Notes under the pieces: generated by a model
What the model saw: the letters and a program-made list of their open reading frames with translations, nothing else
The model's database searches: none
Told to the model about the DNA's origin: nothing
Origin: Elusimicrobia bacterium GWB2_63_16
GTDB taxonomy: Bacteria; Elusimicrobiota; Elusimicrobia; Elusimicrobiales; UBA9959
Length of the DNA stretch: 37,443 bases
Direction of reading: 5' to 3'
NCBI GenBank assembly: GCA_001799715.1
Contig: MGTZ01000021.1
Coordinates: 1 to 37,443, forward strand
In this document: positions 1-37,443 of the stretch, one piece after another
Layout: each line of letters opens with the position of its first letter
How positions within the stretch are numbered: position 1 is the stretch's first letter
Program-made: the position numbers and the translations under genes

Positions 1-98
1 GTCCCGGCACATCTACCCTGGCTTGTCTTGGCATAATCCCCCCTGTATATACCAATATTCTAACAGACCAAGCCGACAAGGGCCTGTCGAGTTCTCTT

Positions 99-125
99 AA
101 TTAGGAATTAGGAATCAGCGTCCCC
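99..125 (+). repeat. Solo REP-like arm (family A)
   Basis: This 27-bp sequence ends in CAGCGTCCCC and is identical to the right arm of the inverted-repeat element at 27639-27665. No matching left arm is visible in bases 1-98, so it is either a solo arm or half of an element with a longer spacer that starts before the window. It ends 18 nt before the start codon of the response regulator and 6 nt before a perfect TATAAT. Bases 1-98 hold no gene that I can support. Confidence 0.85.
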
Positions 126-131
126 TTTTAT

Positions 132-137
132 TATAAT
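132..137 (+). promoter_or_regulatory. Probable -10 box of the response-regulator operon
   Basis: A perfect TATAAT lies six bases before the ATG at 144. If it is used, transcription would start at or next to the ATG, giving a leaderless mRNA; no Shine-Dalgarno sequence is present. About 17 nt upstream there is only TTAGGA, inside the repeat arm at 99-125, as a poor -35. The position is seen directly; promoter function is inferred. Confidence 0.5.
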
Positions 138-143
138 TCAGTT

Positions 144-830
144 ATGAAAGAGCGCGCGCTTATTGTGGACGACGACGCGGAGCTGCTCGGCATCCTCAGG
201 AAATACCTGGAGAACCACGGCCTCGAGACGATCTCCGCCGCCAACGGCGCCGAAGCCCTGGCAGCCGCCCCCTCCGGCAAGCCCGACATCATCATCACCG
301 ACGTGGAAATGCCCCGCATGGACGGCTTCACGCTGTGCCGCCGCGTCAAAGAGAACAAGGTACTCGCCGACATCCCGGTCATCATCATGACCGGCAAGAA
401 GATCTCCGAGGCCGACCAGGTGGCCGGCTACGGCTACGGCGCCGACGATTACGTGGTAAAGCCCTTCTCCTACCCGGTGCTGCTGGCCAAGGTGCGCGCC
501 ATGCTGCGCCGGGCCGCCCGCGGCAAGAAGAAGGCCTCCATCTTCAAGGCCGGAGACCTGGAGCTGAACCTGGAAGGCCGCACCATAAAGATAAAGGGCA
601 AGCCGGTAAAGCTCACCTCCAAGGAATTCGACCTGCTGCACACCCTGGCCTCCAAGCCGGGCAAGGTGCTCAGCCTCAACAGCCTGCTCGAAGCGGTCTG
701 GGGCTACAATACCGCCGATTACAACGACCCCCACACCGTGGAGGTGCACGTCTCCAACCTGCGCCGCAAGACAGGCGCCCTGGGCAAGCGCATCAAGGCC
801 GTGCCCGGACACGGTTACAAGTTCGAATAG
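144..830 (+). CDS. OmpR/PhoB-family two-component response regulator
   Basis: This 228-aa protein has an N-terminal receiver domain (about 1-120) and a C-terminal winged-helix DNA-binding domain (about 134-228). The acidic pocket is D9-D11, the phospho-acceptor is D53 in ITDVEMP, and the switch residues are T83 and K106 (VKPF). The C-terminal half has the OmpR-type signature LTSKEFDLL and ends VPGHGYKFE, so it should be a phosphorylation-controlled transcription factor. The sensor gene begins 2 nt after its stop, so the two are co-transcribed. The start lacks a ribosome-binding site and may be leaderless. Because the adjacent sensor lacks an ATPase domain, the true phosphodonor may be another kinase. 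Target genes cannot be read from the sequence. Confidence 0.93.
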   Translation: MKERALIVDDDAELLGILRKYLENHGLETISAANGAEALAAAPSGKPDIIITDVEMPRMDGFTLCRRVKENKVLADIPVIIMTGKKISEADQVAGYGYGADDYVVKPFSYPVLLAKVRAMLRRAARGKKKASIFKAGDLELNLEGRTIKIKGKPVKLTSKEFDLLHTLASKPGKVLSLNSLLEAVWGYNTADYNDPHTVEVHVSNLRRKTGALGKRIKAVPGHGYKFE

Positions 831-832
831 CC

Positions 833-2797
833 ATGAAGAAAACCGGAACCAGCAAAGATATGGAGGCCCTCGGCAAGGCCCTCCCGCCCATGCTGGAGAC
901 GGCGCTGGCCCCGGACAACCTGGAACCCTTCCTCAAGAAAATAGCGCGCATGCTGGCCGGTCCCGACGGCATCTGCTGCTGCGCCAAGGTAGCTATAAGC
1001 CTGAAAGGCGTGCGCGGCCGCCCGGCCCTCAGCGTCTGCCCCGCCTGCCGCAAGGCCGACCTGGAGCGCATGGCGCAGGCCGCCTCCCACTCCGGCAAGG
1101 GCCTTTTTTTCTCCCACGCCATCAAGACCGGCAACACCCGCGCCGGCACCATAACGGTACTGCTCTCCAAGCCGCCGCCCAACCCGCTCGCCGCCGCCGC
1201 GCTGATAGAGCTGGCCGCCAAGGTGATAGGCGCCCGCCTGATCAACGAGACCCGCGACGCCGAGCTGCGGCGCGAAAAGGACCTGTCGTCCTCGCTTAAA
1301 CATATAGAGGAACTTTATCTTTCCTTCCCCGGCATCTCCATAGAGGAGATCTCCCGCGCCGTGCTCGACGAGGCCCGCCGCCTGACCGGCAGCGCTCTGG
1401 GCTTCGCCGGCTGCATAGACGCCGCCGGAAACATGGCGATGGCCTCGCTCACGTCGGACGCCTGGGAGAAATGCCCGGTCAAAGACAAACCGGTGGTATT
1501 CAGGGATTTCCGGGGCCTGTGGGGCTGGGTGCTCAAACGCAAGCGTCCGCTGCTTACCAACGCCGCGGCCCTGGACAAGCGCGCCGCCGGCCTGCCGCAG
1601 GGGCATATGAAGATAGAGAAATTTCTGGGCGTGCCGGCCCTGTCCGGCCGCCGGCTGCTGGGCATGCTGGCGCTGGCCAACCCTCAGCGGGACTTCGGCG
1701 CTGAGGACCTGGACGCCGCGCAGAAGCTGGCCCGCGTCTACGCCATGATACTGCAGCGCAAGGAGGCGGAGGACCGCCAACGCGACGAAGACACCCGCTT
1801 CAGGACCATCATCTCCTCCACCAAGGACACCATCTACACGGCCGACCTCGACGGCCGCCTTACCTATATCAGCCCTCAGGCCGCCGACTACGGCTACGCC
1901 CCCGAGGAGCTGCTGGGCCGCTCCATACTGGAGTTCGCCCACCCCGACGACCAGGACTTCATACATAAGGCCTGGACCAACGCGGTTAAGACCGGCCGCA
2001 CGCTGCCTATTCTCCCCTACCGCCTCAGGAAGAAGGACAACAGCTACGCCTACGCCGAGCAGAAAAGCGGCGTGGTATCCGAAAGCGGCAAGCCGGTCTA
2101 CATCACCGGGGTCATCCGCGACGTGACCGGCCAGAAGGAAACGGAGCGGCTGCTCAAGGAAAGCGAGACCATGATGCGCATGGTCTTCGACACGGCCGCC
2201 GACTCCATCTTCATCAAGGACATGAACGGCATGTACGTGAAGGCCAATAAGGCCTGCGCCGACCTGATGGGCACTACCCCCGAGGCCATGATAGGCCGCA
2301 CCGACTCCGACTATTTCCCGCCAGAGACCGCGGCCGCCGTGTTCCGCACCGACAGCGAGGTGGTGCTGAAAGGCAAGACGCTCTCGCTGTACAACTACCA
2401 CCCTTTCCCCGGCGGCAGCCGGCACGTCAACATCATCAAAACCCCGCTCAAGAACGTGCGCGGCGAGACCATAGGACTGCTGGGCATAGCCCGCGACATC
2501 ACCGACCTCAAGCGCATGGAGGCCGAGCTGGCCCTTGCCCACGCGGCTGAGGCCGTGAGCAACGTGGCCAGGCCGATGGCGCACGACTTCAACAACGCGC
2601 TGGCCGCTATCAACGGCTACGCCACCCTGATCGACGAGGACCTGCCCGCCTCCAGCCCGATCAAGAAGGAAATTTCCAGGATAGTGGAGGCCGTACAGCG
2701 CGCCGCCGTCCTCACGTCCAAGTTCCAGGATTTCGCCAGGAATCCGGACATAAAAAACCCCGGCAAGCCGGGGGAGAAGAAAGAAGACGGGGCCTAG
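833..2797 (+). CDS. GAF-PAS-PAS sensor protein with H-box but no HATPase domain
   Basis: This 654-aa soluble protein has no membrane segment. Residues 1-160 form a cysteine-containing N-terminal sensory region (CCC near 48, CPAC near 68). A GAF-like domain follows (about 160-310), then two PAS domains (about 320-440 and 445-565). The first PAS ends GVIRDVTGQKE and the second GIARDITDLKR, both typical PAS/PAC ends. Next comes a HisKA-like H-box (MAHDFNNALAAINGYATLI), after which the protein stops about 60 residues later in a lysine-rich tail. No N, G1 or G2 ATP-binding boxes are present, so it cannot autophosphorylate alone. It may be phosphorylated in trans, act as a phosphotransfer or phosphatase partner, or be a natural truncation. 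The frame is open upstream to 335 inside the regulator gene, but the ATG at 833 just after the regulator stop is the sensible start. Confidence 0.85.
   Translation: MKKTGTSKDMEALGKALPPMLETALAPDNLEPFLKKIARMLAGPDGICCCAKVAISLKGVRGRPALSVCPACRKADLERMAQAASHSGKGLFFSHAIKTGNTRAGTITVLLSKPPPNPLAAAALIELAAKVIGARLINETRDAELRREKDLSSSLKHIEELYLSFPGISIEEISRAVLDEARRLTGSALGFAGCIDAAGNMAMASLTSDAWEKCPVKDKPVVFRDFRGLWGWVLKRKRPLLTNAAALDKRAAGLPQGHMKIEKFLGVPALSGRRLLGMLALANPQRDFGAEDLDAAQKLARVYAMILQRKEAEDRQRDEDTRFRTIISSTKDTIYTADLDGRLTYISPQAADYGYAPEELLGRSILEFAHPDDQDFIHKAWTNAVKTGRTLPILPYRLRKKDNSYAYAEQKSGVVSESGKPVYITGVIRDVTGQKETERLLKESETMMRMVFDTAADSIFIKDMNGMYVKANKACADLMGTTPEAMIGRTDSDYFPPETAAAVFRTDSEVVLKGKTLSLYNYHPFPGGSRHVNIIKTPLKNVRGETIGLLGIARDITDLKRMEAELALAHAAEAVSNVARPMAHDFNNALAAINGYATLIDEDLPASSPIKKEISRIVEAVQRAAVLTSKFQDFARNPDIKNPGKPGEKKEDGA
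2752..2773 (-). terminator. Rho-independent terminator of the minus-strand CCA operon, inside the sensor gene
   Basis: On the minus strand a CCCCGG/CCGGGG stem with a four-base loop (2758-2773) is followed by six T residues (2757-2752). It lies 26 nt beyond the stop of the minus-strand nucleotidyltransferase gene and inside the last codons of the convergent plus-strand sensor gene. The orientation of the T-run shows which operon it serves. Confidence 0.8.
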
Positions 2798-2798
2798 T

Positions 2799-3683
2799 TC
2801 AGGCTCCCCTCAGCGATACCGACAAAGCCCGCAGCTCTTCCGTCTCTTTGCGGGAAAACTTCAAGCCGGCCAGGAACTCTTCGCCGGCCGCCCCCATAAG
2901 GGCGGCCGCGGCCGCTATGCGCGCGCGGGCCCCGGCCTGCGCGGCCACCGACGGGCCGAAGGCGAAGGCGGGGTGGATGAAGGCCAGCGCGCCGAGGTCC
3001 CGCAGCAGTTCCAGGGCCGGCAGCGGGTTCTCCTCAGAGAGCAGTTTTACCAGCTCGTTGCGCAGGCGCTCGCGGCTGAGCAGGCCGGGCAGGCCGCCCT
3101 TTACCGCGGCCAGCGCCAGTTCGCGCGTGCCGGCCTCCAGCCGCCAGCCGAAACGGCCGGTGAAACGGGCCGCCCGGTACAGCCGGGTCGGATCGTCCTC
3201 GAAGCTTTTTCCATGCAGCACGCGCACCGCCCCGGCCTTTATATCGGCCAGGCCGCCGTAGGGGTCCAGCAGGGTGAAAGGCTCCGGGCCGTTGAGGCGC
3301 ACGGCCATGGCGTTGCAGGCGAAGTCGCGGCGCCCCAGGTCCTCGGCGGCGGAGGCGGCTTCGCTCACGGTAGGCAGGGCGCCCGGCCGCGCGTAGATCT
3401 CCTTGCGGAACCTGGCGAAATCCAGGCGGCGTCCGCCGGCCGAGAAAAAGCGCACGGTAAGAAAAGGGGTGAATTTGCGGTGATTGCCGCCGTAGGCCAG
3501 TTCCAGACCGGCCACCAGCGGGGCGGCGTCGCCGCCGACGAGGAAATCGATGTCCTCGCTGGCGCGGCCCAGCGCCCAGTCGCGCGCGCAGCCGCCCACG
3601 GCGTACAGCTCCAGCCCCGCCTCGTCGGCCAGGGCCGCGGCCTTTTCCAGGAGCGGCAGGTCGTTGAGCGGGCGCAGGAGCAT
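2799..3683 (-). CDS. CCA-adding-type tRNA nucleotidyltransferase (class II, short form)
   Basis: This 294-aa protein has the poly(A) polymerase/CCA head-domain motifs in order: VGGCARDWALG followed by EDIDFLV (metal-binding Asp pair), RRDFACNAMA, the DDPTRLYRAARF motif and RERLRNELVKLL. It would add or repair the 3' CCA of tRNAs using CTP and ATP. At 294 aa it is clearly shorter than typical class II enzymes, so most of the body/tail region is missing. It could be a compact CCA enzyme or a partial-specificity (CC- or A-adding) enzyme. The chosen ATG at 3683 overlaps the upstream TGA by one base, giving translational coupling. The frame stays open further upstream, but that segment is out-of-frame reading of the CpXC gene. 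Confidence 0.85.
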   Translation of the reverse strand: MLLRPLNDLPLLEKAAALADEAGLELYAVGGCARDWALGRASEDIDFLVGGDAAPLVAGLELAYGGNHRKFTPFLTVRFFSAGGRRLDFARFRKEIYARPGALPTVSEAASAAEDLGRRDFACNAMAVRLNGPEPFTLLDPYGGLADIKAGAVRVLHGKSFEDDPTRLYRAARFTGRFGWRLEAGTRELALAAVKGGLPGLLSRERLRNELVKLLSEENPLPALELLRDLGALAFIHPAFAFGPSVAAQAGARARIAAAAALMGAAGEEFLAGLKFSRKETEELRALSVSLRGA

Positions 3684-4402
3684 CAGATCTTTACGAAGGG
3701 GATGGTATCGTCTTTGCCGGCTTTCAGCGCTTCCACCAGCTTCTTCAGCCGGGGCAGCGCGTCGTTCTTGGCGTACAGGCCCTCGGCGGCCTTCAGGCCG
3801 GCGGCGCGGCTGAAGAGGCCGGCCGGCATGGGCAGCGTGAAAGGGATATCCAGCTCGCGCGCGGCTACCGGGTTCACCGGCAGCAGGTTCAGGCCCTCTT
3901 CGCGGGCCATGAACTCCATCACATCGGTCTCTTCCTCGCGGTCCCGGTCGTTCTCCAGCCTGGCGGTGAGCTGGCCCAGGCCGAAGAGATAAAGCGGGTC
4001 GGCGGTCAGCCCCTGGCCGGCGAACAGGGAGGCCTTCACGGGCTCGTAGTCGGCGTTCATGCGCGAGATCCACTTCTCTTTTTCCTTCTCGTAGCTCTCG
4101 GGCATCACGAAGGCCAGCAGGTCCCGGTGCGGGTCGATGTAGAGGAAAGGCTCCTCGTGCTGCACCATCTCCTCGCACTTGGGGCAGACCAGCAGGTCGA
4201 ACTGCGGGTCGATGTAGAGGAAAGGCTCCTCGTGCTGCACCATCTCCTCGCACTTGGGGCAGACCAGCAGGTCGAACTCGCCGCTGAGGATGAGCTCCTT
4301 AACCTCGTGGTCGCGGTCCCCGCGCACCACGGTCCAGAAGTCCGCGTCGAAACCCTCGCCGCAGTGCGGGCACTCGACCCTGAAGATACCCTTGGTGGCC
4401 AT
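3683..4402 (-). CDS. CpXC-domain zinc-ribbon protein
   Basis: This 239-aa cytoplasmic protein begins with a zinc-ribbon-like region: CPHC at 11-14, then CPKC twice because a 25-residue segment is exactly duplicated in tandem. The rest (about 100-239) has charged helices and no motif I recognise. The arrangement of a first CPxC, a long spacer, then a second CPxC and a hydrophobic strand matches the CpXC family, whose function is unknown. It sits between the PLP enzyme (stop directly abutting its ATG at 4402) and the nucleotidyltransferase (one-base overlap), so the three are surely one operon. The duplication adds a fifth and sixth metal-ligand cysteine. Confidence 0.7.
   Translation of the reverse strand: MATKGIFRVECPHCGEGFDADFWTVVRGDRDHEVKELILSGEFDLLVCPKCEEMVQHEEPFLYIDPQFDLLVCPKCEEMVQHEEPFLYIDPHRDLLAFVMPESYEKEKEKWISRMNADYEPVKASLFAGQGLTADPLYLFGLGQLTARLENDRDREEETDVMEFMAREEGLNLLPVNPVAARELDIPFTLPMPAGLFSRAAGLKAAEGLYAKNDALPRLKKLVEALKAGKDDTIPFVKI
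4129..4278. repeat. 75-bp exact tandem duplication inside the CpXC gene
   Basis: Bases 4129-4203 and 4204-4278 are identical. They encode two copies of a 25-residue unit beginning FDLLVCPKCEEMVQHEEPFL; only the residue after the second copy differs. The unit length is a multiple of three, so the frame is kept. The lack of any silent difference suggests a recent event, or an assembly artefact. Confidence 0.95.
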
Positions 4403-5851
4403 TTACAGGCCCACTTCCCGGTTGAAGGCCTCTATCAGTCTGTCGTATTCCTCCACCAGGCCGAAGGTCTCGTCCCAGTAGGACGGTTCCCAGAGCTGGC
4501 GCAGTTCGTCGGAGGTCCGCCCCTGCTGCTCTATCCAGGTGAAGTACTTCAGGTTGTGCACGGCCTTGCGGTCGGTGTAGGTGAGCTCCTTCATATAATT
4601 GACGCTCTCGCCCAGCAGCCGGCGCTCGAAGTCCACCAGCGCGTTCTCGCGGGTGTACTTGCCCATTTCCTTCTCCATTTCTTTTATGCGCGACCCGTAG
4701 AGGTCCATGGAGTCGGTGAAGACGGTGACGATGACGTCGTCCTTGCCCATTTCGTAATACTTGGCGGTCTTGACGGCGCTGAGCAGGTTGGAGATGCCGG
4801 AGAAGCCGAGCAGCGAGAGCTTCTCGATGACCTCTTTCTTCACGCCGTACTGGGCCAGCACTTTCTTACCTTCGGGCTCGTTGAAGAGGCGGGCTATGCG
4901 CACGCAGGCCTCGTCGTCTATGGCGGTGATCACATCGGTGTTGCGGACGTTGTGCACCCACGGAATGTGCTTATCGCCTATGCCTTCTATGCGGTGCTCG
5001 CCGAAGCCGTTGGAAAGAATGGTGGGGCACTGCAGGGCTTCGGAAGCGGTGATCTTCATGCCGGGGAACTTCTTCTTGAGGTAGTCGCCAGCCGCTATGG
5101 TGCCGGCGGAGCCGGTGGCGGAAGTGAAGGCGGCCAAGCGGCTCTTGGGGCCCTTTATGGCGTTGAAGGCCTCTTCGAGCGCTGCGCCGGTCACGTGGTA
5201 ATGCCAGGTGGGGTTGCCCATCTCTTCGAACTGGTTGAAGATAACGCAGTCCTTGCGGGTTTTCTTGATCTCCCAGCACTTGTCGTAAATTTCTTTAACA
5301 TTGGATTCGGTGCCGGGGGTGGCGATGACCTCGGAACCGATCTCCTTGAGCCAGTCGAAGCGCTCTTTGCTCATGCCCTCGGGCAGGATGGCCACCGGGG
5401 TGGTGCCGAGCAGCTTGGAGTCGAAGGCGCCGCCGCGGCAGTAGTTGCCGGTGGAGGGCCAGACGGCTTTCTGCGCCTCGGCGTCGAACTCGCCGGTCAC
5501 CATGCGGGGGGCCAGGCAGCCGTAAGCGGCGCCGACCTTGTGCGCGCCGGTGGGGAAATATTTGCCCACGATGCCGATCACGCGGGCGTCTATGCCGGTG
5601 ATCTCGCGGGGGATCTCCAGCATGTTCACGGGGCCGAAGCCGCCGGTCTTGTGGTCGTTATGCCAGTTGATGCGGAAGAGGTTGATGGGGTTGACGTCCC
5701 AGAGGCCGACGGGCTTGAGGGCTTTCTTGACCTTGTCGGGGATGAGGTTCGGGTCCTTCATCTGCGCGAAAGTGGGCATGACGATCTTGCGCTTGCGGCA
5801 CAGGGCGGCGTTGCGCTTTACGATGACGGGATTAACTTTAAGTTTAGCCAT
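4403..5851 (-). CDS. PLP-dependent fold-type II enzyme (TrpB / threonine- or cysteine-synthase-like)
   Basis: This 482-aa protein has the fold-type II PLP features: the Schiff-base lysine is probably K105 in PTGAHKVGAA, followed by the substrate loop STGNYCRGGAFDSKLLG and a glycine-rich phosphate-binding segment SATGSAGTIAAGDY. Such enzymes carry out beta-replacement or elimination on serine-, homoserine- or cysteine-like amino acids. The TGAHK motif is closest to TrpB-like proteins, but the long N- and C-terminal extensions differ from true TrpB and no trpA is nearby. I therefore do not assign a substrate. A strong Shine-Dalgarno GGAGGAA (5859-5865) stands 7 nt before the ATG. It is the first gene of the three-gene minus-strand operon. 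Confidence 0.8.
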   Translation of the reverse strand: MAKLKVNPVIVKRNAALCRKRKIVMPTFAQMKDPNLIPDKVKKALKPVGLWDVNPINLFRINWHNDHKTGGFGPVNMLEIPREITGIDARVIGIVGKYFPTGAHKVGAAYGCLAPRMVTGEFDAEAQKAVWPSTGNYCRGGAFDSKLLGTTPVAILPEGMSKERFDWLKEIGSEVIATPGTESNVKEIYDKCWEIKKTRKDCVIFNQFEEMGNPTWHYHVTGAALEEAFNAIKGPKSRLAAFTSATGSAGTIAAGDYLKKKFPGMKITASEALQCPTILSNGFGEHRIEGIGDKHIPWVHNVRNTDVITAIDDEACVRIARLFNEPEGKKVLAQYGVKKEVIEKLSLLGFSGISNLLSAVKTAKYYEMGKDDVIVTVFTDSMDLYGSRIKEMEKEMGKYTRENALVDFERRLLGESVNYMKELTYTDRKAVHNLKYFTWIEQQGRTSDELRQLWEPSYWDETFGLVEEYDRLIEAFNREVGL

Positions 5852-5894
5852 TATAATATTCCTCCGGAGTAATCTTCGCGAAAATCTTGTTTTT

Positions 5895-5900
5895 ATTATA
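5895..5900 (-). promoter_or_regulatory. Possible -10 box for the PLP enzyme operon
   Basis: A perfect minus-strand TATAAT lies 44 nt upstream of the ATG at 5851, in a locally AT-rich island. No convincing -35 hexamer is seen 16-18 nt further upstream. Promoter function is inferred. Confidence 0.4.
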
Positions 5901-5950
5901 GCAATATCCTACAGAACCGGTATATATTGGGGGAATCCTGTTGCCGGCAG

Positions 5951-6103
5951 GGGGCTGGCAAGGGTATGCCTTCGCAGGGGCCTCGCGAGCGCGAGGCTTG
6001 CGCAGCGCCGAGGGCGGGTGGAGCGAAGCGACACCGCAGTGTGAAAGAGCCGGGCCACGGTGTGGCCCGGCGTACCCGGAGAAGGCGTACCCTTGTCAGC
6101 CCC
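5951..6103. repeat. 153-bp inverted-repeat element with internal hairpins
   Basis: The outer arms, 5951-5973 (GGGGCTGGCAAGGGTATGCC...) and 6081-6103, are inverted repeats of 23 bp with two mismatches. Between them are further palindromes, CCTCGC/GCGAGG at 5981-5996 and CCGGGCCAC/GTGGCCCGG at about 6050-6070. It fills most of the non-coding gap 5852-6160. Its arms differ from the GGGGACG repeats elsewhere in the window. It could be a non-autonomous mobile element, a structured RNA or a REP cluster. No gene in this gap is supported. Confidence 0.75.
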
Positions 6104-6112
6104 TCTCATGGC

Positions 6113-6146
6113 AAAAAAATACCCGCCGGTGAGGGCGGGTATTTTT
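6113..6146. terminator. Bidirectional rho-independent terminator
   Basis: A nine-base-pair stem, ATACCCGCC (6119-6127) with GGCGGGTAT (6134-6142), closes a six-base loop. It has seven A on one side and five T on the other. It lies 15 nt beyond the stop of the secreted-protein gene and is well placed to end that minus-strand transcript. The symmetrical A/T tracts would let it work in both directions. Confidence 0.9.
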
Positions 6147-6160
6147 GCCGCTGGCGAAGC

Positions 6161-7117
6161 TTACATGGCTTCGATAGTGGGGGTCTTGTCCTTCTTGACG
6201 AAGTTGTCCTTGGAGATGGCGCCCACGCGCTTGAAGCCCCATTTCAGGAAGTACTTCTTGGCGCCGCGGTCGTCGCCGTCGCGGTAGGTGCCGTCCTCGT
6301 CGGCAGCCTTCTCGAGGTCCTTCTCGTCGAAGGTCATCGTGTAGCCCTCGGCGGCGTCGAAGGTGAATTCCTTGGAGCCCTTGTAGCCGTTGAAGATCCA
6401 GGCGCCGTCGCGGTAGAGGTCGATCTTTATCGCCACCTTTTCGCCGGCGTATTCCTTGGCCCAGCGGTCGTTGACCTTGAAGGTGAACTTGCCGCCCGCG
6501 TAGGAGAAGTCGCCGTAGTTGAGGCCGTTCTCGTCGGCTTTCATCGCTATCTTGTACTGGGGGGCCAGCTCGAACAGCGTGTCATAATTGCCCTCGCGGC
6601 GGGCGGTGTACTTATAGGCAGCGGCGTTGACGTACAGGTCCAGCCAGGGGCCCTGCATGCAGATCTCGAAGCTCTCGCGCTCCCAGGGCAGCAGCTTGCG
6701 GGGGTTGACCTTGATCTGGCCGGTCTGGGTCCAGGTCATGCCGGGGCGCTCGTAGCAGTACTGCTGCGGCACCATGTGGCACTGCTGCTGGGCCACCTGC
6801 GTATTGTTGGGGCCGGGCACCATCACGGTGTGGCACTGCTGCACCATCTGCGTGTGGCAGACGGTCTCGTATTCGGTGCTGCGCAGGTAAACCCTCTCGC
6901 TGACCAGCTCCTTGTCGCTGGGGCCGAAAGAGAAGCGGGCGCAGTCGCGGCTGTAATGGCCGAACTTGGGCGCCGGGGCGGCGGGTACTGCCAGGTCCGC
7001 GTTGACGGCCTGGGAAACAAAGTCCTTAACGTTGACGCCCTTGTCGAAATTCACCTGGGCGTTGGCCGCGGCGACAAAGCCCGTTATCACGAGCGCCGCG
7101 AATATAGCTTTCTTCAT
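6161..7117 (-). CDS. Secreted protein of unknown function with CH-rich segment
   Basis: This 318-aa protein starts with a clear signal peptide (MKKAIFAALVITGFVAAANA, cleavage predicted after A-N-A near residue 20). A lineage-specific-looking domain follows. Residues about 85-122 are rich in Cys, His, Gln and Val, with the motif C-H-(T/M) three times (VCHTQMVQQCHTVMVP, then QQQCHMVPQQYCY). There is no CxxCH, so it is not a c-type cytochrome. The C-terminal half is mixed beta-strand-like sequence with many Lys, Asp and aromatic residues. It is probably periplasmic or exported. A strong Shine-Dalgarno GGAGGAAA at 7123-7130 supports the start. It appears to be a single-gene transcript bounded by terminators at both ends. 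I do not recognise the family. Confidence 0.85.
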   Translation of the reverse strand: MKKAIFAALVITGFVAAANAQVNFDKGVNVKDFVSQAVNADLAVPAAPAPKFGHYSRDCARFSFGPSDKELVSERVYLRSTEYETVCHTQMVQQCHTVMVPGPNNTQVAQQQCHMVPQQYCYERPGMTWTQTGQIKVNPRKLLPWERESFEICMQGPWLDLYVNAAAYKYTARREGNYDTLFELAPQYKIAMKADENGLNYGDFSYAGGKFTFKVNDRWAKEYAGEKVAIKIDLYRDGAWIFNGYKGSKEFTFDAAEGYTMTFDEKDLEKAADEDGTYRDGDDRGAKKYFLKWGFKRVGAISKDNFVKKDKTPTIEAM

Positions 7118-7175
7118 TACTGTTTCCTCCGTATTCCCCCCCGTTGAACTAAAAGGGATATGCCTATATTTTACT

Positions 7176-7195
7176 AAAAATTACCGTCCGGCAAG
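7176..7195 (-). terminator. Likely terminator of the carotenoid-like operon
   Basis: On the minus strand a short stem, TTGCC pairing with GGTAA (one G-U) around a GGAC loop, is followed by TTTTT. It lies 11-30 nt past the stop codon at 7206. The stem is short, so confidence is moderate. The promoter of the secreted protein must lie in the remaining AT-rich stretch (7118-7175), where a TAAAAT at 7168-7173 is the best -10 candidate. Confidence 0.5.
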
Positions 7196-7205
7196 TAAGG
7201 CGGGC

Positions 7206-7478
7206 CTAGGACACCTTCACTTCCTTGCCTATCCAGATGAAGGCCGAGGGCAGCACGATGCACTGGCAGTGCGAGCTGAGAATGGAATTGTACTCGGGCA
7301 TGATGTTGACGATGCCGTTGCTCCAGGAGACGTAGCGTATATGCTCGGCGTCTATCCACTCGTAGACGCGCGGCCCCACCCGCGGCATCATCGTCCACAC
7401 CACCGCCTTGTCCCACGGTATCTCGTTGGCGTCCGACGAAAACTTTATCTCCGGTATTTTTGCTGCAAGCGAGTCCAT
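7206..7478 (-). CDS. Small protein of unknown function, last gene of the operon
   Basis: This 90-aa protein has no signal peptide or clear membrane span and is rich in Trp, Ile and Val. It contains one CxC pair (SSHCQCIVLPSAF). A perfect AGGAGGAT at 7481-7488, 2 nt upstream of the ATG and overlapping the stop codon of the preceding gene, strongly supports translation. I do not recognise the family. Being the last gene of a membrane/signalling operon suggests an accessory cytoplasmic factor, but that is inference only. Confidence 0.7.
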   Translation of the reverse strand: MDSLAAKIPEIKFSSDANEIPWDKAVVWTMMPRVGPRVYEWIDAEHIRYVSWSNGIVNIMPEYNSILSSHCQCIVLPSAFIWIGKEVKVS

Positions 7479-7486
7479 GTATCCTC

Positions 7487-7684
7487 CTATTCTTTGCGGC
7501 GGCGCGCCGCGGCCGTCCTGCGCAGCGCCTCCGCCATCGCGGCAAGCACCGGCAGGGTTATCAGGCCCAGCCGCGGCAGGCGCGGGTCCCCGGTCATGAA
7601 GGCCGCCAGCAGGCCGGCGTACAGCCAGTAACCCAGGAAGGCCAGCATCGGCAGATAATCAGTCCAGTTGTCTTTCCTTTCCAC
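7487..7684 (-). CDS. Small two-TM membrane protein
   Basis: This 65-aa protein has two hydrophobic segments (about 10-30 and 40-53) and a very basic C-terminal tail (RRTAAARRRKE), so the C-terminus should be cytoplasmic. Its ATG overlaps the stop of the CruF-like gene by one base and its stop lies within the ribosome-binding site of the next gene, a tight coupling that argues it is real. No family is recognised. Confidence 0.65.
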   Translation of the reverse strand: MERKDNWTDYLPMLAFLGYWLYAGLLAAFMTGDPRLPRLGLITLPVLAAMAEALRRTAAARRRKE

Positions 7685-8517
7685 TATATCCCCCAGAGCG
7701 TTAGGTTGACCGGCGTCTTTATGAACTTCAGCGCCAGCGCGCCGTAAACCAGGAAACCGGCCAGCAGGGCCGCCTCCAGGCCTATCAGCGTCAGAAAGAA
7801 GCGCCTGGCGGCCTTGGCGGGCCCCAACCGCTCAAGCAGGCCCGGCAGCCCGTCGAAAACCAGCGCGAACAGGAAGACCAGCATGAACCAGCCCGCGAAA
7901 TTGGTCAGCGGAATGGAAAGCACCCGCACCGGCTCGTTGGTAAGCCAGACCCAAGACCGCCAGGCCGGGTGCACCTGCACGGGGTCCAGCCACAGGTCGA
8001 AGTTCATCGCGAGAAAGCCGCCCAGCGCCGCCCGCGCGGCTATGCCCCTGCCGCGCAGCAGCAGGTTGGAGACGTGCACGCAGGAGTAGGCTATGAAGAA
8101 CCAGCCCAGGCAGATGTAGACCGGTATCTCGAACCACCAGAGGCCCCCGCGCGTGAAGTAGTAGGTGCCGGCCCCGGAACCCAGCTCCGGCGAGGCCGCC
8201 GCCAGCAGGTGCATGTAACGCCCGATGAAGATCCAGACGTTCTCCTCCAGGCCGGTAAAGAAGAAGGAACCGGCAAGGAACATGACCGCGAGGTACGGCC
8301 CCAGCCGGCGCCAGGCGTGCACGAAACAGAGCCCCGCCAGCAGCAACGGCACCAGGTCCAGCAGGAATATCGAGAACAGGCCGGTGTGCGGCACCCCGGC
8401 GTTGGACGGGACGTCCAACACGCCGGGGAAGGCGTGGTGCAGCACTGTGGAGGCGAGCACCGTGACTCCGAGCAGCGCGGCTACGGCCAGGAGCGTCCTC
8501 TTTTCGGCGGTTTCCAT
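7684..8517 (-). CDS. Carotenoid biosynthesis protein, CruF-like (DUF422 family)
   Basis: This 277-aa integral membrane protein has about seven hydrophobic segments. The central part carries the family-like signature FDLWLDPVQVHPAWRSWVW and, shortly after, IPLTNFAGWFMLVFLF, resembling the D-P-x-V...W-x-W and P-L-(S/T)-N-F-x-G-W motifs of CruF carotenoid hydratases. Members known elsewhere hydrate the terminal double bond of acyclic or monocyclic carotenoids. An exact reaction cannot be deduced here, since no phytoene synthase or desaturase gene is in the window. The start lies 4 nt after the porin stop. It sits in the same operon as four lycopene-cyclase-like proteins, which supports an isoprenoid substrate. 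Confidence 0.75.
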   Translation of the reverse strand: METAEKRTLLAVAALLGVTVLASTVLHHAFPGVLDVPSNAGVPHTGLFSIFLLDLVPLLLAGLCFVHAWRRLGPYLAVMFLAGSFFFTGLEENVWIFIGRYMHLLAAASPELGSGAGTYYFTRGGLWWFEIPVYICLGWFFIAYSCVHVSNLLLRGRGIAARAALGGFLAMNFDLWLDPVQVHPAWRSWVWLTNEPVRVLSIPLTNFAGWFMLVFLFALVFDGLPGLLERLGPAKAARRFFLTLIGLEAALLAGFLVYGALALKFIKTPVNLTLWGI

Positions 8518-8521
8518 GCGG

Positions 8522-9766
8522 TCAGAAACTGTAGGCGGCCTCGCCCAGCAGAGCGAAACCGTACAGGGAATATTTCACCCCTCCGGCCGTGCGGCGGCCG
8601 TAGCCGGTCATCGCGGTCAGCGTGCCGCGCAGCGCCTCCCATTTCCTGGTCAGGCCGGCGGTCAGGCGGTGCATGGGCACATCGACGGCGGTGGAAAAGT
8701 CCACGCTCCCTTTATCCAGCGCCGGGGTGTCGAAAGCGTAGCCGAGCAGCAGGTCCGTGCTCTCGGAACGCGCCCAGACCGCGCCGGCCCTGAACTTGAA
8801 GGAGTTCTTCCAGTCGTAGGTATTCTCGTTGCTGTTTATCAGCAGGCCCGGGGTTTCGTAGACGGTCTTATTGGAGAAGCCGCTCCACCAGGTCTGCGTG
8901 AGGTCCATGGAAAGCTTAAGCGTCCGGCGCGCCTGCCAGGCCGCGCCGATGCCGGAAGTGGCCGGCTGCTTGAGCTTAAACCTGAAATCGCTCTTCTCTG
9001 CGGGCAGCACCTGCGAAGTGGCCGTGGCCGAGCCGTGCAGCATCACCCGGCTGCCGCCGCGGAACACGGCGCCGAAGGCCAGCCTCTCGCTGTGGCGGTA
9101 TTTCAGGCCCAGCACGCCCTCCAGGCCGTAGCCGTCTCCGTCCAGCTTCTGCCGCACCACGTCGGGACCGGGCATGCTGAGCAGCGCCAGCAGCGGCGAC
9201 ACCGCGAAATCGTGAGTGGCCTCGCTCTCCAGCCTGGCGTAGATCAAATTGGCGCCCGCGGAGGCGGAGAACCTCTCGCCCAGCCTCCTGGCGTAGGAGA
9301 GGTTCCACACCGCCAGGCCGGCGAAACCCTCGTAATCTATGCTGTTGTAAAAGCTCGGGGTAGGATCGCTGTCCTTGAACTTGGAACCCTGCAGCAGCGG
9401 CAGGTACAGGCCGAAGCCCAGCGCCGACTTGTCGTCCAGGGGCACGGCCGCGCCCAGCGAACCGAACAGGAAAGAGGAATTCTCGCGGGTCTTGTCGAAA
9501 GGGTTGCCGACGGGGGTGTTCAAGGAATTCCCGTCCTTCGGGCTCATTACCCCGGTCTTCAGCTCCAGGCCGGCCTCGCGGGCCTTTACGTCGGACAGGT
9601 TGGCGGGATTCCAGTAGATGGCGGTCCAGTCGGCGGCGTCGGCGATGACGGCCCCGCCGCGGGCCACGGCCGCGGCCCCCACGCCGTCGAACTCGTAGCC
9701 GGAGCAGCGCCCCTCACGCGGCAGCGCCGCGGCCAGCACCATTATGACAAGCAGGATGTTTTTCAT
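8522..9766 (-). CDS. OmpP1/FadL/TodX-family outer-membrane transporter
   Basis: This 414-aa protein has an N-terminal signal peptide (MKNILLVIMVLAAALPREGRCSG; cleavage probably just before the SGYEFDG segment). It also has the FadL-type N-terminal hatch signature ARGGAVIADAADWTAIYWNPANLS. The remainder alternates as amphipathic beta strands and ends in AAYSF, a terminal aromatic typical of outer-membrane barrels. FadL-family porins let hydrophobic compounds cross the outer membrane. Its ATG overlaps the kinase stop by four bases (ATGA). Within this operon a role in moving an isoprenoid or other lipophilic compound is plausible but inferred. Confidence 0.88.
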   Translation of the reverse strand: MKNILLVIMVLAAALPREGRCSGYEFDGVGAAAVARGGAVIADAADWTAIYWNPANLSDVKAREAGLELKTGVMSPKDGNSLNTPVGNPFDKTRENSSFLFGSLGAAVPLDDKSALGFGLYLPLLQGSKFKDSDPTPSFYNSIDYEGFAGLAVWNLSYARRLGERFSASAGANLIYARLESEATHDFAVSPLLALLSMPGPDVVRQKLDGDGYGLEGVLGLKYRHSERLAFGAVFRGGSRVMLHGSATATSQVLPAEKSDFRFKLKQPATSGIGAAWQARRTLKLSMDLTQTWWSGFSNKTVYETPGLLINSNENTYDWKNSFKFRAGAVWARSESTDLLLGYAFDTPALDKGSVDFSTAVDVPMHRLTAGLTRKWEALRGTLTAMTGYGRRTAGGVKYSLYGFALLGEAAYSF

Positions 9767-11058
9767 TTTTCCGCGAACAGCGGCAGCCTGGTTATGAACT
9801 CGGCGCCGCCGCCCCCCTTTTCCTTATATTTTATTTCGCCGCCGTTATGCGTAAGCAGATCCCTGACTATCAGCAGTCCAACGCCGGTGCCTTTCTCCTT
9901 GCTGGTATGACAATCCCGGAACAGCGTAGCGCGCGACTCCGGCGGCACGCCCGGGCCGTTGTCCCCCACCGAGATCTCCGCCCAATCGCCGTCGCGGCGC
10001 AGCCCCACCTCGATCTCCCGCTCGGCGGCCCCGGCCACGGCCTCCACCGCGTTCTTCAGCAGATTGAAATAGACCTGGCGCAGTTCCCGCAGCGAGGCCG
10101 CGACGCACAGCTCCTCCGCGTCGCGGAAATCCCTGCGGAACTTTATGCCCTTGGCGCCGGGGTAGAACACCATCAGCGTCAGCATGGTGTTCAGGAAGGA
10201 CGAGAGGCAGACTTTTTCGCGCTTGGCTTCGGCCCGGCGGCCGTAGCGCGTTATGTCGGCGAGCATGGAGGAGATCTCCTCCAGGCTGCCGCGCACCTCT
10301 TTCAGCAGGCCTTCGTCCTCCGCGGCGGCCGTCTGGTCCTTCTCCTTCAGCTCGAGGTAGCCCAACGCCGTGGCCAGAGGCGTGCGAATATCGTGCACTA
10401 TGCGGTGCGCCACCATGCCTATTTGAGAATAACTCTCCAGCTCTCCGACCTCAGCCGACAGCGCCCTGGCCTTCTGGCTCTCGCGCGCCGCGGTGGCGCG
10501 GTAACCGGCCATGACGATACGGCCGACGAAGCCGGTGATCAGCATTATCGAGGAGGTGGACAGCGTCAGCCAGAAGACCACCCACTTGTTGGCGTAGATG
10601 ATGTCGGAGGCCGAACTGTAGCTGGGAACGAAGCCGAAAGCCTCGCCCAGCGTCACCAACAGGTAGCTGGCTATGCCCATGAAAATGGTGGAATAGTTCT
10701 CCACGCCGTAGGCGGCTTCCGCCAGCATGATGGCGAAGTAGAAGAAGAGGAACGGGGAAGTGATGCCGCCGGTGAAGTGCACCATGCCGCCCAGCATGGC
10801 CAGCGACAGCACCGTCATCACGGACAGCAGCAGGAAATAGCGCTCGCGGGCCAGCCGCGTCACCACCGCGCCCGCGGCCGCGTAGGCGGCGGCCGAGGCG
10901 AGGCAGAGCCAGCCGAAACCGGCCCGGAAAGGAAAATCCGGCATCAGCCGCGCCAGCGCGAAGGTCAGCAGGCAAAGCCCCGAAGTGTAGAGCAACTGCT
11001 TGCGCAGCGCCGAGATGGAGATCAGCTCCAACCCCTGTTTGTCGCCCTTGGATATCAT
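9763..11058 (-). CDS. Six-TM sensor histidine kinase
   Basis: This 431-aa protein has an N-terminal membrane domain with six hydrophobic segments (about 22-40, 47-67, 74-95, 101-120, 123-142 and 160-185). It includes the motif FTGGITSPFLFFYF, similar to PilS/RegB-type membrane sensors. A short coiled linker leads to the H-box (RIVHDIRTPLA, phospho-acceptor H222). The N-box (FNLLKNAVEAV), G1 (VGDNGPGVP) and G2 (GTGVGLLIVRDL) boxes are intact, so it should be an active kinase. The sensor has no large periplasmic domain and therefore probably senses something within the membrane. The stand-alone receiver at 12788-13156, first gene of the operon, is the obvious partner. ATGA overlaps join it to both neighbours. 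Confidence 0.9.
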   Translation of the reverse strand: MISKGDKQGLELISISALRKQLLYTSGLCLLTFALARLMPDFPFRAGFGWLCLASAAAYAAAGAVVTRLARERYFLLLSVMTVLSLAMLGGMVHFTGGITSPFLFFYFAIMLAEAAYGVENYSTIFMGIASYLLVTLGEAFGFVPSYSSASDIIYANKWVVFWLTLSTSSIMLITGFVGRIVMAGYRATAARESQKARALSAEVGELESYSQIGMVAHRIVHDIRTPLATALGYLELKEKDQTAAAEDEGLLKEVRGSLEEISSMLADITRYGRRAEAKREKVCLSSFLNTMLTLMVFYPGAKGIKFRRDFRDAEELCVAASLRELRQVYFNLLKNAVEAVAGAAEREIEVGLRRDGDWAEISVGDNGPGVPPESRATLFRDCHTSKEKGTGVGLLIVRDLLTHNGGEIKYKEKGGGGAEFITRLPLFAEK

Positions 11059-11591
11059 CTTTTCCCCTCGAAGCTCCCTTCCCAGTAGCGCACGAAGGTC
11101 GGCGCCACCAGCATCAGCAGCGAATAACCGAACAGCAGCTCGTACGGCATGTTAAAAAGCGGGATCAGCCCCCAGTCCCACTGCAGCAGGTCCTGCCTGT
11201 AGGTCCACACGCCGCTCTTGGAGCCAAGCGTCTCGAGCGGCAGGCAGACCGCCGCGGCGCTCGCCATGTCGAAAACGAAGACCCGCTTGTCGCGCGGACG
11301 CAGCGCGGAAAGGCCCAACACTTTACAATATAATTTCTCGGCGAGCCAAGGCACCAGTGTCAGCATGACGCTCCATCCGGCCACCACGGCCAGCGGCGCG
11401 TCGCGGTAGAACGTCAGCGCGAGGTGGTAATCCCACAGCGGCTCGGTGGCTATCTCCCAGACCACGCCCACTATGGCGCCGGCCAGCAGCTCGCCGGCCA
11501 CGTTACGCCGGGCATAGCGGCGGAACAGCCACCAGGTGACGGCCGGCAGGGAGAGCCCCAGCGCCTCCAGGAAGACCAGCAGCGGGTTCAT
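11055..11591 (-). CDS. Five-TM membrane protein, paralogue 2, with degenerate lycopene-cyclase-like motif
   Basis: This 178-aa protein has about five hydrophobic segments. It is a clear paralogue of the next gene upstream; both share ATEPLWDYH, a D-K-R-V-F segment, GVW-x-Y and W-x-W-G-x-x-P-x-F-x-M-P-Y-E-x-L-F-G-Y, ending PTFVR-x-W-E. The second half (V-F-x-x-D...E-T...G-V-W...P...M-P-Y-E-L-L-F-G) follows the order of the lycopene cyclase domain, in which a G-x-W-x-(F/Y) loop is followed by P-x-E-E-x-x-(F/Y). Here P-Y-E replaces P-x-E-E. It could be a diverged cyclase subunit or a sensor-like relative; function is not established. ATGA overlaps join it to both neighbours. Confidence 0.65.
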   Translation of the reverse strand: MNPLLVFLEALGLSLPAVTWWLFRRYARRNVAGELLAGAIVGVVWEIATEPLWDYHLALTFYRDAPLAVVAGWSVMLTLVPWLAEKLYCKVLGLSALRPRDKRVFVFDMASAAAVCLPLETLGSKSGVWTYRQDLLQWDWGLIPLFNMPYELLFGYSLLMLVAPTFVRYWEGSFEGKR

Positions 11592-12109
11592 GCCTCGAAA
11601 GGCCGCTCCCAGCAGCGCACGAAGGTGGGGCCTATCAGCATCAGCAGGCAGTAGCCGAACAGCGCCTCGTACGGCATTTTAAAGAACGGCACCTCGCCCC
11701 AGCCCCAGTTCAGGATATGGTAATTGTAGTCCCAGACACCGAGCTTCAGGGCCACGGTCTCGATAGGGAAGGCGATCAGCGCGGCGCTGGTCACGTCGGT
11801 CAGGAAGACGCGCTTGTCGGTCAGGGCCGGCGTCGCGCCGAACAGCGCCTTGAAGATCTTTTCCGAGACGAAGACCACCAGCGTGAACATCACGCCCCAG
11901 CCCAGCACTATGCACGGCGGCACGTCCTTGTAGACCGTGAAGAAGAAGTGGTAGTCCCACAGCGGCTCGGTGGCGAACTCGATGAAGCAGCCGATTATAG
12001 TGCCGGCCATCAATTCTCCCAGCACGTTGCGCCGGGCGAAGCGCCTGAAGACGTACCAGGTCACCGGCACCTGCAGGTAGAACCACGCTTCCAGTATGGC
12101 GAGCTTCAT
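11588..12109 (-). CDS. Five-TM membrane protein, paralogue 1, with degenerate lycopene-cyclase-like motif
   Basis: This 173-aa protein has about five membrane segments and is homologous over its whole length to the downstream paralogue. The shared block (FATEPLWDYH, then Y-K-D-V-P, W-G-V-M-F-T-L, D-K-R-V-F, LGVWDYNYHILNWGWG, PFFKMPYEALFGY) keeps acidic residues inside predicted helices, as in membrane-embedded enzymes. A Shine-Dalgarno GGAGGAAG precedes the ATG. Tandem placement directly after two canonical lycopene-cyclase-domain genes suggests gene duplication and divergence within one fold. No assigned family is recognised. Confidence 0.65.
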   Translation of the reverse strand: MKLAILEAWFYLQVPVTWYVFRRFARRNVLGELMAGTIIGCFIEFATEPLWDYHFFFTVYKDVPPCIVLGWGVMFTLVVFVSEKIFKALFGATPALTDKRVFLTDVTSAALIAFPIETVALKLGVWDYNYHILNWGWGEVPFFKMPYEALFGYCLLMLIGPTFVRCWERPFEA

Positions 12110-12471
12110 TTCTTCCTCCCGAGCCAGTTGTCTATCGCGTGCATGAGTATGACGGTGAACATCGGCGGGAACCAGTAGTAGAGCAGCGGCTCCTCTATCG
12201 GCACGCCCCAGACGGTGGGGCCGAGCGTGCGCATGGGGTTCCAGATCCAGTGCTCGCGCAGCACCGAGAAATGACCCGCGACGAAGGCGATGGACGAGAA
12301 GGTGAGGATCATCAGGCCGGCGGCCCGCCAGTTCACGGACTCGCGGGAGGCCTTATAGAGCGGCAGCACTATGAAGAAGAACGGCAGAGTCAGCAGGACG
12401 CTGGCGGGCCATTTCTTTACGGCCGCGCCCTGGGGCTTCTTTTCTTCGGGGTTCACCGGGGCTTCAGGCAT
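12106..12471 (-). CDS. Lycopene-cyclase-domain protein (CrtYd-like subunit)
   Basis: This 121-aa protein has a hydrophilic Pro/Lys-rich N-terminus (1-20) and three membrane segments (about 22-40, 48-70 and 90-112). Between the last two is the loop WIWNPMRTLGPTVWG leading into VPIEEPLLYYW, the P-x-E-E-x-x-x-(F/Y) motif of the CrtYc/CrtYd/CarR cyclase domain. Known family members form heterodimers that cyclise the ends of lycopene. Size and adjacency to a second such gene (8-bp overlap) match a heterodimeric enzyme. GGAGGAAAA stands just before the ATG. The substrate is unproven. Confidence 0.72.
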   Translation of the reverse strand: MPEAPVNPEEKKPQGAAVKKWPASVLLTLPFFFIVLPLYKASRESVNWRAAGLMILTFSSIAFVAGHFSVLREHWIWNPMRTLGPTVWGVPIEEPLLYYWFPPMFTVILMHAIDNWLGRKK

Positions 12472-12787
12472 TTTTCCTCCCGAGCAGGCGGCCGTAGAGC
12501 AGGTAAAGCGACAGGCAGAACGGCGTGGCGCCGAACCAGTAGACGTATTCCTCTATCGGCGCTTTGCCGAACCAGATGCCGAGCAGCGGATCTATGCGCT
12601 CGGAGAAGGTCCAGGTGTCGAACTTCAGGTAGAAATACTCCATGATCACCGAGATCACGGCCATGGCCAGCGTGGTCAGCCAGTAGGAGCGCTTGATGCC
12701 CGGAGGCAGCTTGTGAAAGAAGAACAGCACGAACAGGCAGACCGGCAGCCAGAAGAGCGCGGAATAGATGATGAAGTAGAGCGGCAC
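12464..12787 (-). CDS. Lycopene-cyclase-domain protein (CrtYc-like subunit), GTG start
   Basis: This 107-aa protein has three membrane segments (about 3-23, 35-54 and 76-98). The loop TWTFSERIDPLLGIWFG leads into KAPIEEYVYWFG, the canonical P-x-E-E-(F/Y) active-site motif of CrtYc/CrtYd-type lycopene cyclases. The GTG start at 12787 directly follows the TAA of the receiver gene with no gap, and it overlaps the next gene by 8 bp. It is probably one half of a heterodimeric membrane cyclase. Crystal or activity data on this subfamily cannot be inferred from sequence. Confidence 0.75.
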   Translation of the reverse strand: MPLYFIIYSALFWLPVCLFVLFFFHKLPPGIKRSYWLTTLAMAVISVIMEYFYLKFDTWTFSERIDPLLGIWFGKAPIEEYVYWFGATPFCLSLYLLYGRLLGRKNA

Positions 12788-13156
12788 TTATTTCCCCCCG
12801 CCGGCCGCCCCGCGGGTGGCCCTGGCCGCGGCGATGGCGGCCTCCAATTCAACCATAGGCAGGCCCTTGAGCACGAAGCGGTCCGCTCCGCACCCTGCCT
12901 CCGGCTCGGTGCCGCTGAGCAGCAGCAGCGCCGTCCGGCCGTAGCGGACGTCGGAGCGGATGGCCTCGCAGAACGGCCCCGCCTCGCCGTCGGGCAGCGA
13001 GGCGTCGAGCAGTATCACGTCGGGAACGGCATGGTCGGCCAGCGAACGCGCCGCCGCCCACGTACGGCCGGAAAGGACCTCGTGGCCGCCGCCGACGAAA
13101 TAGCAGGACAGCATGTGCACCCAGGCAGCGTCGTCGTCCACGATAAGTATCCGCAT
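12788..13156 (-). CDS. Stand-alone receiver (CheY-like) protein
   Basis: This 122-aa protein is a single receiver domain without an output domain. It has the acidic cluster D7-D9, phospho-acceptor D51 (LLDASLPDG), switch S81 and conserved K97 (FVLKG). Such proteins act by protein-protein contact or as phosphate relays. It opens the ten-gene operon and probably receives phosphate from the six-TM kinase four genes downstream. A Shine-Dalgarno-like AAGGGGTG stands 5 nt before the ATG. A minus-strand TTGATA at 13191-13196 could be a -35, but its 17-nt-spaced -10 (TAACAA) overlaps the ribosome-binding site, so I do not call a promoter. Confidence 0.88.
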   Translation of the reverse strand: MRILIVDDDAAWVHMLSCYFVGGGHEVLSGRTWAAARSLADHAVPDVILLDASLPDGEAGPFCEAIRSDVRYGRTALLLLSGTEPEAGCGADRFVLKGLPMVELEAAIAAARATRGAAGGGK

Positions 13157-13221
13157 GTTGTCACCCCTTGTTAAACAGGAACAAAGACAATATCAAATAT
13201 AAAGGGCCAGGCAAACAGCAA

Positions 13222-13253
13222 GGGAAAGAGCGGCCTCCTCAGGAGCGGCCGCG
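13222..13253 (-). terminator. Possible terminator after the small membrane protein
   Basis: On the minus strand GCGGCC...GGCCGC arms (13253-13230) enclose an inner CTCC/GGAG pairing. They are followed by TCTTTCCC, a weak pyrimidine-rich tail. The stop codon at 13239 lies inside the hairpin. A stem this strong could end or attenuate transcription before the receiver operon. Confidence 0.4.
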
Positions 13254-13520
13254 CAGCAATCCGGACAGCGGGCTGGACTTGTACATGTTCTCGAGGAAGT
13301 CTATGCCGGCGTAGCCGGCCAGGAAGGCGGTCTTCCAACTGCTCTCGGCGAGGGCCCCGGCTATGCCGCCGAGTATGCCGGAGAAGAAGACCGTGGTGAA
13401 GAAATAAGGGAAGTCGAACTTTACCGTACCGCCGCTTTTGCGCTTTTTGAGGAAACCGGCCAGCCCCCTGGCCAGGCCGCCCACGAAACCCGCTATCACG
13501 TAGATCTGAAGCTCACGCAT
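13239..13520 (-). CDS. Small glycine-rich membrane protein of unknown function
   Basis: This 93-aa protein has hydrophobic segments at about 6-24, 44-61 and 66-78, with small-residue patterns (GFVGGLARGLAGF, GILGGIAGALAE) that suggest tight helix packing. A charged segment KKRKSGG lies between. This resembles small holin-like or channel-like proteins, but no family is recognised. The ATG at 13520 is preceded by AGGGGGAA; the frame is open to 13601, but the extra residues are basic and lack a ribosome-binding site. It lies just downstream of rnpB. Confidence 0.6.
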   Translation of the reverse strand: MRELQIYVIAGFVGGLARGLAGFLKKRKSGGTVKFDFPYFFTTVFFSGILGGIAGALAESSWKTAFLAGYAGIDFLENMYKSSPLSGLLRGRS

Positions 13521-13579
13521 GTTGTTCCCCCTGGCGCACCGTCCCGCCGCCGGCTTCCGGCGGCTTGAGAAGATGATAC

Positions 13580-13612
13580 AAAAAAAAGCCCGGGGAATCA
13601 CGGCGGGAGACG
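13580..13612 (-). terminator. Possible rnpB terminator (T8 tract)
   Basis: A minus-strand run of eight T (plus-strand A at 13580-13587) follows CCCCGGGC about 45 nt beyond the RNase P RNA 3' end. The stem that can form upstream (CCCG/CGGG) is weak. The T-tract is clear; termination is inferred. Confidence 0.4.
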
Positions 13613-13630
13613 CGACGGGGAAATCTTTTA

Positions 13631-14010
13631 GACCGCGGACTGTACCCCGAATTCTGTCCGGCGCCTTGCGGCGCCTGGAGGACCATTTATCTATTGCGGC
13701 CCACTCTGCGCTGCCCCCCGGAGGGGGCGGACGGGCAGTCCGTCGCGCAACTTTGGCCTTGCTTCAGGAGGGGCTTGCCTTGCCGTCAGCATCTCTGCGG
13801 ACGCGGTGCGCTCTTACCGCACCTTTTCACCCTTACCCTTGCGGGCGGTATGTTCTCTGTGGCGCTGTCCGTCGGCGGGGGATGTGGCCCCCGCCTCCCG
13901 GCCTATGCTCCGCTCATATAATGCTGCGAAGTTTGAACCGGCACCCTGCCCTGTGAAGTTCGGAAGTTCCTCCCCTCCCTTGCGGGAAGAGCGGCCCTCC
14001 GTCCGCGGTC
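13631..14010 (-). ncRNA. rnpB: RNase P RNA (bacterial class A)
   Basis: The catalytic RNA of RNase P, which removes tRNA 5' leaders, reads on the minus strand. P1 is formed by perfect pairing of GACCGCGGAC at the 5' end (14010-14001) with GTCCGCGGTC at the 3' end (13640-13631). The conserved 5' core is present (GAGGAACTTCCGAACTTCAC, then AGGGCAGGGTGCCGG), as is the 3' core ACAGAATTCGGGGTACAG, which together build P4. The total is about 380 nt, the normal type A length. It starts only about 20 nt past the stop of the upstream zinc-ribbon gene, so it may use a promoter inside that gene or be cut from its transcript. Open frames crossing this interval are not genes. Confidence 0.97.
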
Positions 14011-14030
14011 TAAAATCTTTTGCGGCTGTA

Positions 14031-14783
14031 TCAGCCCTGCCCGAAAAGCGTCTTCTCGAGGTACAGCAGCCGGCGGCAGTCGGGGCAGTACGTGAGCGTG
14101 TTCGGCTTCTTCACGTCCACCGCCTTCTGCGGCGTGACCGCCATGTGGCAGCCCCCGCAGGACAGCTTGCCCGTGGACGGCTCCTCGTGCACGGCCACCA
14201 CGGCCAGGCCGGCGCGGTTGGCGCGCACCGCCTCGTAGCGCTCCACCAGGTCGGCGCTGAGCGCGGCGGCGGCCGCCGCCCTGGCGCCCTCGCCCTCGGC
14301 CAGCGCGGCGGCGTTGGCCGCGGCGGCGGCCTGCAGCGCGGCCACCTCGGCGTTCTTGGCCTCTTCAACTTTCTTCACCTCGGCCTGCAGCGCCTTATCC
14401 TGCACGGAGGCCCGGTCTATTTCTTCGAGCAGCGTCAGCACGCCGGTCTCCAGCTCGTCCTTGGCCGCCTTGTCGGTCTCGATCTCGGCGAGCAGCGCCT
14501 TGAACGCGCTGTTGTCCTTCACCTGGTTTAGCTGCACCTGGTGCTTGCGTATGCCTTCCTCGGCCTCGGCTATCCTGAGCTCCAGGTCCTTCTTGCGCGA
14601 CTGCAGCGCCAGGTAGGCCTCGCGGGCGCCCAGCATCTCGGCCTTCTTGCCGGCGAAGGCGGCCTCCGCGGCCTTGATCTTGCGCGGGATGTCGGCCGCC
14701 CTGGCCCGCAGGGCGTCCAGGGCGGTGTCGCGTTTCTGCAGTTCGACCAGCGCCCTGGCCTCTACGGTGTATATGGTTTCCAT
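14031..14783 (-). CDS. Coiled-coil protein with C-terminal C4 zinc ribbon (COG1579-like)
   Basis: This 250-aa protein is a long coiled coil (about 5-185) with Ala/Glu/Lys/Leu heptads. It ends in a C4 zinc ribbon with ligands in SCGGCHM and YCPDCRR (about 208-237). This matches the COG1579/zf-RING_7 family, thought to bind nucleic acid but without a firm function. It is the last protein gene of the hpf-to-rnpB run. It is 16 nt downstream of metF and 20 nt upstream of rnpB. Confidence 0.85.
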   Translation of the reverse strand: METIYTVEARALVELQKRDTALDALRARAADIPRKIKAAEAAFAGKKAEMLGAREAYLALQSRKKDLELRIAEAEEGIRKHQVQLNQVKDNSAFKALLAEIETDKAAKDELETGVLTLLEEIDRASVQDKALQAEVKKVEEAKNAEVAALQAAAAANAAALAEGEGARAAAAAALSADLVERYEAVRANRAGLAVVAVHEEPSTGKLSCGGCHMAVTPQKAVDVKKPNTLTYCPDCRRLLYLEKTLFGQG

Positions 14784-14799
14784 TGTCCCCCCGGCCGGC

Positions 14800-15669
14800 C
14801 TAAGGCCGCGCCGCTCCCTTCAGGTTCTTAAAAATCGCCATCGCCGCCCGGCTGCGGTTGAGCGTGTACAGGTGCAGCCCCGGCGCGCCGCCCTTCAGCA
14901 ACCCCTCGGCCTGCTTCGAAGCGTACTCCACGCTGAACTTGAACATACCGTCCTTGTCGCCTTCCCAGCGCTCTATGCCGGCCCGGAGCCGCGCCGGGAT
15001 GGTGACCTTCATCATCTGCGTGAAGTTCTGCATCTGCCGGTAGCCGGTCAGCGGCATCAGGCCCGGCAGCACCGGCAGGTTTATCCCGGCTGCGGCCGCC
15101 CGGTCCAGGAAGCGGAAGTAAAAATCGTTGTCGAAGAACAGCTGCGTTATCAGGTAGCCGGCGCCGGCGTCGGCCTTTTCCTTCAGCCGGGCTATGTCGG
15201 CCTCCGGCGAGGGAGACTCCGGGTGCTTTTCCGGGTAGCAGGCGCCGCCCACGTCGAAGCCGCCGTCCTTTACCAGGTCCGCCGTCAGCTGCGACGCGTA
15301 GCTGTAGTCCCGGCGCAGCGCGCCGTCAGCCACGTTATGCGGGTCGCCGCGCAGCGCCAGCACATTGAGGATATCCATCTTCCTCAAGCCAGAGCAGATC
15401 TCGGCGATCTCGGCGCGCGTGTGCGCCAGGCAGGTCAGGTGGGCCACCACCTCCAGGCCGAACTGCGACTTGAGCACGCCGCACAGCGCCACGGTGCGGT
15501 ACGGCATGACGCCGCTGGAGGAATTGGTGACCGAAACGAAATCCGGCGACAGGGCCTTCAGCTCCAGCGCCGTGTTGAAAAGCTTGGCCGTATCCTCCGC
15601 CGTCTTGGGCGGATAGAATTCGAAGGAGTAGACCTTCTCGCCGGTCCTGAGCCTTTCGGTCACCTTCAT
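14800..15669 (-). CDS. metF: 5,10-methylenetetrahydrofolate reductase
   Basis: This 289-aa protein has normal length for a bacterial FAD-dependent MetF. The N-terminal EFYPPKT motif contains the catalytic glutamate (E17). Further conserved blocks are FVSVTNSSSG, HLTCLAHTR, LNVLALRGDPH, GACYPEKHPES and LITQLFFDND. It reduces methylene-THF to methyl-THF for methionine synthesis, in the cytoplasm. Its ATG overlaps the lepB stop by one base. No methionine synthase is in the window. Confidence 0.95.
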   Translation of the reverse strand: MKVTERLRTGEKVYSFEFYPPKTAEDTAKLFNTALELKALSPDFVSVTNSSSGVMPYRTVALCGVLKSQFGLEVVAHLTCLAHTRAEIAEICSGLRKMDILNVLALRGDPHNVADGALRRDYSYASQLTADLVKDGGFDVGGACYPEKHPESPSPEADIARLKEKADAGAGYLITQLFFDNDFYFRFLDRAAAAGINLPVLPGLMPLTGYRQMQNFTQMMKVTIPARLRAGIERWEGDKDGMFKFSVEYASKQAEGLLKGGAPGLHLYTLNRSRAAMAIFKNLKGAARP

Positions 15670-16664
15670 CAGCGCGGGAAGCCCATCCTCGAAGGCGGCC
15701 AGTAGGTGAACCAGGCCTTGCCCTTGATCAGGCCCTCGGGCACCGCGCCCCAGTAGCGGGAGTCGCAGGAGCGGTCGCGGTTGTCGCCCATCACCAGGTA
15801 CTGGCCCTCGGGGACTTTCACGGGCCCGAAATTATCCCGGATGTACTCGGAGAACATCTTGCCCAGCACGCGGTTCTCCCAGTAGACCTGGTAGTCGCTG
15901 GCGGAAACCTTGTCGGTGGCGCGGGGGTAGCGGGACTTGTCGAGGTACTGCGTGTAGGGCTCGTTCTCCACCAGCGCCCCGTTCACGAACAGACTGCCCT
16001 CCATCACCTGCACCACGTCGCCGGGCATGCCGACCACGCGCTTGATGAAGTCCTTGCCGTACTGGCTGCCGCCGCACTGGAACTCGGACGGGTCGGAGGA
16101 CGGGAACTGGAAGACCACGATATCGCCGCGCTTGACCTTGCTGAACTTCAGCAGCTTGGTCTTGGTGTAGGGAATGCGGAAGCCGTAGATGAACTTGTTG
16201 ACGAACAGGTGGTCGCCGATGAGGAAGGTCTTCTCCATCGAGCCGGACGGGATCTTGAAGGCCTGGATGAACAGGTACATCACCACGGAGGCCAGCAGCA
16301 CGGCGGAGAACACCGTCTCAGACCATTCCATGTCCTCCTTCATCGAGACGTTCAGGCCGTCCTTCACGGCGGCGCGCGCCGCGCCGCGCCACCACGCGTA
16401 GGCGGCCCCGGCGGCGGCGGCCAGCAGGCCGTAGGCCAGCTGGCGCTGGCTGAAGAGCAGGGAGGTCACCACGTCCCCGCGGCGGTTATCGAGGCTCACG
16501 GACAGCAGCACCGCGACCACGAAAGAGACCAGGGCGGCGAAGACGGAGTGCCAGGCGCGCGTGAACCGCGTGTCGGCCTTGAACTTGCCCTTCTCTTTGA
16601 AGTGGTGCGACAGGAACAAATGCGCGCCCATCAGTACGCCTATCCAGAATAATTTCTCTTCCAT
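15669..16664 (-). CDS. lepB: Signal peptidase I
   Basis: This 331-aa membrane protease removes signal peptides from exported proteins. Hydrophobic segments lie near 7-20, 40-58, 76-92 and 117-135. The catalytic domain follows, with serine S142 in IPSGSMEKT and the general-base lysine K208 in FIKRVVGMPGD. Later conserved boxes are VPEGQYLVMGDNRDRSCDSRYWG and FTYWPPSR. The extra N-terminal helices make it longer than minimal enzymes. It is preceded by AAGGA and lies 12 nt downstream of lepA, the classic lepA-lepB order. Confidence 0.96.
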   Translation of the reverse strand: MEEKLFWIGVLMGAHLFLSHHFKEKGKFKADTRFTRAWHSVFAALVSFVVAVLLSVSLDNRRGDVVTSLLFSQRQLAYGLLAAAAGAAYAWWRGAARAAVKDGLNVSMKEDMEWSETVFSAVLLASVVMYLFIQAFKIPSGSMEKTFLIGDHLFVNKFIYGFRIPYTKTKLLKFSKVKRGDIVVFQFPSSDPSEFQCGGSQYGKDFIKRVVGMPGDVVQVMEGSLFVNGALVENEPYTQYLDKSRYPRATDKVSASDYQVYWENRVLGKMFSEYIRDNFGPVKVPEGQYLVMGDNRDRSCDSRYWGAVPEGLIKGKAWFTYWPPSRMGFPR

Positions 16665-16676
16665 TGTTGCGGTCCT

Positions 16677-18485
<1,809 letters not shown>

Positions 18486-18495
18486 GGTGTCTTCA

Positions 18496-18587
18496 GGGGA
18501 CGTTCTTAACTATTGGACTATTTCATATCGTAGCGTGCCAAAAATCAGCCCAAAGCCCTAAATAGTCCAATAGTTAAGAACGTCCCC
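18496..18587. repeat. REPIN-like inverted-repeat element (family B)
   Basis: Two perfect 27-bp inverted arms (18496-18522 and 18561-18587) beginning GGGGACGTTCTTAACTATTG enclose a 38-bp spacer. The element fills the whole gap between the ptsI stop (18597) and the lepA start (18485). As RNA it would form a long hairpin in the ptsI-lepA transcript. It is closely related to the element at 24957-25049. Confidence 0.93.
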
Positions 18588-18596
18588 ACCCTTTCA

Positions 18597-20324
18597 TCAC
18601 TTGACCTCTTCCTCTATCAGGCGGCGGATCTCGTCGGAAGTGGGCAGGCTGAGGGCGCGCTGCGCCAGGCCCGAGAACTTCTCGAAATTCATGGAGCGCA
18701 CCGAGTGCTTGGAGCGCAGGTACATCTTGGCCGGCACGCTGAGGATGTCCACGCCCAGGCCGACCAGCAGCGGGATCGCGTACGGGTCGCTGGCCATCTC
18801 GCCGCAGACGCTGACCGGCTTGCCCTTCTTGTGCGCGGTCTGCACCACCAAATTGATGAGGCGCAGCACGGCGGGGTGGAACGGCTCGTAGAGCTCGGAG
18901 ACGTACTGGTTGATGCGGTCCACGGCCAGCGTGTACTGCACCAGGTCGTTGGTGCCGATGGAAACGAAGTCTATCTCCGGCAGCAGCGAGTCCAGGATGA
19001 TCGCGGCCGCGGGGATCTCAACCATCACGCCGAACTCCGGGTGGGACTTCACCGGGAAGCCTTCCTCGGAGAGCTCGGTCTTCACGTCGGCGGCTATCTT
19101 CTTGACCGTCAGCAGCTCGTCGAGCGAGCTGAGCATCGGGATCATGATCTTGATGTTGCCCTCGGTGTTGGCCTTGTAGATGGCGCGCAGCTGCGTCTTG
19201 AGCAGCTCCGGGTATTTGATGAACAGGCGGATGCCGCGGAAGCCCATGAACGGGTTGCGCTCGTCCTTGAGGCCCTTGATTCCGAGCTCGGTGGCCCGGT
19301 CGCCGCCGATGTCGGCGGTGCGGATGGTCAGCGGGATGCCGGGCGCGGCCTTCACCACGGAGGCGTAGGCCTTCAGCTGCTCCTCCTCCGTCGGGACGGA
19401 GGCGCGGTTCATGTACAGGAACTCCGTGCGGTACAGGCCCACGCCCTCGGTCTTCACGGCCGTCAGCTCGGGCGCGTCCTCGGCGGAGTCCAGGTTGCAC
19501 ATCAGGTGGATCTTGTGGCCGTCGCGCGTGGTGGCGGGCAGGCCCTTGAGGCGGTGGAAGAAATGCTCCTGCTTCTGCAGCTCTTCCTTGCGGGCCTTGT
19601 ACTTCTCGATGATCTCGGGGGAGGGCGAGATGATGACCATGCCCTGCTCGCCGTCCACCACCAGCGTGTCGCCGCTCTGGATCTGGCGGCTGATGTCGGA
19701 GAGGCCCACCACGGCCGGGATGCCCATGCTCTGGGCGAAAATGGAGGTATGGCTGGACTTGGAGCCCAGGTCCATGCAGAAACCCAGCACCTTGTTGGAC
19801 TCGCGGATATGCAGCGTGTCCGACGGGTAAAGGTTGTGCGCGACGATGATGACCGGTTCCTTGAGGTCCTTGAGCGACACCTTCTCGGAGTTCACCAGGT
19901 TGGAGATGATCTTTTTGCCCACGTCGAACACGTCGTGCTTGCGCTCGTGGAAGAACTCGTCGTCTATCTTCTCGAACTGCTCTTCGGCCTTGTCGAGGAT
20001 CTCGGACAGGGCGAACTCGGCGTTCATGCCCTTGGCCACGATGAGCTTGGGCACGTCCTTGGTGATCATCGGGTCCTGCAGGATCAGGTGGTGCGCGTCT
20101 ATCAGCTTGGCGTGGTTCTTGCCCAGCACGGTCAGGATCTTGGCGCGTATCCCGTCGAGGTCCAGCTTGGTCTTCTCCAGCGCTTCCTTGAAGCGCTTGA
20201 CCTCCGCCTTGATCTTCTCCGGCGGGATCTCTTTCTGTTCGATAAGGATATTCTCTTCCTTAACGATATGCGCCTTGCCGATGGCGATGCCCAGGCTGGC
20301 CGGGACTCCTTTTTTTATCAGCAT
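18597..20324 (-). CDS. ptsI: PTS enzyme I (phosphoenolpyruvate-protein phosphotransferase)
   Basis: This 575-aa cytoplasmic enzyme takes phosphate from PEP and passes it to HPr. The active-site histidine is H192 in GSKSSHTSIFAQSMGIPAVVG. The PEP-binding barrel has TADIGGDRA, RGIRL, MIPML, GVMVEIPAAA, FVSIGTNDLVQY and the catalytic CGEMA. Length is normal. The start is supported by AAGGGA 6 nt upstream and lies 12 nt after the ptsH stop. It completes the PTS run from IIA to enzyme I. Confidence 0.97.
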   Translation of the reverse strand: MLIKKGVPASLGIAIGKAHIVKEENILIEQKEIPPEKIKAEVKRFKEALEKTKLDLDGIRAKILTVLGKNHAKLIDAHHLILQDPMITKDVPKLIVAKGMNAEFALSEILDKAEEQFEKIDDEFFHERKHDVFDVGKKIISNLVNSEKVSLKDLKEPVIIVAHNLYPSDTLHIRESNKVLGFCMDLGSKSSHTSIFAQSMGIPAVVGLSDISRQIQSGDTLVVDGEQGMVIISPSPEIIEKYKARKEELQKQEHFFHRLKGLPATTRDGHKIHLMCNLDSAEDAPELTAVKTEGVGLYRTEFLYMNRASVPTEEEQLKAYASVVKAAPGIPLTIRTADIGGDRATELGIKGLKDERNPFMGFRGIRLFIKYPELLKTQLRAIYKANTEGNIKIMIPMLSSLDELLTVKKIAADVKTELSEEGFPVKSHPEFGVMVEIPAAAIILDSLLPEIDFVSIGTNDLVQYTLAVDRINQYVSELYEPFHPAVLRLINLVVQTAHKKGKPVSVCGEMASDPYAIPLLVGLGVDILSVPAKMYLRSKHSVRSMNFEKFSGLAQRALSLPTSDEIRRLIEEEVK

Positions 20325-20336
20325 ATATCCCTTGTG

Positions 20337-20603
20337 CTAATCCTCGTCGAATTTGCGCGAGAACAGGTCCACTATGGCCTGCACCGCCTCGGCCTCGTCC
20401 TTGCCGCGGGCCGTGATCTCGATGATCGTCCCTTTGCCGGCGGCCAGCGTCATGATGCCCATGATGCTCTTGGCGTTCACTTCCATCCCGTCCTTGACCA
20501 GCTTGATGTCGCAGGAGAACCTGGAAGAGGTATTGGCTATCATGCCCGCCGGGCGCGCGTGTATGCCCAGCTCGTTAACTATCGTGATGTCTTTTTTTAT
20601 CAT
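20337..20603 (-). CDS. ptsH: HPr phosphocarrier protein
   Basis: This 88-aa protein carries phosphate from enzyme I to the IIA domain via H15 (ELGIHARPAG). It also has the regulatory serine S46 in NAKSIMGIMTLAAG, the target of the HPr kinase/phosphorylase encoded in the same run. This implies Firmicutes-type Ser-P control. The ATG overlaps the IID stop by four bases (ATGA). The same frame stays open upstream through the IID gene, but that part is out-of-frame reading. Confidence 0.97.
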   Translation of the reverse strand: MIKKDITIVNELGIHARPAGMIANTSSRFSCDIKLVKDGMEVNAKSIMGIMTLAAGKGTIIEITARGKDEAEAVQAIVDLFSRKFDED

Positions 20604-21436
20604 AGGTAAAGTTTGAACGGCTCCAGTCCCAGTACGCTGAAAGCCAGCAGGGAGGCGCCCAGCACCACCCCCGCGGCGAAGAACACCGAACGGCCCAGCG
20701 CCCGTGTCACGCGGTGCAGCGCCAGCACGCCCAGCGGCAGGCCGATCTTCAGTGCCAGCGCGGAGGGAGAGCAGGAGCCGCAGTTCATGGCGGCCAGCAG
20801 GCCCACGGCCAGCAGCGCTATCGCCAGCGACATGGAGAAACCCGCGGTGCTCAGCAGCCTGATCATGCGCGTCCAGTCGGAACAGCCCAGGCCGCAGGCG
20901 GCCTGGCCGCCGCAGTCGTAACCGGTCTTCAGGCCGCGCCAGCGCCAGTAGACGGCGAAAGCCGAATAGAAGATTATCCCGGCCAGCGGGCCGGCGAGCA
21001 GCAGCCAGACCGGGGCCGGGGTATCCAGCCCTGTGAACAGCCAGCCCAGAAAACCGCCGGCGCTCCAGACCAGCAGGCAGATCTGCGCTGTCATCGGCTT
21101 CAGCCGCCCCCAGAAGATGCGGTCGCCTATGGAGGCGAAACTGGTGGCCAGGGCCTGTTTCACGCCGGGCATGTTCTTCAGCGCGGCGGCAGGGTCCGGG
21201 GCGGCGGCCGCCGTCTCCTCTATGCGCGCCACGTTGCCCAGCACGAAAGAGGCCATATAAGGCTGCGTGTTTATGATCTGCAGATGCCGCAGCAGGGCGG
21301 CCTTGTACTTTTCCCTGTCCGGATATATCCTCTCCAGCGCGGGCTGCAGGCAAAAGGCGAAGCCCAGGTTCTGGAACCTTTCGTAGTTCCAACCCGCCTG
21401 AATGAAGAAAGACCGCAGGAACATCCTCAAGAACAT
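20600..21436 (-). CDS. PTS mannose/fructose/sorbose-family IID component
   Basis: This 278-aa membrane component of the sugar permease has the family start FFIQAGWNYERFQNLGFAFCLQP. Conserved blocks follow: INTQPYMASFVLGN, a SFASIGDRIFWGRLKP motif and C-terminal membrane helices (from about 120). Unusually, it carries two cysteine groups not expected in IID proteins, YDCGGQAACGLGCSDW (about 174-189) and MNCGSCSPS (about 217-225), in loops between helices. They could form disulfides or bind metal. It pairs with IIC (1-nt gap) to move the sugar across the inner membrane. Confidence 0.9.
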   Translation of the reverse strand: MFLRMFLRSFFIQAGWNYERFQNLGFAFCLQPALERIYPDREKYKAALLRHLQIINTQPYMASFVLGNVARIEETAAAAPDPAAALKNMPGVKQALATSFASIGDRIFWGRLKPMTAQICLLVWSAGGFLGWLFTGLDTPAPVWLLLAGPLAGIIFYSAFAVYWRWRGLKTGYDCGGQAACGLGCSDWTRMIRLLSTAGFSMSLAIALLAVGLLAAMNCGSCSPSALALKIGLPLGVLALHRVTRALGRSVFFAAGVVLGASLLAFSVLGLEPFKLYL

Positions 21437-21437
21437 G

Positions 21438-22052
21438 TCAGCCCTTTTTATAGATCTGCGTCCTGAACCTGAAATACAGCCCGCTGAGGCCCAGCCAGGG
21501 CATCAGCGAATAAGCGAAATCCGTGCCGGGGTACAGCCGCGCCAGCCCGGGCAGCAGCGCCAGCAGCGCGGCCAGGCCGGTCCAGGCCGCCGCGTAGGCG
21601 GCCAGCGCCGCGTTCTCGGCGAGCATGGCCCTTGCCAGCCAGCGCCGCAGCTCCAGCGTGCCGGCCGCGGCCTGCGACTCCACTACCGGGTTCCAGGCGG
21701 AGCGCGCCGCGCGCAGCCGGGTCTCCACCGGGGAATAAGCCGCGCCGGCGAGCACGCCGAGGAAAAAGGACAGGGACGGGGCGAGGCCGCCGTAGGCGTG
21801 GGCCAGCACCGCGGCGGCGGCCGCGGCCGCGCCGTTGGGCGGCACCACGCCCCCCACCGGGATGAAATCTATATAGATCAGCTCTATCAGTATGCCCAGC
21901 CGCGCGCCTTCCAGCGGGCAGCCGTTGAGCCAGCCCAGCACCGGCCCCACCAGGGCGGGCCGCGACAGCAGGAACTGCCCGGCCTGCACGGTGTCGAGGC
22001 CCAGCAGTCCGGCCAGGACGGAGGAGAGCAGGGCTTTCACGGCGGCGATCAT
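21438..22052 (-). CDS. PTS mannose/sorbose-family IIC component (short)
   Basis: This 204-aa, very hydrophobic protein has about six to seven membrane segments. The family-typical part is LNGCPLEGARLGILIELIYIDFIPVGGVVPPNGAAAAAAAVLA. It forms the sugar channel with IID. It is clearly shorter than usual IIC proteins, which suggests C-terminal loss. The ATG overlaps the GH57 stop by four bases. A long frame continuing upstream to 23876 is out-of-frame reading of the GH57 gene. Confidence 0.85.
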   Translation of the reverse strand: MIAAVKALLSSVLAGLLGLDTVQAGQFLLSRPALVGPVLGWLNGCPLEGARLGILIELIYIDFIPVGGVVPPNGAAAAAAAVLAHAYGGLAPSLSFFLGVLAGAAYSPVETRLRAARSAWNPVVESQAAAGTLELRRWLARAMLAENAALAAYAAAWTGLAALLALLPGLARLYPGTDFAYSLMPWLGLSGLYFRFRTQIYKKG

Positions 22053-24037
22053 AGCGGCCGCACCTCCACCGAGAATTCCAGGGCGGCCCCGGCTTCCAGC
22101 CGGCGCCTGAGATTGGGCAGCAGCACCGAGCCCTGGTAGGTCTTTTCCGCGCCGGCTTCGGAGCGGGAGACCGTTTCGAGCGGCATGACCCACAGGTCCA
22201 GCGGCTCGGAGAATTGCAGGGCCACGCCGCCGTAGACGGGGTCGGGGAAGGAAATTTCTTTTACGCCGCGGCGCTCGCCGGGCGGGCAATGCTTCTTCTC
22301 GGAGAAAGCCAGCGCCAGCTCCGGGCCGAACCAGAGGTCCGAGGCCGAGTGGCCGGTATTGATCACCCGGTACGAGGCGCGCCAGGAGCCGTCGTGGCGC
22401 AGCAGCACGTCTTTTTCGACGCGGAAAGGGTGGCCGGAACCGCCGGTCCAGGCGTGGCCGTCGCGGGCCAGGCTGACGCGCAGGCCTTCCGGGACTTCGG
22501 AGTGGCTGGCGGCGTATTCGCCCAGCACGAAGTCTCCCAGTTCGCCGTAGGTGGAGCGCTCGAAAGTTTCGGGGGTGGCGTCGCTCCGCAGAAAATGGTC
22601 GAGCAGGCACATGCGCGGGTGCCAGTCGTAGACCAGGTCCTTCTTCAGCGCCTCTTCGGCGGCGCGCCGGGCTTCGCCGGAGATGCCGCGGGCCTCGCCC
22701 TCGTGGTAGGCCTCGGGGTGGCGCCAGACCACGGAGCCGAAATTCACGCCGCGCGGCTTGTAGTCCCACTCCCACAGCCCCCCGCCCTTGGCGGGAGAAA
22801 AATAAAAATTGGCGTTCTCGCCCTCGGCCAGCAGCTCGGGCCGGCCGTCGGCGTCCCAGTCCTCGCGTGCCACCTCGAAGCGCGGCGCGCCGCGGCGTGC
22901 GGGAAGGGCGGCCTCGGCCTCCAGCGCGTTCCTGTAGACGGCCATGCGTATGTGCGGCAGGTATACCCCGCCGAACACGCCGTGCCAGTAGCCGCAGTTG
23001 CACTGCGCCTTGTACAGCGCCGTGCGGCCGTGGCTGGTGCCGGAGGCGGCCACCTTGCGGCTCGCGCGCAGCATGCGGCGGTAGAGCCGGTTGGCCTCGG
23101 GGTACTTGGAGAAGAAATTGCGGAAATAGCCGCCGCGCAGGAACTGCCGGAAATCCTCCGGCGAGTCCTCCCAGAGGCCGGACAGCCGGCGGGACTTGGC
23201 GGGAGGCAGCGCCCACTGCGACAGCTCGTGGTAGGAGGTGGTGGGCAGGTAGGCCAGGCCCTTGGAGGGGCCGGCGAGGCAGTCGGAGAAGCGGGCGGTC
23301 TGCAGCCAGGCGGCGTTCTCCTCGAGCAGGGTGAACATGCGGTCCAGCCAGCCCTTGCCGTAAACGTGCTCGTGCGTGCCGGGCCACAGGCCGAACTTCT
23401 CGCCGTCGTCGGCCATCACCAGCACGGCGTCCTTGCCCTCGAAGCCCTTCAGGTACTCTATGACCTTGTGCGGCTCGGCGAAGGGCATCAGGTAGCGCAG
23501 GCGGTGGTTGATGGGAAACACGTCGAGATGGCGGCCGGCGTACTCGGTGGTGTAGCGGCCGGTCAGCGCGGCCTCGTCGAAACCGGCGGAGAAGAAATGG
23601 ACGTCGTCGAGCGCGGTATAGCCCACGCCCAGGCCGGCCAGCGATCCGGCCAGCTCCGGCTCCCAGACGCGCTCGGCCAGCCACAGCCCGGCGGGGTCCG
23701 CGCCGAAGCGCTTGCGCACGTAGTCGCGCATCATGTTCACCTGGCCGCGGCGGTCCTCCTCGGGCAGCAGGGCCAGGATGGGCTCGTAATAGCCGCCGGA
23801 CAGGATCTCCAGCCGGCCGGCCTTCACCAGCGCCGCCAGCCTGTCGAGATAGTCGGGATGGGCCTTCTCCAGCCAATCGTAGAGGATGCCGGAGAAATGG
23901 GCCGCCACTCGCACGCCGGGGTGCCGCTCGAGCACGTCGAAGAACGGCGCGTAGGAGAGGCGGTAAGCCTCCTCGAGCACGCTGTCGAAGTTGCCCACCG
24001 GCTGGTGGTTGTGGATGGCGAGTACCAGTTTTACCAT
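22049..24037 (-). CDS. GH57 4-alpha-glucanotransferase / alpha-amylase
   Basis: This 662-aa cytoplasmic glycosidase has the five GH57 regions in order: HNHQPVG (9-15), GGYYEPILA (81-89), WLAERVWEPEL (119-129, nucleophile E122), ADDGEKFGLWP (209-219, acid/base Asp) and a later LPTTSYHEL block. Beta-sandwich C-terminal domains follow (about 370-662), as in Thermococcus-type 4-alpha-glucanotransferase. It should cut and transfer alpha-1,4-glucan chains. No signal peptide is present. It is inserted between PTS IIB (16 nt upstream) and IIC (4-bp overlap), so its product is probably made together with a PTS for a glucose or glucan-derived sugar. Confidence 0.93.
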   Translation of the reverse strand: MVKLVLAIHNHQPVGNFDSVLEEAYRLSYAPFFDVLERHPGVRVAAHFSGILYDWLEKAHPDYLDRLAALVKAGRLEILSGGYYEPILALLPEEDRRGQVNMMRDYVRKRFGADPAGLWLAERVWEPELAGSLAGLGVGYTALDDVHFFSAGFDEAALTGRYTTEYAGRHLDVFPINHRLRYLMPFAEPHKVIEYLKGFEGKDAVLVMADDGEKFGLWPGTHEHVYGKGWLDRMFTLLEENAAWLQTARFSDCLAGPSKGLAYLPTTSYHELSQWALPPAKSRRLSGLWEDSPEDFRQFLRGGYFRNFFSKYPEANRLYRRMLRASRKVAASGTSHGRTALYKAQCNCGYWHGVFGGVYLPHIRMAVYRNALEAEAALPARRGAPRFEVAREDWDADGRPELLAEGENANFYFSPAKGGGLWEWDYKPRGVNFGSVVWRHPEAYHEGEARGISGEARRAAEEALKKDLVYDWHPRMCLLDHFLRSDATPETFERSTYGELGDFVLGEYAASHSEVPEGLRVSLARDGHAWTGGSGHPFRVEKDVLLRHDGSWRASYRVINTGHSASDLWFGPELALAFSEKKHCPPGERRGVKEISFPDPVYGGVALQFSEPLDLWVMPLETVSRSEAGAEKTYQGSVLLPNLRRRLEAGAALEFSVEVRPL

Positions 24038-24053
24038 TGAGGTCGGAGCGGAA

Positions 24054-24530
24054 CTACGCTATGGCCTCCATCAGGTCCAGCGGACTGTCGGACGGCACGC
24101 CGCGGCCCTCGATCTTTATGCCGGAGGCGGACAGGGCCCTCAGCGCGGCGCAGTCCTCGTCGTTGAGGAAGATGGCCTTGCCGATGGAAAGGTTCTTGCC
24201 GGCGGAATAATGCATGCCGCCGATGTTCAGCGACGGGATGGGCAGGCCATTGCCGGAGAGCGCCAGCGCCTCGGCCAGGCCGGGCAGCAGCAGCAGCACC
24301 TTGCGCGGGGACTTGGCCGCCTCGGGCAGGTAGGCGGAAGCCTCGGCCACCGTCATGATCTTCAGGTCCACGCCCTCGGGCGTGGCGAAGCGCATGATGG
24401 CCCGGCGCATCTCGTCGCCGGAGATCTCGTCCGACACCACGGCCAGCTCCTCGGCCTTCAGGTGCGGGACCCAGCCCTCCACCACCTGGCCGTGCACCAG
24501 CCTGTCGTCAACCCTGTAAAGAATTATCAT
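24054..24530 (-). CDS. PTS mannose/fructose/sorbose-family IIB component
   Basis: This 158-aa protein is normal length for a stand-alone IIB. The active-site histidine is H13 in the conserved VDDRLVHGQV. Downstream sequence matches the family (LNIGGMHYSAGKN near 120, then SASGIKIEGRGVPSD). It transfers phosphate from IIA to the incoming sugar. It lies 10 nt after the IIA stop and 16 nt before the GH57 start. Confidence 0.95.
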   Translation of the reverse strand: MIILYRVDDRLVHGQVVEGWVPHLKAEELAVVSDEISGDEMRRAIMRFATPEGVDLKIMTVAEASAYLPEAAKSPRKVLLLLPGLAEALALSGNGLPIPSLNIGGMHYSAGKNLSIGKAIFLNDEDCAALRALSASGIKIEGRGVPSDSPLDLMEAIA

Positions 24531-24540
24531 CGGCCGGTCC

Positions 24541-24948
24541 TCATTTCTTCATCAGCAGGCTCTTGACCTCGCAGATGGCCTTGCGGCCGTCGTCCACGAT
24601 CTTGGCCTGCAGCCTGTCGAAATCCAGCGACCCCCTGTAGGCGAAAGCGGAGGTCATCATGTTGATGTTCACGCCGCAGATCACGGCGCTCTTCTCTATG
24701 TCCTTGGCCAGCGGCAGCACGACGTTCATCGGCGTGCCGCCCGGCATGTCTATCAGGAAGACCAGCCCGTCCTCGGAGCGCATCTCCTCGATGGCGGCGC
24801 CCACGGCCTCTTTGACGCGCTCGAGCGTCATGCGCGGCGAGATGGAGACGTTCTTGAGCCCCGCGTTCTGCGTGCCCACTATGCCCTCGGCGGCCTCTAT
24901 CAGGTAGGCGCCGAACTCGCCGTGCGTAATGACGATAATGTTGATCAT
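24541..24948 (-). CDS. PTS mannose-family IIA component
   Basis: This 135-aa protein has active-site histidine H9 in IIVITHGEFG and the family block FLIDMPGGTPMN. It accepts phosphate from HPr and passes it to IIB. The ATG is 8 nt from the arm of the inverted-repeat element at 24957-25049. Sequence between the arm and the start is AT-rich, without a clear Shine-Dalgarno. Confidence 0.95.
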   Translation of the reverse strand: MINIIVITHGEFGAYLIEAAEGIVGTQNAGLKNVSISPRMTLERVKEAVGAAIEEMRSEDGLVFLIDMPGGTPMNVVLPLAKDIEKSAVICGVNINMMTSAFAYRGSLDFDRLQAKIVDDGRKAICEVKSLLMKK

Positions 24949-24956
24949 AAAAATCA

Positions 24957-25049
24957 GGGGACGTTCTGAACTATCGGATTATTCAGCCGAACACGCGGCA
25001 TATCGGCCCGCTGGTCTTTCAAAATAGTCCGATAGTTAAGAACGTCCCC
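24957..25049. repeat. REPIN-like inverted-repeat element (family B)
   Basis: The arms (24957-24983 and 25023-25049) are 27 bp with two mismatches, beginning GGGGACGTTCTGAACTATCG and ending in the mirror of GGGGACGTTCTTAACTATCG, and enclose a 39-bp spacer. It fills the gap between rapZ (stop 25055) and the IIA gene (start 24948). The spacer is unrelated to that of the element at 18496, so only the arms are conserved. Confidence 0.92.
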
Positions 25050-25054
25050 GTCCC

Positions 25055-25915
25055 TCATTTGCGTATATCCCTGTGGTACTCTGAAACCGAGAAGCCGCCG
25101 GCGGCCAGCCCCCGGGCCAGTTCACCCGCGATATAGACGCTGCGGTGCCGGCCGCCCGTGCAGCCGATGCCGATGGTCAGGTAGGACTTGCCCTCTTTGA
25201 TGTAGAGCGGCAGCAGCGTCTTGATCTGCTCCGTGTAAGTCTTCAGGAAAGCCTTGAAGCCGGGCTGGCGGCGCAGGTAGGCCCCGACGGGGGCGTCCTG
25301 GCCGGTCTTCTTGCGCAGCGCGGGCACGTAGTACGGGTTGGGCAGGAAGCGCACGTCCATCACGATGTCTGCGTCGAGCGGGATGCCGTACTTATAGCCG
25401 AAGGAGATGATGGACAGCTTCATCTCTGCCGTGCGCCGCAGCTCCAGCGCGGCGGAGAGCATTTCCTTGAGCTCGCCCAGCGTCAGCTTGCTGGTGTCGA
25501 TCACCTTGTTGGCGCGGGACTTGAGGTCCCAGAGCATGCGCCGCTCCTCTTTGACCGCGGCGGCGATGTTCTTGCCGAGCGGGTGGCGGTGGCGCGTCTC
25601 GGAGAAGCGCTGCATCAGCACCTCGTCGGAGGCGTCCAGGAAGATGATCTTGTAGTCCAGGCCCAGCTTGCCCAGGTTGTCGAGCGTGAGGATGAAATCC
25701 TTGAAGAAGCGCCCCTCGCGGATGTCTATGCCGAGGGCCACGTTCTTGAGGTAGCGCCGGTCGCCGACGAGGCCGGCGAACTGCGGGATCAGGGCTATCG
25801 GCAGGTTGTCGATGCAGTAGAAACCGAGATCCTCGAAGGACTTGAGCGCCTGGCTCTTGCCGGCGCCGGACATGCCGGTAATGATGAAGATCCTGCCCTT
25901 GGTTTTCTGGGTCAT
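25055..25915 (-). CDS. rapZ: RNase adapter protein RapZ
   Basis: This 286-aa protein has the Walker A motif GMSGAGKS (14-21), the DNLP motif, VRFLPNPYY and the C-terminal IGCTGGRHRSV sequence of the RapZ/YvcJ P-loop family. In other bacteria it senses cell-wall sugar metabolites and guides RNase E or sRNA turnover. It follows hprK by 37 nt, a commonly seen neighbourhood. No ribosome-binding site is obvious at the chosen ATG. Confidence 0.95.
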   Translation of the reverse strand: MTQKTKGRIFIITGMSGAGKSQALKSFEDLGFYCIDNLPIALIPQFAGLVGDRRYLKNVALGIDIREGRFFKDFILTLDNLGKLGLDYKIIFLDASDEVLMQRFSETRHRHPLGKNIAAAVKEERRMLWDLKSRANKVIDTSKLTLGELKEMLSAALELRRTAEMKLSIISFGYKYGIPLDADIVMDVRFLPNPYYVPALRKKTGQDAPVGAYLRRQPGFKAFLKTYTEQIKTLLPLYIKEGKSYLTIGIGCTGGRHRSVYIAGELARGLAAGGFSVSEYHRDIRK

Positions 25916-25952
25916 TGGGTCGGCGGGGCTGCGGGCAGGCGGCCGGGGCCGC

Positions 25953-26918
25953 CTACTTCTTGCCCATCTCCCTTATAAGGCTCTCGTTGAAGCGCTTGGC
26001 CACGAAGTAGCCCTGGTTCTTAAGGCGCTGGTTCAGCGCGGCCACCTCTATGAGGACGGCCAGGTTGCGGCCCGGCGTGACCGGCAGCCGCAGGGAAGGC
26101 ACGGGCACCTCGAGGATATGCACCTCGGCGGTGGAAAGCCCCGTGCGGTCGTAGCTCGACAGCGTGCCGGTAGCGACGCTCTCCAGCTTGACGTGCATCT
26201 CTATCAGCGACTGGTCCATGATGGACCCGATGCCGAACAGCAGCTCGACGTCGATGATGCCGAGGCCGCGCACTTCCATGTAATGCTTGATGTTCTTGGG
26301 CGAGTTGCCCACCAGCATGTAGCCGATGCGGCGCTTCACTTCCACCACGTCGTCCGCGATCAAAATGTGCCCGCGCTTCAGGAGCTCGAGCGCGCACTCC
26401 GACTTGCCCACCCCGGAGTCGCCCTGGATCAGCACGCCCAGGCCGTAGACGTTCACCAGCACGCCGTGAGCGTAGGTGATCGCGGCCAGCTGGTCGTCGA
26501 GGTAGGTGGTGATCTCGCGGATGAAGGTGGACGTGTCGGAGGTGGTCAGCAGCAGCGGGATACCCGCCTTGTCGCAGGCCTGCTTGATGACCGGCAGCGG
26601 CTTGGCGCCGCCGGTGACGATCACGCAGGGGATATCGGGCGAGGAGAACATCTTCTGCAGGTTGGCGAGCACCTTGCGGGCGTCTTCCTTCTGGCAGTAG
26701 GCGTACTCACCCTGGCCGATGATCTGTATGCGCTCCGAGCGGAACTGCTCCATATGCCCGGCGATGGCCAGGCCGGGCCGGTTGATCTCGCTGACCGTGA
26801 TGTGGCGCGCGAGGTTCTTAACGCCGGAAACCGTCTTAAGCCCGAGGATCTTTCCCCGGGACTTAAGCAGTTCCCTGACCGTTACGGACTTGGCCGGCTT
26901 TTTGGACGCCTCGGGCAT
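25953..26918 (-). CDS. hprK: HPr kinase/phosphorylase
   Basis: This 321-aa bifunctional enzyme phosphorylates and dephosphorylates HPr at Ser46. It has Walker A GDSGVGKSE, the upstream catalytic-type histidine in YAHGVLVNVYG, the signature EVRGLGIIDV and the C-terminal P-x-x-P-G-R-N-L-A motif. It lies 16 nt after hpf and precedes rapZ, and its target HPr (S46) is seven genes downstream in the same direction. Together they imply metabolite-controlled PTS regulation. Confidence 0.96.
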   Translation of the reverse strand: MPEASKKPAKSVTVRELLKSRGKILGLKTVSGVKNLARHITVSEINRPGLAIAGHMEQFRSERIQIIGQGEYAYCQKEDARKVLANLQKMFSSPDIPCVIVTGGAKPLPVIKQACDKAGIPLLLTTSDTSTFIREITTYLDDQLAAITYAHGVLVNVYGLGVLIQGDSGVGKSECALELLKRGHILIADDVVEVKRRIGYMLVGNSPKNIKHYMEVRGLGIIDVELLFGIGSIMDQSLIEMHVKLESVATGTLSSYDRTGLSTAEVHILEVPVPSLRLPVTPGRNLAVLIEVAALNQRLKNQGYFVAKRFNESLIREMGKK

Positions 26919-26934
26919 GGAGCGCTGCGGCCTC

Positions 26935-27456
26935 TTACTTCTTCACCGGCTGCAGCAGCCCGTAGGTGCTGTCGAGCCGCTTGAAGACGACCTGCAGCTG
27001 CTTGGAGCCCTTGTCCTGGAACATCCAGAAGTTGTAGCCGATCTTTTCCATTTCGATGACGGCCTCTTCCTTGTTCATGGGCTTCAGGGGGACGTCCTTC
27101 ACTACGGAGAAGCGGATCTCGGGGCCCACCAGAGTGGTGAACTCGTCCAGGCCGACGGTCTCGGTGGCGTGGTGGTCGGTGAAGCGCTCTTTGTACTTCT
27201 TCACCTGCACTTCCATCTTGTCCATCGCCTTGTCTATGGCGGAGTACATCTCATCGGAGTTGGCGGCGGCCTTCATGGTCTGGTGGCCGGCGTGCACGAT
27301 CACCTCGGCGGCGTGGATCTTCTTTTCCACGGAAACTATGACCTGCGCCCAGACTATGTTCTCGAGGTAGTCGTGAAGCTTGGCGAGCTTCGTCTCGATG
27401 AAGTCCTTTATCGGCTTGGTCATCTTTATCTTGCGGGCAACTATATGTATTCTCAT
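26935..27456 (-). CDS. hpf: Long-form ribosome hibernation promoting factor
   Basis: This 173-aa protein has an N-terminal ribosome-binding domain (1-100, ARKIKMTKPIKDFIETKL) and a C-terminal dimerising domain (about 118-173). The latter begins near KPMNKEEAVIEMEKIGYNFW and ends RLDSTYGLLQP. Long HPF alone can pair 70S ribosomes into 100S dimers in stationary phase. The start at 27456 is set by GGAGGACC at 27461-27468; the frame continues upstream without a better start. It leads the whole minus-strand run. Confidence 0.95.
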   Translation of the reverse strand: MRIHIVARKIKMTKPIKDFIETKLAKLHDYLENIVWAQVIVSVEKKIHAAEVIVHAGHQTMKAAANSDEMYSAIDKAMDKMEVQVKKYKERFTDHHATETVGLDEFTTLVGPEIRFSVVKDVPLKPMNKEEAVIEMEKIGYNFWMFQDKGSKQLQVVFKRLDSTYGLLQPVKK

Positions 27457-27516
27457 TGTGGGTCCTCCGTAACGGCTAAAACAGGGACTTCTACGCTTTT
27501 GGCGGGAAGCCTTATT

Positions 27517-27522
27517 ATTATA
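27517..27522 (-). promoter_or_regulatory. Probable -10 box for the hpf operon
   Basis: A perfect minus-strand TATAAT would start transcription near 27510, giving a leader of about 54 nt with the Shine-Dalgarno of hpf. The sequence 17 nt upstream falls inside the arm of the inverted-repeat element (27537-27563) and is not a good -35. Promoter function is inferred. Confidence 0.55.
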
Positions 27523-27536
27523 TTTTATCAAAAAAA

Positions 27537-27665
27537 GGGGACGCTGATTCCTAATTCCTAATTTCAGGCATCGGAACGAATCTTCCAGGGAGACAGAAAG
27601 ACACCCAAACCCGCAAATTCCACGTTCAAACGGGGCTCAATTAGGAATTAGGAATCAGCGTCCCC
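27537..27665. repeat. REPIN-like inverted-repeat element (family A) between divergent promoters
   Basis: Two perfect 27-bp inverted arms (27537-27563, 27639-27665), beginning GGGGACGCTGATTCCTAATT, enclose a 75-bp spacer. The element lies between the divergent hpf and ABC-transporter genes, each arm running outward toward a probable -10 box. The rest of the 221-bp gap 27457-27677 has only these promoter-like parts. The arm is identical to the solo arm at 99-125. Confidence 0.93.
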
Positions 27666-27670
27666 TATGC

Positions 27671-27676
27671 TATCAT
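27671..27676 (+). promoter_or_regulatory. Possible -10 box of the ABC transporter genes
   Basis: TATCAT lies 7 nt before the ATG at 27684 and 5 nt beyond the repeat arm. If it is used, the message would begin at the start codon (leaderless); no Shine-Dalgarno is seen. This repeats the layout at 99-144. Confidence 0.4.
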
Positions 27677-27683
27677 AGTGCTG

Positions 27684-28349
27684 ATGAGGATAGAAGCCCG
27701 CGGCCTGGTCAAAACCTTCCCCGCCCCGCCGTTTTCGGGCGGGTCGCCGTTGCGGGCCCTGGACGGGGTCTCTCTGGAGGCCGGCCCGGGCGTCACCGGC
27801 CTGGAAGGGCCCAACGGCTCCGGCAAAACCACCCTTTTCAAAACTCTGGCCGGCATACTGGAGGCGGACGGCGGCGCCGTGCTGGCAGACGGGGCCCCCG
27901 CGGCCCCGGCCCGCCTGCGCGAGCTGGCCGCCTATTGCCCCGCCAACCCGCGCTCTTTCTATTTCCGCCTGAGCCCGGCCGAGAACCTGCGCTTCTTCGG
28001 CGCGCTGGCCGGGCTGCCGGCCGGCCTGGCGCTGAAGAAAGCGGCCGCCCTGGCCGGCAGGCTGGGCCTGGCGCGGGCCGACCTCGACCGCCGTTTCGAC
28101 CGCCTTTCCGAGGGCAATATGCAGAAGGTCTCGCTGGTCCGGGCTTTCTCCCGGGGCGCCCCGCTGCTGCTCCTGGACGAGCCTTTCCGCGGCCTGGACG
28201 CGGAGGCCTGCCGCGGCCTGCAGGACCTGATAGCCGAAACAGGGCGGAGCTCGGCCGTGCTGGTCTCCAGCCACAGCCCGGAACTGCTGCGGGAGGCGGC
28301 CGTCAGGATCATAAGGCTGGAGCGCGGCCGTACCGGCGGTACGCCATGA
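27684..28349 (+). CDS. ABC transporter ATP-binding protein
   Basis: This 221-aa protein has Walker A GPNGSGKTT (about 45-53), signature LSEGNMQK (the usual SGGQ is replaced by SEGN), Walker B LLLLDEPFRGLD and H-loop SSHS. It would power export or import by the membrane protein encoded downstream with a 4-bp overlap (ATGA). A GTG at 27678 is an alternative start two codons upstream. With a single ATPase and an ABC-2-type permease it resembles drug, lipid or polysaccharide exporters, but the substrate is unknown. Confidence 0.9.
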   Translation: MRIEARGLVKTFPAPPFSGGSPLRALDGVSLEAGPGVTGLEGPNGSGKTTLFKTLAGILEADGGAVLADGAPAAPARLRELAAYCPANPRSFYFRLSPAENLRFFGALAGLPAGLALKKAAALAGRLGLARADLDRRFDRLSEGNMQKVSLVRAFSRGAPLLLLDEPFRGLDAEACRGLQDLIAETGRSSAVLVSSHSPELLREAAVRIIRLERGRTGGTP

Positions 28350-29158
28350 GCTGGGCCCGCATCGTCATCGCCTTCGTGCGCAGGGATTTCCTGGCCGAGA
28401 GCAGCTACCGGCTGTCCTTCGCGCTGGGCGCGCTGGCCACGCTCGCCAATCTGGCGGTCTTCTATTTCATCGGCAGGCTGTTCGGGGCGGCCCTGGCCCC
28501 GGAACTGGAACCCTACGGGCAAGACTATTTCACCTATGTCTTCACGGCGCTGGCCTTCTTCGGATACATCGGCACGGGGGCCGGCTCCTACGCCGGACGG
28601 CTGCGCCAGGAGCAGATGCAGGGCACGCTGGAAGCCGCGCTGTCCACGCCGCTGGGCACGGTCCCTTTCCTGGCCGCGCTGACGGCCTGGAATTTCCTGT
28701 TCGCCACTTTCGAATTAGGGATCTACGCGCTGGCCGGAGCCTTAGTTTTTAAACTGGATTTCGCCGCCGCCAACTGGGCCGCGGCGGCGCTGGTCTTCGC
28801 CCTGTCGGCCGGCTGCTTCGCGGCGCTGGGAATACTTTCCTCTTGTTTCGTTATGCTGTTCAAGCGGGGCAACCCCGTGGCCTGGGTGCTGAACAATTTC
28901 GAGGGGCTGCTGGGCGGGGTATACTTCCCGGTGGCGGTGCTGCCGGCCTGGCTGCTGCCGGTCTCGGCGCTGCTGCCGGTAACCTACGCGGTGCGCGCCT
29001 TCCAGTCGGCCGTGCTGCGCGGCGCGGGCTTAACCGAAATAAAAGGCGACCTGCTGGCGCTGGCCGCCTTCGACATAGTCCTGATCCCCGCCTCGGTCTG
29101 GCTGTTCGGCCTGGCGGTACGCCGGGCCCGGCGCGCCGGCACGCTGGGCGAATACTAG
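28346..29158 (+). CDS. ABC-2-type transporter permease
   Basis: This 270-aa protein has about six membrane helices (near 20-42, 60-80, 104-126, 140-165, 180-205 and 232-255) and the ABC-2 order with a QEQMQGTLEAALSTP cytosolic loop. Its start is set by the ATGA overlap with the ATPase. The frame is open back to 27935, but that part is out-of-frame reading of the ATPase gene. Its stop TAG shares the tetramer CTAG with the stop of the convergent PorV-like gene. Confidence 0.9.
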   Translation: MSWARIVIAFVRRDFLAESSYRLSFALGALATLANLAVFYFIGRLFGAALAPELEPYGQDYFTYVFTALAFFGYIGTGAGSYAGRLRQEQMQGTLEAALSTPLGTVPFLAALTAWNFLFATFELGIYALAGALVFKLDFAAANWAAAALVFALSAGCFAALGILSSCFVMLFKRGNPVAWVLNNFEGLLGGVYFPVAVLPAWLLPVSALLPVTYAVRAFQSAVLRGAGLTEIKGDLLALAAFDIVLIPASVWLFGLAVRRARRAGTLGEY

Positions 29159-30648
29159 GGACGCAGCGCGGCCGCGTAGTACGCCGAGTAGGGCGCCGAC
29201 GCCGAGAAATACCAGTAACCATTCTCCTCTCGCAGCAGCTGGTGTTCCGCCTCCTTCCAGTCCTGCCCGTCGCGGTAAAGAAAAACCACCTTATCCTTGT
29301 CCAGCCCTTCGGCTTTCAGCCTGAACAACAACGAGGCTTCCCCCTGCACCAGGCCGGGGAAACCGGTGGTCTGCCACGCGTTCAGCCCTGTCAGGCCTTC
29401 CGGCAGCGGCTGGCCTGGCGGCACCGGCCCTTCTAGCACGGAAATGGCCCCAGGCGGCTCCTCGCGCAGCAGCGTTTTGAAAGCCATGGCGGCCAGCCCC
29501 GAAGCCGGGGACTCGGCGCGCAGCTCGTATTTCACCCCGGTCCTGTACAGGGCGAGCGGGCGCGCCGCCACGCCGTAGACGAAGGGGACTCCGCCCGGCA
29601 GCGGCTCCACCGCCGGAGAACGGGGGCGGGGCGGGGCGCCGCCGAAGCGCAGCGACAGCGAGAACCTGTGCGCGGTACCCAGGTCCCCGAACGGGGTCAT
29701 GGCGTAATCGAAGGTCAGCTTATCGAAGGCCACTCCGGCACCGGCCGAAAAACCGGACCAGGCCCCGAGCTCGTTGCCGTGGTGGCGGGCGCGGTAGCCG
29801 GCCCGCAGGGACAGGCGCGAGGTCAGCGGGTACTCGGTGCCGAGGGCTACGGAGAGGTAGTCGTCCACCGGTTTCTCCGCGTCCACGGAGAGCAGCGCGC
29901 CGAATTCCTCCAGGCGCCCGCTCAGACCGGCGCGCAGCGAGAGCGGCAGGCCGAAGCGTTCCTCGTCGAGCTTTATGCCGGGGCCGAGGTTCAGCAGGGC
30001 CAGGCCGGCGCGCAGCCGCTGGCCGCGCCAGACGAAGTCGCGGGCCAGGCCCAGGTCGGCCGCCAGCGTGGCGCCGGAGAAGCCGTCTATGCTCTGCCTT
30101 ATGACCTTGAGCCCCAGGCCGCCGCTGTAGCCCCGGCCCAAACCGCGGCCATAGGCGGCCGAGACCGCCGCGTCCGAAGCTCCGAACTTACCTTCCACCG
30201 GGGAGATGGGAGCGACCGGATCGGACTCGTAGAGTCCGCTGCGGCGCTCCAGGTCGCGCGGCACGTAGAAATAGTTCAGCCCGAAAGCCCAAGTCCCTTT
30301 GGACGGCAGGCGTAAGCCGAGCGCCTTGCCGCCGGAGGCCGGCACGGTGTAGAGCAGGTACTCCTGCCCCAGCCCCTGGAAATACTCGTTATGGAAGAAG
30401 CTGAGATTCTTCTCCGCTCCGAGGCAAGCGAGACCGGCCGGGTTCCAGTACGCGGAGTAAGGATCGCAGACAGAAGTGAAGGCCCCGCCCAGGGCCAGCG
30501 CGCGCGCCCCGGCCCCGAGCTTGAGAAAGGTGGCGGAAGTGGAACCCGCCGACGGATAGATGTCCGCCGCCGGCGAGGGGACGGCGGCGGCCAGGGCGGC
30601 CAGCGCCGCCAGCAGACATATGGTTGAACCTTTACCTTTTCCGGTCAT
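29155..30648 (-). CDS. PorV/PorQ-family outer-membrane barrel protein
   Basis: This 497-aa protein has a signal peptide (about 1-28, AAVPSPAA) and the PorV/PorQ N-terminal block KLGAGARALALGGAF followed by DPYSAYWNPAGLA. A beta-barrel pattern runs to about 335 and ends in LSLRF. A soluble C-terminal domain of about 155 residues follows. It ends WYFSASAPYSAYYAAALRP and resembles a PGF-pre-PGF/Ig-like surface domain; I do not assign it. In Bacteroidetes PorV shuttles type 9 cargo. The neighbour directly upstream carries a T9SS-like sorting domain, which fits such a role. It starts 15 nt after that gene's stop. Confidence 0.82.
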   Translation of the reverse strand: MTGKGKGSTICLLAALAALAAAVPSPAADIYPSAGSTSATFLKLGAGARALALGGAFTSVCDPYSAYWNPAGLACLGAEKNLSFFHNEYFQGLGQEYLLYTVPASGGKALGLRLPSKGTWAFGLNYFYVPRDLERRSGLYESDPVAPISPVEGKFGASDAAVSAAYGRGLGRGYSGGLGLKVIRQSIDGFSGATLAADLGLARDFVWRGQRLRAGLALLNLGPGIKLDEERFGLPLSLRAGLSGRLEEFGALLSVDAEKPVDDYLSVALGTEYPLTSRLSLRAGYRARHHGNELGAWSGFSAGAGVAFDKLTFDYAMTPFGDLGTAHRFSLSLRFGGAPPRPRSPAVEPLPGGVPFVYGVAARPLALYRTGVKYELRAESPASGLAAMAFKTLLREEPPGAISVLEGPVPPGQPLPEGLTGLNAWQTTGFPGLVQGEASLLFRLKAEGLDKDKVVFLYRDGQDWKEAEHQLLREENGYWYFSASAPYSAYYAAALRP

Positions 30649-30663
30649 AATGTCAGCCGCCCG

Positions 30664-33600
30664 TTAATGCACTATAGCCAGCCGCTTGATCACGGCTTTC
30701 CTGCCCGAGGCCCCGAAGGCCTCGAACCGGAACTGGTACACGCCGCTGGCTATCTTCTTTATGTTCCACGGTATCTCGGAGGTGACTCCGGCCGGGCAGT
30801 TAGACTTGCCCAGCTTCGCCACCCGCTGGCCCGCCACATTGTACACCTCTATCTTGACGGAAGTCTTTTCCGAAACCCGGAATTTAAAAGTAAGCGTGTC
30901 CCCCCGGGCAGGGTTGGGATAGGTATAGACCTCGTCGCGGCTGAACAGCTCGCCGCTGGGCACATACTCCATCACCGCGAAAACGCCGAGTTGCAGCACC
31001 CCGGCCGTGACGCGCATGGCCGAGGAGTCGGCGCGGGAGTTATCCACCAGCACCCATCCGCCTCCGGAACGCATGTACAGCCTGACGTTCTCCAGGTCCA
31101 TGCCCGCCACGTCCGCGTCGGTGTACGGCACCGAGAGCGAGGCCGGGGTCAGCAGCCTGGTGGCCGCACCGAGGAACTTGACCTCGTAGACCACCCCGGT
31201 GGGATTAGCCGAGCCGGCTTCGGAGGCGCGGAACATTGGCTGGTAGGTGGCCGGGTCCAGGCGCGTGAACATGATACTGTCGTTCTGCGAGGCGGCGCCC
31301 ACCGGGATCTCGAACCGGGCCCCGTCCTGCAGCCGTATCGAAACCCCGGACCCGGCGTCGAAGAAGCGCCAATTATTGGCCGAAACGGCGTAGGCTTCCG
31401 GGGAAAGCCGCGAGTCGGAAGCACTGTCGTAGGCGGCCACCGCGTAGTAGTAGCGCACGTTCTCCGTGGCGGAAGCGTCTATGTAGGTGGTGGCGCCGGC
31501 GGCCAGCGAGGCGTAGGGGGAGGCCGCGTCGAAAGAAGCGGCGGCCAGCCGGCGGAACACCTTATAACCGTACACGTCGCCGTCCGGACCGTCGTCCGGG
31601 GAAGGAGCCCAGGAGAGGGTTATGCTGCCGCCGCCGTCGCCCAGCGTATCGGCGGCCGCCAGCCCGGAAGGCGGGGAAGGCGGCGTCGGGTCCCGCGGCA
31701 CGCAGGCCGAGGCCACGTTGGAAAGACCGCTGAGGTTTGGCACGGCGTCGGCGGCCTTCAGCGCGAAATAATAGGTGACCCCGCCGTAGAGGCCGCCCAC
31801 CTCCTCGCGTTCCGCGGTTCCGGCCGCCCCGTCCGCCGGCCGCGTGCCGCCCTCCAGCGCGGCGGTGTCGAAGGTGCCCCAGTCAAAGTCCGGTATGGTG
31901 GAACGCTTGACAGTGTAACTCGAAGCCTGACCGGATGCCCCGTCGTTGCCGGGCGCGGTCCAGGACAGCGTCAGCATGCCGTAGGCCGGGCCGGTGGAGA
32001 CGGAGAGGTCGGTCACGTCGGCCGGCGGGGTGGAATCACCGGTATCGTTCACGGAGAAGGCCTCGGCCGGTTCGGAATTCAGCGATTCCGCATAGCCGTC
32101 GAAAGAGCGCACGGTGTAGGTAAAGGTGGTGCCGGTCAAGGCGGAGGGGTCCACGTAGGCCAGTGTCTCCGAGCTGACGGAACTCAGCAGGGCCGGCCCC
32201 GCCTCGCCGTCCCGGTAAACGCGGTAGGCGGTGACGGCGGCCGTGGGGGAAGCGGTCCAGGCCAGGGCTATACTGTTGCCGCCGTCGGCGGGCACGTCGG
32301 CGGCCGTGAGCCCGGAAGGAGGCTCAGGCACGGCGTTCACCCGCACCAGCACGCTGGAGACGTTGGGCGGGCCGCCTGCGCCGTTCTCCAGGACGGTAAG
32401 CCGCAAGGTGTAGATACCGTTCTCGAGGGCCGTGGTATCCCATACCGCCAGGGGGCGGCCGTGCACCGGCGCGGCGGTGGCGCTGGACGCCACCAGGCTC
32501 CACTGAGGCGCTTCGCCGCCGGTGCTGTATTCCACCTGGTAGCCGGCCAAGTCGGGGTTGGAGATATAACCGTTGACGTCCACCCAGGCGGAAACCACCT
32601 CGCCGTCGGCCGGCTCGGAGATGGCCGCCACCCGCTGCGCCCTGTAGGCGGCCACCTTGCCGTCCATGCCGGCCGCGAAGACCATGCCGTTGGAAACGCA
32701 GGGCGAAGCGTAGACCGGGCTGGAGAAGCTCACGTCGGCGGCCAGCGGGATGGAGACTCCGGCCGAACTGAAAGCTACCAGAGAACCGCCCACGGTGCCG
32801 GCGTAAAGCACGTCGCCCGCCATGGCCGGCGACGACAGCAGCCCCACCGGGGAGACCGCGCCCAGCGTGGGCGAGCTGGGCCAGACATAGAGCAGCGCCT
32901 GGTCGGAGGCGGAAGAGGTAAGGGCGTGCAGGATATTGTCGGTGGAACCGCCGGAGAAGAAAAGGCGGTCGGCGGAGACGGCGGGCGAGCCCACCTGCCG
33001 CCATCCCACGCTGCCGTCCGGCAGGGCCAGGTTCTCCTCGAAGGGCCCGGTCTGCGGATTAAGCAGCTCGCCGGCGGCGCCGCTCAGGGCCAGCGGCTTA
33101 TTCTCGTCGTAGCCGGGCAGGGCGTAGACCACGCCGTTCTTTACCGCGGCGGCGTTCCTGCCGTAGCGGCCGCCCGTAGCCTGGTAGGACCAGGCCTGCG
33201 CCAGCGTATCCTTGTACAGCGCGTAGAGCCGGCCGTCGTTGGCGCCGAAATACACCCTGGTCCCGTCGGACGAGGGCGCGGAGTCCACCGGCTGGGAAAC
33301 CGCGTATTCACCCGCCGGAAGGCCGGTGGCGGCGGAGAAAGCCTTCAATTTTTTTACGGGATCGGACACGCCGACATAGACCTTGCCGTCCAGCAGCAGC
33401 GGCGAGGAGAAGGACGGGGCCCCGAGCGCGGCCTTCCAGATGAAGGCCCCGGTGCGCCGGCTGAGCGCGTAAAGCATGCCGTCCGTGGAGGAGGCGTAGA
33501 CCGCCGAGTCGGAGACCGCGGGAGCGGCGTCGATCCAGCCGCCGGCCTGGAAGCGCCAGGCTTCCGCCCCGGTGTCGGCGTACAGGGCGTAAAGCCGGTT

Positions 33601-33867
33601 GTCCCTGGCCCCGAAGAAGACCATGCCGTCGTAGGTCACCGGGCTCGAGGCCACAGGGCCGTCGGCCCTGAACTCCCAGGCCTTGGTCAGCGGCGGATAG
33701 GCCTGCTCCGACGAAAAACCCGTGCGGCCGACGTTGCCGCGGAACATGGGCCAGTCGGCGGCCGCCAGCCGCGGCTCCGCACCGGCCGCCAGGGCGAAGA
33801 AGAGGGCGAAGCCGGCGGCCAACGCCCGCTCCTGCCCGAAAAAGATTTTTTTATTCACCATGCTCAT
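30664..33867 (-). CDS. Secreted PQQ-like beta-propeller / FN3 protein with T9SS-type sorting domain
   Basis: This 1067-aa exported protein has an N-terminal hydrophobic signal (about 15-35) and a PQQ-like beta-propeller (about 37-420) with repeats such as VYFGANDGRLYALYKDT. An Ig-like region follows (about 425-510), then three FN3 domains (about 515-605, 615-730 and 735-835) and a beta domain (about 840-960). The C-terminal domain (about 975-1067) contains TYPNPARGDTLTFKF and SGVYQFRFEAFG and ends KAVIKRLAIVH, typical of type A sorting domains. It is likely a cell-surface or released adhesion or binding protein. The start is ATG at 33867; a second ATG at 33861 is possible. Confidence 0.85.
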   Translation of the reverse strand: MSMVNKKIFFGQERALAAGFALFFALAAGAEPRLAAADWPMFRGNVGRTGFSSEQAYPPLTKAWEFRADGPVASSPVTYDGMVFFGARDNRLYALYADTGAEAWRFQAGGWIDAAPAVSDSAVYASSTDGMLYALSRRTGAFIWKAALGAPSFSSPLLLDGKVYVGVSDPVKKLKAFSAATGLPAGEYAVSQPVDSAPSSDGTRVYFGANDGRLYALYKDTLAQAWSYQATGGRYGRNAAAVKNGVVYALPGYDENKPLALSGAAGELLNPQTGPFEENLALPDGSVGWRQVGSPAVSADRLFFSGGSTDNILHALTSSASDQALLYVWPSSPTLGAVSPVGLLSSPAMAGDVLYAGTVGGSLVAFSSAGVSIPLAADVSFSSPVYASPCVSNGMVFAAGMDGKVAAYRAQRVAAISEPADGEVVSAWVDVNGYISNPDLAGYQVEYSTGGEAPQWSLVASSATAAPVHGRPLAVWDTTALENGIYTLRLTVLENGAGGPPNVSSVLVRVNAVPEPPSGLTAADVPADGGNSIALAWTASPTAAVTAYRVYRDGEAGPALLSSVSSETLAYVDPSALTGTTFTYTVRSFDGYAESLNSEPAEAFSVNDTGDSTPPADVTDLSVSTGPAYGMLTLSWTAPGNDGASGQASSYTVKRSTIPDFDWGTFDTAALEGGTRPADGAAGTAEREEVGGLYGGVTYYFALKAADAVPNLSGLSNVASACVPRDPTPPSPPSGLAAADTLGDGGGSITLSWAPSPDDGPDGDVYGYKVFRRLAAASFDAASPYASLAAGATTYIDASATENVRYYYAVAAYDSASDSRLSPEAYAVSANNWRFFDAGSGVSIRLQDGARFEIPVGAASQNDSIMFTRLDPATYQPMFRASEAGSANPTGVVYEVKFLGAATRLLTPASLSVPYTDADVAGMDLENVRLYMRSGGGWVLVDNSRADSSAMRVTAGVLQLGVFAVMEYVPSGELFSRDEVYTYPNPARGDTLTFKFRVSEKTSVKIEVYNVAGQRVAKLGKSNCPAGVTSEIPWNIKKIASGVYQFRFEAFGASGRKAVIKRLAIVH

Positions 33868-33902
33868 AGAACCGCCTTGTACCGCGCGCCGCCCGGCGGC
33901 GC

Positions 33903-36900
33903 TTACGGGCCTATATACAGCGTATAGGTCTTGCCGTCGGTGGACCCCACCTTGATGGTCCTGTCGTCGGGGTCCACCACCAGGTCGGCGCGCACCGGGC
34001 CGCCAGTGGCTACCGGCCAGCCGGCCCGCCGGGTCCCGGTGTCCGCGTCGAGAGCGTAGACATAACCGTCGTCGCAGCCGAAATACACGTAATTCTGCGC
34101 TATCCCCACCGCGCTGCCGGGCACCCAGACCGGAGAGGACCTGATGGCGCCTCCGGCCTGCAGCGGCCAGCCGGGCGCGCTGGCGCCGGTGGCGTCCACC
34201 TTGTGCAGCCGGCCGTCGTCGTCGCCGAAGAAGATGTACTTGGTCCCGGAGAAGGTCACCGACGGGGAAGTGTGGATGGGAGCGGCGCCGGCGGGCGGGT
34301 AATCGGCTGTCCAGCCGGCGGGCATGACGCTGAGGTTGGAGGAGACCCTGGCGTACAGTTTCCCGTCGGTGGAGGTGAAGTAGATCACGTTATTGGCGTC
34401 CGCGTAGCGGGCGTCCAGATAGGGCGAGGACTCTATGGGGCCGCCGGTTATCAGGCTGGTCGGGGAGGCGCCGTCGGCCGTCTGCAGGGCCACCACCTTG
34501 CCGTCCGCCAGGCCCACCCAGCCGGTCTTTATGGTATCACGGTCGTCTATGGAGATGGTGCCGGAAACAGGCGCCGTGATGGCGGCGGCGAAGGTCCAGC
34601 CGGAACAGGGCGAGCCGTCGGACTTGGCCAGGCAGCGCACCGTGTTATCGTTGACGCCGAAATAAATATTGGGACCGGTGCAGCTCAGGTCGGCGCACAT
34701 CACGTTGGAACGGACGGGCGAACCTACGGCCCGCTTCCAGACCAGGCCCGCCGAAGTCTCGTCGTCGCGAACTTTATAGACGTCTCCGTTGTCGTCGGCG
34801 AAGTAGATGACCACGTCGGCCCCCTCCACCACCGCGTTGGGGCTGGTGCGGATGGGCGAGAGCGGGGCGGTGGCGTAGCTCCACTTGAACGTGCCGTCCT
34901 TCTTTATGGCGCGCAGATAGCCGTCGGCCGAGGCCACGTAGACGGCGGAGCTCACGGCGGTATCTCCCTCGTTGGTATAGTAGGAGACCGGCGACTCGGT
35001 GGCGGCGGCGGCCGGCAGCGCATAGGGCCAGGAGGTGCCCGGCGGCGGCTGCGCCGGGGAGATCAGCGTTACCGCGTCCGTATTGGCGGCGGCGGCCGGC
35101 GCGAACTCCTGCGCCAGGGTCCCGGGGCCGTCCAGCACCGTCGCCCGCACCGGCGAGAAACCGGCGCGGAAAACGCTGGGAGAGCGGTCCGAAGCGTCCG
35201 CGGTGGATTCCAGCACTATGAAGAAGGTGCCGGTGGAAGCGGCAGGCACCGAGGCCGCCGCAAGCCAGGCGCTCCCCACCGTCATAGTGGAAAGGCCGTT
35301 AGCATCCACCAGGATGGAGTTCATGGGCACGTAGGACAGGGTACTCACGTCGATGCCAGGCTCGTAAATACCGGGCAAGCCGGAGGCGGAATCGGCCACC
35401 AGCATGACGGCCTCGAACAGGTCCCGGACCTGCTGCTGCGTCAAAGGCGCGAGGCCGGAATCGTAAAGCGAGAAGGCCACGGTGGCCAACTGCACGGGAT
35501 TGAAGCCGGCCGGGTTGTTGTTGGCCACCTGCAGCTTCAGCACGCCGGCGCGGGAGGCGTCGTTCATCCAGGCCGGGGCGGAACTGCTCACGGAGACCCC
35601 GTGCACGCCGGCGTAATAGGTGGCCGTGCCCAGCTCTATGAGCGGGGCCGAGGCCGCGCCGGCGGCGCTATTGAAGGTGACGCGGTAGACGGCGCTGGAG
35701 ACCAGCGGCGCGCCGTCCTGGTCGTAGAAGGTCAGGCCGGTCTGCTGCGCGCTCTGCTGGGCCGTTGAAGTCAGGTCGAAGCCCATGTCCTCCATGCGGT
35801 AGAGGTGCGGGGATTCCGGGTCGGCCGCGCCGCCGGTGCGCTGGAACAGGATGTTATTGCCGGCCCCGCCGGAAGAGGCCCCCAGCGCCAGCGTGACCGG
35901 GAAGGTCCTGGCCAGGAACTGCGGGGCGGAGGTATTGACGGGATAGACCAGCGTGTTCGCGGCGGCCATCCCGGCGTCGTTGTTCCTGGAGACCGGCGTG
36001 GCGTAGGCGGAAACCGAGAAATCGGCCGTGTCGCTGCCGGTGTCGGAGCCCTCGGCGGGGCCGCGGGCGATAGAGGAGGAGGCGCCGGCCGGCGCGAAGT
36101 TGCCGGCTGACACCTTGGCCGCCCGGTAATTATAGAGCGTATAGGCCGTGCCCGACTGCCAGACCGCCCAATCCACCACCGCTCCGGTAGAGTTCTCCAA
36201 CGCCAGGAAATCCCCGGCCGCGGTCAGGCCGCCGGCGCCGAACACCTCGGAGAAGGTATGGCCCTCGTCGCTGAGCGAGGAGAAGTCTATAACGGCGTAG
36301 TCCAGCGGATAGATCTTGCGCGTGAATTTAAAGGCCAGGCCGTTGGCCGAAGAAACGGAATTCCTGAGCGCGTAGCCGGCGAGCGTGCGGGTGGAGACCG
36401 GCGAGGCGTTGTAGAGTTCCACGAACTGCCGGTCGGCGGCGCCGTAGGCGACTTCGTTGATCTTCAGCGCGTCGGTGGAGACCGAGTTGCCGTAGCCGGG
36501 AGTGGGGGACGGGTCTATCCAGAAGAAGGTGGGGTCCCCGTCGGTGACGCGCGCCAGCGACTGGCCGGCGCCCAGCACCGGCCACTGCGCCTGGTCCACG
36601 ATGGCGCCGGTGTTGTTCATCAGCTTCAGGTGATAGCTCTGCCCGCCCACCAGGTCGGTGGCCAGGCCGGCCAGCGTGAAGGTGGAATAGGCGTTCACGA
36701 CGTCGGAAGCCTGCGCGGCCCAGACCGTGATCGGGGTGCCGCCCAGGTCCAGAGTGTTCTCCACGTAGTCCAGGCGCCAGCCGATCAGCGACACGGTGCT
36801 GGCCGAGTTGTTATAGAGCTCCACCCAGTCCTCTCCCGCGGCGCCGGAAGCGTAGATCTCGTTAAGGTAGACCGCCGGCTGCAGCATGACCTCGGGGTAG

Positions 36901-37443
36901 ATATCGTAAGCGTTGAGGTCGGTGCCGGCGGCCCTGACCAGCTTGAAGCAATAGGAGGTGCCGGCGGACATGCCGTTGTCCTTCAGCGCGAAATCCCACA
37001 TGGCGTCGCGGTTGCGCGCCGTCAGCGCCAGCGTCGCCGCCGGCGAGGACTCCGCGTAGGCCTGGGCCACGGTCACGTGGGCGCCGTGCTGCGGGTCGGC
37101 CGCGTTGGCCGTCAGCGCCGCCCCGTCGGCCGGGGAGTTATTGTTGAAAGCTATCACCGTGGCCGCGCCGACGTCGGTGTAGACGGCGGGGACGCCGCCG
37201 GACGGCGCCGCGCAGGTACCGTCGCCGCGGCCGGCGAACTGCAGTTTGAAGCTCTCCCCCCCGGCGGCGAGGTCCACCTGGTCTATGTGCAGCAGCGGCC
37301 GCAGCCGGAAAGCCGCGCCCGAGGAGAGGATGACGCCGGGGGTGTCCTGAGCCGCCAGCGCCGCCCCCACGTCGGTGGAGTCGGCGTTGGCGAAGAACTT
37401 GTAGGCGCTCTGCACGTAGGTGGTCTCGGGGGGCGCCGGCCAG
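33903..37443 (-). CDS. Large surface protein with lamin-tail domains and beta-propeller (5' end outside window)
   Basis: The frame is open to the window edge and runs through protein-like sequence (WPAPPETTY then VQSAYKFF), so the true start is outside; at least 1179 codons are inside. Counting from the GTG at 37415, two lamin-tail domains lie at about 182-310 and 318-440 (VYLNEIYAS...DWVELYNN; LKINEVAYGAADRQFVELYN). A beta-sandwich region follows (about 480-800), and a C-terminal PQQ-like propeller (about 815-1170) with units such as IYFADDNGDVYKVRDD. No sorting domain is seen at its C-terminus (TLYIGP). It precedes the FN3/propeller gene by 35 nt. Ligand and location are inferred from domain type. 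Confidence 0.85.
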   Translation of the reverse strand, partial: WPAPPETTYVQSAYKFFANADSTDVGAALAAQDTPGVILSSGAAFRLRPLLHIDQVDLAAGGESFKLQFAGRGDGTCAAPSGGVPAVYTDVGAATVIAFNNNSPADGAALTANAADPQHGAHVTVAQAYAESSPAATLALTARNRDAMWDFALKDNGMSAGTSYCFKLVRAAGTDLNAYDIYPEVMLQPAVYLNEIYASGAAGEDWVELYNNSASTVSLIGWRLDYVENTLDLGGTPITVWAAQASDVVNAYSTFTLAGLATDLVGGQSYHLKLMNNTGAIVDQAQWPVLGAGQSLARVTDGDPTFFWIDPSPTPGYGNSVSTDALKINEVAYGAADRQFVELYNASPVSTRTLAGYALRNSVSSANGLAFKFTRKIYPLDYAVIDFSSLSDEGHTFSEVFGAGGLTAAGDFLALENSTGAVVDWAVWQSGTAYTLYNYRAAKVSAGNFAPAGASSSIARGPAEGSDTGSDTADFSVSAYATPVSRNNDAGMAAANTLVYPVNTSAPQFLARTFPVTLALGASSGGAGNNILFQRTGGAADPESPHLYRMEDMGFDLTSTAQQSAQQTGLTFYDQDGAPLVSSAVYRVTFNSAAGAASAPLIELGTATYYAGVHGVSVSSSAPAWMNDASRAGVLKLQVANNNPAGFNPVQLATVAFSLYDSGLAPLTQQQVRDLFEAVMLVADSASGLPGIYEPGIDVSTLSYVPMNSILVDANGLSTMTVGSAWLAAASVPAASTGTFFIVLESTADASDRSPSVFRAGFSPVRATVLDGPGTLAQEFAPAAAANTDAVTLISPAQPPPGTSWPYALPAAAATESPVSYYTNEGDTAVSSAVYVASADGYLRAIKKDGTFKWSYATAPLSPIRTSPNAVVEGADVVIYFADDNGDVYKVRDDETSAGLVWKRAVGSPVRSNVMCADLSCTGPNIYFGVNDNTVRCLAKSDGSPCSGWTFAAAITAPVSGTISIDDRDTIKTGWVGLADGKVVALQTADGASPTSLITGGPIESSPYLDARYADANNVIYFTSTDGKLYARVSSNLSVMPAGWTADYPPAGAAPIHTSPSVTFSGTKYIFFGDDDGRLHKVDATGASAPGWPLQAGGAIRSSPVWVPGSAVGIAQNYVYFGCDDGYVYALDADTGTRRAGWPVATGGPVRADLVVDPDDRTIKVGSTDGKTYTLYIGP

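Follow-up and report, generated by a model that had tools for sequence, protein, structure and literature searches.

The P-x-E-E motif is a hallmark of the CrtYc/CrtYd (CrtYcd) lycopene cyclases. These two halves occur either as two proteins or as one, according to an excerpt of PMC2889829. Insig is presented, again in an excerpt (PMC9233655), as a protein that partners the membrane protein Scap in a sterol-dependent manner. Among the RegB/PrrB-ActS redox kinases, which are paired with RegA, RegB binds ubiquinone at a GGXXNPF motif, as stated in excerpts of PMC8191878 and PMC10525716.

The window, which is the whole stretch of 37,443 nucleotides analysed (positions 1 to 37,443 of contig MGTZ01000021.1, assembly GCA_001799715.1), comes from Elusimicrobia bacterium GWB2_63_16, a member of the little-studied phylum Elusimicrobiota. 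All ten open reading frames that the sequence-only reading had placed on the minus strand at 7206-13156 were found there, in the order receiver, CrtYc-like, CrtYd-like, T1, T2, kinase, FadL, CruF-like and two small proteins (Table 1). The tight packing it had described (almost all genes overlapping or within 10 nt) was borne out by the measured junctions, each an overlap or a gap of at most 8 nt (0, -8, -4, -4, -4, -4, +4, -1 and +8 nt from the first to the last). A promoter scan returned one candidate against a mean of 1.1 in shuffled sequences, which is the level of chance. Of the two small proteins said to belong to the operon, the 65-aa one has its gene after the CruF-like gene at 7/7 loci that have the latter. 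Membership of the 90-aa one is doubtful because none of the other loci compared contains a relative.

Table 1. Genes of the operon, with positions in the window
Gene product	Positions	Strand	Basis and features
Stand-alone receiver (REC), 122 aa	12788..13156	-	PF00072; D7/D8/D9, D51, S81, K97; without output domain
CrtYc-like half of lycopene-cyclase-type pair, 107 aa	12464..12787	-	TIGR03462; P77-x-E79-E80
CrtYd-like half, 121 aa	12106..12471	-	TIGR03462, PF18916; P91-x-E93-E94
T1 membrane protein, 173 aa	11588..12109	-	no Pfam/NCBIfam family; invariant residues E117-x8-W126-x-Y128 ... P146-x-E148
T2, 178 aa, T1 paralogue (53% identical)	11055..11591	-	sequence comparison
Membrane histidine kinase	9763..11058	-	HisKA, HATPase_c; GGITSPF at residue 97; phosphoacceptor H222
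FadL/TodX-type outer-membrane transport protein	8522..9766	-	PF03349
CruF-like (Caroten_synth) membrane protein, optional part	7684..8517	-	PF04240
Small protein, 65 aa, one clear hydrophobic segment	7487..7684	-	no family match
90-aa ORF, doubtful member	7206..7478	-	no family match; no relative in other loci compared

The CrtYc-like and CrtYd-like proteins resemble the described cyclase in being two small tandem membrane proteins, both with P-x-E-E. Their matches to TIGR03462 are significant, though below the cut-off of 39.4 bits (CrtYc-like, E 2.7e-9, 37.4 bits; CrtYd-like, E 2.4e-6, 28.0 bits), a cut-off that is passed in 2 of 61 related genomes. Against PF18916 they reach 18.0 and 24.5 bits, respectively (E 4.2e-5 for the CrtYd-like protein), with a cut-off of 27. 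The motifs, already described as intact, are present in both proteins and invariant among the relatives compared (25/25 CrtYc-like and 25/25 CrtYd-like proteins), a pattern no less expected of an enzyme than of a sensor. In hhalign, CrtYc matched CrtYd at 83% and a two-repeat Lycopene_cyc protein at 96%. The operon differs from the CrtYc/CrtYd cyclase in its partners, which are here a kinase, the T proteins and FadL, and in that 21/25 carriers are without CrtI.

The FadL protein has a clear match to PF03349 (E 6.6e-19, 68.1 bits, cut-off 29.7) and shares with FadL/TodX the membership in an outer-membrane transport family for hydrophobic compounds. The CruF-like protein matches PF04240, the profile of CruF/bisanhydrobacterioruberin hydratase, above the cut-off (E 9.4e-11, 42.5 bits, cut-off 25), and it is strongly conserved among its seven copies. 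It differs from that hydratase in that no carotenoid pathway surrounds it, and it is an optional part of the operon because only 7/26 loci carry one.

A full-length CrtI-like match, defined at E <= 1e-15, occurs in 4 of the 25 CrtYc carrier genomes, one of them above the cut-off, and a search of the window's own genome (91% complete) returned none. As 7 of the 48 genomes without CrtYc (in a set of 61) also have such a match, CrtI does not track the operon. An ordinary carotenoid cluster was rejected on these counts, in line with the sequence-only reading, and the cyclase-type proteins do not lie within complete carotenoid pathways. The absence of a phytoene synthase holds locally, but the genome contains two SQS_PSY-family genes. 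These score best against HpnD, yet under the HpnD cut-off, and the family is present in 59/61 genomes searched; as evidence for phytoene synthase, they are uninformative on the operon.

T1 had no match in Pfam or NCBIfam; for T2, the sole match was a weak stretch in NCBIfam (E 0.005). The T1 model consists of five long helices (pLDDT 88.5), and its top Foldseek match in the PDB is 4xu4, MvINS (best probability 0.97, best E 0.07), a bacterial Insig homologue (PDB 4xu4, 4xu6). MvINS is also the top PDB match of the two-repeat Lycopene_cyc protein (best probability 1.00, best E 0.015), which comes from sister operons rather than from the window and whose model was built on 4 sequences. This protein also matches the Insig chains of Scap/Insig complexes (probability 0.14 to 0.41). 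The fold matches are of moderate strength, with TM-scores of 0.40 to 0.62 and no Foldseek match reaching E 0.001. Besides this fold match, the resemblance to Insig lies in the partner logic, Insig acting with Scap as is proposed here with the kinase. The differences are that the partner would be a histidine kinase and that the Insig profile PF07281 gives no sequence match: no operon gene was matched in 10 genomes, the one stretch found being elsewhere (G000:C59, E 0.14), and it is not among the families listed when 19 T proteins and 4 two-repeat proteins were scanned against Pfam.

The T proteins keep only P-x-E, not P-x-E-E. Kinship of T to CrtYc by sequence was rejected, since hhalign gave at most 18.7% (T against CrtYc, CrtYd and the two-repeat protein at 6%, 1% and 0.2% in a first run, and at 18.7%, 2.1% and 0.5% with more rows). 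A spacing motif is shared by 33/33 T proteins and by 0/4 two-repeat proteins; it arose in 60/20000 shuffles of T2, a figure that flatters the motif, which was defined after the alignments had been seen. This spacing motif and the shared fold match suggest that the T proteins may be akin to the cyclase fold. Profile comparisons of the kinase and of the CruF-like protein with T and with CrtYc gave nothing. Against PDB sequences, T had three weak antiporter matches only and the two-repeat protein none.

In the kinase, HisKA and HATPase_c domains were found, and the phosphoacceptor is conserved in 30/30 kinases of these loci. The receiver matches PF00072 at 30.2 bits, which is exactly the cut-off. 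The six transmembrane segments previously ascribed to the kinase were not recovered, as a simple hydropathy scan gives five segments above the threshold. With RegB/PrrB-ActS it shares the nature of a membrane kinase with GG-x-x-[N/S]-P in the membrane domain, but Ser replaces the Asn of GGXXNPF in 36/36 kinases, no cysteine column is conserved at 90% among the 30 kinases, and the NF033792 match over residues 77-418 scores 61, far below the cut-off of 350. The GGxxSP motif occurs in 30/30 kinases of these loci and also in all six non-operon kinases compared, and was rejected as an operon signature. The kinase family is also found away from the operon, and an unrooted tree built from 36 kinases places the six non-operon kinases that were sampled among those of the operon. 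Nine non-operon matches were obtained, of which three (all G005, partial or weak) were left out of the tree; the first kinase of L068 was left out of set A5, yet is in the tree.

By profile search, CrtYc-type genes were identified in 25 of 340 Elusimicrobiota genomes, at 26 loci. Omitted before counting were two pairs on contigs already represented (L019 and L021 on those of L103 and L104, L018 and L020 on those of L027 and L028), the fragments within L104 and L106, and L071 and L072 (G026 and G024), whose only matches are weak ones to TIGR03462. The same kinase family is present at 24/26 loci; at L069 and L105, no kinase lies within the stretch read. FadL is directly behind the kinase or the operon at 18/26 loci and nearby in 3 more. 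Thus, the genes are not scattered without the kinase. A constant company of kinase and receiver, which had been proposed as a check, is nearly attained for the kinase; a linked receiver was seen at 7/26 loci at least (window, L096, L099, L100, L101, L102, L103). This count is a lower bound, the Pfam scan for REC being unsystematic over the remaining loci, and the search with the window REC is insensitive, having missed or weakly scored receivers that Pfam confirmed. At L099, L100, L101 and L102, which belong to other families, REC or HTH-REC genes also stand upstream of CrtYc. T genes are confined to CrtYc-bearing genomes (22/22). The core gene order recurs across five families of the phylum, and the arrangement therefore exceeds chance. 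One locus, L106, is visibly decayed. T1 had no match on plasmids, and a narrow scan of genome contigs outside the phylum returned 4 loci.

That cyclase-shaped proteins keep company with a sensor kinase and a lipid porin of the outer membrane, rather than with a carotenoid pathway, suggests a system sensing a greasy, isoprenoid-like molecule. Given what was observed (the order of the genes, their conservation and families, the absence of CrtI from most carriers, and moderate fold matches), we tentatively favour, at somewhat under an even chance, an operon that is a two-component system responsive to a membrane lipid, most likely an isoprenoid. The idea of an isoprenoid circuit had been put forward from the sequence; it agrees with the tie of the cyclase-fold genes to the kinase and mostly to FadL, and its sensing part gains because T1 and the two-repeat protein match, if moderately, the MvINS fold. 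The FadL porin would supply or exchange the hydrophobic ligand, which the CrtYc-like/CrtYd-like pair and the T proteins, as lycopene-cyclase-fold, Insig-like proteins, would take from the membrane. The pair, whose P-x-E-E acids are intact, has probably kept the ability to protonate or modify the ligand, and so may the CruF-like protein where present. The T proteins, with P-x-E only, might serve rather as partners with the ligand bound. The linked kinase would sense ligand occupancy through its membrane domain and phosphorylate the linked receiver or HTH-receiver regulator. In this chain, we infer the ligand, the complex formation and the direction of signalling. It seems unlikely, though worth considering, that CrtYcd cyclases and Insig are one fold and that the operon is the phylum's counterpart of Scap-Insig, gating a histidine kinase by isoprenoid binding.

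The same genes could also form an enzyme operon, the main rival, which we regard as a real if doubtful possibility. CrtYc/Yd would work as an end-group cyclase, with the CruF-like protein as a hydratase, and their substrate would be a scavenged carotenoid or apocarotenoid imported by FadL, or another linear isoprenoid, e.g., squalene or a quinone side chain; the T proteins would be further enzymes, and the kinase and receiver would merely regulate the operon. The invariant PxEE motifs, the CruF-like score above the PF04240 cut-off, FadL in or near 21/26 loci, the SQS_PSY-family genes of the genome itself and the four carriers with a full-length CrtI-like gene are consistent with this. However, the other 21/25 carriers are without such a match, the T family resembles no enzyme, the CruF-like gene is infrequent, and the most constant partner besides CrtYd is the kinase.

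A more kinase-centred explanation, in which the GGxxSP protein is a RegB-like quinone sensor reading a quinone made or bound by the cyclase-fold proteins, appears improbable. The motif in all 36 kinases, the NF033792 match and the ubiquinone site of RegB argue for it, but the invariant Ser in place of Asn, the lack of a conserved cysteine column, the low NF033792 score and the presence of the motif in kinases away from cyclase genes argue against it. Least credible, and highly improbable in our view, is a relic of a carotenoid cluster whose upstream genes were lost, with the kinase and porin as chance neighbours: a core order kept across five families, a kinase at 24/26 loci, invariant motifs and the rarity of CrtI among carriers oppose it, even though CrtYc/Yd and CruF are carotenoid-type families and the state of L106 would fit.

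Among the matches listed, titles and abstract beginnings describe neither such an operon nor a link between the Insig and lycopene cyclase folds. To our knowledge, little is known of how bacteria sense membrane isoprenoids, and where Insig-type sterol sensing came from is unsettled. CrtYc/Yd or CruF matches in Elusimicrobiota are not to be taken as a sign of carotenoid production. If true, the less likely reading of one fold shared by CrtYcd cyclases and Insig would give two-component systems an accessory lipid receptor of a new class, and it might connect carotenoid enzymes with eukaryotic sterol sensing in evolution. The conserved operon, in which carotenoid-cyclase-type proteins go with a kinase and mostly without a carotenoid pathway, is a tangible case for asking whether membrane proteins with an enzyme fold have turned into lipid sensors.

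All ten minus-strand genes of the operon proposed in the sequence-only reading are present in the window, with junctions of -8 to +8 nt (0, -8, -4, -4, -4, -4, +4, -1 and +8 nt, from the first gene to the last). The receiver, which is encoded first, scores exactly at the PF00072 cut-off and has D51, S81 and K97. Against the lycopene cyclase domain TIGR03462, the CrtYc-like protein gives E 2.7e-9 and the CrtYd-like protein E 2.4e-6, both short of the curated score. The paralogous membrane proteins T1 and T2 were assigned to no family in Pfam or NCBIfam searches. The kinase contains HisKA and HATPase_c domains (Pfam). FadL and the CruF-like protein both score above the cut-offs of their Pfam families.

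The CrtYc profile has matches in 25 of the 340 phylum genomes. The profile of T, the family of T1 and T2 across related loci, has matches in 22, all of them within the CrtYc carriers. The 25 carriers yield 26 CrtYc loci from five families (f1, f6, f7, f9 and f25), which were mapped. A kinase of the same protein family as the window's is located within 24 of the 26 (exceptions L069 and L105; the L106 match is partial), and T was found in 23, counting a fragment in L106. FadL immediately follows the kinase in 18 loci; together with L068 and L070, where it lies ~7 kb off after a second kinase, and L101, where it is divergent, the total is 21/26. The CruF-like gene occurs in seven loci, every one from the window's genus. 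In four genomes of f6, f7 and f9, T and the kinase flank an extra gene of ~250 aa that matches Lycopene_cyc, and its product is called here the two-repeat protein; three of the four pass the Pfam cut-off.

A linked receiver is present in at least seven of the 26 CrtYc loci, window included, a lower bound from selective scanning of the loci. Going upstream from CrtYc on the same strand, the first gene codes for a fusion of HTH_17 and a receiver in L099, L100 and L101 (in L100, HTH_17 is marginally under the cut-off and the gap to CrtYc is some 350 nt), and for a receiver truncated by the contig end in L102. A receiver-Trans_reg_C protein is encoded downstream in L096, and a convergent receiver-GAF gene adjoins the kinase in L103. 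Many loci of the window's genus have a HypA-like protein and a NUBPL-type ATPase upstream instead, based on the sequences read and on a Pfam run on the L022 pair. In L030 and L068, a gene for a Peripla_BP_2 protein lies downstream.

A second kind of locus, with a HypA-like protein, a NUBPL-type ATPase and GGxxSPF kinases, was observed both in the genome of the window and in genomes that lack the cyclase operon (L140-L143). A NUBPL-kinase pair of this kind flanks the cyclase operon of L030 on one side, with a Peripla_BP_2 gene on the other. Reading of its surroundings indicated a TonB-type receptor in L141 and L143, and NarL-type regulators and a BtuF-like protein in L142 and L143. An ORF upstream in L025 resembles, by reading, the radical SAM protein of L026.

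Positions of individual features in the window and in related loci
Locus	Genome	Positions	Feature
Window	own genome	6161-7117	318-aa ORF on the operon strand, downstream of the operon; signal peptide by eye; no Pfam match at 0.001
L026	G014	7433-8929	B12-binding radical SAM protein directly upstream of CrtYc (Pfam)
L069	G010	3253-3952	CrtYc and CrtYd kept, without T, kinase and FadL (14 kb read of the 18.6-kb contig)
L106	G139	742-1956	Stop inside the CrtYc match; T a fragment with stops; partial kinase match after it
L140	own genome (contig C46)	5183-15936	Second locus kind: HypA-like protein, NUBPL-type ATPase, GGxxSPF kinases

All 30 kinases compared from operon loci hold G-G-x-x-S-P, whereas the RegB heptapeptide is described as GGXXNPF (PMC8191878, PMC10525716). 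GGxxSP is also found in six kinases encoded apart from cyclase genes. Of the 36 kinases placed in an unrooted tree, 24 are operon kinases, and the others (six non-operon, four upstream, two distant) are interspersed with them. Three changes of the label 'operon' are needed, against a shuffled mean of 10.2, a result that is no more than suggestive because the non-operon kinases come from five genomes sampled with a genus-derived query (six of nine matches used).

The carotenoid pathway is mostly missing among the operon carriers, in line with the earlier view that this is not a normal carotenoid cluster. A full-length CrtI-family match is present in 4/25 carriers, over the cut-off in G151 and below it in G003, G022 and G139. 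None was found in the own genome (2.87 Mb in 62 contigs, 91% complete), the best match being short and N-terminal (E 2.1e-7). In a set of 61 genomes, seven of the 48 without CrtYc have a full-length CrtI-family match and 59 of the 61 have SQS_PSY genes; the two of the own genome score best against HpnD, under its cut-off.

The P-x-E-E motif, previously noted as intact, is invariant in 25/25 CrtYc-like and 25/25 CrtYd-like proteins. A pattern devised after the alignments had been seen, [ED]-x8-W-x-[FYW]-x(12-18)-P-x-[ED], is present in 33/33 T, 25/25 CrtYc-like, 24/25 CrtYd-like and 0/4 two-repeat proteins, and is missing from 30 kinases, 7 CruF-like and 18 FadL proteins. This post hoc pattern arises in 60 of 20000 shuffles of a single T protein, T2. 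Profile comparison gave a weak likeness of T to CrtYc (18.7%) and none to CrtYd or the two-repeat protein.

The T1 model (pLDDT 88.5) has five long helices and short strands at 51-53 and 126-128. Its leading Foldseek matches in the PDB are two entries of MvINS, an Insig homologue from mycobacteria: 4xu4 (prob 0.97, E 0.07) and 4xu6 (prob 0.94, E 0.1), at TM 0.40-0.44, with the remainder of the best 50 matches at prob 0.14 or less. The same entries lead for the two-repeat protein (pLDDT 79.1, model built from 4 rows; prob 1.00; E 0.015 and 0.04; TM 0.49/0.62), followed by Insig chains from Scap/Insig complexes at prob 0.41, 0.33 and 0.14. No Foldseek match of either protein reached E 0.001. At the sequence level, the operon genes have no match to Insig. 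These results are moderate evidence for a cyclase fold in T and for a likeness between that fold and Insig. Insig is described as a sterol-dependent partner of Scap (PMC9233655), and MvINS as trimeric in solution (PMC7815742).

The reading that we favour is an isoprenoid- or lipid-responsive two-component system. The analysis shows the gene unit and how widely it occurs, the absence of most of the carotenoid pathway, the conservation of the acidic residues and the Foldseek matches, whereas we infer the ligand, its physical coupling to the kinase and which genes are regulated. The main competing reading, a locally controlled enzyme operon, accounts well for the invariant P-x-E-E and for the CruF-like gene, and its probability is just slightly lower. 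CrtYcd cyclases and two-component systems are already known separately; no account of their stable union, of the unnamed T family or of a link to Insig was found in the literature among the matches listed. In the favoured two-component system, the cyclase/Insig-fold proteins would bind the ligand as partners of the kinase, possibly modifying it, and FadL may provide its route.
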